Assembly: GCF_020883495.1 (NCBI RefSeq)
Contig: NZ_CP086610.1
Coordinates: 1,531,501-1,595,500, forward strand
Direction of reading: 5' to 3'
DNA from: Shinella zoogloeoides
Lineage (GTDB): Bacteria > Pseudomonadota > Alphaproteobacteria > Rhizobiales > Rhizobiaceae
Length of the DNA: 64,000 nt
In this document: in pieces, positions 1 through 64,000 of the stretch
How positions within the stretch are numbered: position 1 is the stretch's first letter
Layout of the letters: each line of letters opens with the position of its first letter
Translations under genes and position numbers: made by a program
Notes under the pieces: generated by a model
Database searches by the model: none
What the model saw: the letters and a program-made list of their open reading frames with translations, nothing else
What the model was told of the DNA's origin: nothing

Positions 1-1323
1 ACCTCCGGCAACTGCATTCGCAACGTGACGGCCGACCACTTCGCCGGCGCTGCAGCCGACGAGGTCGCCGATCCGCGCCCCTATGCGGAAATCCTGCGCC
101 AGTGGTCTTCCGTCCACCCGGAATTCTCCTTCCTGCCGCGCAAGTTCAAGATCGCCGTCACCGGCGCGGAGCGCGACCGTGCGGCCATCCAGGTGCATGA
201 CGTCGGCCTGCACCTGAAGAAGAACGAGAAGGGCGAGATCGGCTTTGCCGTCTATGTGGGCGGCGGGCAGGGCCGCACGCCGATGATCGCCAAGAAGATC
301 CGCGATTTCCTGCCGGAAGAGGACCTCCTGTCCTACACGACCGCGATCATGCGCGTGTACAACCTGCACGGCCGCCGCGACAACAAGTACAAGGCGCGCA
401 TCAAGATCCTCGTTCACGAGACGGGCGCGGAAGAGCTGGCGCGGCAGGTGGAGGTGGAGTTCGCCGAACTCCGACACACCGAGCTGAAGCTGCCGGAGCA
501 GGACGTCGCCGCCATCTCCGCCTATTTCGCGCCGCCGGAACTGGCGCCCCGCGCGGAAGGCTGGGCGAGCCTTGCCGAGTGGAGGAAGGCCGATGCGGAC
601 TTCGCCCGCTGGGTGCATCAGAACGTGCAGCCGCACAAGCATCCCGACTACGGCATGGTGACGATCTCGCTGAAGCCCATCGGCGGCATTCCGGGCGATG
701 CGTCCGACGCGCAGATGGAAGCCGTCGCCGATATCGCCGAGGAATATGCCTTCGACGAAATCCGCGTCAGCCACGAGCAGAACCTGATCCTGCCGCATGT
801 CGCGCTCGCCGACCTGGAGCCGATCTATCGCGGCCTCGTCGCGGCGGGCCTTGCGACGGCCAATGCCGGCCTCATCACCGATATCATCGCCTGTCCAGGG
901 CTGGACTATTGCGCGCTGGCGAATGCCCGCTCGATCCCGGTCGCGCAGGAGATTTCCACGCGCTTTGGCGCGCCGGAGCGGCAGGCCGAGATCGGCGAGC
1001 TGAAGATCAAGATTTCCGGCTGCATCAACGCCTGCGGCCACCACCATGTCGGCCATATCGGCCTTCTGGGCGTGGAGAAGAAGGGCGAGGAGCTGTACCA
1101 GATCACGCTCGGCGGCTCGGGCGACGAGAACACGTCGATCGGCGAGATCATCGGCCGCGGTTTCGAGCCGGAGAAGGTGACGGACGCCATCGAGGTGATC
1201 GTCAATACCTATCTCGGCCTTCGCCTCGATCCGTCCGAAATCTTCCTCGACGCCTATCGCCGCGTCGGACCGCAGCCCTTCAAGGATGCGCTCTACGGCG
1301 ACAAGACGGCGGAAGCGGCCTGA
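1..1323 (+). CDS. cysI: Siroheme nitrite/sulfite reductase, 5' end outside window
   Basis: Cytoplasmic siroheme/[4Fe-4S] enzyme that reduces sulfite to sulfide in cysteine synthesis (or nitrite to ammonia; the family contains both). The reading frame is open from base 1 and starts inside the conserved TSGNCIRN segment, so the true start lies upstream and 441 residues are visible. The four cluster/siroheme cysteines are present as CPGLDYC (codon 298 onward) and GCINACG about 40 residues later. The next gene, encoding a DUF934 protein, follows after a few bases, the usual partner of assimilatory sulfite reductase in alphaproteobacteria, which favours sulfite over nitrite. Substrate choice cannot be settled from sequence alone. 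Confidence 0.9.
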   Translation, partial: TSGNCIRNVTADHFAGAAADEVADPRPYAEILRQWSSVHPEFSFLPRKFKIAVTGAERDRAAIQVHDVGLHLKKNEKGEIGFAVYVGGGQGRTPMIAKKIRDFLPEEDLLSYTTAIMRVYNLHGRRDNKYKARIKILVHETGAEELARQVEVEFAELRHTELKLPEQDVAAISAYFAPPELAPRAEGWASLAEWRKADADFARWVHQNVQPHKHPDYGMVTISLKPIGGIPGDASDAQMEAVADIAEEYAFDEIRVSHEQNLILPHVALADLEPIYRGLVAAGLATANAGLITDIIACPGLDYCALANARSIPVAQEISTRFGAPERQAEIGELKIKISGCINACGHHHVGHIGLLGVEKKGEELYQITLGGSGDENTSIGEIIGRGFEPEKVTDAIEVIVNTYLGLRLDPSEIFLDAYRRVGPQPFKDALYGDKTAEAA

Positions 1324-1334
1324 GGAGAATGGTC

Positions 1335-1826
1335 ATGACGAAAATCTGGAACGAATCCGGCTTCCTGGCCGACGACCCGTGGATCATCGAGACCGAAGAG
1401 GTTCAGGCCGGCTCGAACGAGAAGGCCATCCTCGGCCTCGACGCCTTTCTTGCGAAGACGGACGAAACGGGCCTCGGCGTGCTGATCAACCCGGCCGACG
1501 ACGTGCGCAGGCTGGAGGGTCATCTCGACCGGCTGGCGCTGGTGGCGGTCGCCTTCCCGGCCTTCAATGACGGCCGGGCCTTCAGCCATGCCTCGCTGCT
1601 GCGCGCGCGGCTCGGCTTTGCGGGCGAGGTGAGGGCGGTCGGCGACGTGCTGATCGACCAGATCCCGCTGATGCTGCGCTGTGGCGTCGACAGCTTTGCC
1701 GTGAGCAATGCGACGGCGCTGAAGCGGCTTGCGGAAAACCGCCTGCCGGGCATCGACAACCACTACCAGCCGACGGCGCGTCCCTCACAGGATGTCGGCT
1801 CCTATAGCTGGCGGCGGCGGGCCTGA
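1335..1826 (+). CDS. DUF934 family protein of the sulfite reductase operon
   Basis: A 163-residue cytoplasmic protein of the DUF934 family, commonly encoded beside cysI/cysH in proteobacteria and annotated there as a probable oxidoreductase of sulfur assimilation; its biochemistry is unknown. The start ATG at 1335 is preceded by GGAGA at 1324-1328, a good distance, whereas the ATG at 1329 has no room for a ribosome site. It begins 11 bases after the reductase stop, so the two are almost certainly one transcript. The C-terminal half carries the family's IDQIPLMLRCGVDSF stretch. No cysH lies between the two genes. Confidence 0.85.
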   Translation: MTKIWNESGFLADDPWIIETEEVQAGSNEKAILGLDAFLAKTDETGLGVLINPADDVRRLEGHLDRLALVAVAFPAFNDGRAFSHASLLRARLGFAGEVRAVGDVLIDQIPLMLRCGVDSFAVSNATALKRLAENRLPGIDNHYQPTARPSQDVGSYSWRRRA

Positions 1827-1836
1827 TTTCAGGCCC
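1819..1836 (+). terminator. Hairpin over the DUF934 stop codon
   Basis: An 18-bp perfect inverted repeat (arm GGGCCTGA) covers the stop codon of the DUF934 gene and is followed by GTTTG only. It could end the cysI transcript, but the missing T-run makes it weak as an intrinsic terminator. Confidence 0.4.
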
Positions 1837-1880
1837 GTTTGCGGTTCCGGCCGGCGAATGGCCGCAATCGCGGTGTAGTC

Positions 1881-1894
1881 TTGAGCAAGATCAA
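1881..1894. promoter_or_regulatory. FNR/FixK-type box upstream of fpr
   Basis: TTGAGCAAGATCAA fits the TTGA-N6-TCAA core recognised by FNR/FnrL/FixK regulators. It is the only such site noticed in this 221-base gap, about 155 bases before the fpr start. An AT-rich stretch near 1933-1940 could serve as the -10 element, placing the box near -60. This would tie fpr to oxygen limitation; binding is inferred only. Confidence 0.45.
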
Positions 1895-2047
1895 GGACAA
1901 CGCCCGCGCTCTGCGCGAAAAGAAACGAGCGGCAAACTATTGCGCGGCCAATCGGCGCATTGGAACGGGATACCTTCCTTTGCCGCTCAACATGTAATAT
2001 CTGCCTATCGTCAAGTTTTCCCGACGCAAGCCAGGATCGATCCCGAA

Positions 2048-2860
2048 ATGAACGCACCTGCCAAGACCGAAGAATTCGTTCCCGCCATCCCCGCCGGCGT
2101 TTTTGCCGAGACGGTGACGAGCGTGCAGCACTATACGGATCGCCTGTTCCGCTTCCGCATGACGCGCCCGGAAAGCTTCCGCTTCCGCTCGGGTGAATTC
2201 GCGATGATCGGCCTGATGGTCGGCGACAAGCCGGTCTACCGCGCCTATTCCATCGCCAGCCCCTCCTGGGACGAGGAACTGGAATTCTTCTCGATCAAGG
2301 TGCCGGACGGCCCGCTGACCTCGCATCTCCAGCAGATCAAGGTGGGCGACACGGTGCTGATGCGCAAGAAGCCGACCGGCACGCTCGTGCTCGATGCGCT
2401 GACGCCCGGCAAGCGGCTCTACATGTTCTCCACCGGCACCGGCATCGCGCCTTTCGCGAGCCTCATCCGCGATCCGGAGACCTATGAGAAGTTCGACGAG
2501 GTCATCCTGACCCATACCTGCCGCGAGGTCGCCGAGCTGCAATACGGCTTCGATCTCATGGAGGAAATCCGCAATCACGAATTCCTGTCGGAAGTCGTCG
2601 GCAACAAGCTGCGCCACTATGCGACCGTGACCCGCGAGGACTTCCCGTTCCAGGGCCGTATCACCGACCTCATCACCAACGGCAAGATGTTCGCAGATCT
2701 CGGCGTGCCGCATTTCGACCCGGCGGTCGACCGCGGCATGATCTGCGGTTCCGCGGCCATGCTGAAGGAAACCAAGGCGCTGCTGGAACAGGCCGGCCTC
2801 ACCGAGGGCGCCAACAGCAAGCCCGGCGAATTCGTCATCGAGCGCGCTTTCGTCGACTGA
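2048..2860 (+). CDS. fpr: Ferredoxin/flavodoxin-NADP(+) reductase
   Basis: A 270-residue FAD enzyme that moves electrons between NADPH and ferredoxin or flavodoxin, feeding redox biosynthesis and the oxidative stress response. The FAD motif RAYSIASPSW is near residue 60 and the NADP-binding GTGIAPFASLIRD near residue 130; the C-terminus ends in ERAFVD, as in bacterial subfamily I enzymes. The start MNAPAKTEEF at 2048 gives the usual family length; the frame stays open upstream but that part does not look conserved. A neighbouring sulfite reductase fits a role in electron supply. It is monocistronic between the hairpin at 1819 and the terminator at 2880. Confidence 0.92.
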   Translation: MNAPAKTEEFVPAIPAGVFAETVTSVQHYTDRLFRFRMTRPESFRFRSGEFAMIGLMVGDKPVYRAYSIASPSWDEELEFFSIKVPDGPLTSHLQQIKVGDTVLMRKKPTGTLVLDALTPGKRLYMFSTGTGIAPFASLIRDPETYEKFDEVILTHTCREVAELQYGFDLMEEIRNHEFLSEVVGNKLRHYATVTREDFPFQGRITDLITNGKMFADLGVPHFDPAVDRGMICGSAAMLKETKALLEQAGLTEGANSKPGEFVIERAFVD

Positions 2861-2879
2861 GCGGACGGATATTTTTTTG

Positions 2880-2906
2880 AAAAGGGCGCCTCCGGGCGCC
2901 TTTTTT
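2880..2906. terminator. Bidirectional intrinsic terminator between fpr and the GntR gene
   Basis: GGCGCC arms at 2885-2890 and 2895-2900 with a four-base loop are flanked by an A-run on the left and six T on the right, so the hairpin works in both directions. It serves fpr (+) and the converging GntR gene (-). Confidence 0.85.
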
Positions 2907-2909
2907 GTG

Positions 2910-3530
2910 TCAGTCGGACAGGTGGTCCAGCAGATCCGTCATCGCGGATGCGGCGGCGGGGCCGTCGCCGTTGCCGATGGCGCGGATGACCTTCACGTGC
3001 AGGTCCACCGAGCGATCCATGTGCCGGTGATCGGCGCGTGCGAACCAGAGACGGCGCGAATGCGTCTGGAGCGGCGCGAGGGCCGCCGTCAGGAAACGGT
3101 TGGGGCAGGCCTCTTCCATGATCTCGTCGAAGGTCTTGTCGGCCGCAAGAAACCCTTCCATGTCGGACTGGATCGAGCAGGCGGTCATGGTCTGTGCGCA
3201 GGCGATGAGGCGGTCGCGGTGATCGTTGGCGGCATGGCGGGCGACGAGGTCGGCCGCAAGCGGCTCGAGTTGCCGGCGCGTTGCCATGACCTCGGCGTGA
3301 TCGTCGGGGCGGATCGCGGCGATCTGCAATCCGGCGCGCGGGCGCACGGCGATCAATCCCTGCCATTCCAGCTTCTGGATCGCCTCGCGCACCGGCGTCC
3401 GGCCATGGCTGGCAAGCTCGATGAGCTGCTTTTCCGTGACCAGTGAGCCGGGCTTCAGCTTGAGCGTGACGATGAGGCCTTCGAGGGCGAGATAGGCGAG
3501 GTGAGCTTGCGACGCCGCGGTTTCCGTCAT
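2910..3530 (-). CDS. GntR family regulator, FCD (FadR) subfamily
   Basis: A 206-residue transcription factor. The N-terminal winged helix-turn-helix holds the family signature GRTPVREAIQKLEWQG (residues about 44-59), followed by an all-helical FCD ligand domain with metal-type histidines (HAEV, LHVKVIRAI). FCD regulators usually sense small organic acids or sugars and repress adjacent catabolic genes; the ligand here is unknown. Two identical palindromes just upstream (3545 and 3591) suggest autoregulation and possibly control of the ferric-reductase-like gene facing the other way. It ends at a shared terminator with fpr. Confidence 0.88.
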   Translation of the reverse strand: MTETAASQAHLAYLALEGLIVTLKLKPGSLVTEKQLIELASHGRTPVREAIQKLEWQGLIAVRPRAGLQIAAIRPDDHAEVMATRRQLEPLAADLVARHAANDHRDRLIACAQTMTACSIQSDMEGFLAADKTFDEIMEEACPNRFLTAALAPLQTHSRRLWFARADHRHMDRSVDLHVKVIRAIGNGDGPAAASAMTDLLDHLSD

Positions 3531-3544
3531 TCCGGTATCCTGAT

Positions 3545-3554
3545 TGATATATCA
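3545..3554. promoter_or_regulatory. Palindrome TGATATATCA, putative GntR operator 1
   Basis: A perfect 10-bp palindrome 15 bases upstream of the GntR start. An identical copy lies 46 bases further on. Short AT-centred palindromes of this kind are typical FCD-type GntR operators; the assignment is inference. Confidence 0.55.
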
Positions 3555-3590
3555 CATGGTTGCATGTCGCAAAACGGATGGCAAGTCATC

Positions 3591-3600
3591 TGATATATCA
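3591..3600. promoter_or_regulatory. Palindrome TGATATATCA, putative GntR operator 2
   Basis: Second identical copy of the palindrome in the 3531-3860 gap between the divergent GntR and ferric-reductase-like genes. The rest of this gap (3601-3860) holds no convincing gene, only a ribosome-site-like AGGAGG at 3775-3780. Confidence 0.55.
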
Positions 3601-3794
3601 GTGATGGAGTGCGTGTGCTGCGCTGAGATTGACAGGGGCGCAGCGCATGCCCCGGGCGAGGTGCGATGCCGGTGCATTTCCGTGTCCATCGTTTCCTTGC
3701 CGCGCAGCGCCTTCCGGGCGTTTTCCCCACCCCTCGGGAAAGACCCGAATAAAGCCGAGGGCCGGTCCGTCGATAGGAGGATTGCGGTTGACGA

Positions 3795-5120
3795 ATGTCA
3801 TGGGCCTTGCCAGCATGCCCGCCACGTCGAACCGTTCAGTTGCATTTGTGGGGGCATGGATTGACTGCGGGTTCAATCATCGCGACGCTTCTGATCGTCT
3901 TCGCCGGCCTGCTGGCCGTGCCGGCCGTCAGCCACACCAATGCCGGCACCACTTTCTCGCTGATGGCCTCCTCCATGGCCTTCGTCGCCATGGGAATCGC
4001 GCAGTTCATGGCGACGCGCCCGCCCTTCATCGAACGGCTCTTCGGCGGGCTGGACCGTATCTACCAGTTCCACCGCAAGATCGGCATCGCGGTGCTCTGT
4101 CTTATCCTCGCGCATTATTTCGTCACGCCGGACTTCCAGGGACTGTCGCTGACGGGCGATCTCAACAGGCTTGCCAAGACGGCGGGCGAATGGGCCTTCT
4201 ACGGCTTCGTCTTCCTGCTCGTCCTCAGCCTCCTGAAGGGCATCCCGAGGACGCGCTTCCAGATTCCCTACCAATACTGGCGCTTCACGCACCGCTTCAT
4301 CGGCCTGCTGTTCGTCATGGTCGCCTTCCACCAGATGTTCATCAAGCGTCCCTATGACGGCACCGCGCTGCTCGCCACCTATCTCAACATCTTCGCCCTC
4401 ATCGGCACCGTCAGCTATGCCTATACGCAGCTCTTGCCATGGCTGCGCACGCGAAAATACGAGGTGGTGCATGTCGAGCGTCATGACGGCGCGACGATCA
4501 TCACGGCGCGGCCGACGGGCCGCAAGCTGCGGGCATTGCCCGGCCAGTTCGGCTTCTTCCGGGTGAACAAGTCCGGCCTTCGCGAGCCGCATCCCTTCAC
4601 CATCGCCGGCATCGAGGATGACGGCACCGTCCGTTTCGCCATCAAGCCGCTCGGCGATTATACGAAGGCCCTGCGCGAAACGGTAGCTGTCGGGGACGGG
4701 CTGACGCTGGAGGGCGGCTACGGCCACTTTAACCACAGGCGCGGCGGCAAGAAGCAGATATGGCTTGCCGGCGGCATCGGCGTCACGCCGTTCCTCGCCA
4801 TGGCGGGCCGTCTCAAGGGCGACGAGGGGCAGGATATCCACATGGTCTATTGCGTGCGCGACGGGGCCGAGGCCATCGGTCTGGATACGTTCAGGGCGCA
4901 GGCCGAAAAGCTCGGCAATTTCAGCTTCGTCCTGCACAATTCGGCGACGGACGGCCGTCTCGACGCCGCCCGTCTGGTCGCCGGCACCAGCATGAATCCC
5001 GCCGAGGCCGACCTCTGGTTCTGCGGCCCGCCGCCGTTGCGGATGGCCATCGAAAAGGGGTTGAGGGATTTGGGCAAGACGCCCCGGCGCGTCGAGTTCG
5101 AGCGTTTCGAATTTCGGTAG
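3795..5120 (+). CDS. Ferric-reductase-like transmembrane flavoprotein (FRD plus FNR-type domains)
   Basis: A membrane electron-transfer protein of 441 residues as drawn. Several N-terminal membrane segments carry paired histidines at 93/107 and 166/179, the spacing of two stacked b hemes in ferric reductase/NOX domains. A cytoplasmic FAD domain (EPHPFTIAG) and an NAD(P)H domain (GGIGVTPFLAMA, WFCGPPPLRMAI) follow. It would take electrons from NAD(P)H across the membrane. The start is uncertain: ATG 3795 has its AGGAGG 14 bases away and the first 22 codons look non-coding, so TTG 3861 after GGGGG is a good alternative; a frame change near the start cannot be excluded. The tetraheme cytochrome gene follows after 47 bases without an obvious terminator. 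Confidence 0.83.
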   Translation: MSWALPACPPRRTVQLHLWGHGLTAGSIIATLLIVFAGLLAVPAVSHTNAGTTFSLMASSMAFVAMGIAQFMATRPPFIERLFGGLDRIYQFHRKIGIAVLCLILAHYFVTPDFQGLSLTGDLNRLAKTAGEWAFYGFVFLLVLSLLKGIPRTRFQIPYQYWRFTHRFIGLLFVMVAFHQMFIKRPYDGTALLATYLNIFALIGTVSYAYTQLLPWLRTRKYEVVHVERHDGATIITARPTGRKLRALPGQFGFFRVNKSGLREPHPFTIAGIEDDGTVRFAIKPLGDYTKALRETVAVGDGLTLEGGYGHFNHRRGGKKQIWLAGGIGVTPFLAMAGRLKGDEGQDIHMVYCVRDGAEAIGLDTFRAQAEKLGNFSFVLHNSATDGRLDAARLVAGTSMNPAEADLWFCGPPPLRMAIEKGLRDLGKTPRRVEFERFEFR

Positions 5121-5167
5121 GATAATTTCGGCCGGTCCGTCGGCCTCATGAAGCGAGGGAACACGCC

Positions 5168-8100
5168 ATGCGCCTGTTCAGCACATCAATCGTCCGGCTT
5201 GGCGCTGCGCTCGGCCTTGCTGCCGCGATCTTCTGTCCGGCGGGAGCCTCCGCCGTCGACCAGTTCGCGCCGGATGCCTATGGCGCGTATCAGGCGAATG
5301 CCGAGAACGGCAAGATCCTGTTCGGTGCGGCCGGCTGCGGCGCGTGCCACGGTTCGGGCGACAATACCGAGCTTCTTTCCGGCGGCATGGAGATGCAGAC
5401 GGCGATCGGCAAGTTCTTCGCGCCGAACATCTCCGCCCATCCGAACGGCATCGGCGGCTGGTCGAATGCGGATTTCCTGAACGCCGTGATGGTGGGGCTG
5501 AAGAAGGACGGGGACAACCTCTATCCGGTCATGCCCTACACTTCCTACGGCGGCATGAAGCCGGAGGACGTGCTGGACATCAAGGCCTATATCGAGACGC
5601 TGCCGCAATCCGACGCCGCCTCGAAGGAACACGAGATCGCCTTCCCCTTCAGCCGCCAGACGACGATCACGCTCTGGAAGCGCAGCCACTTCACCGTGCC
5701 GGCCTACCAGCCACGCGAAGCGACGCAGATGGAGCGCGGCCGCTATCTGGTGGAGAATGTCGGCGGCTGCGGCGATTGCCACACGCCGCGCACCACGACC
5801 TACGGTCTCGACCTTGCCCGCGCCTATGAGGGCGAGAAGGGCCTGACCGGCGCCGTCGCGCCCGATATCACCAAGGCGCGCATGAGCGGCCTTGCCTCGC
5901 ACGAGGTCTTCACAAAGGGCCTCATCGCGGAGGGCAACAAGCTGTCCGGGTCGCCGCTGTCCGATCCGGTCATGCGCCGCATCGCGCATGGCCTGTCCAC
6001 GTTGTCCGATGAGGACAAGCAGGCCATGTACGCCTTCCTTGCCGACCGCGAGGTGAAGGTGACCCCCGTCGAGACCAGCGCCACGCCGGTCTGCAGCGAG
6101 GCGACCTCCGAAACGGCGCTCGGCGCGGGTGGGGCAAGCACGGAATTCGCCTCGGCGGCCGATGCCTTCATCGGCAAATACTGCCGCAACTGCCACGGTC
6201 CGGGCGAAAGCTCGCAAGGGTCCTTCCCCTCGGGCGACCTTGCCTCGATTGCCGCCAATCCGGCTTTCGTGACGCCGGGCGACGCTTCCAAGTCGCTGCT
6301 CTATACCAGCGTCACCAGCGGCCGCATGCCGCTCGGCAAGCGCCCGGACGATGCCGAGGTGCAGAGCCTCGCCAACTGGATCAATTCGCTGAACCAGTCC
6401 GCCATCCCGACCGCCGTGTCGGCGACGCAGGTCAAGCGCGCGCGCCCGATGCTGAAATATCTCGACTTCGTCGAGCTGGCGCTGCGCGATATCTCAAAGG
6501 TCAGCGCGCACGACCAGCCCTTCATGCGCTATTTCAGCTATCGCGACCAGTATAACGGCATGATGAGCTGCGAAACGCACGAGACCTTCCTGAAGCGCAT
6601 GAAGGTTCTGGCGGGCGGCTTCAAGAAGCTGCTGAATTCCCTGTCCTACGGCCCGGAACTGGTGTTTCCCGAGGAGGTCGAAGGCTCGGACGGCCTGCTC
6701 GTGCGCATCGATATGCGCGACCTCGAATGGAGCCAGGACGACTACGATTTCCTGATCAACGAATATGTCTATGGCGTCGATCCGGAAAGCGATGCGCAGC
6801 TCCATGCGCTGGCAAAGGCGACGCAGACGCAGCTTCCGATCATGCGTGTCGACTGGTTCATGAGCAATGGCGCGCGGCCCAAGGTCTACAACCGCCTGAT
6901 GAAGCTGCCGACCAATATCATCGAGCTGGAACAGCGCTTCGGGGTGAATGTCGAGGACAACATCGTGCGTCGCCGCATCGTGCGCGCCGGCTTCGCCGAC
7001 GGCTCGTCCGGTGTGTCCGACCACAATCGCATGCTGGAGCGCCACGACATGCCCTTCGGCGGCTATTACTGGAAGTCCTACGACTTTGCCGGCGATGTCG
7101 GCCGCCAGGTGTTGAAGCGCTTCCCGGCGGGGCCGCACGGCGTTCCGCTGCCGGCGGGCCTCGAACCCTTCGAGCATGACGGCGGCGAAATGATCTTCTC
7201 GCTGCCGAACGGCCTGCAGGGCTATTACCTGTCGACCAACAAGGGCGACCAGCTCGACGTCGGCCCGACCTCGATCGTGTCCTTCCGCAAGCGGCCGATC
7301 GGCAAGGGCGTGGAGATCGTCAACGCGCGGTCCTGCTTCGACTGCCATTTCGACGGCATCCTGTCGAAGCGCGACCAGCTCCGCGAACATATCGAGACCT
7401 CGACGCTGTTCTCCAAGGACCAGCAGGACGAGCTGCTCGCCGTCTATGTGCCGCAGGAAAAGCTGAACGAGGTCTACAAGCGCGATACCGACCGCTTCGT
7501 CGCCGCGCTCGACCGCCTCGGCATCACGGAAACCACGGCCGGCGGCGGCAAGACCGGCCTGAAGGCGCCGGGCGGCGCGGAGATATTCACCTACTTCGCC
7601 GACAAGTACGAAGACCAGTTGGACTTCGAGCAGCTTGCCTCCGAGTTCGACATGACGCCGGAGGAATTCACCTCGGATATCCGCCGCATCGCCGACGTTA
7701 ATGCCCTGCGCATCGGTCTCGACTGGGTGGCGACGCTCGAAGCCGGCGCAACGATCCCGCGCGTGGAACTGGAAGAGCAATACGCTTTCATGCTGGAGCC
7801 GCTTCGCCAGCTCAGGCCGCTGAAGCACGGCGTCAATCCGGACATGCCGGCCGAGACCGGGCAGCAGGTGGCGGGTGGCGATCAGGCGAGCGCGGCCTAT
7901 GTCGTGCCGGCCTACAAGCAGGACGACAAGGCGCAGGCCGAGAAGGTGAAGCTCGCCCTGCATGTCTCCTCGACCCGCGCGAAGGTCGGGGACCGCCTGA
8001 GCTTCGAGCTGAGCACGAACCATGCCTGCGAACTCCAGGTCGTCTATGTGGAGGATACCGGCAATGTCGAGATCATCCCGGATGTGATGATCGGCAGCAC

Positions 8101-8368
8101 CACGCTGGAGCCGGGCGAGCGCCGCATGATCCCGCAGCCCGGAACCGGCAACCTGACCTTCGATTCGCCGTCGCCCGGCGAAACCATGATCGCCGTCTGC
8201 AAGGCCGGCGGCCTCGGTGACCGCAAGCTGACCGTGGACAGGGCGAGACAGCTCGTCGCCGGCTCGAAGCAGCCGACGACACGTGGGCTTGCCATCAATC
8301 TCGCCAAGCAGGCGGAGGAAGATCACGGGGCGAGCGGCCTGCAGATGGTGACGTTCGAAATCCGGTGA
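5168..8368 (+). CDS. Secreted tetraheme cytochrome c with C-terminal DUF4384-like domain
   Basis: A 1066-residue exported protein with a signal peptide ending near ASA (residues 27-29). Four covalent heme motifs are visible: CGACH (57-61), CGDCH (201-205), CRNCH (339-343) and CFDCH (723-727). The first two sit in domains resembling dehydrogenase-associated diheme cytochromes, the third in a planctomycete-type cytochrome domain. Residues about 400-720 match nothing I recognise. The last 130 residues (GDRLSFELSTNHACELQVVYVEDTG onward in part) resemble DUF4384, the module found in secreted bacterial caspase-like proteins such as the two encoded downstream. A ribosome site (GAGGGA) precedes the ATG. 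Likely periplasmic electron carrier or sensor; function unknown. Confidence 0.85.
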   Translation: MRLFSTSIVRLGAALGLAAAIFCPAGASAVDQFAPDAYGAYQANAENGKILFGAAGCGACHGSGDNTELLSGGMEMQTAIGKFFAPNISAHPNGIGGWSNADFLNAVMVGLKKDGDNLYPVMPYTSYGGMKPEDVLDIKAYIETLPQSDAASKEHEIAFPFSRQTTITLWKRSHFTVPAYQPREATQMERGRYLVENVGGCGDCHTPRTTTYGLDLARAYEGEKGLTGAVAPDITKARMSGLASHEVFTKGLIAEGNKLSGSPLSDPVMRRIAHGLSTLSDEDKQAMYAFLADREVKVTPVETSATPVCSEATSETALGAGGASTEFASAADAFIGKYCRNCHGPGESSQGSFPSGDLASIAANPAFVTPGDASKSLLYTSVTSGRMPLGKRPDDAEVQSLANWINSLNQSAIPTAVSATQVKRARPMLKYLDFVELALRDISKVSAHDQPFMRYFSYRDQYNGMMSCETHETFLKRMKVLAGGFKKLLNSLSYGPELVFPEEVEGSDGLLVRIDMRDLEWSQDDYDFLINEYVYGVDPESDAQLHALAKATQTQLPIMRVDWFMSNGARPKVYNRLMKLPTNIIELEQRFGVNVEDNIVRRRIVRAGFADGSSGVSDHNRMLERHDMPFGGYYWKSYDFAGDVGRQVLKRFPAGPHGVPLPAGLEPFEHDGGEMIFSLPNGLQGYYLSTNKGDQLDVGPTSIVSFRKRPIGKGVEIVNARSCFDCHFDGILSKRDQLREHIETSTLFSKDQQDELLAVYVPQEKLNEVYKRDTDRFVAALDRLGITETTAGGGKTGLKAPGGAEIFTYFADKYEDQLDFEQLASEFDMTPEEFTSDIRRIADVNALRIGLDWVATLEAGATIPRVELEEQYAFMLEPLRQLRPLKHGVNPDMPAETGQQVAGGDQASAAYVVPAYKQDDKAQAEKVKLALHVSSTRAKVGDRLSFELSTNHACELQVVYVEDTGNVEIIPDVMIGSTTLEPGERRMIPQPGTGNLTFDSPSPGETMIAVCKAGGLGDRKLTVDRARQLVAGSKQPTTRGLAINLAKQAEEDHGASGLQMVTFEIR

Positions 8369-8375
8369 TAAGAAC

Positions 8376-8405
8376 GGCAGGGGCCTTGCGGCCCCTGCCA
8401 TTTTT
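8376..8405 (+). terminator. Intrinsic terminator or attenuator after the cytochrome gene
   Basis: A perfect 10-bp stem (GGCAGGGGCC) with a TTGC loop is followed by ATTTTT. It lies 8 bases after the cytochrome stop and just before the OmpA-like gene, so it may lower or separate expression of the downstream caspase genes. Confidence 0.75.
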
Positions 8406-8413
8406 CGAGGGCT

Positions 8414-9382
8414 ATGAGGGCAGGGCCGACAATGCTGATGCGATCCCTTCGTCGTGAGGCAGTTCCAGATGCAAGGCCGCGCGGCGCCTTTGCCGGAATG
8501 GCCGTCGCCGCGACACTCTTTCTTCTGGCTGGCGCTGCGCCGGCAACCGCCGCCTGCGAGGCCTTCACCGGCGTCGTCGAGGCGTTCAATGCGGGCGACG
8601 AGGCGAAGGCTCGCGCCTTTGCCGCGGCGGCGGGCACCGCCAATTGCCGCGCCGGCGAGCGCACGCTGATCGGCCGCATCGCATCGCTGACGGTCTTCAA
8701 CCGCATCACCACGGCTGTCGGAAACGGGGAGAAGCTCTCCGACCATCAGGCGCTGCTGGAGGAGCTTCAGACGCAATATGGCGGCCCGTGGCAGGTCCTC
8801 GACGCGCTCGGCGACCTCGCACGCGACCGCAAGGACTACGAACAGGCCGCGCGCCTCTACCAGCTCGCGCTGGAAGACAGCGCGAACGAGACGCTGACGC
8901 CGGACTGGATGGCGCCCGATGCGCAATACATCCTGCGTCTCGACAGGCTGGCGAGCGAGATGCGTCTTGCCGCGCCGCGCCCCGTGCAGCTCGCCATGCG
9001 CGGCGGCTGCAAGATTTCCTTCCGCGGCGTGAAGATAAAGAAGAAATCGACGCCGGTGCGCTATGTCTTCGGAACTGCGGATTTCACGCCGGAGGGCGAG
9101 GAGGCCGCAAAAGACCTTGCCGAATGCCTTAAGGCCGTCAAGCCCGCCTCGATCCGGCTCATCGGCCACACCGATTCCATCGGTTCGACCGAGGCGAACT
9201 ACACGCTTTCGCTGGCGCGTGCCGAAACGCTGAAGGCCTATCTTTCCAGCGTCGGCTACGCGGGCGCAATCGCGACCGAGGGCAGGGGCGAGGACCAGCC
9301 CTTCAAGCCGGACGACGCCAGCGCCTACGACACGGAGATGCTGAACCAGCTCAACCGCCGGGTGGAGGTGGATGTGGAATGA
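8414..9382 (+). CDS. Periplasmic protein with TPR and OmpA-like peptidoglycan-binding domain
   Basis: A 322-residue exported protein. A hydrophobic signal segment (AVAATLFLLAGAAPATA) sits near residues 30-47. Around residues 125-155 there is a single TPR-like repeat (ARDRKDYEQAARLYQLAL). The C-terminal third is an OmpA/MotB domain with IGHTDSIGS and a final LNRRVEV, the diaminopimelate-binding fold, so it should anchor to peptidoglycan. No lipobox is seen. ATG codons at 8432 and 8438 are equally plausible starts and have an AGGGC ribosome site. The stop overlaps the next start (ATGA at 9379), so it is translationally coupled to the caspase-like genes. Confidence 0.83.
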   Translation: MRAGPTMLMRSLRREAVPDARPRGAFAGMAVAATLFLLAGAAPATAACEAFTGVVEAFNAGDEAKARAFAAAAGTANCRAGERTLIGRIASLTVFNRITTAVGNGEKLSDHQALLEELQTQYGGPWQVLDALGDLARDRKDYEQAARLYQLALEDSANETLTPDWMAPDAQYILRLDRLASEMRLAAPRPVQLAMRGGCKISFRGVKIKKKSTPVRYVFGTADFTPEGEEAAKDLAECLKAVKPASIRLIGHTDSIGSTEANYTLSLARAETLKAYLSSVGYAGAIATEGRGEDQPFKPDDASAYDTEMLNQLNRRVEVDVE

Positions 9383-10929
9383 TACGGACGCTGCCCCGCC
9401 TCCTGGCGCTTTCCCTCGCCATCGCTCTTCCCGGGCCGGCTCTTGCGGCGCAGACCTATGCGCTGGTGGTGGGCGCAGACAAGTATCCCAACGATGTGAG
9501 CCTCGACGGCGCCGTGCGCGATGCCGAGGACGTCTACAGGGCGATGAGCGCCGCGGGGTTCACGGTCGTCAAGTTCACCGATGCCGAGGCGCGCAAGGAC
9601 GTTATCCGCAAGGCCTGGACCGACATGGTTGCGACGGCGGCGGCGGGCGATACGATCATCTTTACCTATGCCGGCCATGGCGCGCAGATGCCCGAGCTTG
9701 TCGCCGGCGACGAGGCGGATGGGTTGGACGAATTCCTCCAGCTTCCGGGCTTCGACCGCAATCGTTATGAGGAAACGTCGAACGAGATCATCGTCGACAA
9801 CGAGATGAATGCCTGGTTCGCCGAGGCGGAAGGCAAGGGTGTGCATGTGCTCTTCGTCTCCGATAGCTGCTTTTCCGGCGGCATGAGCCGATCCGTGACG
9901 GGCAAGAGCCGTCTTGCGCCCGCCGTGAAGGTCAAGCTCGCGCCGCCCTCGCAGGAGGCGATCGACGGGGCGAGCTTCAAGGAGATCGATTTCAAGCAGG
10001 TGACCGTGCTCGCCGCCTCGCTGGAAAGCCAACCGACCCCGGAGGTCATCATCGACGGCGAGCCGCGCGGCGCGCTGAGCTGGAGCTTCGCCCGCGCCGT
10101 GGAGGGCAGCGCCGACCGCGACGGTAACGGCCTCATCACGCGCATCGAGCTTGAGGACTACATCTTCTCGAACGTGAAGAACCGTTCGGAGGCCCTGCAG
10201 GTGCCGAACTTCATGCCGCAGGTGGCGCGTTCGGAAAGCGAGGTCGTGGTGACACTGACCCGCGGCCTGCCGGCCGGAACCGCAAGCGACACGGCCGCAG
10301 CCGACCGGATCGTGAAGCCGGCCGGCGAACTCGGCTGGACCGGCAAGATCGCCCTGCGGATCGATGGCGACGCGGCAAGGCCGGACAGGGCCGATGGCGC
10401 CGGCACGCCCTTCCGCTGGGATGTGGCAAGCGGCGTCTTCTACACGCCCAACGGCGATGTCGCGGCGGAAAATGTCGGGCCGGACCGTATCCAGGCGGTG
10501 GTGGACAAGTTCGTCCTGCTCGATTTCCTCAAGGCCGTGGCGAGCCAGAATCCCGGCTCCGTCTCCCTGACGCCGGTAAAGGATATCTATGCCGCCGGCA
10601 CGCGCCTGCGCTTCGATGCGCCGCCCGGCCGCTATCCGAACATGCTGGTCTTCAACCTCGCCAATACCGGCGAGGTGCAGTTCCTCGACATGCAGGCAGC
10701 CGGCAGCGGCGCGTCGCAGTTCAAGCTGACGGATGTCGAGGTCGTCAAACCTTTCGGCGCCGACCATCTCGTCACCATCTGGACCGCCGAGCCGGTCGAT
10801 GCCATCGGCGCGGTTCTCGCCGACCCCAACGTGACCGCCGCCGCCCTGCTGCAGGCGCTGACGACGCGCCTCGACGGCAAGGCGGCGAGTGTCGCCATCC
10901 AGCCTCTCTACACGCGGGAGACGCTCTGA
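9379..10929 (+). CDS. Secreted caspase-like (C14) protein 1 with EF-hand-like loop and DUF4384-like tail
   Basis: A 516-residue exported protein; signal peptide ends near ALAA (residues 20-24). The caspase fold is clear: ALVVGADKYP, then catalytic His100 in TYAGHGAQ and Cys164 in VSDSCFSGG, both intact. Residues 246-257 (DRDGNGLITRIE) match a 12-residue EF-hand calcium loop, inside the protease region. Residues about 395-480 resemble DUF4384. Bacterial caspase-fold enzymes of this type (metacaspases, orthocaspases) often cleave after Arg or Lys and need calcium, but specificity is not predictable here. It overlaps the upstream gene by four bases and the downstream gene by one (TGATG), indicating a coupled trio. 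Confidence 0.88.
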   Translation: MIRTLPRLLALSLAIALPGPALAAQTYALVVGADKYPNDVSLDGAVRDAEDVYRAMSAAGFTVVKFTDAEARKDVIRKAWTDMVATAAAGDTIIFTYAGHGAQMPELVAGDEADGLDEFLQLPGFDRNRYEETSNEIIVDNEMNAWFAEAEGKGVHVLFVSDSCFSGGMSRSVTGKSRLAPAVKVKLAPPSQEAIDGASFKEIDFKQVTVLAASLESQPTPEVIIDGEPRGALSWSFARAVEGSADRDGNGLITRIELEDYIFSNVKNRSEALQVPNFMPQVARSESEVVVTLTRGLPAGTASDTAAADRIVKPAGELGWTGKIALRIDGDAARPDRADGAGTPFRWDVASGVFYTPNGDVAAENVGPDRIQAVVDKFVLLDFLKAVASQNPGSVSLTPVKDIYAAGTRLRFDAPPGRYPNMLVFNLANTGEVQFLDMQAAGSGASQFKLTDVEVVKPFGADHLVTIWTAEPVDAIGAVLADPNVTAAALLQALTTRLDGKAASVAIQPLYTRETL

Positions 10930-12437
10930 TGATCCGCTGCGCCGCCGTCCTGCTTTCGCTTCTGCTGTTTTCCGGCGCGAATGCGGCCGACCGCGCGCTG
11001 CTGATCGGTATCGGCACCTATGCCACCCTGCCGGAGAAGCTGTTCCTCGAAGGCCCGAAGAACGACGTGCCGCTGATCGAGAAGCTGCTCAGGGAAAAGC
11101 AGGGCTATGCGGCCGATTCGATCCGCATCCTGCGCGACAAGGATGCGAGCCGCGCCGCGATCCTTGCCAGCATCGACGAATGGCTGGTGGCCGGCACGCA
11201 GCCGGGCGACCGTGTCTATCTCTACTTTTCCGGCCACGGCCTCCAGGTTAAGGATCAGGACGGCGACGAGGAGGACGGGCTGGACGAGGCGCTGTCGACC
11301 TATGATATCGAAGCCGGCGACGGTGACTGGACGAATGTGATCCTCGACGACGAGATCGACGCGATGCTCGCGAAGCTCAAGGATCGCGCCGTGTCCATCG
11401 TCATCGATGCCTGCCATTCCGGCACGATCTCGCGGTCCCTTTCCGCACAGGTGGGGGACGTGATGGAAAGCGCGCGTTTCCTGCCGCGCCCCCGCGCAAA
11501 GCCGGTGGACGAGTTGAAGACGCGCGGCCTGCGCATCGATCAGGCCATCGTCGATAAACCCGCTGTCGTAAAGCAGGGCGGTGTCGAGGCGTGGAGCGCG
11601 GCGTCCTCCTATCAGGTCGCCTGGGACGATACGCGCCTGCCGCCGGAGGAACGCCACGGCGTCTTCACGCTCTCCTATGTCGACGGCCACGAGACCGCCG
11701 CATCCGACAGCAACGGCAACGGCATCGTTTCGAATGCCGAACTGCTCGACTATGTGATGAAGCAGTCGCAAGCCTATTGCGCCGCGCAGGACCAGTGCCA
11801 GGGCCTCGATCCACAACTCGAGGTCAACCATGCGCTGCTCGGCGCCAGCGCCGTGATCCCGGCCACCGAGACCGGCCAGCAGACGCCGGACTACGGCAAG
11901 GTCGAGCAGGTGAAGGTCGAGAATACCACGCAGACCGCCTATGTCGCGGCCGATCCGGTCGATGCCGTCGGTGATATCCTCGGCAAGGCGCAGACCGGCG
12001 ACGTCACGGTTGCGCTTTCCTCCGACCGCCTGAAGAACGGCGATACATTCCGCATCACGGTGACGAGCGCCACCGGCGGAAATCTCGTCCTCTACGACGT
12101 GGACAGGAACGGCAAGGCGACGCAGATATTCCCCAACGAAACGGCGCAGAAGATCACCCGCCTTGCCGCAAACACCCCGATCACCATCCCCGACGACTAT
12201 TACGGTTTCGATTTCGAGGCGGAAGGCCCGAGTGAGAACGTCCTGGTAGCCATCGTCGTCGCCGACGATGTGGACCTCACCAAAATCGCTCCGAGCGACT
12301 ACGGCCTCACCAAGGAACTCGACGCCCGCACCACCATTGCCGAGATTGCCGGCGCCCTGAACGGGACCTGGACGCGCGACACCGAGAACCGCAGCGTGAA
12401 CTGGTCGCTCGGCCTCCTGAAATACACGGTCTATTGA
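10929..12437 (+). CDS. Secreted caspase-like (C14) protein 2 with EF-hand-like loop and DUF4384-like tail
   Basis: A 502-residue paralogue of the preceding protein. Signal peptide ends near ANA (residues 17-19). Catalytic His103 lies in YFSGHGLQ and Cys162 in IDACHSGT. The acidic run DQDGDEEDGLDEA follows the histidine, and DSNGNGIVSNAE (260-271) again fits an EF-hand loop at the equivalent place. Residues about 365-445 (NGDTFRITVTSATGG onward) resemble DUF4384. The two copies differ widely between motifs, so the duplication is old and both dyads have been kept. It is the last gene of the cluster and converges on the MepB gene 20 bases away; no strong terminator is seen. Confidence 0.88.
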   Translation: MIRCAAVLLSLLLFSGANAADRALLIGIGTYATLPEKLFLEGPKNDVPLIEKLLREKQGYAADSIRILRDKDASRAAILASIDEWLVAGTQPGDRVYLYFSGHGLQVKDQDGDEEDGLDEALSTYDIEAGDGDWTNVILDDEIDAMLAKLKDRAVSIVIDACHSGTISRSLSAQVGDVMESARFLPRPRAKPVDELKTRGLRIDQAIVDKPAVVKQGGVEAWSAASSYQVAWDDTRLPPEERHGVFTLSYVDGHETAASDSNGNGIVSNAELLDYVMKQSQAYCAAQDQCQGLDPQLEVNHALLGASAVIPATETGQQTPDYGKVEQVKVENTTQTAYVAADPVDAVGDILGKAQTGDVTVALSSDRLKNGDTFRITVTSATGGNLVLYDVDRNGKATQIFPNETAQKITRLAANTPITIPDDYYGFDFEAEGPSENVLVAIVVADDVDLTKIAPSDYGLTKELDARTTIAEIAGALNGTWTRDTENRSVNWSLGLLKYTVY

Positions 12438-12457
12438 GAGCCTGAATCGGGCGTGCC

Positions 12458-12976
12458 TCAGGCCTGAAAGAGCATCCTTACCTGCTCGGGGGATTCGGCC
12501 GTCCCGTCCGCCGCAAGGGGAAGAAAGCATCGAACCTGCCATTGCTGCGTTCGTATCGCGTCCTTCGCCGTCGGCTTGCACCAGGGCGGATAGACGCGAA
12601 TGGCCCGCTTCCCGCCCTTGCCGCCGCGCGACATGACACCCTTTTCAAGCAGAACCTTCCGATTGAAGATAAACTGTCCACAATGTTCGGCATCCGAGAC
12701 GCTGACCACGACGAATGCCACATCGTCCGCGCTATCCAGCGGTGTAATCTCGCTCTGCGGCGTCGACCGCTTCCAGATCGTCACGAACTGCCCGACCTTG
12801 GTCGGCGTCGTCCTTGCGATACGGAAGACGACGGCATGACCGTCGAGACCGAAGCGGCAGGCCCCGTATTCCGCACTCTCGGCCTCGCGCTGGGCCGGGT
12901 GGGTCAGGTTCATTCCTGCGCATTCATAGACATTCCGGATAATGTCGTTCAGCAGGTCGAGGGTGGAATCTGGCAT
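12458..12976 (-). CDS. MepB family protein
   Basis: A 172-residue cytoplasmic protein of the MepB family, named after a gene next to the MepRA multidrug pump of Staphylococcus aureus; its molecular role is unknown. Visible signatures are KVGQFVTIWKRS, DDVAFVVVSV, CGQFIFNRKVLLEKGV and GGKGGKRAIRVYPPWCKP. The start MPDSTLDLLND at 12976 gives the family length; the frame is open further upstream (to 13135) but that sequence has no conserved look and no ribosome site is strong. No pump gene is near. It converges on the second caspase-like gene. Codon composition is less GC-biased than that of its neighbours, which could mean later acquisition. Confidence 0.78.
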   Translation of the reverse strand: MPDSTLDLLNDIIRNVYECAGMNLTHPAQREAESAEYGACRFGLDGHAVVFRIARTTPTKVGQFVTIWKRSTPQSEITPLDSADDVAFVVVSVSDAEHCGQFIFNRKVLLEKGVMSRGGKGGKRAIRVYPPWCKPTAKDAIRTQQWQVRCFLPLAADGTAESPEQVRMLFQA

Positions 12977-13182
12977 GTGCTTGCTTGGGTTATGGGGCCT
13001 GTGGGATGCATCTGCGCGCGGCCATACCTGCCAGTGAATCGGCCCCTCGTAAATTGAGATCGCCCATTCAATCAGGCGGGAAGAGAGCCGCGCGTGGAAC
13101 TTCTTGGAACTCTTTGGAACTAAAATCAGTTCCATCTAAAGAGCGCCGCAGCCCGGAAACATCTGAAAAATATGGGGGTCGG

Positions 13183-13258
13183 TGGTGAGCGCGCAGGGAT
13201 TCGAACCCTGGACCTACTGATTAAAAGTCAGTTGCTCTACCGGCTGAGCTACGCGCTC
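13183..13258 (-). tRNA. tRNA-Lys (anticodon TTT)
   Basis: The minus strand folds as a complete tRNA: acceptor GAGCGCG/CGCGCTC, D arm TAGCTCAGCCGGTAGAGCA, anticodon loop CTTTTAA with TTT, T arm GGTTCGAATCC, discriminator A and an encoded CCA (13183-13185). No integrase or repeated tRNA 3' fragment was seen nearby, so there is no sign of an integrated island. Confidence 0.96.
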
Positions 13259-13489
13259 CCAGGCGGTGCGAAGGACGCCCCGCGGAAGTGCGCGGAACAT
13301 AGGCAGGAGGGTTTGCCGGGTCAACCCAGAAAATGGGGCGAAAAACAGCTTTTGCTGCATTTCGCCGCGTTCTCCAAAAGGTGATTGGCAGGAGCGGTCC
13401 GCGGCGGCTATCTGAGAGCGCAAACGGAGGCGCGGGCGGGTTGTCGAACAGCCGCAACTGCGTTCCTCCGGCCCTTTCGGAGTGGTCCC

Positions 13490-14239
13490 TTGTCGATTGC
13501 CGATATTTCCCTTTTGAGCGCGCTTCTTGCCGGGGCGCTGTCGTTCCTTTCGCCCTGCGTGCTGCCGCTCGTGCCGCCCTATCTGTGTTATATGGCGGGC
13601 ATTTCGGTGGATCAGTTCCGTGGGAACGAGGCGGTGGCGGTGCGGCGCGATACGCGCGGCGCGGTGCTTCTGGCGGCGTTCTTCTTCACGCTCGGCTTCG
13701 CCACGGTCTTCATTGCGCTCGGTGCGGGCGCCTCGACGATCGGCATGGTGCTGCGCCGGCATCTCGATATCCTCGCGCAGATCGGCGGCGTCATCATCAT
13801 CCTGATGGGCCTGCATTTCCTCGGCGTGCTGCGTATCGGCCTCTTTGCCCGCGAGGCGCGTTTCCAGGGCGGCGGCAAGCCGGCGACGGCCTCGGGCGCC
13901 TATCTGATGGGCCTCGCCTTCGCCTTCGGCTGGACGCCGTGCATCGGGCCGGTGCTCGGCGCGATTCTCGGCGTGGCGGCGGCACGCGAGACCGTGGGCG
14001 ACGGGGCGATCCTGCTTGCCGTCTACTCGCTGGGTCTGGCCGTTCCGTTCTGGATCGCGGCGGGCTTTTCGGGGGCCTTCATGCGCTTCCTCGTGCGCTT
14101 CCGCCGCCATCTCGGCACGGTGGAGAAGGTGATGGGCGTGCTCCTGATCCTCACCGGCCTTGCCTTCATCTTCGGATATATCAGCGCTGTCGCCATCTGG
14201 TTCCAGCAAACGTTTCCCATCCTCTCGCAAATCGGCTAG
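13490..14239 (+). CDS. ccdA: CcdA-type cytochrome c biogenesis/thiol-disulfide transporter
   Basis: A 249-residue, six-segment inner membrane protein that moves reducing equivalents from cytoplasmic thioredoxin to the periplasm for cytochrome c maturation or thiol repair. The redox cysteines are Cys23 in LSPCVLPLVPPY and Cys151 in GWTPCIGPVLG. The start is a TTG at 13490, seven bases after GGAG; the longer open frame has no suitable start and low membrane character. It stands alone between the tRNA and an AEC transporter. It may supply reductant for the c-type cytochrome encoded 5 kb away, but that link is only suggestive. Confidence 0.88.
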   Translation: MSIADISLLSALLAGALSFLSPCVLPLVPPYLCYMAGISVDQFRGNEAVAVRRDTRGAVLLAAFFFTLGFATVFIALGAGASTIGMVLRRHLDILAQIGGVIIILMGLHFLGVLRIGLFAREARFQGGGKPATASGAYLMGLAFAFGWTPCIGPVLGAILGVAAARETVGDGAILLAVYSLGLAVPFWIAAGFSGAFMRFLVRFRRHLGTVEKVMGVLLILTGLAFIFGYISAVAIWFQQTFPILSQIG

Positions 14240-14281
14240 TCGGAAGTATCAGCCTCAGCGAGCGGGAGCAGGCCTCGGCCC

Positions 14282-15244
14282 ATGGCGGACATTATCGGAC
14301 TCGTGCTGCCGTTCTTCGGCATGATCCTGCTCGGTTACGTGGTCGCGCGGATCACGAAGCAGCCGGTGGAAGCGCTCGGCTGGCTCAACACCTTCATCAT
14401 CTACATCGCGCTGCCGGCGCTCTTCTTCAAGCTGGTGGCCAAGACGCCGGTCGAGCAACTGACGCGCGTCGATTTCATCCTCGCCAATATCAGCGCCACC
14501 TACCTGATCTTCGGGCTGATCTTCGCCACCGGCCTCTGGCTGCGCCGCGCCACGGTCGGCGAGGCGACGATCCAAGGTCTGGCGGCCGCCTATGGCAATA
14601 TCGGCTATATGGGGCCGGGGCTGGCGCTGCTGGCCTTCGGCGAGCCGGCGGCGGTGCCGGTCGCGCTCGTCTTCTGCTTCGAGAACATGCTGCATTTCAC
14701 GGTCGCTCCGGCCCTGATGGCGCTTGCGGGCGGCGAAAAGCAGCCGCCGCTCAGGATTGCCGGCGGCGTGCTGCACAAGATCGTCACGCATCCCTTCATC
14801 ATCGCGACGGCGGCGGGTTTCGCCGCGGCTTTTGCCGGCTTCGAGCCGCCGGCGCCGCTGCAACGGCTGATCGACTATCTCGCGCAGGCCGCCGCGCCCT
14901 GCGCGCTCTTCGCCATGGGCGTGACGCTTGCGCTGCGGCCGCTGAAGCGGGTGCCGGTGGAGATCGGCTATATCGTTCCGGCGAAGCTGCTGCTGCTGCC
15001 GGTCACCATGTATCTCGTGCTGGGATTGGCCGGTAATTTCGATCCGGTCTGGGTGTTCACGGCCGTGCTGCTCGCCGCCCTGCCGACGGCGACGAACGTT
15101 TTCGTCATCGGCCAGCAATATGGCGTGTGGCAGGAGCGCGCGTCGGCGACCATCCTCATCACGACGGTGCTGTCCGTCGCGACGGTGACGATCCTGCTCT
15201 ATCTCATCAAGTCAGGCCTGCTTCCGGGCGATCCGTTCCCGTAG
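14282..15244 (+). CDS. AEC (auxin efflux carrier) family transporter
   Basis: A 320-residue inner membrane protein with about ten hydrophobic segments in two repeats, typical of the AEC family (MdcF/YfdV-like). Members move organic acids or amino acid derivatives; substrate unknown here. Conserved features include LPFFGMILLGY at the N-terminus, NTFIIYIALPALFFK, the AAYGNIGYMGPGL segment with glycine-rich helix break, and the C-terminal ALPTATNVFVIGQQY. It begins 42 bases after the ccdA-like gene and its 3' end overlaps the converging UbiH-type gene by 33 bases. Confidence 0.87.
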   Translation: MADIIGLVLPFFGMILLGYVVARITKQPVEALGWLNTFIIYIALPALFFKLVAKTPVEQLTRVDFILANISATYLIFGLIFATGLWLRRATVGEATIQGLAAAYGNIGYMGPGLALLAFGEPAAVPVALVFCFENMLHFTVAPALMALAGGEKQPPLRIAGGVLHKIVTHPFIIATAAGFAAAFAGFEPPAPLQRLIDYLAQAAAPCALFAMGVTLALRPLKRVPVEIGYIVPAKLLLLPVTMYLVLGLAGNFDPVWVFTAVLLAALPTATNVFVIGQQYGVWQERASATILITTVLSVATVTILLYLIKSGLLPGDPFP

Positions 15245-16420
15245 GCCGTTGCGAAAAGCCTTCAGCGAGCCGAGCGGCTCGATGCCCTCGCGCATGACGA
15301 TGCTACGCAGCGGCCCGAGGGCTGAGAGGAGGTGCAGGCCGGCGGACCGCAGGAACTGCACGGGCAGGAAATCCGACAGTAGCGAGCGGTTCAGGAGATC
15401 GACGCTGAGGGTGCGCGAGCGGATATCGGCCTGGCGCTTGCGGTCGAAGCGTTCGCCGATATCGGCAAAGTCTGCCGGCGCGCGATCCGCCACAAGCTCC
15501 CGCAGCGCCATGATATCGCGCAGGCTCAGGTTGAGGCCCTGCGCCCCGATCGGCGGAAAGGCATGCGCGGCCTCGCCAACGAGCGCGATGCGCCCCTTGC
15601 CGAATCGCTCCGCCGTCATGCCGGAAAGCGGGAAGCTCTGCACGCCGCCCTCGACGGAAACCGAGCCGAGCATCGATTGCATGCGCTCCTCCACGGCCCG
15701 GCTGATCTCCGCCAGCGGCAGCATGCGCAGCCGCGCCGCTTCCTGCGGCGGCAGCACCCAGACGAGGCTGGAGCGGCGGCCGGGCAGGGGAACCTGCGTG
15801 AAGGGGCCGCTTTCCGTGTGGAATTCCGTGGACACATTGCCGTGCGGCCGTTCGTGCGAGAAGTTGAGCACCAGCGCGGCCTGCGGATAGGACCATGCCT
15901 TGATGCCGATGGCGGCGCTCTCGCGGATCTTCGACTTGCGGCCATCGGCCCCGATCACAAGGCTGGCCATGACGCGCTCGCCATTGTCGAGCACCAGTTC
16001 CACGCCGGTCTCGAAGGCATTGGCGGTCGTCACGCCGCTCTCCACGCGAATAATGGCGCCGGTCGCGGCGATGCGCGCATCCAGAACATCAAGGAACGGC
16101 GCGTTCGGGATGTTGTAGCCGAAGGCGGCAAGGCCGACTTCGCTGGAGCGGAAGGCAACCGGCGGGGCGCGCAGGAGCCGCGCCGTGCCGTCAAGGATCT
16201 GCATGGTCTCGAGTGCGGCGGCGTGGCGGGCGATCTCGCCCCACAGGCCGAGCGTGCCGAGGAAGGCGATGGACTGGTCCATGAGCGCCGTCGTGCGCCC
16301 GTCCGCGGCGCGGGCGGGCGGGGCGATGAGCGCGACGCTGCGCCCCGAATCGGCAAGCGCAAGCGCGGCGAGATTGCCGGCAAGGCCGGCGCCGACGACG
16401 GCGATATCGAATTGTCTCAT
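15212..16420 (-). CDS. UbiH/UbiF family FAD-dependent hydroxylase
   Basis: A 402-residue flavoprotein monooxygenase, probably adding a hydroxyl to the ubiquinone ring. The dinucleotide motif GAGLAGN is at residues 11-17, the DG motif VIGADGRKSKIRE near 160, and the second FAD motif GRIALVGEAAHAFPPIGAQGLNL in parts near 290, all as in the ubiquinone hydroxylase family. Alphaproteobacteria carry UbiH, UbiF, UbiL or UbiM paralogues, so the ring position cannot be assigned. It has its own upstream region (16421-16668, divergent from pcs) that holds no other gene. Confidence 0.86.
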   Translation of the reverse strand: MRQFDIAVVGAGLAGNLAALALADSGRSVALIAPPARAADGRTTALMDQSIAFLGTLGLWGEIARHAAALETMQILDGTARLLRAPPVAFRSSEVGLAAFGYNIPNAPFLDVLDARIAATGAIIRVESGVTTANAFETGVELVLDNGERVMASLVIGADGRKSKIRESAAIGIKAWSYPQAALVLNFSHERPHGNVSTEFHTESGPFTQVPLPGRRSSLVWVLPPQEAARLRMLPLAEISRAVEERMQSMLGSVSVEGGVQSFPLSGMTAERFGKGRIALVGEAAHAFPPIGAQGLNLSLRDIMALRELVADRAPADFADIGERFDRKRQADIRSRTLSVDLLNRSLLSDFLPVQFLRSAGLHLLSALGPLRSIVMREGIEPLGSLKAFRNGLRERIARKQA

Positions 16421-16668
16421 GACCGGCCTCCGAGGCGGAAAGCGTTACCCACAGATTTGCGGTGCTTGTACTGCGCCAAGACTAGGCCCGCAAAGGGGCA
16501 ATTTCCATGGGATGAATCCGCGCAGGCCGAAGAACCGGCCGGCGGACGGGCGATTTTCTCTGGCGGCGTCGGACAATCAATGCATATTACCGGCAGTAAC
16601 CGCACAAGAGGACAGGTTCGGCGGCGCGCGGCCGGGCAAAAGCCCCAAGGGATGGACAGCGAACGGCA

Positions 16669-17394
16669 ATGAAGTTTTTCCATTACAAGCGCGTGCCTTA
16701 CGCGGAAATACGCGCCTTTTCCGTTCATATCCTGACGGCGTCCGGCTCGTTCCTCGCCTTTCTCGGCGTCGTGGCCGCGGCCGAGCACCGTTTCGTGGAC
16801 ATGTTCTGGTGGCTTGGCCTTGCGCTGCTCGTCGATGGCATCGACGGACCGATCGCCCGCAAGGTGCGTGTGAAGGAAGTGCTGCCCAACTGGTCCGGCG
16901 ACACGCTGGACAATGTCATCGACTACGTGACCTACGTGCTCCTGCCGGCCTTCGCGCTCTACCAGAGCGGCATGATCGGCGAGCCGTGGTCCTTCGTGGC
17001 TGCCGGCGCCATCGTGGTGTCCAGCGCCATCTACTATGCCGACATGGGCATGAAGACGGACGAGTATTTCTTCTCCGGCTTCCCGGTCGTCTGGAACATG
17101 GTGGTGTTCACGCTCTTCATCATCAAGGCGAGCGAATTGACGGCGTCGATCATCGTCTTCGTCTCCGTCTTCCTCACCTTCATGCCGATCAACTTCCTGC
17201 ATCCGGTACGCGTCGAGCGCCTGCGGTCGGTGAACCTTGCCATCTTCTTCCTCTGGGCCGGCCTCAGCGGCTATGCGCTCCTGCTGCACTTCGATACGCC
17301 GGCCTGGGTCGTCTGGGGCGTCGTGGCGACGGGGGTCTATCTCTATGTCATCGGCGCGGTGCTGCAGGCCTTTCCCGCCCTCGGCCGGCGCTAG
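16669..17394 (+). CDS. pcs: Phosphatidylcholine synthase
   Basis: A 241-residue membrane enzyme that condenses CDP-diacylglycerol with choline to give phosphatidylcholine in one step, a pathway typical of rhizobia, Agrobacterium and Brucella. The CDP-alcohol phosphotransferase motif is intact: D59-G60-x2-A63-R64, then G77-x3-D81-x3-D85, with the longer middle spacing seen in Pcs proteins. Seven or eight membrane segments follow. The N-terminal MKFFHYKRVPYAEIRAFSVH is characteristic. The quinone oxidoreductase gene begins 18 bases downstream and may be co-transcribed. Confidence 0.93.
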   Translation: MKFFHYKRVPYAEIRAFSVHILTASGSFLAFLGVVAAAEHRFVDMFWWLGLALLVDGIDGPIARKVRVKEVLPNWSGDTLDNVIDYVTYVLLPAFALYQSGMIGEPWSFVAAGAIVVSSAIYYADMGMKTDEYFFSGFPVVWNMVVFTLFIIKASELTASIIVFVSVFLTFMPINFLHPVRVERLRSVNLAIFFLWAGLSGYALLLHFDTPAWVVWGVVATGVYLYVIGAVLQAFPALGRR

Positions 17395-17412
17395 AACAAT
17401 CGGGAGCATGAC

Positions 17413-18384
17413 ATGACCAAGGCGATCGTCATCCGCAGTCTCGGCGGGCCGGAGGTGCTGAAGCTCGAGGACGTGCCGCTCGGCGCGCCGGGGCCGGGCG
17501 AAGTGCAGATCAGGCAGGCGGCGGTCGGCCTCAACTTCATCGACGTCTATTTCCGCACGGGCCTCTACAAGACGGATCTGCCCTTCGTTCCGGGCAAGGA
17601 AGGCGCCGGCACGGTCACCGCGCTCGGCGAAGGCGTCACGGATTTCGCGATCGGCGATCGTGTTGCCTATGCCTCGGCGGACGGCGCCTATGCGGCGGAA
17701 CGGAACGTCGCGACGAAACATCTGGTGAAGGTGCCGGACGGCATTTCGCTCGAGACGGCGGCGGCCATGATGCTGAAGGGCATGACGGCGCAATACCTGC
17801 TGCTCCAGACCTACAAGGTAAAGCCGGGCAGCGTGATCCTGTTCCATGCCGCGGCCGGCGGCGTCGGCCTGATCGCCGGCCAATGGGCCAAGGCGCTCGG
17901 CGCGACGGTGATCGGCACGGCCGGCTCGCAGGCGAAGATCGATCTCGCGCTGGCTCATGGCTACGATCACGTCATCGACTACGGCAAGGAAGATTTCGCC
18001 GAACGGGTGCGTGAACTGACGAACGGCGCGGGCGTCGACGTGGTCTACGATTCCGTTGGCAAGGATACGTTTCCCCGGTCGCTGGACTGCCTGAAGCCGC
18101 GTGGCCTCTTCGTCAGCTTCGGCAATTCCTCGGGGCCGGTCGACGCCTTCAACATGGGCCTGCTCGCGCAGAAGGGGTCGCTCTTCGCCACGCGCCCCAC
18201 GCTCTTTGCCTATATCGCGACGCGCGCGGAACTCGATGCATGTGCAAACTCGCTCTTTGATGTTGTGCAAGGCAACAAAGTGCGTATCAATATTAATCAG
18301 ACTTATCCGTTGGCCGAAGCGGGGCGGGCGCACACGGATTTGGAAACAAGAAAAACGAGCGGAACGACATTGCTCATCCCCTGA
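17413..18384 (+). CDS. Zinc-independent NADPH:quinone oxidoreductase (MDR family)
   Basis: A 323-residue cytoplasmic enzyme of the quinone oxidoreductase branch of medium-chain dehydrogenases, reducing quinones or enals with NADPH. Evidence: the N-terminal GroES-like domain (LNFIDVYFRTGLY, VPGKEGAGTVTALG) without zinc-ligand cysteines, and the Rossmann motif AAAGGVGLIAGQWAKALGA near residues 145-163, then VIGTAGS. The closing LETRKTSGTTLLIP is the standard QorA end. GGGAG precedes the ATG. It lies directly after pcs. Confidence 0.9.
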   Translation: MTKAIVIRSLGGPEVLKLEDVPLGAPGPGEVQIRQAAVGLNFIDVYFRTGLYKTDLPFVPGKEGAGTVTALGEGVTDFAIGDRVAYASADGAYAAERNVATKHLVKVPDGISLETAAAMMLKGMTAQYLLLQTYKVKPGSVILFHAAAGGVGLIAGQWAKALGATVIGTAGSQAKIDLALAHGYDHVIDYGKEDFAERVRELTNGAGVDVVYDSVGKDTFPRSLDCLKPRGLFVSFGNSSGPVDAFNMGLLAQKGSLFATRPTLFAYIATRAELDACANSLFDVVQGNKVRININQTYPLAEAGRAHTDLETRKTSGTTLLIP

Positions 18385-18437
18385 CAAGGACCCGAACGGG
18401 CGCTGGGGAATGGGATCGCAGGGGAAGAGGGGGCAGA

Positions 18438-20018
18438 GTGTCAGCCGTTGGAGCATCCGAGGGCATGGGCAGTCCGTTATTGGCTGTTCGCAGCCTGACA
18501 AAGCTATTTGGTTCGTTTGCCGCCTGCAACGGCATCGACCTGGCCATACAGCCCGGTGAAATCCATGCCCTTCTGGGCGAGAACGGGGCTGGCAAATCCA
18601 CCCTCGTGAAGATGCTTTTCGGCGTGCTCGCGCCGACGAGCGGTGAGATCGTGTGGAAAGGCGAGTCCGTCCGCATCCCGAGCCCCGGCGCGGCGCGCCG
18701 CTTCGGCATCGGCATGGTCTTCCAGCATTTCTCGCTTTTCGAGGCGCTGACAGTCGCGGAAAACATCGCGCTCTCGCTCAGCCCCGGCATTTCGCTGTCG
18801 AAAGTCGCCGAGGAAGCCTCTCGCCTGTCGCATCTCTACGGGCTGCCGCTCGATCCGAACGCGCATGTCGCCGACCTTTCGGTGGGCGAGCGCCAGCGCA
18901 TCGAGATCGTGCGCGCGCTGCTGCAGAACCCGGAACTGATCATCCTCGACGAGCCGACCTCGGTGCTGACGCCGCAGGAGGCGGACCGGCTGTTCGAGAC
19001 GCTCGACAAGCTCAAGGCCGAGGGCCGCTCGGTCCTCTATATCAGCCATCGTCTGGAAGAGGTGCAGCGCATCTGCGACCGCGCCACGGTTCTGCGTCAC
19101 GGCAAGGTCACCGGCGCGTGCGATCCGCGCAAGGAAACGCCGGCCTCGCTCGCCCGCATGATGGTCGGCAGCGACGTCGCCTCGGTCAGCGCGGCCGGCA
19201 CGAACGCCAAGGGCAATGTTCTGCTGGAGGCGCGCCATCTCAGCGTGCCGGCGAGGACGCCCTTTGCTGTCGCGCTCAAGAATGTCTGCCTCAAGGTCCG
19301 TGGCGGCGAAGTCCTCGCCATCGCCGGTGTCGCCGGCAACGGGCAGGGCGAGCTTTTCGATGCGCTTTCCGGCGAATATCCGGTGGCGGATGCTTCCGCC
19401 GTCTTCATCCGGGAAAAAGCGGCCGGCAATCTCGGCATCACCGCCCGCCGCCTGATGGGTGCGGGTTTCGTGCCGGAGGAGCGCCATGGCCACGCGGCCG
19501 TTCCGGGCCTGCCGCTCTCCGACAATCTCGTGCTGGCGCGCAGCCAGTCCGACCGCAAGACGTTCCTTGCCGGCGGCATCCTCGGCATCATCCGTCATGC
19601 CGTCGTGCGCATCGCCTCGCGTCGCATCTCGGAAACCATGGATGTGCGCAAGAGCGGGGAGGACCCGGCGGCAGGCTCGCTTTCCGGCGGCAATCTGCAA
19701 AAGTATATCGTCGGCCGCGAGCTGGACCGCCAGCCGGCGGTGCTGATCGTCAACCAGCCGACCTGGGGCGTCGATGCGGGCGCAGCAAGCCGCATCCGTC
19801 AGGCGCTGGTCGATCTCGCCAAAGCAGGTTCCGCCGTGCTGGTGATTAGCCAGGATCTCGACGAGATTTTCGAGGTGGCGACGAAAATCGCCGTCATTAG
19901 CGAGGGACGGCTGTCCGACGCCTATCCGGCCCATGAACTGACGCGTGAAAAGATCGGTCTCCTGATGGGCGGCATGTACGGCAAGACGGAAGGCGAAGGG
20001 GCGGCCCATGCGCATTGA
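18438..20018 (+). CDS. BMP-type ABC importer, duplicated ATP-binding protein
   Basis: A 526-residue protein with two fused ABC ATPase domains, as in ribose/nucleoside importers (RbsA, NupO, YufO). The first half has an intact Walker A GENGAGKST (47-55), signature LSVGERQRIE and Walker B LIILDEPTSVL. The second half has a degenerate Walker A (GVAGNGQGE) but a full LSGGNLQKY signature, the usual asymmetry of the family. The start is GTG at 18438 after GAGGGGG; the ATG at 18465 has its GAGG too close. It overlaps the first permease gene by 11 bases. Substrate is probably a purine nucleoside or related sugar. Confidence 0.9.
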   Translation: MSAVGASEGMGSPLLAVRSLTKLFGSFAACNGIDLAIQPGEIHALLGENGAGKSTLVKMLFGVLAPTSGEIVWKGESVRIPSPGAARRFGIGMVFQHFSLFEALTVAENIALSLSPGISLSKVAEEASRLSHLYGLPLDPNAHVADLSVGERQRIEIVRALLQNPELIILDEPTSVLTPQEADRLFETLDKLKAEGRSVLYISHRLEEVQRICDRATVLRHGKVTGACDPRKETPASLARMMVGSDVASVSAAGTNAKGNVLLEARHLSVPARTPFAVALKNVCLKVRGGEVLAIAGVAGNGQGELFDALSGEYPVADASAVFIREKAAGNLGITARRLMGAGFVPEERHGHAAVPGLPLSDNLVLARSQSDRKTFLAGGILGIIRHAVVRIASRRISETMDVRKSGEDPAAGSLSGGNLQKYIVGRELDRQPAVLIVNQPTWGVDAGAASRIRQALVDLAKAGSAVLVISQDLDEIFEVATKIAVISEGRLSDAYPAHELTREKIGLLMGGMYGKTEGEGAAHAH

Positions 20019-21102
20019 ACTCGAAAAACGCCCCAATCCGTCCCGGCTTTTCTCCATTCTCTCGCCGTTCCTGGCGCTTGGCCTGACAGTCGTTGCCGGC
20101 GGCATCATGTTCGCGCTGCTCGGCAAGAGCCCGGGGTCGGCGCTCTACAGCTTCTTCATCGAGCCGCTGCTCGATGTCTGGTCGCTGCACGAGATCGCCA
20201 TCAAGGCCGCGCCGCTGATCCTGATCGGCGTCGGCCTTTCCGTCTGCTACCGCTCGAACAACTGGAACATCGGTGCGGAGGGCCAGTTCATCGCGGGCGC
20301 CATTGCCGGCGCCATCGTGCCGGTGGTCTTCCATGAATGGCATTCGCCGCTCGTCCTGCCGCTGATGCTGGTCTTCGGCATGATCGGCGGCGCGCTCTAT
20401 GCCGCCATCCCCGCCTTCCTCAAGGCGCATATGAACACCAACGAGATACTGACGAGCCTGATGCTGGTCTATATCGCCCAGCTCTTCCTCGACTGGCTGG
20501 TGCGCGGCCCCTGGCGCAGCCCGGATGCCTATAACTTCCCTGTGACGCGCGACTTCGCGCCGGAAGCGATCCTGCCGGAACTCGTCTCCTCCGGCAGGGC
20601 CAATCTCGGCTTCGCCTTCGCCATCATCGCCGCTATCGTACTCTGGATCATGATGCGCTATACGCTGAAGGGCTTCGAGATCACCGTGCTCGGCCAGTCG
20701 GAGCGGGCAGGGCGCTTTGCCGGCTTCTCCTCCAGACGCATGATCTGGTTCTCCATGCTGCTCTCCGGCGCGCTCGCCGGCCTTGCCGGCATTTCCGAAG
20801 TCAGCGGCACCATCGGCAAGCTGCAACCGATCATCTCGCCCGGCTACGGCTTCACCGCCATCATCGTCGCCTTCCTCGGCCGCCTCAATCCGCTCAGCAT
20901 CGTCGCGGCGGGCCTCTTCCTCGCGCTTACCTATGTCGGCGGCGAGGCGGTGCAACTGACGCTCAGCGTCTCCGACAAGGTCACGCGCGTCTTCCAGGGG
21001 CTGCTGCTCTTCTTCGTGCTCTCCTGCGACACGCTCATTCTGTACAAAATCCGGCTGGTCTTCTCGCGCCTCGGCCGCGGCAACGAGGGGGGAGCGCACT
21101 GA
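20008..21102 (+). CDS. BMP-type ABC importer permease 1
   Basis: A 364-residue membrane protein of the BPD-transp-2 family, with about ten hydrophobic segments. The CYRSNNWNIGAEGQFIAGA stretch near residue 80 is the typical start of the nucleoside-importer permease core, and MNTNEILTSLML follows. It overlaps the ATPase gene at its start, and its stop TGA shares one base with the next ATG (21102), so the three cytoplasmic and membrane components are translationally coupled. Confidence 0.9.
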   Translation: MRIELEKRPNPSRLFSILSPFLALGLTVVAGGIMFALLGKSPGSALYSFFIEPLLDVWSLHEIAIKAAPLILIGVGLSVCYRSNNWNIGAEGQFIAGAIAGAIVPVVFHEWHSPLVLPLMLVFGMIGGALYAAIPAFLKAHMNTNEILTSLMLVYIAQLFLDWLVRGPWRSPDAYNFPVTRDFAPEAILPELVSSGRANLGFAFAIIAAIVLWIMMRYTLKGFEITVLGQSERAGRFAGFSSRRMIWFSMLLSGALAGLAGISEVSGTIGKLQPIISPGYGFTAIIVAFLGRLNPLSIVAAGLFLALTYVGGEAVQLTLSVSDKVTRVFQGLLLFFVLSCDTLILYKIRLVFSRLGRGNEGGAH

Positions 21103-22022
21103 TGGGCATGATCGAGGCAATCCTTCTCACCGTGATCACGGCAGCCACGCCGCTGGTGCTCGCCTCCGTCGGCGAGCTCGTCACCGAGCGCACCGGCGTG
21201 CTCAATCTCGGCGTGGAGGGCATGATGGTGATGGGGGCGGCCATCGCCTTCGCCGCCACGCAGGTCACAGGCTCGCCCTATATCGGCATCCTCGCCGGCA
21301 TCGCCGGCGGCGCGCTGTTCTCGCTGCTCTTCGGCTTCCTGACGCTGACGCTCGTCGCCAATCAGGTGGCGACCGGCCTTGCCTTGACCATTCTCGGCCT
21401 CGGCGTTTCGGGCCAGATCGGCGAACCCTATGTCGGCATGTCCGGCGCAAGGCTCGAGCCGATCACGATCCCGCTTCTGGCCGATATTCCCTTCATCGGC
21501 CCGCTGCTCTTCAAGCAGGACATCATCTTCTACATTTCGATCGCGCTGGTGATCGGCGTGAACTGGTTCCTGTTCAAGAGCCGCGCGGGCCTGAAGATCC
21601 GCGCCATCGGCGACAACCACGCCTCCGCCCATGCGCTCGGCATCCATGTCATCCGCACGCGCTATCTCGCCGTGATGTTCGGCGGGGCCTGCGCGGGCCT
21701 TGCCGGCGCGCAGCTTTCGCTGGTCTACACGCCGCAATGGGTGGAAAACATGTCGGCGGGGCGCGGCTGGATCGCGCTGGCGCTGGTGGTCTTCGCTTCC
21801 TGGCGGCCCTGGCGCGTGCTGCTCGGCGGTTATCTCTTCGGCGCGGTGTCGATCAGCCAGCTTCACGCACAGGCCTTCGGTATCGGCATCCCCTCGCAGT
21901 TCCTGTCGGCGCTCCCCTACGCCGCCACGATCATCGTGCTCATCCTGATCTCGCACAATCGACGTATGACGCTGATCAACACACCCGCCTCTCTCGGCAA
22001 GCCGTTCGTTCCCGACCGGTGA
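21102..22022 (+). CDS. BMP-type ABC importer permease 2
   Basis: A 306-residue permease of the same family. Conserved pieces are ERTGVLNLGVEGMMVMGA near residues 28-45 (the second-subunit version of the core motif), LANQVATGLALTILGLG in part, and GRGWIALALVVFASWRP near the C-terminus. It forms the heterodimeric channel with permease 1. The solute-binding protein gene follows after 39 bases. Confidence 0.9.
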   Translation: MGMIEAILLTVITAATPLVLASVGELVTERTGVLNLGVEGMMVMGAAIAFAATQVTGSPYIGILAGIAGGALFSLLFGFLTLTLVANQVATGLALTILGLGVSGQIGEPYVGMSGARLEPITIPLLADIPFIGPLLFKQDIIFYISIALVIGVNWFLFKSRAGLKIRAIGDNHASAHALGIHVIRTRYLAVMFGGACAGLAGAQLSLVYTPQWVENMSAGRGWIALALVVFASWRPWRVLLGGYLFGAVSISQLHAQAFGIGIPSQFLSALPYAATIIVLILISHNRRMTLINTPASLGKPFVPDR

Positions 22023-22061
22023 GAAAGACGGAAAACGACCACTCCAACCCCAGAGGATAAA

Positions 22062-23132
22062 ATGAAGAAAATCATTCTCGCTCTCGCAACCTCCGCCGCC
22101 GTTCTCGGCTTCGCCGTCGCGGCAAGCGCGCAGGACAAGACGAAAATCTGCTTCATCTATGTCGGCTCCAAGACGGATGGCGGCTATTCGGAAGGCCACG
22201 ACCGCGGTCGCCAGGAACTCGAAAAGGCGCTGGGCGACAAGATCGAGACCGCCTTCCTCGAAAACGTGCCGGAAGGCCCGGATGCCGAACGCGCCGTCGA
22301 GCGCATGGCGCGCTCGGGCTGCGCCCTCGTCTTCACCACGTCCTTCGGCTTCATGGACGCGACGATCAAGGTCGCCCAGAAGTTCCCGGACGTGAAGTTC
22401 GAGCACGCGACCGGCTTCAAGAGCGCCGAAAACGTCGGCACCTACAATGCCCGCTTCTATGAAGGCCGCTATATTCAGGGCGTGATCGCCGCCAAGATGT
22501 CCAAGAAGGGCGTCGCCGGCTACATCGCCTCCTTCCCGATCCCGGAAGTCGTGATGGGCATCAACGCCTTCATGCTTGGCGCGCAGTCCGTCAACCCGGA
22601 CTTCAAGGTCAAGATCGTCTGGGCCAACACCTGGGCCGATCCGGGCAAGGAAGCCGACGCCGCCAAGGCGCTGGCCGACCAGGGCGTCGACATCCTGACG
22701 CAGCACACCGACTCGACCGCGCCGATGCAGGTCGCCGCCGAACGCGGCATCCACGCCTTCGGCCAGGCCTCGGACATGATCGCGGCCGGCCCGAACACCC
22801 AGCTCACCGCCATCGTCGACACCTGGGGCGCTTACTACATCAAGCGCACGCAGGCGGTTCTCGACGGCACCTGGAAGTCGGAGCAGATCTGGGACGGCCT
22901 GAAGGACGGCATCCTGACGATGGCGCCCTATACCAACATGCCCGACGACGTGAAGAAGGCCGCCGAGGATGTCGAGGCGAAGATTCGCTCCGGCGAACTG
23001 CATCCCTTCACCGGCCCGGTCAAGAAGCAGGACGGCTCCGAATGGCTGGCGGCCGGCAAGGTTTCTGACGACGGCACGCTGCTCGGCATGAACTTCTACG
23101 TCGCCGGCGTGGACGACAAGCTGCCGCAGTAA
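22062..23132 (+). CDS. BMP family solute-binding protein of the ABC importer
   Basis: A 356-residue periplasmic protein of the basic membrane protein (BmpA/PnrA, Med) family, which binds nucleosides in characterised members. A signal peptide ends at ASA (residues 21-23), followed by KICFIYVGSKTDGGYSEGH, where family members hold the ligand-stacking aromatic and Asp residues. AGAAIA-type conservation recurs in ARFYEGRYIQGVIAA. GAGGATAA precedes the ATG. As the last importer gene it sits before a terminator, usual for an abundant binding protein. Confidence 0.91.
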   Translation: MKKIILALATSAAVLGFAVAASAQDKTKICFIYVGSKTDGGYSEGHDRGRQELEKALGDKIETAFLENVPEGPDAERAVERMARSGCALVFTTSFGFMDATIKVAQKFPDVKFEHATGFKSAENVGTYNARFYEGRYIQGVIAAKMSKKGVAGYIASFPIPEVVMGINAFMLGAQSVNPDFKVKIVWANTWADPGKEADAAKALADQGVDILTQHTDSTAPMQVAAERGIHAFGQASDMIAAGPNTQLTAIVDTWGAYYIKRTQAVLDGTWKSEQIWDGLKDGILTMAPYTNMPDDVKKAAEDVEAKIRSGELHPFTGPVKKQDGSEWLAAGKVSDDGTLLGMNFYVAGVDDKLPQ

Positions 23133-23155
23133 TTCGCGGCTTATGCGGACGGCGG

Positions 23156-23182
23156 AAAGGCGCTCCGGACGGGAGCGCCTTT
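23156..23182 (+). terminator. Intrinsic terminator of the BMP importer operon
   Basis: An 11-bp perfect stem (AAAGGCGCTCC) with a five-base loop ends in TTT followed by CTCGTC. It lies 23 bases after the solute-binding protein stop. Confidence 0.75.
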
Positions 23183-23350
23183 CTCGTCTGTCGAGAGGGC
23201 CACGCGCGCGGAAGCAGGCGAGGCCCTATCCCCTTGTTTGTATGTGGCTGCGAGCGCAAAACCGCTTCGCACTTTTGCTGGATTTGCTCTATACCAGCGC
23301 AATGCTTCCGGAACAGACGGGGTGTTTCGGACCGGAGGAGGGGACGATTT

Positions 23351-24094
23351 TTGCGCAAGGGATTGCTTGAGACGGTCATCAACGGGCTGAACACGCGCAC
23401 CAGTCATGCGCAGGTGGTCAACGAGCTGGGCCTTGCCATCATCGCAGGGGAGTATCCCGTCGGCGCGACTCTGCCGGGCGATGCGGAGCTTGCCGCGCGC
23501 TTCAAGGTATCGCGCACAGTGCTGCGCGAGGCGATGAAGACGCTCGCCGCCAAGGGTCTTGTCGTGCCGCGCGCACGCATCGGCACGCGCGTCACGCCCA
23601 ACACGCAATGGAACCTTTTCGACAGCGATATCCTGACCTGGTATTTCGCCGTCGGCATCGACGAAAGCTTCCTCCTGCACCTTTCCGAGGTGCGCCTTGC
23701 CTTCGAACCGCACGCCGCCGCGCTTGCGGCGCGCCACGCCACCGAAGCCGATATCAGCCAGATGATGCGCCTTGCCGTGGCCATGGGCGATACGTCGCAT
23801 ACGGCCGAATCGCTGGCGCTCGCGGACCTGAGATTCCACCTCTCGGTACTGGACGCCTCGCGCAACCCCTTCCTACGCACGGTCGGCAGCCTGATCGAGG
23901 CGGCGCTCGTCGGCGCCTTCAAGCTTAGCTCGCCGGCGGCCGATCTCGGCAAGATGGGCGAAGTGGCGGCAACCCATATCCGTATCGTCGAGGAAATCGA
24001 CCGGCGGGACGAGGAGGGCGCGCGCCGCGCGATGGAGAACGTCATCCGCGTCGGCCGGGAACGCGTGGTTCAGGCGCTGCGCGAAGAAGAATAA
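23351..24094 (+). CDS. GntR family regulator, FCD (FadR) subfamily, downstream of the importer
   Basis: A 247-residue regulator. The winged helix holds GDAELAARFKVSRTVLREAMKTL in parts near residues 38-60, and the FCD domain has LRFHLSVLDASRNPF and THIRIVEEIDRRD with the usual metal-binding Asp/His residues. The start is a TTG at 23351 (protein MRKGLLETVING), about seven bases after GGAGGAGGGG; there is no in-frame ATG nearer. It is separated from the importer by a terminator, so it has its own promoter. Control of the importer operon is plausible but not shown. The members of this subfamily often respond to sugar acids. Confidence 0.87.
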   Translation: MRKGLLETVINGLNTRTSHAQVVNELGLAIIAGEYPVGATLPGDAELAARFKVSRTVLREAMKTLAAKGLVVPRARIGTRVTPNTQWNLFDSDILTWYFAVGIDESFLLHLSEVRLAFEPHAAALAARHATEADISQMMRLAVAMGDTSHTAESLALADLRFHLSVLDASRNPFLRTVGSLIEAALVGAFKLSSPAADLGKMGEVAATHIRIVEEIDRRDEEGARRAMENVIRVGRERVVQALREEE

Positions 24095-24113
24095 TCCGAG
24101 CATGCGAAAACGA

Positions 24114-24133
24114 GCGGCCTGTATGCGGGCCGC
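24114..24133 (-). terminator. Probable terminator of the small minus-strand gene
   Basis: GCGGCC/GGCCGC arms with an eight-base loop, followed on the minus strand by TCGTTTTC. It lies between the converging FCD regulator and the hypothetical gene at 24142. Confidence 0.45.
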
Positions 24134-24141
24134 CCTCGCAG

Positions 24142-24492
24142 TCAATCGTCGTTGCTGGCGTTCAGCTCTTCCGGCCGCTTGCCCTCGCTGGAGGCATGCG
24201 CCGCGACGAGCTGCGCCGATCCCATGGCCTGATAGAGATTGAACAACGCCTCGCTTGCCCGCGCGGCGAGGCGGAACCAGTCGGAATTGCCCGCGATGGC
24301 GGGATGGTGGAGGAGCTGGTCGTCGACGAGGTCGAGCACGATGGAGGTCGTATGCACCGCCTCGTGGAAGCCGAAGGAGCCGGATGCATAGTGCGCCAGC
24401 AGTTCCGGCGGCGTCATGGCGCGCTCGTCCGCCAGAAGATCGAGCTGTTTCAGCCGTTCGTCCTCGAGTTCGATATCGGTGCTTTCCAGCAT
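24142..24492 (-). CDS. Hypothetical protein, possibly helical
   Basis: A 116-residue acidic cytoplasmic protein I do not recognise. It looks all-helical, with a histidine-rich middle (FGFHEAVHTTSIVLDLVDDQLLHHPAI) split over residues 41-67 and an aromatic/alanine region (WFRLAARASEALFNLYQAMG). There is no signal peptide or membrane segment. A GGAGA-type ribosome site on the minus strand precedes the ATG. It lies 25 bases after the small lipoprotein gene on the same strand and may share its transcript. Codon use fits the window, so I judge it real. Confidence 0.6.
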   Translation of the reverse strand: MLESTDIELEDERLKQLDLLADERAMTPPELLAHYASGSFGFHEAVHTTSIVLDLVDDQLLHHPAIAGNSDWFRLAARASEALFNLYQAMGSAQLVAAHASSEGKRPEELNASNDD

Positions 24493-24517
24493 GTCTGTCT
24501 CCGTTGCCTTTGCTGGG

Positions 24518-24784
24518 TCAGAAGTAATCGAGCCGCACCCGGCGGCGGATCAGCAGGATCGAGCGGTCCGGCTGGATCTGATAGGTCTCGAAGACCTCCC
24601 GGCCGGGGCGGTCGCGGAACCGATGCTCGAATGTGCTGCCGACGGGCGCTTTCATCAGCCGCGTGCGCGGCTGGTGGCCACCATAGGTGATGCTGCCGGG
24701 AATAGGCTCGATGCCGACGCCGGTCGTGGGCGTGCAGGCGCAAAGCGCAAGGACGGCGAACAGGGGCAGGGCGGTGCGGATCAT
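24518..24784 (-). CDS. Small putative lipoprotein
   Basis: An 88-residue protein with an N-terminal hydrophobic segment ending in LALCAC, a lipobox-like site that would leave Cys17 as the lipidated residue. The mature part is basic (RFRDRPGREVFETYQI, RRRVRLDYF). No family recognised. The frame is on the minus strand between the hypothetical gene at 24142 and the DUF992 gene. Confidence 0.6.
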   Translation of the reverse strand: MIRTALPLFAVLALCACTPTTGVGIEPIPGSITYGGHQPRTRLMKAPVGSTFEHRFRDRPGREVFETYQIQPDRSILLIRRRVRLDYF

Positions 24785-24829
24785 GTCAGGAACCTTTCGC
24801 CATATAATCTAGCACATTGCACGCCAGAG

Positions 24830-24855
24830 AAAACGGGCGGCCGAGGCCGCCCGTT
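24830..24855 (-). terminator. Intrinsic terminator of the DUF992 gene
   Basis: A perfect 10-bp stem (AACGGGCGGC arm) with a CGAG loop. On the minus strand it is followed by TTTTCTC, and it begins about 10 bases after the DUF992 stop. Confidence 0.7.
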
Positions 24856-24864
24856 CCGGAATGT

Positions 24865-25389
24865 TCAGCCCTGCGGCGTCAGCGTGACCGAGGTGCCGGT
24901 CGCCGCGAGGTTGAGGCCGATCTGGCCGCTGATGCTGACGGTCTGCAGGTGGATCGATCCCGACGTGCCGCCGATCAGCACATTGGTGCCGATGCCGACG
25001 CCGACCGTCGCTTCGGCCGTTGCGCCCTGGTAGAGGCCACCGAGCGAACCCTGGTGATAGCCCGCAGTCGGCGCGAAGACCGCCCAGACGATGCGGCCCT
25101 GCGTGGTGAAGCCGAGATCGACGCCCATCTTGCGGATGACGCCGCTATAGCTGTCACGCTCGCCGCCGCTCGTGCTGAACACGCAATCGATGGTCTTGGC
25201 CGAGCCAAGCACATAACCGACCCCGCCGCCGACATCGCAGGTCAGCATGCCGATCTTCACGCCGTCGCGCGCGCCGTTGTCGACATAGGTCGGCGCCTTG
25301 TCGCGGGAAACCATGTCCGCTGCGCCGGCCGTCGTCGCGAGAGCCTGCGCAAGCGTCAGGGCCAGCACGGTTCCAAGCTTCTTGTTCAT
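24865..25389 (-). CDS. DUF992 family exported protein
   Basis: A 174-residue periplasmic or outer-membrane-associated protein of the DUF992 family, found mainly in Rhizobiales; function unknown. The signal peptide ends at AGA (about residues 22-24). The mature protein shows family hallmarks: GVKIGMLTCDVGGGVGYVLGS, a second cysteine in IDCVFST, and the glycine-rich ATAEATVGVGIGTNVLIGG. The cysteines probably form a disulfide. The ATG at 25389 has AGAAGGAG upstream and is better than the in-frame codon 24 bases earlier. Confidence 0.85.
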   Translation of the reverse strand: MNKKLGTVLALTLAQALATTAGAADMVSRDKAPTYVDNGARDGVKIGMLTCDVGGGVGYVLGSAKTIDCVFSTSGGERDSYSGVIRKMGVDLGFTTQGRIVWAVFAPTAGYHQGSLGGLYQGATAEATVGVGIGTNVLIGGTSGSIHLQTVSISGQIGLNLAATGTSVTLTPQG

Positions 25390-25547
25390 CTGTGCACTCC
25401 TTCTAGCTGGCACGATAATGGCGAATCCGGTGCATTGGTTCCCGGCCGCAAGGCTACCTCATGGCGAAGAACGTGGCGGAGTGTGGGCGAAGGGGCCGCC
25501 CGCCACAGGAAGTTGCGCCTGTCGACGGCTCATAAGGCCCCGACATG

Positions 25548-25576
25548 AAAAAAGCCCGGCCGAGACGGCCGGGCTT
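25548..25576 (-). terminator. Intrinsic terminator of gltA
   Basis: A 9-bp GC stem (GCCCGGCCG) with a three-base loop is followed on the minus strand by TTTTTT. It starts 23 bases after the gltA stop. Confidence 0.85.
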
Positions 25577-25598
25577 CGTGTTTTCGGTGTCGCTTCGT

Positions 25599-26888
25599 TC
25601 AGCGCTTGGAAACCGGCACGTAGTCGCGCTTGGGCGCGCCGATATAAAGCTGGCGCGGACGGCCGATGCGCTGTTCCGGGTCTTCGATCATCTCGTTCCA
25701 CTGGGCAATCCAGCCGACCGTGCGGGCGAGCGCGAAAAGCACCGTGAACATGGTGGTGGGGAAGCCGAGCGCCTTCAACGTGATGCCGGAATAGAAATCG
25801 ATGTTCGGGTAGAGCTTCTTCTCGATGAAGTACTCGTCCGTCAGCGCGATGCGCTCCAGTTCCATCGCGACTTCCAGCATCGGGTCGTCCTTGATGCCGA
25901 GTTCGGTCAGAACCTCGTGCGTCGTCTTCTGCATGATGCGTGCGCGCGGGTCGTAGTTCTTGTAGACGCGGTGGCCGAAGCCCATCAGGCGGAACGGATC
26001 GTTCTTGTCCTTGGCGCGCGCCACATATTCCGGAATCCGCTCGACCGAGCCAATTTCGGCCAGCATGTTGAGCGCCGCCTCGTTGGCGCCGCCATGGGCC
26101 GGGCCCCAAAGGCAGGCGATACCAGCCGCGATACAGGCGAACGGGTTGGCACCCGAAGAGCCGGCGAGGCGGACGGTGGAGGTGGATGCGTTCTGCTCGT
26201 GGTCGGCATGCAGGATGAAGATGCGGTCCATGGCGCGCGAAAGCACCGGGTTCACATTATATTCCTCGCACGGAACGGCAAAGCACATGCGCAGGAAGTT
26301 CGACGCGTAGTCGAGGTCGTTCTTCGGGTAAACGAAGGGCTGGCCGATATGATACTTGTAGGCCATGGCGGCGATCGTCGGCATCTTGGCGATCATGCGC
26401 AGCGAGGCGACCATGCGCTGGTGCGGATCGGTAATGTCGGTCGAGTCGTGATAGAAGGCGGAGAGCGCGCCGACGCAGCCACACATGACGGCCATCGGGT
26501 GGGCGTCGCGGCGGAAGCCGGTGAAGAAACGGCTCATCTGCTCATGCACCATGGTGTGGTGCGTCACGCGGTAATCGAAGTCGTCCTTCTGGGTCTTGGT
26601 GGGCAGTTCGCCGTACAACAGAAGGTAGCAGACTTCGAGGAAGTCGCCGTGCTCGGCAAGCTGCTCGATCGGGTAGCCGCGGTGCAGCAGCACGCCCTCG
26701 TCGCCGTCGATATAGGTGATCTTGGATTCGCACGAGGCGGTGGAGGTGAAGCCGGGGTCGTAGGTGAAGGCGCCGGTATGCTTGTAGAGCGTGCCGATGT
26801 CGATCACATCGGGGCCGATCGTCCCGGATCGCGTCGGCAGGTCGACTGTCTTGTCACCGATGGATACACCCGCGCTTTTTCCTGTCAT
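25599..26888 (-). CDS. gltA: Citrate synthase
   Basis: A 429-residue type II hexameric enzyme that condenses acetyl-CoA and oxaloacetate at the entry of the TCA cycle. The catalytic region is complete: the histidine in [29 protein letters not shown], and [15 protein letters not shown]. The N-terminal [22 protein letters not shown] in part is the usual proteobacterial NADH-sensitive type start. GGAGGA is placed eight bases before the ATG. Monocistronic: its terminator is at 25548 and it has a leader hairpin at 26915. Confidence 0.96.
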
Positions 26889-26914
26889 AACGATCCTCCG
26901 TTGTTTCGAATGGC

Positions 26915-26930
26915 GGCACGAAAGCGTGCC
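26915..26930 (-). other. Hairpin in the gltA leader
   Basis: Perfect 6-bp stem GGCACG with loop AAAG on the plus-strand reading (CTTT as RNA), 26 bases upstream of the gltA ATG. No T-run follows, so it is not a terminator; it may affect mRNA stability or translation, or be chance. Confidence 0.45.
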
Positions 26931-26951
26931 TCAGCCATGAACATGTTCGTT

Positions 26952-26980
26952 TTGCTAGCCCATTTACGGCACCCTGCCAA
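26952..26980 (-). promoter_or_regulatory. Possible sigma-70 type promoter of gltA
   Basis: On the minus strand TTGGCA and TAGCAA are separated by 17 bases, giving a start near 26945 and a leader of about 57 bases. The -10 is a poor match. Otherwise the 305-base gap 26889-27193 between gltA and comEC holds no gene I can support. Confidence 0.35.
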
Positions 26981-27193
26981 GCGATACGAAAGGCAAATTG
27001 TGCATTGCGGAAACAGGCTTTCCGGCAACGCAATATCTACCCTTTATGCGAAGTTGCAAGCAACCTTTGAGAGTGCTCTTTAAATTATGGAGGGCGCATC
27101 CTTTCTGTCTGACTTAGCAATTGTCATGCATACTGAAGATTGAAGATTTCTTCGTTCGATTGCACAATGGAGAGGGGACAAAGGGGCCGGGAC

Positions 27194-29653
27194 ATGGCCG
27201 AGGGGGAGATCGCCGAGCGCGAGGAGGCGCCCGAAGCCTATGGCTGGCGGGCAACGGCCGAGCATGGCGGTGTGCCGCCCCCCGTTTCCTTCGCGCCATC
27301 GCCCCCGGGGACATGGTCCGCCGGATTGTCTCGCATGGCCGTCCGGCTCGGCGGCAGGCTGGCAGCGCGTCGGGCGTTTGCGCTCGACTTCGCGCGCGAG
27401 CGGGCACATGGCCATTTCTTCCTGTTCATTCCCGTTTTCCTCGGGGTCGGAGCTGCGCTCTGGTTTGCCGCCGCATCCGACCCTTCGCCCTTGCTGCTGG
27501 GGCCGCTCGCCTTCGTGACATTCTGGCCCGCCTGGCGTCTGCGGCACCGGGAAGACTGGACGGCATTGGCCGCCGGCGGCGCATTCCTCGTTCCAATCGG
27601 CATGCTGCTGGCGGCGGGCGAAAGCCGGCGGCTCGATACGGTCATCCTCGATGCGCCGGTAACGAGCGAAATCGCCGGTCGGGTGCTGTCGCGGGAGAGC
27701 GACGAGAAGGGGGCGATCCGCTATCGCATCGCGCTCGAGGCGACGCGCGATCCCGTGCTGAAGCGCATGCCGAAGACCGTGACGCTGCTGGCCCGAAGCC
27801 GGCACGCTCCCGTTGCCATTGGCGGCGGGATCAAGGGCCGCGCGCGGCTCAATCCGCCGTCGGGACCGGCGCTGGCGGGTCTCAACGACTTCGCCTTCGA
27901 CGCCTATTTCGCCGGCAATGGCGCGGTCGGTTATTTCTACAGCAGGCCGGAAACGTTTCCGGTCCCGCAGGCGCACATGACCGACCGGATACGGCAGGAG
28001 ATCGCAACGTGGAGAAACAACCTTACCGAGCATATCCGAGGCCGTATCGGCGGGGATGCGGGTGCGATCGCCGCCGCGCTGGTGACGGCCGAACAGCGCG
28101 CCATCGATCCCGAAACGGTGGAGGCCCTGCGGCAGGCCGGGCTTGCCCATGTCCTTGCCATTTCGGGCCTCAACATGGTGCTGGCCGCCGGCACCTTCCT
28201 GGTCGGCGCGCGCGGATTGATGGCCGCGATCCCCGGTTTCGCCGAGCGCTATCCCGCACGCAAGATCGCCGCCGCCGGGGCGCTGGTCATGGTCACGCTC
28301 TACATCCTCGTATCGGGCGGCGCGATCTCGGCGGTGCGATCCTGGATCATGATCTGCGTCATGCTCGTCGCCGTGCTGTTCGGGCGCTCCGCGATCAGCC
28401 TGCGCAATGTGGCGATTTCCGCGATCCTCATTCTGGCGGTCACGCCTTCGGCCGTCACCAATCCGGGTTTCCAGATGTCCTATGCGGCGACGCTCGGCCT
28501 CGTCGCCGGCTATGCGGCCTGGCGGGAGAGGCCGATCCGGCGGGAAAACCGGGGAGGGCCGCTACGGCTTTTCGGCGGGGCGCTCGGCCGCTTCCTCGGC
28601 GGCCTTCTCCTGTCGTCGCTGATCGGCGGCGTTGCGACGCTGATCTATTCCATCGGCCACTTCCATCGCATCCCGGCCTATGGCCTTGCCGGCAACCTGC
28701 TGGCCATGCCGGTCATCGGCGCGATCGTCATGCCCTTCGGCCTTATTGCCGTGCTGCTGATGCCTTTCGGTCTCGATGCGATCCCGTTCGCCATCATGGG
28801 GAAGGGCATCGAATGGATGATCGCGTTCTCGACTTGGGTCGCCGGCTGGAAGGGCGAGATCGTCACCGGCCGCATTCCGCCGCTCGCCTTTTTACTCATC
28901 GGCATGGGCGGCGGCCTCGTCTGCATCCTGCGCACACGTCTGCGCCATGTCGGCACGCTGCTCGTCCTGTCGGGCATCGGCGTGGCCTTGTGGCCCGGCG
29001 GCCGCCCCACGCCGGAGGTCCTCGTCTCGGAGGACGGCCGCCTCGTCGCCATCCTGTCCGCAGAGGCGACGGCGACGAACCGTGCCCGGCCACCGGCTTT
29101 CATCTACGATCAATGGCGGCGCGCGCTCCGGCTTGCCGATCTGGCGAAGCCCGATATGCGCAAGACTGCAGGGCTGATGCTGGAGAACGAGGCCAAGGTG
29201 GACGCGGACCCGCAGGAACGGCCCCGTCGCAAGGCGGACCGGCAAAAGGCGAAAGCCGCCCTGACCAGCGCAATCGATACATCGAGAAAGACGGGCGGCT
29301 TCGTTTGCGAGGCAAAGGCCTTTTGCGCGGCCGTCTCGCCCAGCGGCTGGCGAATCGTTACGATCGAGGACACCGCTTTCCTCGGGATCGCCTGCGACGG
29401 GGCGGATCTGGTCGTCGCGCCCTTCGCCCTGCGCCTCGACGCCTGCCGTTCCGGCGCGCGGCTGGTAACCGCCCGACACCTGCGGCGCACCGGCGCACTG
29501 GAAATCCAGCCCGCCGGGGGCACCGCATCTTCCGCGCTCTCGAATGCCGACTTCACAGCCGCAGTCGAAACGCTCCGCCGCCCGTGGTCAAGGCACCGCA
29601 CCTATGACTGGCGCACAGAAAGCTTCGAACCTGAAGCGGAAGATCAGTTATAG
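27194..29653 (+). CDS. comEC: ComEC/Rec2 family membrane protein
   Basis: An 819-residue membrane protein related to the DNA uptake channel ComEC. The N-terminal OB-like region (about 110-240) and the competence domain core are visible, including [33 protein letters not shown], and [15 protein letters not shown] with several membrane helices. The C-terminal metallo-beta-lactamase-like domain of some ComEC proteins is not evident; instead the last 200 residues form a soluble region with [10 protein letters not shown] and [11 protein letters not shown]. The ATG at 27194 has GGGGCCGGG upstream; in-frame ATG codons at 27167 and 27140 lack a ribosome site. The 3' end overlaps lexA by 10 bases. Confidence 0.87.
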
Positions 29654-30366
29654 CGGCGGATGAGGCCGACGAGCTTGCCCTGGATTTTCACACGGTCGGG
29701 GCCGAAGATGCGGGTCTCATAAGCCGGATTGGCGGCTTCGAGGGCAATGGAGGCGCCCTTGCGGCGGAAGCGCTTCAGGGTGGCTTCCTCGTCATCGACG
29801 AGCGCGACGATGATTTCGCCGGGATTGGCGCTGCTCGCATTGCGGATGATCACCGTGTCGCCGTCGAGAATGCCGGCCTCGATCATCGAATCGCCCTTGA
29901 CCTCCAGCGCATAGTGCTCGCCGCTACCGATCATCTCGGCCGGTACGGTGATGTCATGGGTGTTGTTCTGGATGGCCGAGATCGGCACGCCGGCGGCGAT
30001 GCGCCCCATGACGGGAACGGAGACTGAAGAGGATATCTCCGCCGGGACTGTGCGCTGGGCGGGAGCGGCCGGCGGCACGGCCGGCTTGCCGCGGCTGCCC
30101 TCGATGACGGAGGGCGAGAAGCCGCGGCGGGGCTGCAGGCTCGGCGAATAGGCGTCGGGCAGCTTGATCACCTCCAACGCGCGCGCCCTGTTGGGCAGGC
30201 GGCGGATGAAGCCGCGCTCCTCCAGCGCCGTGATGAGGCGATGGATGCCGGATTTGGAGGCAAGATCGAGGGCATCCTTCATCTCGTCGAAGGAGGGCGG
30301 AATGCCGGATTCCTTCATACGCTCATGAATGAACAGCAGGAGTTCCTGTTGTTTGCGCGTCAGCAT
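29644..30366 (-). CDS. lexA: LexA repressor
   Basis: A 240-residue SOS repressor with self-cleavage peptidase domain. The winged helix at the N-terminus ([28 protein letters not shown]) matches the family, the cleavage site is Ala125-Gly126 in RIAAGVPIS, and the catalytic dyad is Ser160 ([10 protein letters not shown]) and Lys198 (EEATLKRF). The linker from about 72 to 115 is longer than in E. coli, as usual in rhizobia. A GTTC-N7-GTTC box lies in its promoter, so it represses itself. The stop overlaps comEC. Confidence 0.96.
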
Positions 30367-30399
30367 GGCCTCTCCACCGAGAATCGTGAAACAAATCCA

Positions 30400-30429
30400 G
30401 AACAGACACTATCTGTTCCATATGTGTTC
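30400..30429. promoter_or_regulatory. LexA promoter operators: SOS box and overlapping dyad
   Basis: GTTCCATATGTGTTC (30415-30429) is an exact alphaproteobacterial SOS box, GTTC-N7-GTTC. Its first GTTC is shared with an inverted repeat, GAACAGA-N5-TCTGTTC, at 30400-30418. A TTGCGG -35-like element (minus strand, 30429-30434) touches the box, so bound LexA would block RNA polymerase. Confidence 0.82.
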
Positions 30430-30459
30430 CGCAAGGGGCTGCTGATACAATAACGCTAC

Positions 30460-31683
30460 TCAAGGTGTCGGTTCGCGCAGGAGCAGGACCTTGCACGGCG
30501 ATCCCGCAGCCATGGCCGGGGCCTGGGGCGGGCGGACCAGCAGGCCTTCCGCTTCCGCGAAGGTCTTCATCATCGAAGAATCCTGCTTGCCGAAGGGGGT
30601 CACGAGCAGTTCGCCGGCCGGGCCGCGCGTCACGCGGGCGCGGACATAGTCCTGCCGATGATCGTTTTCCTTGACCGGCACGGCCGCAACGGCGTCCCGC
30701 AGGCGGTCCTTCGGCGGCAGATGCGAGAGGCGGCGGACGAGAGGTTCGAGGAACAGCAGCGAGCAGACGAGGCTGGAGACGGGGTTGCCGGGCAGGCCGA
30801 CGACCTGGATTTCGCCGAGGCGGCCGACCATCAACGGCTTTCCGGGGCGCATGGCGATGCGCCAGAAATCGAGCTCCATGCCCGCTTCGCCGAGCACCGG
30901 CTGGACAAGGTCGAAATCGCCGACGGAGGCGCCGCCGAGCGTCACCAGCACGTCGATATCGAGCGAAAGGGCATTTCGCACCGCATCGAGGATCGCCTGC
31001 TTGTCGTCACGCACGATGCCGAGGTCGACGATGTCCGCACCGGCGCTGCGGGCGATGGCGGCGACGCCGTAGGTGTTGGAGGCGATGATCTGGCTCGCGC
31101 CCGGCGGCGTGCCGGGCGGCACCAGCTCGTCGCCCGTCGCCAGAAGGGCGACGCGCGGGCGGGTGTAAACGGTCAGTTCCGGGTGGTTCATCGCGGCGGC
31201 GACGGTGAGGCGGCCCGGATCGAGCACGTCTCCGGCCTTCAGGACGACTTCACCTTCGTGGAAATCCTGGCCGCGCGGGCGGATATGGCGACCCTTCGGG
31301 GTGAGGAAGGTGGTGCGGATGCGGCCGTCCTCCAGCACCTCGGCGTCTTCCTGCAACAGCACGGTATCGGCAAAGGCGGGGAGCGGCGCGCCGGTAAAGA
31401 TGCGCACGGCCTCGCCGGGGCCTGCGCCCCCCTCGAAGGCGTGGCCGGCCGCGGAGGTGCCGACGACCTTGAGGACGGAGCCGAGCGCGGGGATGTCCGC
31501 ATGGCGCAGGGCATAGCCGTCCATCGCGGAATTGTCGAAGGGTGGCTGGGTGAGGCGGGCGGCGACATCCTCGGCAAGCACGCGGCCTTCCGCCTGATGA
31601 AGCGGGACCTTCTCCGTCCGTCGCACCGGCCTTGCCGCGCAAAGCAGGCGTTCAAGGGCGTCGGCGACGGGCAGAAGGGACAT
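30460..31683 (-). CDS. moeA: Molybdopterin molybdenumtransferase MoeA
   Basis: A 407-residue enzyme that inserts molybdate into adenylylated molybdopterin in molybdenum cofactor synthesis. The N-terminal MoeA region (QPPFDNSAMDGYALR) and the MoCF-like domain (LVTLGGASVGDFDLV, VVGLPGNPVSSLVC) are clear. It overlaps the moaC stop codon at 31683 by one base (shared TCA/CAT on the plus strand), so the two are coupled in the trpD-trpC-moaC-moeA operon. Confidence 0.94.
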   Translation of the reverse strand: MSLLPVADALERLLCAARPVRRTEKVPLHQAEGRVLAEDVAARLTQPPFDNSAMDGYALRHADIPALGSVLKVVGTSAAGHAFEGGAGPGEAVRIFTGAPLPAFADTVLLQEDAEVLEDGRIRTTFLTPKGRHIRPRGQDFHEGEVVLKAGDVLDPGRLTVAAAMNHPELTVYTRPRVALLATGDELVPPGTPPGASQIIASNTYGVAAIARSAGADIVDLGIVRDDKQAILDAVRNALSLDIDVLVTLGGASVGDFDLVQPVLGEAGMELDFWRIAMRPGKPLMVGRLGEIQVVGLPGNPVSSLVCSLLFLEPLVRRLSHLPPKDRLRDAVAAVPVKENDHRQDYVRARVTRGPAGELLVTPFGKQDSSMMKTFAEAEGLLVRPPQAPAMAAGSPCKVLLLREPTP

Positions 31684-32165
31684 CAGGCCTCTCCGCGTCT
31701 GTAGTCGCCGGAACGGCCGCCGGATTTTTCACGCAGCCGCACGCCGCCGATCTCCATCTCGCGGTCGGCCGCCTTGGCCATGTCGTAGATGGTGAGGCAG
31801 GCGACGCTGACGGCCGTCAGCGCCTCCATCTCCACGCCGGTGCGGCCGGTAAGCTTGGCCATGGCCTCGACGCGCAAGCCGGGAAGGGCGCGGTCCTCGC
31901 GGATCTCGACGGCCACCTTGGTCAGCATCAGGGGATGGCAGAGCGGGATGAGGCTGGAGGTCTGCTTGGCGGCCATGATGCCGGCAAGGCGCGCCGTGCC
32001 GATCACGTCGCCCTTCTTGGCGTCGCCCTTGAGGATGAGGTCGAGCGTTGCCGGCGCCATGCGGATGAAGCCCTCGGCGAGCGCGATGCGCACCGTCTCG
32101 GCCTTGTCGCCGACATCCACCATATTGGCTTCGCCTGAAGCATCGATATGGGTGAGTTTCGTCAT
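31683..32165 (-). CDS. moaC: Cyclic pyranopterin monophosphate synthase MoaC
   Basis: A 160-residue enzyme that, with MoaA, makes cyclic pyranopterin monophosphate, the first molybdenum cofactor intermediate. It begins [19 protein letters not shown] at 32165 and shows [13 protein letters not shown] and [23 protein letters not shown], with the catalytic Lys/Asp/His residues of the family. The ATG overlaps the trpC stop (ATGA). Confidence 0.95.
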
Positions 32166-32977
32166 TCGGCGGCCAGCATGCCGGCATTGCCGGTCAGGAG
32201 TTCGCGCGTCGCGGCCGTCACGTCGTCCTTGCGCATCAGGCTTTCGCCGACGAGGAAGGTGGAGATGCCGACCTTGCCGAGGCGCTGGCAATCGGCGTGG
32301 GTGAAGATGCCGCTTTCGCCGACGAGCAGCCGATCCTCCGGCACCATGCCGGCAAGCTTCTCCGAAACCGCAAGATCGACCTCGAAGGTGCGCAGGTTCC
32401 GGTTGTTGACGCCGACGAGCTTGGACTTCAGCTTCAGCGCACGCTCCATTTCCGCTTCGTCATGCACTTCGATCAGAACGTCCATGCCGAGCGAGAAGGC
32501 GGCGTCCTCCAGCATTTTCGCGGTGTCGTCGCTGAGCGAGGCCATGATGAGGAGGATGCAATCCGCACCCCAGGCGCGCGCTTCCAGCACCTGGTAGCTG
32601 TCGAACATGAAGTCCTTGCGCAGCGCCGGCAATGCGCAGGCCTCGCGCGCGGCGGTCAGGAATTCCGGCGCACCCTGGAAGCTCGGCGTGTCCGTCAGCA
32701 CGGAAAGGCAGGCGGCGCCCCCGGCCTCATAGGCTTTCGCAAGCGCCGGCGGATCGAAATCCGGGCGGATGAGACCCTTGGAGGGGCTTGCCTTCTTGAT
32801 CTCGGCGATGAGGCCGAAGCGGCCTTCCGCTTTCTTGCCCACAAGGCTGGCGAAGAAGCCGCGCGGCGGCTCCTGATCACGGATGCGCGCGCGAAGCTCG
32901 GCAGGAGCGATACGCGCCTTGGCGGCGGCGATCTCTTCCAGCTTGTAGGCTTCGATCTTCTTCAGAATGTCGGTCAT
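32162..32977 (-). CDS. trpC: Indole-3-glycerol phosphate synthase
   Basis: A 271-residue TIM-barrel enzyme that closes the indole ring in tryptophan synthesis. Signature residues include [55 protein letters not shown] and [15 protein letters not shown]. The ATG at 32977 (MTDIL) is preceded by AGGA; a TTG six bases earlier is too close to it. It follows trpD after eight bases and overlaps moaC. Confidence 0.95.
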
Positions 32978-32985
32978 GGCCAATC

Positions 32986-34008
32986 CTAGTCCGTCCCGCC
33001 CTCGTTGGAAACCGCAACGAGGCGTTCCAGCGCGGCGCGGGCGCGGCCGCTTTCAAGGGATTCGGTGGCAAGCTTCATGCCTTCGCCGAGCGTCTGCGCC
33101 TTGCCGGCGACGACGAGCGAGGCGGCGGCGTTCGCCAGCGAAATATCGCGATACGGCATATGAGCGCCGCCGAGCACGGAAAGGAGGGCGGCGGCATTGT
33201 GCGCGCCGTCGCCGCCGCGCAGGTCGTCTAGCTTCACCTGCGGCAGGCCGAAATCGGCGGGCGTCAGCTCGAAGGTGCGAATCTTGCCGTTTTCCAGCGC
33301 CGCGACCTGCGTCACGCCCGTCGTGGTCACTTCGTCGAGGCCTTCGCCATGCACGACCCAGATGCTTTCCGAGCCGAGGTCGCGCATCACCTCGGCGATC
33401 GGCACCAGCCATTGCGGCGAGAACACGCCGAGGAGCTGGCGCTTGACGCCGCCGGGGTTGGAGAGCGGGCCGAGCAGGTTGAAGATCGTGCGCGTGCCGA
33501 GTTCGACGCGCGACGGGCCGACATGCTTCATGGCGGGGTGATGCAACTGCGCGAACATGAAGCCGAGGCCTGCGTCATGCACGCAGCGGGCAATATCGGC
33601 CGGGCCGATATCGAGCTTGACGCCGAGGCAGGAGAGGGCGTCCGCCGTGCCCGACTTGGAGCTGAGCGCCCGGTTGCCGTGCTTGGCGACGGGAACGCCG
33701 GCGCCCGCGACGACGATCGCCGCAAGCGTCGAGATATTGTAGGTGCCCGCGCCGTCGCCGCCCGTACCGACGATATCCATGGCGTCGGCCGGCACGTTCA
33801 CCGGCAGCATGCGGGCGCGCATGGAGCCGACGGCGCCGTAGATCTCGTCCACGGTCTCGCCGCGCACGCGCAAGGCCATCAGGAAGCCGCCGATCTGCGA
33901 GGGCGTGGCGGCGCCCGACATGATGATCTCGAACGCGCCGCGCGCATCCTCGCGGTCGAGCGCGCTGCCGGCGGCGACCTTGGCGATATAGGGTTTCAGG
34001 TCGGACAT
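32986..34008 (-). CDS. trpD: Anthranilate phosphoribosyltransferase
   Basis: A 340-residue enzyme joining anthranilate to PRPP. The PRPP loop [14 protein letters not shown], then [17 protein letters not shown] and GPLSNP are all present, with the C-terminal [23 protein letters not shown] precedes the ATG at 34008. It sits 16 bases downstream of the ppiD-like gene, so a shared transcript is likely, placing an outer-membrane or periplasmic foldase gene in front of the tryptophan and molybdenum genes as in other rhizobia. Confidence 0.95.
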
Positions 34009-34024
34009 GCGGCTCCTCTTTCCC

Positions 34025-35911
34025 TTACCGCGCGAGGCTCTGTTCGGCGAGCGTGCGATTGATGGAGACACCGTAGGCCGACTGGAGCGAGCTGACCATC
34101 TGGTCGAGGATATCGTCGCCGCTGGTGCGCGCGACAGCCTGGATCTGCTGCTCGTCGTTGGTCAGCGCGTCGGTTGCCGCATCGTTCACTTCGGTCACCT
34201 TCAGGAGAATTTGGCCTTCGCCGTCGACGCCGGGCGTGCTGGCGACATGGCCGAGCGGACCGGCGAAGGCGGCAGCCACGGCGGCCGGGCCGAGGACCGG
34301 GTCTTCGGCGCCGCGGTGCAAGCCCGTCTTGGTCTCGACGGCCATGCCGAGTTCGCCGGCAATCGCGGCGAGTCCGCCGCCCTTGCGCACACGCTCCGCC
34401 AGCTCTTCCGCCTTCTTGGCGAGCGCCTGGCGCTGCTGTTCGGCCGTCCAGTCCGCCACCACGCGGTCGCGAACCTCGTCGAGCGTACGGTCGCGATCCG
34501 GGATCACGTCGAGCACCTCATACCACGCATAGCCCTCGCGGCCGACATTGAGCGGCTGGGTCTCCATGCCGACCTCGGTCTTGAACACTTCGCCGAGCAG
34601 CGCCGCTTCTTCCGGCAGGCCGGCGACTTCCTCGCCCTTCTGGTCGTTGCCCTGCGCGTCGATCGCCTCGATGGTGACGGCCTTCAGGTTGTTCTTGGCG
34701 GCAGCCTCGACGAGGCTGAGGCCCTCGGCGCGGCTGTCCTCGATACGGTCATGCACGGCGAGGATGCCGTCGGCGGCTTCCGCGAGCGCCAGTTCGCCCC
34801 GCAGTTCTTCCTTGACCTCTTCGAAGGTCTTCAGGGTTTCCGGACGGATATTCGTCACGCGCAGGATGATCGGGCCGAAGGTGCCGTCGATGACCGGCGT
34901 CGTGCCGCCGTTCTCGGCAACCGCGAAGGCGGGCTCGGCCAGTTTCTGGTCGGGAACGTTCGCCTCGGTGAAGTCGCCCAGCAGCACGTCGGCCGCCGTC
35001 TTGCCCTGTTCGGCGACGATAGCGTCGAAGGTCGTGCCGGCGGCAAGCTTGGCCGCCGCGGCATCGGCGCTGGCGCGATCCTTGAAGGTCAGTTGCTCGA
35101 TGGTGCGCAGCGCCGGCGTGCGGTACTTTTCCTTGTTCTTCTCGTAATCGGCCTGAAGCGCCTCGTCGGTGATCGTCGAGGCGTCCGCGATGTCCTTCGG
35201 CTCCAGCGCAATATAGACGAACTTGCGGTATTCCGGCGCGCGGTACTTGGCCTTGTTCTGCTCGAACCAGGGTGCGAGCACATCGTCGCCCGGCGTCTTG
35301 ACGGGGTCGATATTGGCATTGCTGAGCAGCAGGAAGTCGATGCTGCGCGCCTCGTTGCGATACTGGCGCAGCGCATCCGTCAGCACATCGGGGGCCTTGT
35401 AGCCATCCGACACGGCTTCCACGACCTGGGTGCGGATCGCGACCTGGCTGCGGTTGCTGATATAGTCGCTCTCGCGCAGGCCCGCATTGCGCAGGATCGC
35501 GGAGAAGGCGGCGCGGTCGAACTGGCCGCCGGCGCCGTGGAAGGCCGGATCGTCGGCGATCAACTGGGCGAGGCGACCTTCCGAAAGGCCGAGATTCATG
35601 TCGCGCGAGAGCTGGTCGAGCGCGGCGCCGGCGACGAGTTCGGCAAAGACCTGGTTCTCGATGCCGAAGGCGCGGGCCTGTTCGGCGTTCAGCCGCATGC
35701 CGAGGCGCTGCGACATGGCGCCGACCTGACGCTCATAGGCGAGGCGGAAGTCCGTCGGCGAAACCTTGACGTCGCCGACCGTGACGACGGCATTGGAGGT
35801 TCCGGTGACAAGAGAACTCGAAACACCCCAGACAGCGAAGGAACCGACCAGTACGATCAGCAGGGCTTTTGCCACCCAGGTCTGGGAAGCGCGTCTCAGG
35901 GCGTCGAGCAT
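34025..35911 (-). CDS. ppiD: SurA/PpiD-type peptidylprolyl isomerase
   Basis: A 628-residue membrane-anchored periplasmic chaperone. One N-terminal hydrophobic segment ([16 protein letters not shown], residues about 16-31) anchors it, the SurA N-terminal helical domain follows, and a parvulin-like region lies around residues 240-350, including [17 protein letters not shown]. PpiD catches unfolded proteins leaving the Sec channel; rhizobial members are often annotated just as peptidylprolyl isomerase, and catalytic activity in this region is not certain. It starts the trpD-trpC-moaC-moeA gene group. Confidence 0.88.
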
Positions 35912-36049
35912 CGTCTAAATTTCCTCATATACGCGGCCATGCGGCCGGAGATCGTCTCTTAACGGAAAGTTTGCGGGAATAGAAGTCCGCAGCATGCCTG
36001 CGGCGCCCGGCAGGAGCGGGGCATGGCGCAAACGCGCCGCCGGGCGTCG

Positions 36050-36073
36050 ATTTCTTTTGCCGGCAAAAGAAAT
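36050..36073. repeat. 24-bp perfect palindrome between divergent genes
   Basis: ATTTCTTTTGCC at 36050-36061 is repeated as its exact complement at 36062-36073 with no loop. It lies in the 282-base gap between the divergent ppiD and Na/Pi cotransporter genes, where a terminator is not expected. A weaker 7-bp inverted repeat (CGCCCGG, 36004-36046) is beside it. An operator or a structured RNA is possible. Confidence 0.7.
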
Positions 36074-36110
36074 TTTTATGAAATTATTGGCAGAATCCGG
36101 CCCTATTCCG

Positions 36111-36128
36111 CTGTCACAATTCAGGAAT
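36111..36128 (+). promoter_or_regulatory. Imperfect Pho-box-like site
   Basis: CTGTCAC-AATT-CAGGAAT has a good first and a poor second half compared with the CTGTCAT-N4-CTGTCAT PhoB site. Its place 66 bases upstream of a phosphate cotransporter gene is suggestive only. Confidence 0.25.
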
Positions 36129-36193
36129 TCGTGATCGGATGCAGGATTATCCCGGTGAGTCTGTCGCCGGCGGTCGCGTGAGGAGATAAAGAG

Positions 36194-37843
36194 GTGGAAT
36201 CCACGATCGTCATGATCAACCTTTTCGGCGCGGTGGCGCTGCTCCTGTTCGGCCTCGCACAGGTGAAGGACGGCATGACGCGGGCCTTCGGGGTCAAGCT
36301 GCGCTCCGGGCTGGCGCTCGGCACGCGCGGTCCCTTCCGCTCCTTCTTCGGCGGGTTCGTCGCCACGGTCGCCCTGCAAAGCTCGACCGCCACGGCGCTG
36401 ATGATCGCCTCGTTCGTGGAAAAGAACCTCGTTCGGGCGCGCATGGCGCAGATCGTGCTGCTCGGCGCCAATATCGGCACCGCCGTCACCGCATGGCTGG
36501 TGGCGACGGGCATCGAATCGATCTCGCCCCTCGTCATTCTCGTCGGCGTCGTGCTCTACAAGTCCAGCAGCTCGACCGCCCGGCAGGGGCTTGGTTCCGC
36601 ACTCGTCGGCATCGGCCTGATGCTGCTCTCGCTGCACCTTTTGAGCCTCGCCACCGAGCCGATGCGCCAGTCTCCGGCGCTCGCCGCCTTCCTGAAGCTG
36701 CTGGACGGCGCATGGCCGGCCGCGCTCGCCTTCTCGACGGTGCTCGCCATCATCTCCTCGTCGAGCCTTGCGGTCGTCGTGCTGATCCTGTCGCTGACGG
36801 GCATGGGCATCCTCTCGCCGGCATTGACCGTCATCCTCGTGCTCGGCGCCAATCTCGGCGGGGCCGTGCCGCCGGTCATCGCCACGGCCAAGGCGGCGGC
36901 ATCCGCCCGGCGGGTGACGCTGGGCAATCTCCTGGTGCGCGGCATCGGCTGTCTCGCCGTCCTGCCGTTCGCCGGCCACGTCGCGCAGCTTCTGGCGCTG
37001 CTGCCCATCCCGGCGGCCAAGCTGCCGGTCGATGTGCATCTCGCCTTCAATCTCGTCGTGGCTCTGGTGATGTGGCCGCTGTCGGGCGCGCTGTCGCGGC
37101 TCATGGAAAAGCTGGTGCCGGAGGAAAAGCAGCCGGAGACCGGGCCGAAATATCTCGACGATTCGGCGCTTGCCAGCCCCGTCGTCGCGCTTTCCGGCGC
37201 AACGCGCGAGGTGCTGCGCGTCGGCGATCTCATCGAGGCCATGCTGATCCGCACCATGCGCGCCTTCAACGACAACAACCTTTCCCCGCTTGCCGATGTC
37301 GGCGAGCTGGAGCGGCAGGTCGACGCCTTGCAGCAGGAGGTGAAGATCTATCTCTCCCGCCTCGGCCGGCAGGGCGTCACCGGCGAATGCGCGGCGCGCT
37401 CCATCGTCATCATCGACTACGCCATCAATCTCGAGCATGTCGGCGACATCATCGAGAAGGGGCTTCAGGAGCAGGTGCGCAAGAAGATCGTCAACGGCCT
37501 GAAATTCTCCGAGGACGGCTACAAGGAACTCGCCAATCTCTTCAACCTGACCATCGAGAACCTGCGCATCGCCCAGACCATTTTCGTCACCCGCGATTCC
37601 GGCCTTGCCCGCCAGCTCATGGAGGTGAAGGTGGACGTGCGGCGCATGGAGAAGCAGTCGTCCGAGCGCCATCTGGAGCGCCTGCGCGACGGCCGGCTGG
37701 ACAGCCTCCAGACCAGTTCGCTGCATCTCGACATGCTGCGCGACCTCAAGCGCGTCAACGCGCATCTCGTCTCCGTCGCCTATCCGATCCTCGACGAGAA
37801 CGGCCTGCTCACCGAAAGCCGTCTGCGCAGCAACGCGAATTGA
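36194..37843 (+). CDS. Na+/phosphate cotransporter family protein with PhoU-like tail
   Basis: A 549-residue protein of the NptA/YjbB family, which moves inorganic phosphate with sodium. Two inverted membrane repeats carry the QSS signature: ALQSSTATALM near residue 60 and the IISSSSLAVVV segment near 190. From about residue 335 on there is a PhoU-like helical domain (ALQQEVKIYLSRL, RSIVIIDYAINLEHVGDIIEKG). The start is GTG at 36194 after AGGAGATAAAG. It stands alone before glmU. Confidence 0.9.
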   Translation: MESTIVMINLFGAVALLLFGLAQVKDGMTRAFGVKLRSGLALGTRGPFRSFFGGFVATVALQSSTATALMIASFVEKNLVRARMAQIVLLGANIGTAVTAWLVATGIESISPLVILVGVVLYKSSSSTARQGLGSALVGIGLMLLSLHLLSLATEPMRQSPALAAFLKLLDGAWPAALAFSTVLAIISSSSLAVVVLILSLTGMGILSPALTVILVLGANLGGAVPPVIATAKAAASARRVTLGNLLVRGIGCLAVLPFAGHVAQLLALLPIPAAKLPVDVHLAFNLVVALVMWPLSGALSRLMEKLVPEEKQPETGPKYLDDSALASPVVALSGATREVLRVGDLIEAMLIRTMRAFNDNNLSPLADVGELERQVDALQQEVKIYLSRLGRQGVTGECAARSIVIIDYAINLEHVGDIIEKGLQEQVRKKIVNGLKFSEDGYKELANLFNLTIENLRIAQTIFVTRDSGLARQLMEVKVDVRRMEKQSSERHLERLRDGRLDSLQTSSLHLDMLRDLKRVNAHLVSVAYPILDENGLLTESRLRSNAN

Positions 37844-37860
37844 GGTGCGAAGAAATCCCT

Positions 37861-37889
37861 TTGTCTCTTTCTATGGCTTTTTGCTAAGG
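37861..37889 (+). promoter_or_regulatory. Possible sigma-70 type promoter of glmU
   Basis: TTGTCT and CTAAGG are 17 bases apart; the start of RNA would be near 37896. The -10 is weak, so this is tentative. Confidence 0.3.
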
Positions 37890-37923
37890 AACGGCGAGAA
37901 AGACCGATGAACGAGGGATTCCC

Positions 37924-39303
37924 ATGACCGCTGACCGCACGAAACGCAATTGCCTGGCTGTCATCCTCGCGGCCGGCGAGAGCACGCGGATGAAGTCCTC
38001 GCAGTCGAAGGTGCTGCATCCGGTCGCGAACCGCCCGATGATCGCCCATGTCGTCGATGCGCTGGCCAAGGCCGGCATTTCCGAGATCGCGCTGGTGCTT
38101 GGCCGCGATGCGGAGAAGGTCGAGGCGGCGGCGCGCAATGCGGGTGTCGCAAGCACGGTCCATATCCAGACCGAACGGCTTGGCACGGCGCATGCCGTGC
38201 TTGCCGCGCGCCAAGCCATCGCCAGGGGATACGACGACGTGCTGGTCGTCTTCGGCGATACGCCGCTGATCACCGAAACGCCGCTGATCGCCGCGCGCGA
38301 TGGCCTTGCGAAGGGCGCGGACGTCGTCGTCATCGGCTTTAAGACGGCGGACCCGACCGGCTATGGCCGCCTGATCACGGAGAACGGCGAACTTCTGGCG
38401 ATTCGCGAGCACAAGGACGCCAGCGAGGCCGAGCGCGCCATCACCTATTGCAACGGCGGCCTGATGGCCATCGACGGCCGCAAGGCGCTCGACCTCATCG
38501 ACCGGATCGGCAACGCCAATGCGAAGGGCGAATATTACCTCACCGATATCGTCGAGGTCGTGCGCGCGGCAGGCGGCAGGGCGATTGCCGTCGAAGCGCC
38601 GGAGGAGGAGCTGACCGGCTGCAACACGCGCGCCGAGCTTGCCGTCATCGAGCGCCTCTGGCAGCAGCGCCGCCGCCACGAGATGATGATCGACGGCGTC
38701 TCGATGATCGCGCCGGAAACCGTCTTCCTGTCCTTCGATACGCGGATCGGCCGCGATGTGACGATCGAACCGAATGTCGTCTTCGGTCCCGGCGTGACGG
38801 TGGAAAGCGGCGCGCTCATCCACTCCTTCTCCCATATCGAGGGCGCGCATGTATCTGCGGATGCCGAGGTCGGCCCCTATGCCCGCCTGCGGCCGGGTGC
38901 GAATCTCGGGGAGGGCGCGAAGGTCGGCAACTTCACCGAGATCAAGAAGGCGGAGATCGGCCCGGGCGCGAAGGTCAACCATCTCAGCTATATCGGCGAT
39001 GCCTTCATCGGCGCGCATACCAATGTCGGCGCAGGCACGATCACCTGCAACTATGACGGCATCAACAAGTTCGTGACGCGCATCGGCGAAAACGCCTTCA
39101 TCGGCTCCAACACCGCGCTCGTTGCGCCCGTCAGCGTCGGCAACGGCGCCTATGTCGCCTCCGGCAGCGTCATCACGGCCGATGTGCCGGACGACGCCGT
39201 CGCCTTCGGCCGCGCCCGGCAGGAGAACAAGGAGGGCCGGGCGGTGCTCATTCGCGAACGCAACCAGGCTATCAAGAACGCGAAGAAAAAGGCGGCCGAA
39301 TAG
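37924..39303 (+). CDS. glmU: Bifunctional UDP-GlcNAc pyrophosphorylase/GlcN-1-P acetyltransferase
   Basis: A 459-residue enzyme making UDP-N-acetylglucosamine for peptidoglycan and lipopolysaccharide. The nucleotidyltransferase domain has [20 protein letters not shown] and FGDTPLI; the left-handed helix domain has the hexapeptide series ([27 protein letters not shown], in part) and [20 protein letters not shown] with catalytic histidine. It lies 122 bases ahead of glmS, giving consecutive steps of the same pathway. Confidence 0.96.
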
Positions 39304-39425
39304 GCCGGGTACTGGGCGCGCCCACATTACTGCCTGCAATCGAAAGTGAGCATGGCCGTGTTGCGTCGCGGCAAAAAAGCTCTACGAAGGGCGCGACACA
39401 GCATTTCGAAAGAGTGGAGCGGCCC

Positions 39426-41252
39426 ATGTGCGGAATAGTCGGTATCGTCGGAAACCAGCCTGTCGCGGGTCGGCTTGTCGATGCCCTGAAGCGCCTTGAA
39501 TACCGGGGCTACGATTCCGCCGGCGTCGCCACCGTCGTCGACGGCAAGCTCGCCCGCCGCCGGGCCGAGGGCAAGCTGTTCAACCTTGAGAAGCGCCTTT
39601 CGGAAGAACCGCTGGCCGGCACCATCGGCATCGCCCACACACGCTGGGCGACGCATGGCGCGCCGACGGAAAACAACGCGCATCCGCATTTCGTGGAAGG
39701 CGTCGCCGTCGTCCATAACGGCATCATCGAGAACTTCTCCGAGTTGAAGGACGAGCTTGCCGCCGCCGGCGCGACCTTCGTCACGCAGACCGACACGGAA
39801 GTGGTCGCGCAGCTCGTCGCAAAATTCCGCCGCGACGGCCTTGGCCGCCGCGAGGCGATGCACGCCATGCTGCGCCGCGTGACGGGCGCCTATGCGCTCG
39901 CCGTCATCTTCGAGGACGACCCGTCCACCATTCTGGCTGCCCGCAACGGCCCGCCGCTCGCCATCGGCCACGGCCGGGGCGAGATGTTCCTCGGTTCCGA
40001 CGCCATTGCGCTTGCGCCTTTCACCAACGAAATCAGCTATCTGGTCGATGGCGACTGGGCGGTGATCGGCCGCGACGGGGCCTTCATCTTCGATATGGAC
40101 GGCAACCGCGTCGAGCGCCCCAGGCAGGTCTCCTCGGCCGCCGCCTATCTCATCGACAAGGGCAACCACCGGCACTTCATGGAGAAGGAAATCCATGAGC
40201 AGCCGGAGGCGATTTCCCACGCCCTCAGCCACTATGTCGACTTCCTCGCGCATACGGTGCGCCCGGTCGCGGCCGATATCGATTTCGCCAGCGTGCCGAG
40301 CCTTGCCATCTCCGCCTGCGGCACGGCCTATCTTGCCGGCCTCGTCGGCAAGTACTGGTTCGAGCGTTATGCCCGCCTGCCGGTCGAGATCGATGTCGCC
40401 TCCGAGTTCCGCTACCGCGAAATTCCGCTGAACCCGGCCTCCGCCGCGCTCTTCATCTCGCAGTCAGGCGAAACCGCAGACACGCTCGCCTCGCTGCGTT
40501 ACTGCAAGGAGAACGGCCTGAAGATCGGCGCGGTGGTCAATGCGAAGGAATCGACCATCGCCCGCGAATCGGATGCCGTCTTCCCGATTCTCGCCGGCCC
40601 GGAAATCGGCGTCGCCTCCACCAAGGCCTTCACCTGCCAGCTTGCCGTGCTCGCCGCGCTCGCCATCGGCGCGGGCCGTGCGCGCGGCACGGTCAGCGAG
40701 GCCGAGGAAAAGGAGCTGGTTCACCACCTCGCCGAAATGCCGCGCATCATGGCGAGCGTGCTCAACACCATCCAGCCGGCCATCGAACAGCTTTCGCGCG
40801 ACCTCTCCAAGTGCAAGGACGTGCTCTATCTCGGCCGTGGCACGAGCTATCCGCTGGCCATGGAAGGCGCGCTGAAGCTCAAGGAAATCTCCTATATCCA
40901 CGCCGAAGGCTATGCCGCCGGCGAGTTGAAGCACGGCCCCATCGCGCTGATCGACGAGAACATGCCCGTCATCGTCATCGCTCCGCATGACCGCTTCTTC
41001 GAGAAGACCGTGTCGAACATGCAGGAAGTGGCGGCGCGCGGCGGCCGCATCGTCTTCATCACCGACGAAAAGGGCGCGGCGGCCTCCAAGCTGCCGACGA
41101 TGAAGACCATCGTGCTGCCGAATGTCGACGAGATCATCGCGCCGATGATCTATTCGCTGCCGATCCAGCTTCTCGCCTATCACACGGCCGTCTTCATGGG
41201 CACGGACGTGGACCAGCCCCGCAACCTCGCAAAGTCGGTGACCGTCGAATGA
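39426..41252 (+). CDS. glmS: Glutamine-fructose-6-phosphate aminotransferase
   Basis: A 608-residue amidotransferase that makes glucosamine-6-phosphate from fructose-6-phosphate and glutamine. The start ATG at 39426 puts the catalytic cysteine right after Met1 (MCGIVGIVGN), needed for its N-terminal nucleophile role; an in-frame upstream codon would block this. The glutaminase domain is followed by two SIS domains (SACGTAYLAG, SQSGETADTLA, ESTIARESD). No glmS ribozyme-like structure was recognised in the 122-base leader. Confidence 0.96.
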   Translation: MCGIVGIVGNQPVAGRLVDALKRLEYRGYDSAGVATVVDGKLARRRAEGKLFNLEKRLSEEPLAGTIGIAHTRWATHGAPTENNAHPHFVEGVAVVHNGIIENFSELKDELAAAGATFVTQTDTEVVAQLVAKFRRDGLGRREAMHAMLRRVTGAYALAVIFEDDPSTILAARNGPPLAIGHGRGEMFLGSDAIALAPFTNEISYLVDGDWAVIGRDGAFIFDMDGNRVERPRQVSSAAAYLIDKGNHRHFMEKEIHEQPEAISHALSHYVDFLAHTVRPVAADIDFASVPSLAISACGTAYLAGLVGKYWFERYARLPVEIDVASEFRYREIPLNPASAALFISQSGETADTLASLRYCKENGLKIGAVVNAKESTIARESDAVFPILAGPEIGVASTKAFTCQLAVLAALAIGAGRARGTVSEAEEKELVHHLAEMPRIMASVLNTIQPAIEQLSRDLSKCKDVLYLGRGTSYPLAMEGALKLKEISYIHAEGYAAGELKHGPIALIDENMPVIVIAPHDRFFEKTVSNMQEVAARGGRIVFITDEKGAAASKLPTMKTIVLPNVDEIIAPMIYSLPIQLLAYHTAVFMGTDVDQPRNLAKSVTVE

Positions 41253-41743
41253 ACATCCGCCCGGAACGCATTGAGGATATCGACGCCATCCGCACGCTGA
41301 CGGAAACGGCGTTCAAGACCGCGCCGCATGCCGACGGCACGGAGCACCTGATCATCGACCGCCTGCGCGCGGCCGGCGCGCTGACGCTGTCGCTGGTGGC
41401 GGACGCGGACGGGGCGATCGTCGGCCATGTCGCCTTCTCGCCGATTGCCGTTTCCGATGGCAGCGAGGGCTGGTACGGTCTCGGACCCATCTCGGTCGAT
41501 CCGGCCCGGCAGGGCGAGGGCATCGGCGGTAAGCTGATCCGGGAAGGGCTGGAGCGGCTGAAAGCGCTCGGCGCGACGGGCTGCGTGCTGCTCGGCGATC
41601 CCGCCTACTACAGCCGGTTCGGCTTTGCACCGGATGCCAAGCTGACGCTGGACGGGGTGCCGCCGGAGTATTTCATGCGTGTGGCCTTTTCCCCGGTTTA
41701 CGGCGAGGGAAGCGTTTCCTATCATCCGGGTTTCTACGGCTGA
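41249..41743 (+). CDS. GNAT family N-acetyltransferase
   Basis: A 164-residue acetyltransferase with the coenzyme A loop GPISVDPARQGEGIGGKLI and a downstream AYYSRFGF. It resembles the YhbS branch of GNAT proteins; substrate unknown. Its ATG overlaps the glmS stop (ATGA), so it is translated from the glmS message, but a glucosamine role is not established. Confidence 0.88.
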   Translation: MNIRPERIEDIDAIRTLTETAFKTAPHADGTEHLIIDRLRAAGALTLSLVADADGAIVGHVAFSPIAVSDGSEGWYGLGPISVDPARQGEGIGGKLIREGLERLKALGATGCVLLGDPAYYSRFGFAPDAKLTLDGVPPEYFMRVAFSPVYGEGSVSYHPGFYG

Positions 41744-41768
41744 GCGGCTGCCCCACACTGGACCTTAG

Positions 41769-42464
41769 ATGACCGACCTCGTCCCGAGACAGTCGCTTGC
41801 CATGCGGCTGCGCAACAATTTCCTGACCGGCCTCGTCATCTGCGCGCCGATCGCCATTACCATATGGCTGACCTGGTCCTTCATCCACTGGGCCGATAGC
41901 TGGGTGAAGCCCTATATTCCGGCGCACTACAACCCGGAGAACTACTTCCAGTTCGCCATACCCGGCTTCGGCCTGCTGATCGCGCTGGTGCTGATCACGC
42001 TGGTCGGTTTTCTCGGCAAGAACCTCATCGGCCGCACCGTCGTGGAGTTCGGCGATTCGCTGTTCAACCGCACGCCGCTGGTGCGCACGGTCCACAAGAG
42101 CCTGAAGCAGATTTTCGAGACGGTGCTGAAGGACAAGGGCAATTCCTTCAACAAGGCGGCGATGATCGAATATCCGAGCCCCGGCCTCTGGGCCGTCGTC
42201 TTCGTGGCGACGGATGCGCGCGGCGAGATCGCGACGAAGTTTCAGTCCATGGGCAAGGACATGGTCGCCTGCTTCCTGCCGCCGACGCCGTTCCCGACCG
42301 CCGGTTTCCTCGTCTATGTGCCAAGGGACAAGATCGTGCCGCTCGATATGAGCGCCGAGGACGCCGCCAAGCTTATCATCTCGGTCGGCCTCGTGACCCC
42401 GCCGGAAAAATCGCTGCAACTCATCCAGGGCGAAGAGCCGCGCAAACCGAAGAAAAAGGGATAG
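41769..42464 (+). CDS. DUF502 family membrane protein
   Basis: A 231-residue inner membrane protein with two N-terminal hydrophobic helices (FLTGLVICAPIAITIWLTW, FGLLIALVLITLVGFLG) and a cytoplasmic or periplasmic conserved domain (NRTPLVRTVHKSLKQIFETV, MIEYPSPGLWAVVFV, FPTAGFLVYVPR). DUF502 has no assigned function. It follows the GNAT gene by 25 bases and may belong to the glmS transcript. Confidence 0.88.
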   Translation: MTDLVPRQSLAMRLRNNFLTGLVICAPIAITIWLTWSFIHWADSWVKPYIPAHYNPENYFQFAIPGFGLLIALVLITLVGFLGKNLIGRTVVEFGDSLFNRTPLVRTVHKSLKQIFETVLKDKGNSFNKAAMIEYPSPGLWAVVFVATDARGEIATKFQSMGKDMVACFLPPTPFPTAGFLVYVPRDKIVPLDMSAEDAAKLIISVGLVTPPEKSLQLIQGEEPRKPKKKG

Positions 42465-42466
42465 GT

Positions 42467-42493
42467 GAGCCGCCCCGGGCCGCGAGGCGGCTC
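42467..42493. terminator. Hairpin between DUF502 and the small minus-strand gene
   Basis: GAGCCGCC/GGCGGCTC arms with an 11-base loop. No T-run follows on either strand, so its terminator role is uncertain. Confidence 0.4.
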
Positions 42494-42501
42494 GAAGCGG
42501 T

Positions 42502-42717
42502 CTATTCCTCGACGGCGGCGTTCTTCTGGTCGTCCACGAGCATCCGGTCCGTCACGGCCGGAAGCCGGGACTGCTTTTCGGTCGTGGTAACGCTTGCGGT
42601 CGTGATCGTCTTGTCGACCTTGGCTTGTGCCGAGGCCTTGCTGTGCCAGGCGCAATCCGCAAGGGCTGCGGATGCGGAAAGGCCGATTATGGCTGCGACT
42701 GCGAGAACTGTCTTCAT
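42502..42717 (-). CDS. Small exported hypothetical protein
   Basis: A 71-residue protein with a clear signal peptide ending at ALA (residues 18-20), and a mature part of about 50 residues rich in Thr and Lys with a single Cys (DCAWHSK). No family recognised. A strong AAGGAGGAG ribosome site precedes the ATG. It is the gene downstream of nothing else on this strand, lying between recG and the DUF502 gene. Confidence 0.7.
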   Translation of the reverse strand: MKTVLAVAAIIGLSASAALADCAWHSKASAQAKVDKTITTASVTTTEKQSRLPAVTDRMLVDDQKNAAVEE

Positions 42718-42795
42718 GGCATTTCTCCTCCTTCGCGGGTGAGGGGCAAGTATGCCTTCACGCGCGGTCTCGGCGAAATCACGTTTGCGTGGGCC

Positions 42796-44901
42796 TTATC
42801 CGGCGCGCAGGAACCGGATCGCCTCGTCGCGGCGGTAGAGATAGAGCAGGGTGCGGATCGCTTCGCCGCGCTCACCCGTCAGCTCCGGGTCGCGCTCCAG
42901 AAGGTAGGCGGCGTCCTTGCGGGCGATTTCGAGAAGATCGCCATGCGCCTCGAGGCTGGCCACGAGAAAGCCCGGCGTGCCGGACTGCCTTGTGCCGAGA
43001 AGCTCGCCTTCGCCGCGCAGCTTCAGGTCCTCCTCCGCGATGCGGAAACCGTCCTCCGTCTCGCGCAGGATGGAAAGGCGCGCCCGCCCGTTCTCGCTGA
43101 GCGGCCCCTTGTAAAGCAGGATGCAGCTCGACGCCTCCGCGCCGCGACCGACGCGCCCGCGCAACTGGTGAAGCTGGGCAAGGCCGAAGCGCTCGGCATG
43201 TTCGATGACCATGATGGAGGCGTCCGGCACATCGACACCGACCTCCACGACGGTCGTCGCCACCAGCAGCCGCGTTTCGCCGGTCTTGAAGGCGAGCATG
43301 GCGGCGTACTTCTCCGGCCCGCTCATGCGGCCGTGGACGAGGCCGGCAGCGGGGCCGAAGATGCTGGCAAGCGTCGCATGCCGCTCCTCGACGGACATCA
43401 ACTCGCTTTCTTCGGTTTCCTCCACCAGCGGGCAGATCCAGTAAGCCTTCTTGCCCTCGGCAAGCGCCGCGCGCAGACGGTCGACGATATCGCCCACACG
43501 CTCCTGCGGCACGACGACGGTCTGGATCGGCTTGCGGCCGGCGGGCTTTTCCGTGAGCTTGGAAACATCCATGTCGCCGAAGGCGGCAAGGACGAGGGTG
43601 CGCGGAATGGGCGTCGCCGTCATGACGAGCATATGGGGCGAAATCCCCTTGGCCGTCAGCCGCAGGCGCTGATGCACGCCGAAACGGTGCTGCTCGTCCA
43701 CCACGGCGAGCACGAGGTCCTTGTAGGCCACATTGTCCTGGAAGAGTGCATGGGTGCCGATGACGATCTGCGTCTCGCCCGAGGCGATGCGTTCGAGGAT
43801 GGCGTCGCGCTCGCGGCCCTTGGTGCGGCCGGTGAGCACGTCGATGGTCACGTCGGCCGGCGCGGCCATGCGGGCGAGGGTCGTGAAATGCTGTCGGGCA
43901 AGGATTTCCGTCGGAGCCATCAGCACGGCCTGTCCGCCGGATTCGACAGCGGCCAACATCGCCATCAGCGCCACCGCCGTCTTGCCCGCGCCGACATCGC
44001 CCTGAAGAAGGCGCAGCATGCGCTGCTCGCCGGCCATGTCCTTCAATACCTCGGCAATCGCCGTCTGCTGGCTGTTCGTGAGCGAAAAGGGCAGGGCGTC
44101 GATGACCGGGCGGCTCAGCGCCCCGGTCGCGATCACCGGCCGGCCGGCGACCTTGCGCAGGCGCTGGCGCACGAGGGCGAGCGATATCTGGCCTGCGAGG
44201 AACTCGTCATAGGCTAGGCGCCTGCGGGCGGGAGCCTGCGGGTCGAGGTCCGTCTCGTCGCGCGGATCGTGCATGCGGTGGAAGGCATCGCAGGCCGAGG
44301 CAAAGCCCTGCCGCTGCATCAAGGTGGCGTCGATCCATTCCGGCAGGTGCGGCACGCGGGCGAGCGCCGCTTCCACCGACTTGCGCAGCACGCGCGAGGT
44401 GAGGCCGGCGGTGAGGCCATGCACCGGCTCGACCAGCGGCACGCTGTCGGCCTCGCCAAGCCGCGCCATATAATCGGGATGCACCATCGAGGGGCGGCCG
44501 TTGAACCAGTCGACCTTGCCGCTCACCACAACGGTCTCGTCGACCGGCAGCGCCTTTTCCAGCCAGTTGCCCTTGACCCGGAAGAAGGTGAGCGCCAGTT
44601 CCCCGGTCTCGTCGTGCAGGAACACACGGTAGGGCTGGTTCGACCGCCCGGGCGGCGGCGGCTGGTGGCGGTCGACGCGGCCGGTGATGGTAACGATGAC
44701 GCCCGGCGGCGCATTGGCGATGCCCGGCTGGTTGCGCCGGTCGACAATGGAATGCGGGAAATGGAATACGAGATCGACGACCCGGCAATCCTCGACGCTC
44801 TCCTGCCCGAAGAGGCGCGCATAGAGATCGCCCAGCTTCGGGCCGATGCCGGGAAGCGCGGAGAGGGGGGCGAAGAGCGGATCGAGCAGGGCGGGTCTCA
44901 T
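42796..44901 (-). CDS. recG: ATP-dependent DNA helicase RecG
   Basis: A 701-residue helicase that reverses stalled forks and branch-migrates Holliday junctions. The N-terminal wedge domain (OB-like, near residues 60-150) precedes motif I LLQGDVGAGKTAVA, motif II VVDEQHRFG, and motif VI QLRGRVGRG. The start MRPALLDPLFAPL at 44901 matches family length; an ATG nine bases upstream is possible. It is transcribed away from sdhE-mfd, from a common 105-base gap. Confidence 0.95.
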   Translation of the reverse strand: MRPALLDPLFAPLSALPGIGPKLGDLYARLFGQESVEDCRVVDLVFHFPHSIVDRRNQPGIANAPPGVIVTITGRVDRHQPPPPGRSNQPYRVFLHDETGELALTFFRVKGNWLEKALPVDETVVVSGKVDWFNGRPSMVHPDYMARLGEADSVPLVEPVHGLTAGLTSRVLRKSVEAALARVPHLPEWIDATLMQRQGFASACDAFHRMHDPRDETDLDPQAPARRRLAYDEFLAGQISLALVRQRLRKVAGRPVIATGALSRPVIDALPFSLTNSQQTAIAEVLKDMAGEQRMLRLLQGDVGAGKTAVALMAMLAAVESGGQAVLMAPTEILARQHFTTLARMAAPADVTIDVLTGRTKGRERDAILERIASGETQIVIGTHALFQDNVAYKDLVLAVVDEQHRFGVHQRLRLTAKGISPHMLVMTATPIPRTLVLAAFGDMDVSKLTEKPAGRKPIQTVVVPQERVGDIVDRLRAALAEGKKAYWICPLVEETEESELMSVEERHATLASIFGPAAGLVHGRMSGPEKYAAMLAFKTGETRLLVATTVVEVGVDVPDASIMVIEHAERFGLAQLHQLRGRVGRGAEASSCILLYKGPLSENGRARLSILRETEDGFRIAEEDLKLRGEGELLGTRQSGTPGFLVASLEAHGDLLEIARKDAAYLLERDPELTGERGEAIRTLLYLYRRDEAIRFLRAG

Positions 44902-44939
44902 GGCCGGCAAAATCGCCGGAGATCATGCCTTTGGCAAGG

Positions 44940-44968
44940 CTGACAAGCGGCTTTTGCCGGTCTATAGA
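44940..44968 (+). promoter_or_regulatory. Probable sigma-70 type promoter of sdhE-mfd
   Basis: CTGACA and TATAGA are separated by exactly 17 bases, one of the best -35/-10 pairs in the window. Predicted start of RNA near 44975, about 32 bases ahead of the sdhE ATG. Confidence 0.55.
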
Positions 44969-45006
44969 AGCGCGAATTGTACGAAGTTGGAAAGGCGAGG
45001 ACGATC

Positions 45007-45315
45007 ATGACGGGAACGACACGCTCGAGCGCCGAGATCGACCCGCGCCGCAAGCGCATCCTCTTCCGCTGCTGGCACCGGGGCATCCGCGAGATGGACC
45101 TTGTGCTCGGCGCCTTCGCCGATGCCGAGATCGCCACGCTCTCCGAGACCGAGCTGGACGAGCTGGAGCGCATCATGGCCGAGGAGGACAACGACCTCGT
45201 GAAATGGGTGACCGGCGAAAAGCCCGTGCCGGAGGAATTCCAGCGCGGCCTCTTCCCGCGCATCGCCGCCTACCGCCCCGATTTTTCGCCGCTCTTCAAA
45301 GACGACCGCGCATGA
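45007..45315 (+). CDS. sdhE: Succinate dehydrogenase FAD assembly factor SdhE
   Basis: A 102-residue cytoplasmic protein that helps attach FAD covalently to the SdhA subunit. The family motif RGIREMDLVLG is present at about residues 26-36, followed by the acidic LDELERIMAEEDNDLVKWV. The ATG at 45007 after AGGACG is preferred over an in-frame codon 30 bases upstream. Its stop overlaps the mfd start (ATGA). The SdhE-Mfd pair is common in alphaproteobacteria. Confidence 0.9.
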   Translation: MTGTTRSSAEIDPRRKRILFRCWHRGIREMDLVLGAFADAEIATLSETELDELERIMAEEDNDLVKWVTGEKPVPEEFQRGLFPRIAAYRPDFSPLFKDDRA

Positions 45316-48300
45316 TCCCCGGATTTTCTCCCGAACGTATTGCCGGCGCCGGCCGGCCGATGACCATCGGCGCCGTGCCCTCCGGCGTCGAGCCGCTGAT
45401 CCTCGCCGACCTTGCCCGCAAGACCGGCCCGATCGCCTATGTGCTCTCGGACGGCCAGCGCATTTCCGATCTGGAACAGATGCTCGGCTTCGTCGCGCCC
45501 GATATTCCGGTGCTGACGCTGCCCGGCTGGGACTGCCTTCCCTATGACCGCGTCTCGCCGAGCGCCGAAGTCTCCGCGCGCCGGCTGTCCGCGCTCTCGG
45601 CGTTGATCGCCCACCAGAAGAAGCCGCATGCGGCCATCGTGCTCGTCACCGTCAACGCCATGCTGCAGAAGACGGCCCCGCGACCGACCATCGAAAGCCT
45701 CGCCTTCTCGGCAAAGCCCGGCAACCAGATCCGCATGGACGACATCGCCGCGCGGCTGGAGCGCAACGGCTTCGAGCGCGTGGCGACCGTGCGCGAGGTC
45801 GGCGAATTCGCCGTGCGCGGCGGCATTCTCGACGTCTTCGTGCCCGGCAGCCTCGAGCCACTGCGCCTCGATTTCTTCGGCGACACGCTGGAATCGATCC
45901 GCTCCTTCGATCCCGCCAGCCAGCGCACGACCGGGCAGGCGCGCTCCCTCGACCTCAATCCGATGAGCGAGGTGACGCTGACGCCGGAGACGATCTCGCA
46001 TTTCCGCAAGCAATATCTCTCGTCCTTCGGCGCGGCGACACGCGACGATGCGCTCTACCAGGCCGTCTCCGAGGGCCGGCGCTATGCCGGCATGGAGCAC
46101 TGGCTGCCGCTGTTCTACGACGAACTGGAAACCGCCTTCGACTATCTGCAAGGCTTCCGTATCGTCACGGACCATACGGTACGTGAGGCGGCCGTCGAGC
46201 GCTCCCGCCTCGTGCGCGACTATTACGATGCGCGCCTCGCCTCCGCGACGCCCGGCAAGGGGCAGGTGGCGCAGGCAACGCCCTACAAGCCCGTGCCGCC
46301 CGGCCTGCTCTATCTCGACGCCGAACGCTTCGCCCGCGAACTGGACGAGCGCGCCGCCATCCGCCTTTCGCCCTTCAACGAGCACGAGGGCGAGGCCCGC
46401 CATGTCGAGACCATCGAGGCGCGGCCCGGCATGCGCTGGGCGCGACCGGCCGGCAGCGAGGATGCCGACGGCGGGCGCGTCAACGTCTTCGATCAGGCGG
46501 TCAAGCACATCGCCGATAAGCGCGCCTCCGGCGCAAAGGTGCTGGTCACGGGCTGGTCGGAAGGCTCGCTCGACCGTCTCCTGCAGGTGCTTGCCGAACA
46601 CGGTCTCGGCAATGTGGTTCCCATCGAAAAATTCGGCGATCTCACCAGGCTGAAGCCGGGCGAGGCGGGTTCTGCCGTTCTCAGCCTCGAAAGCGGCTTC
46701 GAAACGGGCAATATCGTCGTCATCGGCGAACAGGATATTCTCGGCGACCGCATGGTGCGCCGCGCCAAGCGCCGCAAGCGCGGCGCAGATTTCATCACTG
46801 AGGTCGCCGGCCTCGACGAAGGCTCCATCGTCGTGCATGCCGAACACGGCATCGGCCGCTTCGTCGGCCTGCGTACCATCGAGGCCGCCGGCGCGCCGCA
46901 TGCCTGTCTTGAACTCGTCTATGCGGACGACGCAAAACTCTTCCTGCCCGTCGAAAACATCGACCTCCTCTCCCGCTACGGCGGCGAGGGCACCGATGCG
47001 CTGCTCGACAAGCTCGGCGGCGTCGCCTGGCAGGCGCGCAAGGCCAAGCTCAAGAAGCGCCTGCTCGATATGGCGGGCGGTCTCATCCAGATCGCCGCCG
47101 CGCGCCTCGTGCGCCACGCGCCGGTGCTGGCCGCTCCGGACGGCGTCTATGACGAATTCGCCGCCCGCTTCCCCTATGACGAGACCGACGATCAGGCGAA
47201 CGCCATCGACGCCGTGCGCGAGGACCTTGGTGCGGGCCGGCCGATGGACCGCCTCGTCTGCGGCGACGTCGGCTTCGGCAAGACGGAAGTGGCACTGCGC
47301 GCCGCCTTCATCGCGGCGATGAACGGCGTTCAGGTCGCCGTCGTCGTGCCGACCACGCTGCTCGCCCGCCAGCATTTCAAGACCTTCTCGGAGCGTTTCC
47401 GGGGCCTGCCGATCCGTGTGCAGCAGGCCTCCCGCCTCGTCGGCTCCAAGGAACTGGCGCTGACCAAGAAGGAGCTTACCGAGGGCAAGACGGATATCGT
47501 CGTCGGCACCCATGCACTGCTCGGCTCGTCGATCAAGTTCGCCAATCTCGGCCTCCTCATCATCGACGAGGAGCAGCATTTCGGCGTGAAGCACAAGGAG
47601 CGGCTGAAGGAGCTGAAGAGCGACGTGCATGTCCTCACGCTCTCGGCGACGCCCATCCCGCGCACCCTGCAGCTTGCCATGACGGGTGTGCGCGAACTCT
47701 CGCTCATCACCACGCCGCCGGTCGACCGCATGGCCGTGCGCACCTTCATCTCGCCCTTCGATCCGCTCGTCATCCGCGAAACGCTGATGCGCGAGCACTA
47801 TCGCGGCGGCCAGAGTTTCTACGTCTGCCCGCGCCTCAGCGACCTCTCGGAAATCCACGATTTCCTGCGGCAGGACGTGCCGGAACTGAAGGTCGCCGTA
47901 GCGCACGGCCAGATGCCGGCAACCGAACTCGAAGACATCATGAACGCCTTCTACGAAGGCCGCTACGATGTGCTGCTCTCGACCACCATCGTCGAATCCG
48001 GCCTCGATGTGCCGACGGCGAACACGATGATCATCCACCGCGCCGATATGTTCGGCCTCGCCCAGCTCTACCAGCTTCGCGGTCGTGTCGGCCGGTCCAA
48101 GGTCCGCGCCTTCGCGCTCCTGACCCTGCCTGTCAACCGCACGCTGACAGGCACCGCCGAACGCCGCCTCAAGGTGCTGCAATCGCTCGACACGCTCGGC
48201 GCAGGCTTCCAGCTCGCCAGCCATGACCTCGACATTCGTGGCGCGGGCAACCTGCTCGGCGAGGAACAGTCCGGCCATATCAAGGAAGTCGGCTTCGAAC

Positions 48301-48818
48301 TCTACCAGCAAATGCTCGAAGAGGCCGTCGCCGAGATCAAGGGCGACGAGGAAGTCGCCGACAGCGGCTGGTCGCCGCAGATTTCCGTCGGCACGCCGGT
48401 CATGATCCCGGACGATTACGTGCCGGACCTGCACCTGCGCCTCGGCCTCTACCGCCGCCTCGGCGAGATCACCGAGCTTGGCGATATCGACGCCTTCGGC
48501 GCGGAGTTGATCGACCGCTTCGGCCCGCTGCCGATCGAGGTCCAGCATCTTCTGAAGATCGTCTACATCAAGTCGCTGTGCCGCGTGGCCAATGTCGAGA
48601 AGCTGGACGCCGGCCCGAAGGGCGTCGTCGTGCAGTTCCGCCACAAGGAATTCCCGAACCCGGCGGCGCTGGTTGGCTACATCGCCAAGCAAGGTACACT
48701 GGCGAAGATCCGCCCCGACCAGAGCCTCTTCCTCGCCCGCGACTACCCGACGCCGGAAAGGCGCCTGACGGGCGCAGCGCAGGTGATGACGCAGCTTGCG
48801 GGATTGGCGAAGCAATAG
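45312..48818 (+). CDS. mfd: Transcription-repair coupling factor
   Basis: A 1168-residue ATP-dependent translocase that releases stalled RNA polymerase and recruits UvrA. The UvrB-like N-terminal homology lies in the first 500 residues, the RNA polymerase-binding region around 470-570 (VHAEHGIGRFVGLR), and the RecG-like motor holds CGDVGFGKTEVALRA, IDEEQHFGVKHKERL and QLRGRVGRSKVRAFA. The TRCF C-terminal domain begins near DSGWSPQISVGTPVMIP. It fits with uvrA at the right edge of this window as the nucleotide excision repair group. Confidence 0.97.
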   Translation: MIPGFSPERIAGAGRPMTIGAVPSGVEPLILADLARKTGPIAYVLSDGQRISDLEQMLGFVAPDIPVLTLPGWDCLPYDRVSPSAEVSARRLSALSALIAHQKKPHAAIVLVTVNAMLQKTAPRPTIESLAFSAKPGNQIRMDDIAARLERNGFERVATVREVGEFAVRGGILDVFVPGSLEPLRLDFFGDTLESIRSFDPASQRTTGQARSLDLNPMSEVTLTPETISHFRKQYLSSFGAATRDDALYQAVSEGRRYAGMEHWLPLFYDELETAFDYLQGFRIVTDHTVREAAVERSRLVRDYYDARLASATPGKGQVAQATPYKPVPPGLLYLDAERFARELDERAAIRLSPFNEHEGEARHVETIEARPGMRWARPAGSEDADGGRVNVFDQAVKHIADKRASGAKVLVTGWSEGSLDRLLQVLAEHGLGNVVPIEKFGDLTRLKPGEAGSAVLSLESGFETGNIVVIGEQDILGDRMVRRAKRRKRGADFITEVAGLDEGSIVVHAEHGIGRFVGLRTIEAAGAPHACLELVYADDAKLFLPVENIDLLSRYGGEGTDALLDKLGGVAWQARKAKLKKRLLDMAGGLIQIAAARLVRHAPVLAAPDGVYDEFAARFPYDETDDQANAIDAVREDLGAGRPMDRLVCGDVGFGKTEVALRAAFIAAMNGVQVAVVVPTTLLARQHFKTFSERFRGLPIRVQQASRLVGSKELALTKKELTEGKTDIVVGTHALLGSSIKFANLGLLIIDEEQHFGVKHKERLKELKSDVHVLTLSATPIPRTLQLAMTGVRELSLITTPPVDRMAVRTFISPFDPLVIRETLMREHYRGGQSFYVCPRLSDLSEIHDFLRQDVPELKVAVAHGQMPATELEDIMNAFYEGRYDVLLSTTIVESGLDVPTANTMIIHRADMFGLAQLYQLRGRVGRSKVRAFALLTLPVNRTLTGTAERRLKVLQSLDTLGAGFQLASHDLDIRGAGNLLGEEQSGHIKEVGFELYQQMLEEAVAEIKGDEEVADSGWSPQISVGTPVMIPDDYVPDLHLRLGLYRRLGEITELGDIDAFGAELIDRFGPLPIEVQHLLKIVYIKSLCRVANVEKLDAGPKGVVVQFRHKEFPNPAALVGYIAKQGTLAKIRPDQSLFLARDYPTPERRLTGAAQVMTQLAGLAKQ

Positions 48819-48824
48819 AAATGA

Positions 48825-48857
48825 AAAAGCCGCCCGGTTTTCGCCGGGCGGCTGTTT
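48825..48857. terminator. Bidirectional intrinsic terminator between mfd and the DsbA-like gene
   Basis: A 9-bp stem (GCCGCCCGG) with a TTTTCG loop. An A-run on the left and TGTTTCG on the right let it work for both converging genes; it is stronger on the minus strand. Confidence 0.75.
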
Positions 48858-48875
48858 CGAAAATCCCTTGTCGCC

Positions 48876-49547
48876 TTAGTTTTTCCCGACGCGCTCCTGC
48901 GCCTTCATCGCCGCGATCTCGCGGAAGGCGTTGGTCAGGACATCCACGGACTGTGCGCCCATCACGGCATATTTGTTGTCGATGATGAAGCAGGGCACGC
49001 CGGTGACGCCCATGTCGCGGGCCATGCCGATTTCTTCCTTGACCGCATCGACATCCGCGCCGGCGGAAAAGAGGGCGGTGACGACGGCGCGGTCCATGCC
49101 GGCGCTCTCGGCGACGTCGAGCAGAACGGCTCGGTCGCCGACATTGCGACCTTCCTCGAAATAGGCCTTGAAGAGCGCGAGCGCGACACGGCTCTGGACG
49201 TCTTGTCCCTCGATCATCGCCCAGCGCAGCAGGCGGTGTGCGTCCAGCGTGTTCGGGCTGATTTTCACCGCAGGGAAATCGAAATCGATGCCGTCTTCAG
49301 CGCCGAGGTCGGCCAGCATCTCATGGGCACGGTTGACCGCATCCGCACCGCCGAGCTTTTCGGCGAGGTGCTTCTTGTGGTCGACACCTTCCGGCGGCAT
49401 GTCGGGATTGAGCTGGTAGGGGCGGAACGTCACCGCGACGGCCAGTTCGTCCTTCACATTGTCGATCGCCTTTTCGAGCCGCTGGCGGCCGAGATAGCAC
49501 CAGGGGCAAACGACATCCGAGACGACATCGATCGTAATGGCTTCCAT
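48876..49547 (-). CDS. DsbA family oxidoreductase (FrnE-like)
   Basis: A 223-residue cytoplasmic thioredoxin-fold protein of the FrnE branch. The redox site is Cys14-Pro-Trp-Cys17 (SDVVCPWCYLG), followed by the long helical insert and the cis-Pro region GVTGVPCFIID. FrnE proteins are often annotated as polyketide or 2-hydroxychromene isomerases by homology, but most act as disulfide oxidoreductases. No signal peptide is seen. GGAAAACC precedes the ATG on the minus strand, so the ribosome site is weak. Confidence 0.88.
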   Translation of the reverse strand: MEAITIDVVSDVVCPWCYLGRQRLEKAIDNVKDELAVAVTFRPYQLNPDMPPEGVDHKKHLAEKLGGADAVNRAHEMLADLGAEDGIDFDFPAVKISPNTLDAHRLLRWAMIEGQDVQSRVALALFKAYFEEGRNVGDRAVLLDVAESAGMDRAVVTALFSAGADVDAVKEEIGMARDMGVTGVPCFIIDNKYAVMGAQSVDVLTNAFREIAAMKAQERVGKN

Positions 49548-49666
49548 CCGGTTTTCCTTTCGATAGTCCGGAAAATTCCGGTTTTAACGTAGCGCCGAGA
49601 TAGGCTGCCCGCCCGCCGCTTTCAACAGGTTACGTCAAGGTAACCCCAAATCTGGGGATGCCCTCT

Positions 49667-51478
49667 TTATTGCGCCCGCGCGTCCCACCATACGGGGAAC
49701 TGGAAACCGTAGAGCGGAACCGTCTCCGGCCGCGCGATATGCCTGGAATGCGCCACCCATTGCTCGCCGAGGTGATAGAGCGGCACGACATAATAGCCCG
49801 AGAGCAGCATCCTGTCGTGCAGGCGCACGGCTGAGCGGAAATCCTCCGCCGTGCGCGCCTGCAGCATGGCCTCGATGATGCGGTCGACATCGGGATCGGC
49901 GACGCCGGCAAAATTGGAACTGCCGTCCCGGTCCTTCGAGATCGAGCCCCAATAGCTGATCTGGTCGATACCGGGCGAAAGCGAGGAGGGGAACGCCTTG
50001 ATGATCACATCGTAATCGAAGGTCTGGCTGCGGCTCTGATATTGCGAATCGTCCACCGTGCGGATCGTGGCTTTCACGCCGAGGGCCGTGAGGAAGCGCT
50101 GGTAGGCGAGCGCCAGCTTCTCCTGATCGGCGTTCTGCGTCATGATCTCGAAGGTGAGCGGCTTGCCCGCCGCATCGACCATCTGCCCGCCCTTGATGGC
50201 GTAGCCGGCCTTCTGGAACAGGTTCATCGCCTCGCGCAGCACCTTGCGATCCCGGCCGGAGCCGTCCGTCTTCGGCAGGAGATGCGTGCCGGCGAGGATA
50301 TCCGGCTCGATGCGCGAAAGGGCGCTGCCAGCGATCTCGCGCTCGCGCGCGTCGGCGGGCGCACCCATCGAGCTGAGGTCGGAATTCTGCCAGTAGCTCT
50401 GGGTGCGCTTGTAGGCGTTTTCGAAGAGACTGCGATTGACCCATTCGAAATCGAAGACCAGCGTCAGCGCCTTGCGCAATTCCTGCTTCTGGAACAGCGG
50501 CCGCCGCGTGTTGAACACGAAGCCGAGCATGCCGGACGGTGTCTTCGGCTTCACGCTGTCCTTGACCACGGCGCCGGAAAGCGCGGAGGGAAAATCGTAG
50601 CCGCGCGCCCATTTGGTCGGATTGCCCTCCTGGAAGAGGTCGATTTCACCCTTCTTGAAGGCTTCGAACAGCGTGTTCTCCTGAAGGAAATACTCGACGG
50701 ATATCTCGTCGTAATTGTCGAAGCCGACCTTGGCGGGGATGTCCTTGCCCCAGTAGTTCGGGTCGCGCGCATAGACGATCTTCTCGCCCGGCTTGATCTC
50801 CTTCACCTTGTAGGGGCCGGAGCCGAGCGGCGAGGCGAGCGAGGTGCGGTCGAAGGTCTCCACGTCGATGGCGTGCTTCGGCAGGATGGGCGAAAGCGCA
50901 AGCAGCAGCGGCAGCTCGCGGTCCGCCTTGTCGCTGAAGGTGAAGCGTACGCTGTGCTCGCCAATCTTCTCAAGCTTATCCACCGCCTCGAGCCGGCGGC
51001 TGAAAGGCGCGCGGCCCTTGTCGCGCAGCAGTTCGAAGCTGAAGATCACGTCCTCGGGCGTTACCGGCTCGCCATCCGCCCAGCGCGCCTTGGGGTTCAG
51101 GTTGAACTGGATGAAGGTGCGGTCTTCATCCCACTCCACCGTTTCGGCGATGAGGCCGTACATGGTGAAGGCCTCGTCGCGCGAGCGCTGCATTAGCGAT
51201 TCGTAGACGAGGTTGCCGAATTCCGGGTCCCACATGCCGCGCGCGGTGGTGCGCATGCTCTTCAGGATGAAGGGATTGAGGTTGTCGAAGGTGCCGACGA
51301 CGCCATAGGCGATGCGACCGCCCTTCTTCACGTCCGGGTTGACGTAGCTGAAGTGCTTGTAGTCCGGCGGCAGGGCGGGTTCGCCGTGCATCGCGATGCC
51401 GTGCACCGGGGCGGCGTGGCCGAAAGTGGCCGGCAGGCCGAAGAGTGCGGCGGCAAAGGCCATCAGAAAGGGGCGCAA
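49667..51478 (-). CDS. Peptide/nickel-type extracellular solute-binding protein (orphan)
   Basis: A 603-residue periplasmic protein of solute-binding family 5 (YejA/DppA-like). The TTG start at 51478 follows GAGGAGA and gives a signal peptide MRPFLMAFAAALFGLPATF; an ATG at 51463 is possible. The mature part has KARWADGEPVTPEDVIFSFE in part, GSGPYKVKEI and FDYDVIIKAFPSSLS, matching the YejA branch for oligopeptides such as microcin C. No permease or ATPase genes are beside it, so the transporter is presumably encoded elsewhere. The gene is between DsbA and the IalB gene. Confidence 0.87.
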   Translation of the reverse strand: MRPFLMAFAAALFGLPATFGHAAPVHGIAMHGEPALPPDYKHFSYVNPDVKKGGRIAYGVVGTFDNLNPFILKSMRTTARGMWDPEFGNLVYESLMQRSRDEAFTMYGLIAETVEWDEDRTFIQFNLNPKARWADGEPVTPEDVIFSFELLRDKGRAPFSRRLEAVDKLEKIGEHSVRFTFSDKADRELPLLLALSPILPKHAIDVETFDRTSLASPLGSGPYKVKEIKPGEKIVYARDPNYWGKDIPAKVGFDNYDEISVEYFLQENTLFEAFKKGEIDLFQEGNPTKWARGYDFPSALSGAVVKDSVKPKTPSGMLGFVFNTRRPLFQKQELRKALTLVFDFEWVNRSLFENAYKRTQSYWQNSDLSSMGAPADAREREIAGSALSRIEPDILAGTHLLPKTDGSGRDRKVLREAMNLFQKAGYAIKGGQMVDAAGKPLTFEIMTQNADQEKLALAYQRFLTALGVKATIRTVDDSQYQSRSQTFDYDVIIKAFPSSLSPGIDQISYWGSISKDRDGSSNFAGVADPDVDRIIEAMLQARTAEDFRSAVRLHDRMLLSGYYVVPLYHLGEQWVAHSRHIARPETVPLYGFQFPVWWDARAQ

Positions 51479-51741
51479 GGGTGTCTCCTCGTCAGGTCCG
51501 GATGATTCTCGTCCATTATAGCCGCCGCGAGGGCGCGCGGGGGAAATAGAAGGGAAGCCGGAATTTCGCAAGGAAAGGCTGGATATCCGCCGCGGCCCAT
51601 TGTAACAGGTTACGCCGAAGCGGGTCATGCAAATGCCTCATTTCGCCGACAGGAGAGCGCACGGCTGACCAGATGCCCGAGAGGGGCTTATGGGAGGGGC
51701 GCCGTCGCTCCGGCACCGGATTTTCAGGAGACCGAACTCGT

Positions 51742-52365
51742 ATGATCTTCACATCGAATCTCATCAAGCGGACCGTGCTTTCCGCCTTCGCTGCCTCCGT
51801 TGCCATGGCCGCCGCGCCGTCGGCATCGCTGGCACAGCAGCAGGCCGCGCCGAAGGGCTGGTTCAAGGTCTGCACCAAGCAGGAAGACAATGACGTCTGC
51901 ATCGTGCAGAACCTTCTGACCGCTTCCAGCGGCCAGCTCATCACGGCCGTCGGCCTCATCACCGTCAGCGGCAAGACCAACCGCAAGATCATGCAGGTCT
52001 CGGTTCCGAGCGCGCGCCTGATCCCGGTCGGCATTCAGATGCAGATCGACGGCGGCAAGGCCCAGAAGCTCGACTACGCCATCTGCATGCCCGACAAGTG
52101 CGTCGCCGAAGTGCTGCTGACCGACCAGATGCTTGCCAGCCTCAAGAAGGGCGGCGAACTGGTCCTGACCTCGGTCAACTTCCAGCGCGCGCCGAACCCG
52201 ATCAAGTTCTCGCTCGAAGGCTTCACCGGCGTATTCGACGGCGAGCCGATCGAACAGTCGCAGCTCGAAGAGCGCCAGCGCCTGCTGCAGGAAGAAATGC
52301 AGAAGAAGGCCGAGGAAGCCCGCAAGAAGCTCGAAGACGCCCAGAAGGCTGCCAAGAGCCAGTAA
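51742..52365 (+). CDS. Invasion associated locus B (IalB) family protein
   Basis: A 207-residue exported protein of the IalB family, known from Bartonella and frequent in non-invasive Rhizobiales; molecular role unknown. The signal peptide ends at SLA (residues about 28-30). The core has two cysteine pairs (FKVCTKQEDNDVCIVQN, YAICMPDKCVAEVLLT). A C-terminal charged helix (ERQRLLQEEMQKKAEEARKK) would form a coiled coil, as in many relatives. The CAGGAG site is 11 bases before the ATG. Confidence 0.88.
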   Translation: MIFTSNLIKRTVLSAFAASVAMAAAPSASLAQQQAAPKGWFKVCTKQEDNDVCIVQNLLTASSGQLITAVGLITVSGKTNRKIMQVSVPSARLIPVGIQMQIDGGKAQKLDYAICMPDKCVAEVLLTDQMLASLKKGGELVLTSVNFQRAPNPIKFSLEGFTGVFDGEPIEQSQLEERQRLLQEEMQKKAEEARKKLEDAQKAAKSQ

Positions 52366-52386
52366 TCCGCGACCTCGCAGGATACG

Positions 52387-52416
52387 AAAAACCCGGCCAT
52401 CGGCCGGGTTTTTTAT
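52387..52416. terminator. Bidirectional intrinsic terminator between IalB and hspQ
   Basis: AACCCGGCC/GGCCGGGTT stem with a three-base loop, A-run on the left and six T on the right. Confidence 0.88.
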
Positions 52417-52439
52417 TGCCTGAAGGAAGGGCGGGGCGG

Positions 52440-52772
52440 CTAATGGAAGATGCCGCTCTCTTCCTTCCAGCGATAATGCCCGTGGTCGATGTTCATCAGC
52501 GCGCGAACCTGCGGGTGGCGGATCGGCTGGCCGCTGTCGTCGGCCACGAGGTTCTGCTCCGAGACATAAGCGACGTATTCGGAATCCTCGTTCTCCGCGA
52601 AGAGGTGATAGAACGGCTGGTCCTTGGACGGCCGGATTTCGACCGGAATGGCGTTCCACCACTCTTCCGTATTGGCGAATTCGGGGTCCACGTCGAAGAC
52701 CACGCCACGGAAGGGGAAAACCCGGTGGCGGACCACGTCGCCGATGGCAAATTTTGCGTTACGCATCTTCAT
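52440..52772 (-). CDS. hspQ: Heat shock protein HspQ (YccV-like)
   Basis: A 110-residue small protein that in E. coli enhances Lon proteolysis and was first described as a hemimethylated-DNA-binding protein. It begins with KFAIGDVVRHRVFPFRGVVFDVDP and carries EEWWNAIPVEIRPSKDQPF and YVAYVSEQNLVADDSG. GGTAGG-type ribosome site is upstream on the minus strand. Its transcript ends at the shared terminator with the IalB gene. Confidence 0.92.
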   Translation of the reverse strand: MKMRNAKFAIGDVVRHRVFPFRGVVFDVDPEFANTEEWWNAIPVEIRPSKDQPFYHLFAENEDSEYVAYVSEQNLVADDSGQPIRHPQVRALMNIDHGHYRWKEESGIFH

Positions 52773-52926
52773 GGCGTACCTACCTTTCCGCTTATATTTG
52801 GGTAATTGCGCTGAAACATCAATAGTTCCCCGTGCTCATCCGTTCTTCTCGCAAGGGGTACGGCGCTTGCGCGCCCGGGCGTTTCGGCGTACCTCGAAAG
52901 GCCAATGTCTCAGCGGGTCGGATAGC

Positions 52927-53946
52927 ATGAACAATCAGTGGGGCAGGAGCGGCAACGGGCCGGCGACGGGCGGCGGCTCCGGTATCGGCGGCATCCTGTT
53001 CGCCTCCGTGGTCTGCCTCGTGCTCGGCGCGGCCGGCGGCTACGGCGCATTCCGCATGCTGGGCGGCGCACCTCCCACCGACGAGATCGGCCAGCGCGAC
53101 CGGCGTATCGCCGAACTTGCCAGGGAACTCGACACGCGGGTTGCGGAAGTCGAGGCGGGCAGCGAGAAGGCAAGGGCGCTGACGGCGGAAAATGGCGCTC
53201 TCACCCGGCAGATCGAAGCCCTGCGCAAGAATGCCGGCGCGTCCGACGCCACCGCGGCCATCGCCGAAAATGCCAAGCTTACGCAGGATATCGTCCCCGG
53301 GCTGAAGAACGAGCTGCAACTGGCCGGCCAGCGTGTCGCCGATGCCGAGGCCCTGAAAAAACGGGCGGAGGAGGCGGTGCGCGACCGCGAACGCCAGCTT
53401 TCCGTTCGGGCCGACCAGATCGCCCGCCTGGAAACGGCGCTGGATCAGGCGCGCAGCCAGAAGGATACCGCGCAGAACGCCGAGACCGAGCGGCTGGAGG
53501 CCGAGGCCGACACGTTGCGCCGGCAGTTGGAAGAGGCGCAGCGCGATGCGGAGACGATCCGCACGAAGGACCTGCCGGCGCTTCAGGCCGAGCTTGCCCG
53601 CAAGGACAGCGAGATTGCCGCATTGAACACCCGCAATGCCGCGCTTGCAGCCCGTATCGACGCACTTGAAACCACCCGTGCGAGTGGCGAGGCCGGCAAT
53701 GCCGGCACGCCGGCGCTGGACAATACAAAGCCCGCCGACAGTCGCAGCCCGCGCAACGCCGCCCTGGTGGCGGACGCGATGAACGACACGCCGGGCCTAG
53801 ACCGCCTGACGAGCGGGCAACGCGACCAGCTCGAACGCGTGCTGGTTTCCGGCGAATGCGTCACCAATGCGCTCGGCGCGGTCTTCAAGCGCGTGCCGGT
53901 GCTGACACTGCGAAACCTGATGCGCGACCTCGACAGCGACTGCTAG
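52927..53946 (+). CDS. Membrane-anchored coiled-coil protein
   Basis: A 339-residue protein I cannot assign to a family. After a Gly-rich leader it has one membrane segment (IGGILFASVVCLVLGAAGGYGAF in parts, residues about 20-42), then a long coiled coil from about residue 55 to 260 with repeated Ala/Glu/Arg heptads (ARELDTRVAEVEAGSEKARAL). The C-terminal 70 residues form a globular end with two cysteines (GECVTNALGAVF and final DSDC) that could be a disulfide. The start is set by the ATG at 52927; its ribosome site is weak (GGAT). The TAXI-type binding protein gene begins 46 bases further on and is probably co-transcribed. Confidence 0.75.
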   Translation: MNNQWGRSGNGPATGGGSGIGGILFASVVCLVLGAAGGYGAFRMLGGAPPTDEIGQRDRRIAELARELDTRVAEVEAGSEKARALTAENGALTRQIEALRKNAGASDATAAIAENAKLTQDIVPGLKNELQLAGQRVADAEALKKRAEEAVRDRERQLSVRADQIARLETALDQARSQKDTAQNAETERLEAEADTLRRQLEEAQRDAETIRTKDLPALQAELARKDSEIAALNTRNAALAARIDALETTRASGEAGNAGTPALDNTKPADSRSPRNAALVADAMNDTPGLDRLTSGQRDQLERVLVSGECVTNALGAVFKRVPVLTLRNLMRDLDSDC

Positions 53947-53992
53947 TTCCACCAGTCGCTCCGGCGGCCGGTTTCATGGGAAGGAGACTTGG

Positions 53993-55027
53993 ATGAAGCG
54001 ATCTGTTCTGGCGGCCGCAATCGGCCTTGCACTTTCGGCGGGCGGCGCGCCCGCGCAGGAATTCGAGCGCAACATCATGACCGGCGGCCCGCAGGGCACC
54101 TATATCAAGATCGGCCGCGACATCGCCGCGCTCGGCGCCGAATGCGGCCTGAAGCTCAATGTCGTCGAAAGCGCCGGCTCGCTGGAGAACTTCGTCGGCG
54201 TGCGCAACCGGCGCAATACCCAGTTCGGCATCGTGCAGAGCGATGTGCTCGAATACCTGAAGACCTTCGAGGCGAACGACCCGGAGGTGCAGAAGGCGGT
54301 GAAGGGCGTGCGCATCATGTTCCCGCTCTACAACGAGGAGATTCACGTGCTGGCCCGCAAGGACATTTCCAGCATGAAGGACCTTGCCGGCAAGAAAATC
54401 GCCGTCGGCAAGAAGGACAGCGGCACATTCCTGACAGCGACGCTCATCATGGACATTCTCCAGGTGAAGGCCGGCGAGCGCATGGATATCAACCCGGACG
54501 AGGCGCTGCCCAAGCTCCTCTCCGGCGAGATCGACGCCTTCTTCTACGTTGCCGGCGCGCCGGCCTCGCTGTTCACGGGCAATGCGATCGACAAGGCGAA
54601 GTTCCATCTCGTGCCGATCACCGAGGCGCCGCTGCTGGCGACCTATACGCCCTCGCGCATCGAGGCCGGCACCTATTCCTTCCAGGACCAGCCGGTCGAT
54701 CTCATCGCGGTGAAGGCCGTGATGATGACCTACGACTACGACATCAAGCGCAACGCCTATCACCGCGATAGCTGCAAGACAGTGGCCGACTTCTCCAGCC
54801 TCATCATAGGCGGGCTGGACAAGCTGAAAACGACGGGCCATCCCAAATGGAAGACCGTCGATCTGACGGCCCTGCCGCCCGGCTGGCAGGTCGGCGTCTG
54901 CGTCAAGGCCGGCATGGCGCTGGACTACAAGCCGAACTGCAAGCCGAATGCCGGGGCCGCTTCCGGCGGCGCGGGCGACGAGAACGAGGAATACCTGAAC
55001 CTGCTGAAACAGCGGCTTCAGAAATAA
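53993..55027 (+). CDS. TAXI family TRAP-type solute-binding protein (orphan)
   Basis: A 344-residue periplasmic protein of the TAXI family. A signal peptide ends at PAQ (residues 20-22), then NIMTGGPQGTYIKIGRDIA and VVESAGSLENFVGV, the typical glutamate/ligand site start, and KKIAVGKKDSGTFLTA. TAXI proteins normally work with a fused TRAP permease (DctQM-like); none is in this window. A GGAAGGAGA site precedes the ATG. Its partner could be the coiled-coil membrane protein upstream; this is speculative. Confidence 0.88.
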   Translation: MKRSVLAAAIGLALSAGGAPAQEFERNIMTGGPQGTYIKIGRDIAALGAECGLKLNVVESAGSLENFVGVRNRRNTQFGIVQSDVLEYLKTFEANDPEVQKAVKGVRIMFPLYNEEIHVLARKDISSMKDLAGKKIAVGKKDSGTFLTATLIMDILQVKAGERMDINPDEALPKLLSGEIDAFFYVAGAPASLFTGNAIDKAKFHLVPITEAPLLATYTPSRIEAGTYSFQDQPVDLIAVKAVMMTYDYDIKRNAYHRDSCKTVADFSSLIIGGLDKLKTTGHPKWKTVDLTALPPGWQVGVCVKAGMALDYKPNCKPNAGAASGGAGDENEEYLNLLKQRLQK

Positions 55028-55044
55028 GCCTTTCGCCAGACAAC

Positions 55045-55072
55045 AAAAAACCCGGCCACTGGCCGGGTTTTC
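55045..55072. terminator. Bidirectional intrinsic terminator between the TAXI gene and glnA
   Basis: AAACCCGGCC/GGCCGGGTTT stem with a three-base loop. The A-run on its left gives a strong T-run for glnA on the minus strand; on the plus strand the tail is short. Confidence 0.85.
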
Positions 55073-55119
55073 CGTCTCGGGAAGCCTCCCGTCCAGGGAC
55101 GGGAGGAATACCACGCCGA

Positions 55120-56529
55120 TCAGGCGGAGTAGTACATGTCGAATTCGACCGGATGCGGGGTCATTTCGAAGCGCATGACTTCCGCCATCTTCAGCTCGAT
55201 GTAGGAATCGATCTGGTCGTCGTCGAACACGCCGCCGGCCGTCAGGAACTTGCGGTCCTTGTCGAGGTTTTCGAGGGCTTCGCGCAGCGAGCCGCAGACG
55301 GTCGGGATCTTCTTCAGTTCTTTCGGCGGCAGGTCGTACAGGTCCTTGTCCATGGCCTTGCCCGGATGGATCTTGTTCTTGATGCCGTCGAGGCCGGCCA
55401 TCAGCATGGCGGCGAAGCCGAGGTACGGGTTGCCGAGCGGGTCGGGGAAGCGGATTTCGACGCGCTTAGACTTCGGACCCGTGCCGAACGGAATGCGGCA
55501 CGAAGCCGAGCGGTTGCGGGCCGAGTAGGCGAGCAGCACCGGAGCCTCATAGCCCGGGACGAGACGCTTGTAGGAGTTCGTCGTCGGGTTGGTGAAGGCG
55601 TTGATGGCCTTGGCATGCTTGATGATGCCGCCGATGAAGTAGAGGCAGCTTTCCGACAGACCGGCATATTCATCGCCGGCGAAGGTCGGCTTCGAATCCT
55701 TCCAGATCGACAGGTGTACGTGCATGCCCGAGCCGTTGTCGCCGAAGATCGGCTTCGGCATGAAGGTGGCCGTCTTGCCATAGGCATGGGCGACCTGATG
55801 CACGGCGTATTTGTAGATCTGCACCTTGTCGGCGCTGCGGACCAGCGTGTCGAACTTGACGCCGAGCTCGTGCTGGGCGGCGGCGACTTCGTGGTGCTGC
55901 TTTTCGACCGTGACGCCCATTTCCGTTAGCACGGTCAGCATTTCCGAGCGCATGTCCTGGCAGCTATCGACCGGGGGAACCGGCAGGTAACCGCCCTTGA
56001 CGCGCGGACGATGGCCGAGGTTGCCGGTCTCGTAATCGGTGTCGTCGTTGGAGGGCAGCTCGGAGCTGTCGAGCTTGAAGCCGGTGTTGTACGGGTCGGC
56101 CTTGTACTTGACGTCGTCGAAGATGAAGAATTCCGGTTCCGGGCCGGCATAGACGGTGTCGCCGATGCCCGAGGCCTTGAGATAGGCTTCGGCCTTCTTG
56201 GCCGTGCCGCGCGGGTCGCGGTTATAGGCTTCGCCCGAGACCGGCTCGAGGATGTCGCAGAGGATGACCATGGTGGACTGCGCGAAGAACGGGTCCATAT
56301 GCGCCGTCGTCGGATCTGGCATCATCACCATGTCGGACTCGTTGATGGCCTTCCAGCCGCCGATCGAGGAGCCGTCGAACATGACGCCGTCGGCGAACAT
56401 GTCTTCGTCCACGACGCCGACATCCATCGTGATGTGGTGCAGCTTGCCGCGCGGGTCCGTATAGCGCAGGTCCACGAACTTTACGTCGTTTTCCTTGATT
56501 TGCTTGAGGATGTCATTGGCAGTCGTCAT
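55120..56529 (-). CDS. glnA: Glutamine synthetase type I
   Basis: A 469-residue dodecameric enzyme making glutamine from glutamate and ammonia. Glutamate/metal-site motifs are present ([39 protein letters not shown]). Tyr398 in [11 protein letters not shown] is the adenylylation site, so GlnE control is expected. It follows glnB after 59 bases on the same strand, the standard alphaproteobacterial glnBA operon. Confidence 0.97.
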
Positions 56530-56588
56530 TAGTGAAGTCCCTGTATGTGATGACGAGAAAGAGCCTCGGCCGGAATGGCCGGGCGGGA

Positions 56589-56981
<393 letters not shown>

Positions 56982-56986
56982 TCAAA

Positions 56987-57002
56987 TGCACGTAGCATGC
57001 CA
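56987..57002 (-). promoter_or_regulatory. Second sigma-54 type -24/-12 candidate
   Basis: TGGCATGCTACGTGCA on the minus strand has GG and GC at the right spacing but a weaker -24. It lies 22 bases (two helical turns) downstream of the better site at 57009. Confidence 0.4.
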
Positions 57003-57008
57003 AGTTGA

Positions 57009-57024
57009 AGCAGGATGCGTGCCA
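57009..57024 (-). promoter_or_regulatory. Sigma-54 (RpoN) promoter of glnB-glnA
   Basis: TGGCACGCATCCTGCT on the minus strand matches the TGGCAC-N5-TTGCW consensus, with GG and GC exactly 10 bases apart. Transcription would begin near 56999, about 70 bases before glnB. This agrees with NtrC/RpoN control of glnB in alphaproteobacteria. Confidence 0.75.
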
Positions 57025-57198
57025 GGTGGAATGAAATCCGCTTTCCCGACGCTCCCGCTCGTCCTCACGCAGGCGATGATGCGGCTTTCCGGGCAAAAGG
57101 ACCAGAGGGAATCTGCCTAAAAAATGTCTCGTTCGGCGGCCGCTCCCCGATCGTGGCGGTGCGTCGGGCCGGATCGACGCCGAAAGCTGCAAATTTGA

Positions 57199-57213
57199 GC
57201 ATATCCAATATGC
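57199..57213. promoter_or_regulatory. Inverted repeat, possible NtrC enhancer site
   Basis: GCATAT-CCA-ATATGC lies about 185 bases upstream of the sigma-54 site, a usual place for an NtrC enhancer, but differs from the GCAC-type NtrC consensus. The remaining 56928-57293 gap holds no gene I can support. Confidence 0.3.
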
Positions 57214-57293
57214 ATCTGCATAAAAAATGATCTTTGTCGCGGGGCGGGGATACGGGCTTGTTTCCGATGCGCCTTTGCGGGCATCCTGCGGGC

Positions 57294-58784
57294 ATGCACA
57301 AGGAAATCCACACGCTGATCCTGTCGCCCGAGGATATGGGGCGCATCGACCGGGCTGCGGCCGCATCCGGTCTTTCGTCCTATGGGCTTATGGAGCGCGC
57401 GGGGCAGGCGGTCGCCGCCGCCGCGCTGCGCCGCTTTCCGGGCGCCCGGCGCTTCGCCGTCCTTTGCGGGCCGGGAAACAACGGTGGCGACGGTTATGTC
57501 GCCGCACGGGCGCTTCGCGCGGCCGGCGCGGATGTTGCCGTGCATGCGCTCGGCGATCCGGCCGCCCTGAAGGGAGACGCCGCGACGGCCCATGCCGCCT
57601 TTGCCGGCCCCGTCGCGCCGCTGGCCGACTACCGCGCCCGCGAGGGGGATGTCGTGGTCGATGCGCTGTTCGGCGCCGGATTGGCGCGGGATGTGCCGGA
57701 TATGGTCGCGACCGTCATCGAGGCGGTGCGCGGCCATGTGCTGCCCGTGCTCGCCGTGGACCTGCCGTCCGGTATCGACGGGCGGACGGGGCAGGTGAGG
57801 GGCGCGGCCTTCGAGGCGGCTGCGACCGTCACCTTCATGTGCCGCAAACCCGGCCACCTGCTCCTGCCAGGACGGGCGATGGCGGGCGAGGTGGAGGTCT
57901 TCGACATCGGCATTCCCGCGCGCCTGTTCGCCGGCCATGCCGGCCATATGCGGATCAACACGCCCGATGCCTGGCGTGCGGCAATGCCGGCGCTGACCGG
58001 CGCGGCGCATAAATATGTCCGCGGGCACCTTGCCGTCTTCTCCGGCCCGGCGACCGCCACCGGCGCGGCGCGGCTTTCCGCCATGGCCGGCCTTCGGGCC
58101 GGCGCGGGGCTGGTAACCGTGCTGTCCCCGGCCGGCGCGCTCGCGGCGAATGCCGCCCATCTGACGAGCGTGATGCTGAAGACCGTTGATAATACGGACG
58201 ACCTCGGCGTGCTTCTCGGCGACGAACGGCTGAAGACCTTCGTTCTCGGCCCGGGCTTCGGCGATGCGTCGGCGGCCCGCGGCTATGTGGAGCGGATCGC
58301 GGCGGCCGGCCGCCGCCTCGTGCTGGACGCCGATGGCATCAGCGCCTTTCGTGAAGACCCGAAACGGCTCTTCGCGCTCTTTTCCGACGGAGAGCCACGA
58401 TTGATCCTGACGCCGCACGACGGCGAATTCGCCCGGCTTTTCCCCGATCTCGCCGGCGACCCGACGCTTTCTAAAATCGAGCGCGCGCAGAAAGCCGCCG
58501 CCCGCGCACATGCCGTCGTCATCCTGAAGGGTGCGGACACGGTGATCGCCTCGCCGGACGGACGGGCGCTCATAAACGAGAACGCGCCGCCCTGGCTGGC
58601 GACGGCCGGCTCGGGCGACGTGCTGGCCGGGATTGCCGGCGCGCATCTGACACGCGGCATGCCGGCCTTCGAGGCGGCGGCCGCCGCGGTCTGGCGTCAC
58701 GGGGAGGGCGGGCGCATGGCAGGCGAAGGCCTGACGGCGGACGATCTCATCAACAACCTGAATGGTCCCGATCAAATCAAATGA
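57294..58784 (+). CDS. nnr: Bifunctional NAD(P)H-hydrate repair enzyme
   Basis: A 496-residue enzyme that repairs hydrated NAD(P)H. The N-terminal epimerase (YjeF_N) holds CGPGNNGGDGYVAARAL and VDLPSGIDGRTGQV; the C-terminal dehydratase holds GPATATGAARLS, TPHDGEFARLF, LKGADTVIA and TAGSGDVLAGIAGAHL. The ATG at 57294 (MHKEIHTLILS) is the likely start; earlier in-frame codons extend it by up to 20 residues without homology. It faces away from glnB, and its promoter should lie in the same gap. Confidence 0.92.
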   Translation: MHKEIHTLILSPEDMGRIDRAAAASGLSSYGLMERAGQAVAAAALRRFPGARRFAVLCGPGNNGGDGYVAARALRAAGADVAVHALGDPAALKGDAATAHAAFAGPVAPLADYRAREGDVVVDALFGAGLARDVPDMVATVIEAVRGHVLPVLAVDLPSGIDGRTGQVRGAAFEAAATVTFMCRKPGHLLLPGRAMAGEVEVFDIGIPARLFAGHAGHMRINTPDAWRAAMPALTGAAHKYVRGHLAVFSGPATATGAARLSAMAGLRAGAGLVTVLSPAGALAANAAHLTSVMLKTVDNTDDLGVLLGDERLKTFVLGPGFGDASAARGYVERIAAAGRRLVLDADGISAFREDPKRLFALFSDGEPRLILTPHDGEFARLFPDLAGDPTLSKIERAQKAAARAHAVVILKGADTVIASPDGRALINENAPPWLATAGSGDVLAGIAGAHLTRGMPAFEAAAAAVWRHGEGGRMAGEGLTADDLINNLNGPDQIK

Positions 58785-58911
58785 CTTTGCGGACGCGGCC
58801 GTTCCCGCTACAGCGGTTCCACGCAATGCCAGAGCCGTTCCGGCAGGATTTTAGCCGCCTTGTGCATGAGAATCCCGCAGCGGCAATGTGAATAAGCCGG
58901 GAGCCGTGACC

Positions 58912-59811
58912 ATGCCGTTGATCGATGTCGCCCTTCTTCTCCTTGTCGCCGTGGTCTGGGGCTTCAATTTCATCGTCATCAAGATCGGCATCCAGAATTT
59001 CCCGCCGATCCTTTTTTCCGCGCTCCGCTTCCTCTTCGCCGCCCTGCCGCTCGTGTTCTTCCTGCCGCGCCCGGCGGTGTCCTGGCGCATCGTGGTCGGC
59101 ATCGGTCTCGTGCTGGGCGTCGTGAAGTTCAGTCTTCTGTTCATCGCCATGGATGTCGGTCTGTCGCCAGGCCTCGCATCGCTGCTGCTACAGTCGCAGG
59201 TCTTCTTCACCGTCGCGCTGGCGGCCGTATTCTACGGCACTCGCCCGCGTTCCACGCAGGTCGCCGGCATCCTGCTCGCCTTTGCGGGCATGGCGGTGAT
59301 CGCGGGCACGGTGGATGCCAGCTTCACCTATCTCGGCCTCGGGCTGGCGCTTGCGTCCGGTCTTGCCTGGGCCTTTTCGAACATGCTGACCCGGGCGGCC
59401 GGAAACGTCGACATGCTGGCGCTAATGGTCTGGGCCAGCCTCGTGCCGCCGATCCCGCTTGCGCTCATCTCACTGGCGACAGAAGGCTGGGAAAGGGACG
59501 TAGTAGCCCTGCAGGCACTCTCCTGGCAGGGCGTCGGCGCCGTCGTCTATATCGCCTATGTCGCGACGATCTTCGGCTTCGGCGTCTGGGGCCTAATGAT
59601 CCGCAAGCACGGCGTTTCCACCGTCGCACCGTTCTCCCTGCTCGTGCCGATCTTCGGCATGAGCTTTTCCGCCCTCGTGCTGGGTGAGAGTTTCGGCCCC
59701 CTTCGGCTCGCCGGGGCCTTGCTCGTCGTCTGCGGCCTTATACTGACCGTGCTCGGCCCACGCCTGATCGACCGGCTGCGCGCATCGCCCGCAGCGCAGA
59801 AGGCCGGATAG
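58912..59811 (+). CDS. EamA family transporter
   Basis: A 299-residue inner membrane exporter with about ten membrane segments in two EamA repeats. The first repeat starts VVWGFNFIVIKIGIQNFPP and the second ends VPIFGMSFSALVLGESF with the final helix LLVVCGLILTVLG. The sequence is close to the cysteine/O-acetylserine exporter EamA; substrate not certain. The ATG at 58912 is preceded by GGGAG; a GTG eight codons earlier is weaker. Its TAG abuts the stop of the converging DUF72 gene with no base between. Confidence 0.88.
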   Translation: MPLIDVALLLLVAVVWGFNFIVIKIGIQNFPPILFSALRFLFAALPLVFFLPRPAVSWRIVVGIGLVLGVVKFSLLFIAMDVGLSPGLASLLLQSQVFFTVALAAVFYGTRPRSTQVAGILLAFAGMAVIAGTVDASFTYLGLGLALASGLAWAFSNMLTRAAGNVDMLALMVWASLVPPIPLALISLATEGWERDVVALQALSWQGVGAVVYIAYVATIFGFGVWGLMIRKHGVSTVAPFSLLVPIFGMSFSALVLGESFGPLRLAGALLVVCGLILTVLGPRLIDRLRASPAAQKAG

Positions 59812-60624
59812 CTACGCCTTCGGTTGGGTGCGCGCCTGCAGCGCCCGTGCGCCGTTCGGTGCATTCACCTTGCCCGAGGTGATGAAGAAGGCAAAGACGT
59901 CACGCGCTTTAGCGGCAGGCTTGGTCTGCAGGTCGATCTTCGGCAGGTCGGACGGCTCGCCGCCGCCAGCCCAATCCTTCAGCCGCCCGGCCCATTCATC
60001 CAGTGCCGCTTCCGGATAGCAGGTCTCGATATCGTCAGAGCCCTTTTGCAGGCGGGCATAGACGAAATCCGCCGTCACGTCGGAAATTTCGGGATAGTCC
60101 TCGTGCTGGGCATAGACGATAGCCGCATTATACTTGCGGGCAAGCGCCGCGAATTCCGGCACCATGAACGTGTCGTTGCGCACTTCCAGTGCATGTTTCA
60201 GCGTCAACCCGTCCAGCTTTTCCGGCAGCAATTTCAGAAAGCCTTCGAAATCGTCCGGTTCAAACTTTTTGGTCGGCGGAAACTGCCAGAGGATAGGGCC
60301 GAGATGGTCGCCAAGTTCCGTCAGGCCCTGCGTCAGGAATTTTTCGACGGATTCCCCGCCATCCGCGAGAACCTTGCGGTTCGTCGTGAAGCGGCTCGCC
60401 TTCAGTGAGAAGATGAAACCGTCCGGCACTTCCGAGGCCCATTTGGCGAAAGTCTCCGGCTTCTGCGAGCCGTAATAGGTACCGTTGACCTCGATGACCG
60501 TCAGCTCCCGGCTGGCGAATTCGAGCTGCCGCTTCTTCGCCAGCTTCTCCGGATAGAAGGTGCCTTCCCAAGGCTCGAAGGTCCAGCCGCCGATGCCGAT
60601 GCGAATGGTGCCGGTCTTGCTCAT
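59812..60624 (-). CDS. DUF72 family protein
   Basis: A 270-residue cytoplasmic TIM-barrel-like protein of the DUF72 family (YecE-like). Landmarks are RIGIGGWTFEPWEGTFYPE, EVNGTYYGSQKPETFAKWASEVPD in part, FSLKASRF and LGPILWQFPP. Function is unassigned. It is near the GST-like and uvrA genes on the same strand, and may be on the same transcript, 33 bases after the GST-like gene. Confidence 0.88.
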   Translation of the reverse strand: MSKTGTIRIGIGGWTFEPWEGTFYPEKLAKKRQLEFASRELTVIEVNGTYYGSQKPETFAKWASEVPDGFIFSLKASRFTTNRKVLADGGESVEKFLTQGLTELGDHLGPILWQFPPTKKFEPDDFEGFLKLLPEKLDGLTLKHALEVRNDTFMVPEFAALARKYNAAIVYAQHEDYPEISDVTADFVYARLQKGSDDIETCYPEAALDEWAGRLKDWAGGGEPSDLPKIDLQTKPAAKARDVFAFFITSGKVNAPNGARALQARTQPKA

Positions 60625-60657
60625 GTCATGCTCTCCTCGACTGACAGATACGGCGCC

Positions 60658-61281
60658 TCACTCGGGCGCGATGAACGGCTGCGAAATCTCCCGGAACACC
60701 GGCAGGGCCTCCATGGACGCCGCATGCGCAGCCAGGGCCGGCAAGGCGGCGGGATCGATGAGGCCGGGATGCGCTTCGCTTACATGTCGCCACGCACAGG
60801 CCACTGCAATGTCCGCATGGGTCATCCGCCCGAACCAGAATTTTCCCGGCCGCGCAGCGCGCTCGGCCTCCAGCACAGCGAGTACGGCCGATATCTGCGC
60901 GCGGCAGCGCTCGACGAAATAGGCCGATGGCGTTTCGTGCAGGTGCATCTCGTAAAACAGGCTGACGCCCTTGTCGGCAAAGCCGGTGGAAAGGGCCATG
61001 ACCCTCAGCGCCCGCCGGCGCTCCGGTTCGCCCTGCGGGAGCAGGCGTCGTTCCGGGGGAACGAGCCCGTCGATATGATCGAGGATCGACGGGCTGTCGG
61101 CCACCACGTCGCCATCGTCCAGCACCAGCGTCGGCACGCGCATCAGCGGATTGATCGCCTGCACCTTGTCGCCCTCGCCGAACACCGACCAGGGCCGATG
61201 TTCGAACGGCAGGTCGTAGAGCCGCATGGCGATGGCCACGCGACGTACGAAGGACGAATCGTACTGGCCGATCAGGATCAT
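60658..61281 (-). CDS. Glutathione S-transferase family protein
   Basis: A 207-residue protein with an N-terminal thioredoxin-like domain (GQYDSSFVRRVAIAMRLYDL, then MRVPTLVLDDGDVVADSPSIL) and a C-terminal helical domain (FWFGRMTHADIAVACAWR). The Ser in SSFVRRV takes the place of the catalytic residue of zeta/beta-type GSTs. Substrate unknown. It begins two bases after the uvrA stop, so it is co-transcribed with uvrA. Confidence 0.86.
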   Translation of the reverse strand: MILIGQYDSSFVRRVAIAMRLYDLPFEHRPWSVFGEGDKVQAINPLMRVPTLVLDDGDVVADSPSILDHIDGLVPPERRLLPQGEPERRRALRVMALSTGFADKGVSLFYEMHLHETPSAYFVERCRAQISAVLAVLEAERAARPGKFWFGRMTHADIAVACAWRHVSEAHPGLIDPAALPALAAHAASMEALPVFREISQPFIAPE

Positions 61282-61283
61282 GC

Positions 61284-64000
<2,717 letters not shown>

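Follow-up and report, generated by a model that had tools for sequence, protein, structure and literature searches.

Bacterial caspase homologues are widespread, and the partners and triggers of most of them are unknown. CHAT proteases likewise belong to the caspase clan, and both C14 and CHAT proteases have been linked to cell death in other systems. The CRISPR-linked TPR-CHAT protease is cytoplasmic, and the caspase defense systems known to us act in the cytoplasm. Among membrane redox proteins, MsrQ works with the periplasmic protein MsrP.

In a 2012 survey of bacterial metacaspases, an OmpA domain was recorded in 14 of 217 metacaspase operons; the words "cytochrome," "ferric reductase," "heme," and "redox" do not occur in its main text (PMC3501461). 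For SpNOX, the enzyme of Streptococcus pneumoniae, reduction of cytochrome c by the purified protein is reported to persist under argon with lower efficiency, and the authors also allow for electron transfer from FAD to cytochrome c in detergent (PMC5676040). The same paper names MsrQ as a member of the FRD family (PMC5676040).

The locus described here lies in a 64,000-nucleotide stretch of the Shinella zoogloeoides genome (contig NZ_CP086610.1), referred to below as the window, and combines a NOX-type membrane enzyme with an exported cytochrome, an OmpA-domain protein, and two caspase-fold proteins. An earlier reading made from the sequence alone knew of no described system of this composition, and none was found in the titles and abstract openings of the open-access literature, among the matches listed. 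The composition differs, in our judgment, from every kind found in that literature, and the mechanism is a proposal. Its set of conserved and genetically defined partners (NOX, tetraheme cytochrome, and wall-binding protein) makes the partners and triggers of bacterial caspases testable in soil bacteria. In its cytochrome, the set offers a possible electron acceptor for bacterial NOX enzymes, and it brings to light an unnamed c-heme domain of ∼470 residues. Redox gating of proteolysis, if it occurs, would represent a new kind of envelope signaling.

Gene set and transcription

Five consecutive plus-strand genes had been proposed, and all of the open reading frames (ORFs) were found. They are given here with a hairpin lying between the second and third:

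3795..5120, plus strand: predicted NOX/SpNOX-like transmembrane flavocytochrome (FRD), 441 aa, from Pfam, conserved motifs, and a solved-structure match
5168..8368, plus strand: predicted exported tetraheme cytochrome c (CYT), 1066 aa
8376..8399, plus strand: terminator-like hairpin between CYT and the OmpA gene, 10-bp stem then ATTTTT, a putative attenuator
8414..9382, plus strand: predicted exported OmpA-domain protein (peptidoglycan-binding type, C-terminal, residues 217-301), 322 aa, from Pfam and a signal-peptide-like N terminus
9379..10929, plus strand: predicted exported caspase-fold protein 1 (C14), dyad H100/C164, DUF4384-like C terminus, 516 aa
10929..12437, plus strand: predicted exported caspase-fold protein 2 (C14 and DUF4384), dyad H103/C162, 502 aa

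The OmpA and caspase 1 ORFs overlap by 4 nt and the two caspase ORFs by 1 nt. Because the gaps are short and these ORFs overlap, co-expression of the five genes is suggested. A single operon is not established, because the T-run hairpin sits between the cytochrome and OmpA genes, and the cytochrome-side and OmpA/caspase-side halves may be expressed unequally. A terminator-like hairpin 3' of the cytochrome gene was present in 10 of 49 other loci, 7 of them Shinella loci with a kindred stem. No sigma-70-like promoter was found in positions 3400-13300.

The ferric reductase, cytochrome, OmpA, and C14 domains named by the sequence-only reading were all found by Pfam. The cytochrome matched Cytochrom_C and Cytochrome_CBB3 above cut-off, but its DUF4384 match fell below it (21.5 versus 27 bits). 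Caspase 1 matched Peptidase_C14, caspase 2 matched Peptidase_C14 and DUF4384, and the OmpA protein matched OmpA above cut-off. The TPR label that the OmpA protein had also been given proved weak, the best TPR match scoring 17.9 bits against a Pfam cut-off of 27.9.

A NOX-type membrane enzyme

The first protein had been called a "ferric-reductase-like" membrane flavoprotein. Ferric_reduct, FAD_binding_8, and NAD_binding_1 all scored above cut-off, and a simple hydrophobicity rule placed six hydrophobic segments ahead of the flavin domain. Its motifs are HPFT for FAD (HPFTI in the window protein), GGIGVTP for NAD(P), and CGP. The bis-heme histidine pairs H93/H107 and H166/H179, together with HPFT and CGP, were invariant in all 65 sequences of a length-filtered alignment in which the window's copy was counted twice. 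The best match among solved structures was 8qt6 (E 4.2e-40, over residues 46-440), which is taken to be SpNOX in view of the listed lengths, the entry title being only "FAD-binding FR-type domain-containing protein."

Bacterial NOX proteins have two bis-His heme pairs, in TM3 and TM5, and about six TM helices, a layout with which the two pairs and six hydrophobic segments of the window protein agree, and the protein passes the sequence filter for bacterial NOX published in PMC5676040. A histidine following the second TM3 heme histidine (His-119) has been put forward as a marker of ROS-generating NOX enzymes, on the basis of a comparison of eukaryotic FRE and NOX proteins (PMC3591440); the window protein lacks it, the residue four positions past H107 being Thr111. 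The bis-heme flavoprotein part of the earlier label stood, but the sequence features fit a bacterial NOX-type enzyme better than a simple ferric reductase.

The tetraheme cytochrome and its domains

The size of the second protein, its four CxxCH sites, and its signal-like N terminus are consistent with the 1066-residue exported tetraheme cytochrome c that had been predicted. The heme sites and the domains discussed below are as follows:

5336..5350, plus strand: CxxCH heme site 1, residues 57-61, invariant in 28 sequences
5768..5782, plus strand: CxxCH heme site 2, residues 201-205, invariant in 28 sequences
6182..6196, plus strand: CxxCH heme site 3, residues 339-343, invariant in 28 sequences and in 95/95 of a wider set
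7334..7348, plus strand: CxxCH heme site 4, residues 723-727, within the unnamed domain, invariant in 28 sequences and in 94/95 of the wider set, the other being a gap
6428..7843, plus strand: unnamed heme domain, residues 421-892, model pLDDT 90.9 and pTM 0.89
7925..8368, plus strand: DUF4384-like C-terminal domain, residues 920-1066, from a sub-threshold Pfam match and a profile match to the caspases

The 28 sequences were the window's copy and 27 of 120 listed proteins, the wider set of 95 held proteins of >700 aa, with the short protein of locus L112 off the domain list, and two domain alignments took 38 and 22 of 94 domain slices, plus the window's. The closest named protein relatives were from Shinella.

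The architecture consists of a dehydrogenase-type triheme part, the unnamed heme domain, and the DUF4384-like domain. The N-terminal part matched triheme dehydrogenase subunits over profile positions 19-357, with a fold match of ∼250 residues. Dehydrogenase cytochrome subunits oxidize a periplasmic substrate and deliver the electrons to the membrane, and the cytochrome could act likewise, reversing the flow and leaving the other proteins as scaffold and turnover factors. However, no dehydrogenase partner gene was found among the 12 window genes scanned, and outward electron transfer is normal for a NOX-type partner; reverse flow is considered quite unlikely.

The unnamed domain of the window protein had no Pfam match at E values up to 10, its model had no Foldseek match in the PDB at an E value of ≤0.001, and its sequence had no match to solved structures up to an E value of 10. 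Identity with cytochrome P460, for which there was only a structural hint, was not supported: PF16694 was absent from the Pfam matches of 23 members, and a profile comparison taking 27 of 30 P460 loci aligned only 10 columns around CxxCH, at 19 to 34%. A relation to P460 is retained as a lead.

Exported caspase-fold proteins and a shared domain

The two proteases had been read as exported caspase-fold proteins with intact His/Cys dyads, a prediction with which both the Pfam assignments to C14 and the retention of the dyads across relatives agree. The C14 His and Cys were each present in 100/101 CASP1-labeled sequences, a label that takes in divergent C14 proteins of other loci, and in 48/51 and 49/51 CASP2-labeled sequences, respectively, all counts being length-filtered and including the window's copy. 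By a hydrophobicity rule, a signal-like N terminus without a later TM segment was present in 142/154 C14, 80/81 OmpA, and 70/78 cytochrome proteins, compared with 2/4 CHAT proteins and 237/901 unlabeled ORFs. These counts took in every C14 and OmpA protein of the loci, adjoining the cytochrome or not, and the window's copy.

The DUF4384-like domain of the cytochrome gave a profile match of 96.6% to the C terminus of caspase 2 and 87.4% to that of caspase 1. Among the cytochrome and both caspases, the profile probabilities were 97, 87, and 71%, against ≤0.7% for five control pairs. Among caspases from loci with a different gene order, wall-binding domains were frequent, with SH3_3 in 11/65, PG_binding_1 in 6/65, and LprI in 4/65. 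Pfam confirmed C14 in 60 of these 65 profile-picked proteins, which were drawn from 71 with the omission of a truncated one in L078 and those of L117, L122 (two), L135, and L138. A tie to the nitric oxide regulon of NnrR, through a Bradyrhizobium diazoefficiens caspase gene (PMC6710368), was considered but not used as support.

Conservation of the gene set

Neighborhoods were surveyed in the best 80 of 163 cytochrome relatives, taken from named genomes by a cytochrome-alignment scan, a sample that leans to close kin. Locus counts rest on six-frame profile matches, ORF calling being unreliable at loci of unlike base composition, and the profiles were built from the window proteins and their relatives rather than curated, the CHAT profile being narrow. 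Within these best 80 of 163, NOX was present in 78 loci, each time directly upstream of the cytochrome on the same strand, OmpA in 79, C14 in 71, and a protease of either type (C14 or CHAT) in 74, and the window's gene order was kept in 53. The two loci without a NOX match are contig ends, L065 holding a NOX fragment (tblastn) and L109 being cut. The six without a protease include L082, L104, and L112, on contigs of ∼6 kb, and L080, on one of 14.8 kb with <3 kb upstream. L087 and L090 carry OmpA, NOX, the cytochrome, and full flanks, but neither C14 nor CHAT was seen within 10 kb of them.

The partners were also kept in an alternative order in which the cytochrome is divided, CYTn-C14-C14-CYTc-OmpA (e.g., L127, L128, and L134). 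In this split form, NOX is absent, and the diheme portion stands apart from the remaining cytochrome, with two C14 genes and OmpA.

A CHAT protein was present and C14 was not found in the loci of Roseibium suaedae, Roseibium aestuarii, and Hoeflea marina. The locus holds the only CHAT match of each Roseibium genome and two of the three in H. marina, and each of the three genomes has one or two C14 genes outside it. In the locus of Rhizobium sp. L1K21, CHAT and C14 occur together. The constant of the locus seems to be a caspase-clan protease and not one family.

These patterns bear on a reading of the set as an electron-export or ROS device, in which NOX and the cytochrome carry out oxidative or reductive chemistry in the periplasm and the caspase-clan proteins serve as maturation or quality-control proteases for the heme protein or its products, with no triggered output. 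No pair is closer than NOX and the cytochrome, whose genes lie side by side in 78 of the best 80 of 163 loci; they occur with OmpA and no nearby protease in L087 and L090, and the protease type is exchangeable between C14 and CHAT. Yet very few loci are without a protease gene (74 of the same best 80 of 163 have one), and the window's two proteases have a domain in common with the cytochrome. We regard such a device as a possible but doubtful explanation.

The genes could also be neighbors through inherited order alone, without joint function, as one or more of six genes flanking the set in the window also occur in 44 of the best 80 of 163 loci. Inherited order could explain part of the Rhizobiaceae signal, and the 36 loci sharing none of the six flanks were therefore counted separately: NOX was present in 34, OmpA in 35, and C14 or CHAT in 30. 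With the set persisting in these flank-free loci and in rearranged orders, inheritance alone is highly improbable. The neighborhood survey, set beforehand as the test of the sequence-only reading, found the genes kept together beyond the source strain, flank-free loci included.

The source genome (4.85 Mb) has matches to 4 C14 genes (2 in this locus), 8 OmpA genes, and 1 CHAT gene, a low background, and simple arithmetic puts the chance of a C14 gene falling in a 20-kb stretch of it at ∼2%. Some genomes bearing loci have up to 17 C14 genes, and given such C14-rich genomes, chance could account for some of the C14 linkage.

Twenty-seven remoter regions with a cytochrome relative, leaving out L139 (no match), held NOX in 5, OmpA in 21, and a protease in 17. 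Two of the five NOX-bearing regions repeat named loci; L117 and L122 duplicate L092 and L107. Neither OmpA nor a protease was present in 5 of the 27, one of which is a 3.6-kb contig. A plasmid of Neorhizobium petrolearium carries a caspase, OmpA, a ferredoxin reductase, and a c-type cytochrome in a row, according to public annotation. The composition, export, and conserved linkage of the five-gene set are supported, and its recurrence across many relatives makes it likely that the five proteins work as a single machine.

Distribution

The cytochrome was detected at an E value of 1e-60 in 28 of 297 genomes sampled within the family, the source genome counted. For the unnamed domain, a phylum-wide sample of 398 genomes yielded 3 carriers at an E value of 1e-10: the source genome itself and two further members of its class. 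The module is patchy in distribution and absent from most sampled relatives. Spread by plasmids was considered and rejected, the unnamed domain being matched by only 1 of 72,556 plasmid records.

A patchy distribution (28/297 genomes) would suit an accessory trait such as an envelope cell-death or anti-predator/phage alarm, in which damage at the cytochrome would release the caspases and kill the cell. The cell-death links of C14 and CHAT elsewhere point the same way, as does the PADLOC "caspase" model, which matched caspase 2 (E 4.5e-25) and caspase 1 (E 1.1e-13). The window caspases nevertheless look exported, while known caspase defense is, to our knowledge, cytoplasmic, and an alarm of this kind is judged very unlikely. 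An anti-phage assignment was not adopted: the PADLOC scan, which covered the five proteins only, gave a caspase model of a generic kind and, for OmpA, weak ZorB-like matches.

Proposed mechanism

We tentatively propose, at somewhat less than an even chance, that the locus encodes a conserved alphaproteobacterial envelope module in which NOX acts through the cytochrome to switch the caspases, with the OmpA protein as anchor. From family knowledge and its motifs, NOX would draw electrons from NAD(P)H in the cytoplasm, carry them over the inner membrane via FAD and two b-hemes, and pass them to the exported tetraheme cytochrome; this route from NAD(P)H through NOX to the cytochrome is the best-supported chain. 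The persistence of cytochrome c reduction by SpNOX under argon speaks for it, subject to its authors' detergent caveat. The three dehydrogenase-type c-hemes may then relay electrons to or from the fourth heme, in the unnamed domain. The OmpA-domain protein, by analogy with its family, would hold the assembly at the peptidoglycan, and the periplasmic caspase-clan proteases may join the cytochrome through the common DUF4384-like domain. A change in the state of the cytochrome could then cause the proteases to cut envelope proteins.

Because of the shared domain, the shared compartment, and the conserved linkage, we infer a single wall assembly in which the cytochrome sets proteolysis, and redox control of proteolysis, as put forward in the sequence-only reading, is the leading reading. 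Against it stand the protease-free loci L087 and L090, the remoter relatives, most of which are without NOX, and the hairpin between the cytochrome and OmpA genes. The absence of His-119, the possible role of FAD in the SpNOX result, and the C14-rich genomes also weigh against the proposed module. The more specific form, a self-contained periplasmic switch driven by NAD(P)H, in which NOX charges the cytochrome and the heme state directly turns on DUF4384-bound caspase-clan proteases, is considered unlikely.

Comparison with known systems

The window NOX resembles SpNOX in having six hydrophobic segments, two bis-His pairs spaced as in NOX, and the FAD and NAD(P) motifs, but its gene belongs to a conserved set that also encodes an exported cytochrome, an OmpA protein, and caspases. 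MsrPQ similarly pairs a membrane protein of the ferric-reductase superfamily with a periplasmic redox partner; in the present locus, by contrast, a multiheme cytochrome takes the partner's place, the membrane protein carries its flavin domain as a fusion, and the set includes proteases. No MsrP-type molybdopterin partner domain was found among the 12 window genes scanned. The triheme subunits of membrane-bound fructose, alcohol, and aldehyde dehydrogenases have c-heme domains of the same fold as the N-terminal part of the cytochrome, which differs in being fused to the unnamed heme domain and the DUF4384-like domain.

On the protease side, the CHAT proteins that replace C14 in some loci and once occur beside it have a counterpart in TPR-CHAT proteases; unlike the cytoplasmic CRISPR-linked enzyme, both Roseibium CHAT proteins start with a signal-like segment. 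The metacaspase operons with OmpA likewise place OmpA beside caspase homologues, but the main text describing them is without cytochrome, ferric reductase, heme, or redox (PMC3501461). Without implying homology, an alphaproteobacterial switch composed of NOX, cytochrome c, and caspase would, if true, resemble the oxidant-cytochrome c-caspase death chain of eukaryotes.

Genes flanking the five-gene set

The set, which runs from a NOX-type flavocytochrome gene through the tetrahaem cytochrome and OmpA protein genes to two caspase genes, is flanked in the window by the following genes:

2910-3530 (-), GntR/FCD regulator gene, divergent and immediately 5' of the NOX gene
12458-13135 (-), MepB-like protein (PF08877), the next gene past caspase 2, on the opposite strand
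13385-14239 (+), CcdA/DsbD-type cytochrome c biogenesis membrane protein (PF02683), a short distance 3' of the set

The GntR/FCD regulator could be the regulator of the five-gene set, and a relative of it was present in 29 of the 81 tested loci. For the CcdA/DsbD-type protein, relatives were found in 9/81.

Neighbors in other genomes

At loci found through relatives of the tetrahaem cytochrome, other genes adjoin the cytochrome or the module:

Roseibium suaedae, L084 13222-14334 (+), siderophore-interacting flavoprotein (PF04954, PF08021), immediately 3' of the cytochrome
Hoeflea marina, L097 14069-20746 (-), 2,225-residue protein with HYDIN/ASPM-type Ig-like repeats, adjoining the module

In Nitratireductor and Salaquimonas (loci L078, L080, and L095), a run of genes recurred 3' of the cytochrome, comprising a ParA-like gene ('GADKGGVGKTTT') and other small genes; in L078 and L095, apparent cytochrome bd oxidase genes come next. 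The ParA-like and oxidase labels were assigned by reading the sequences rather than by database search.

Separately, the search for Cytochrome P460 returned matches within open frames of 1,021 to 1,072 residues in other Alphaproteobacteria (G597, G830, G1014, and G1022, the last below the cut-off). These frames were much longer than the remaining P460 frames in the same search.

A caspase family gene of Bradyrhizobium diazoefficiens, bll3611, appears in a list of NnrR-controlled genes within one published report (PMC6710368).
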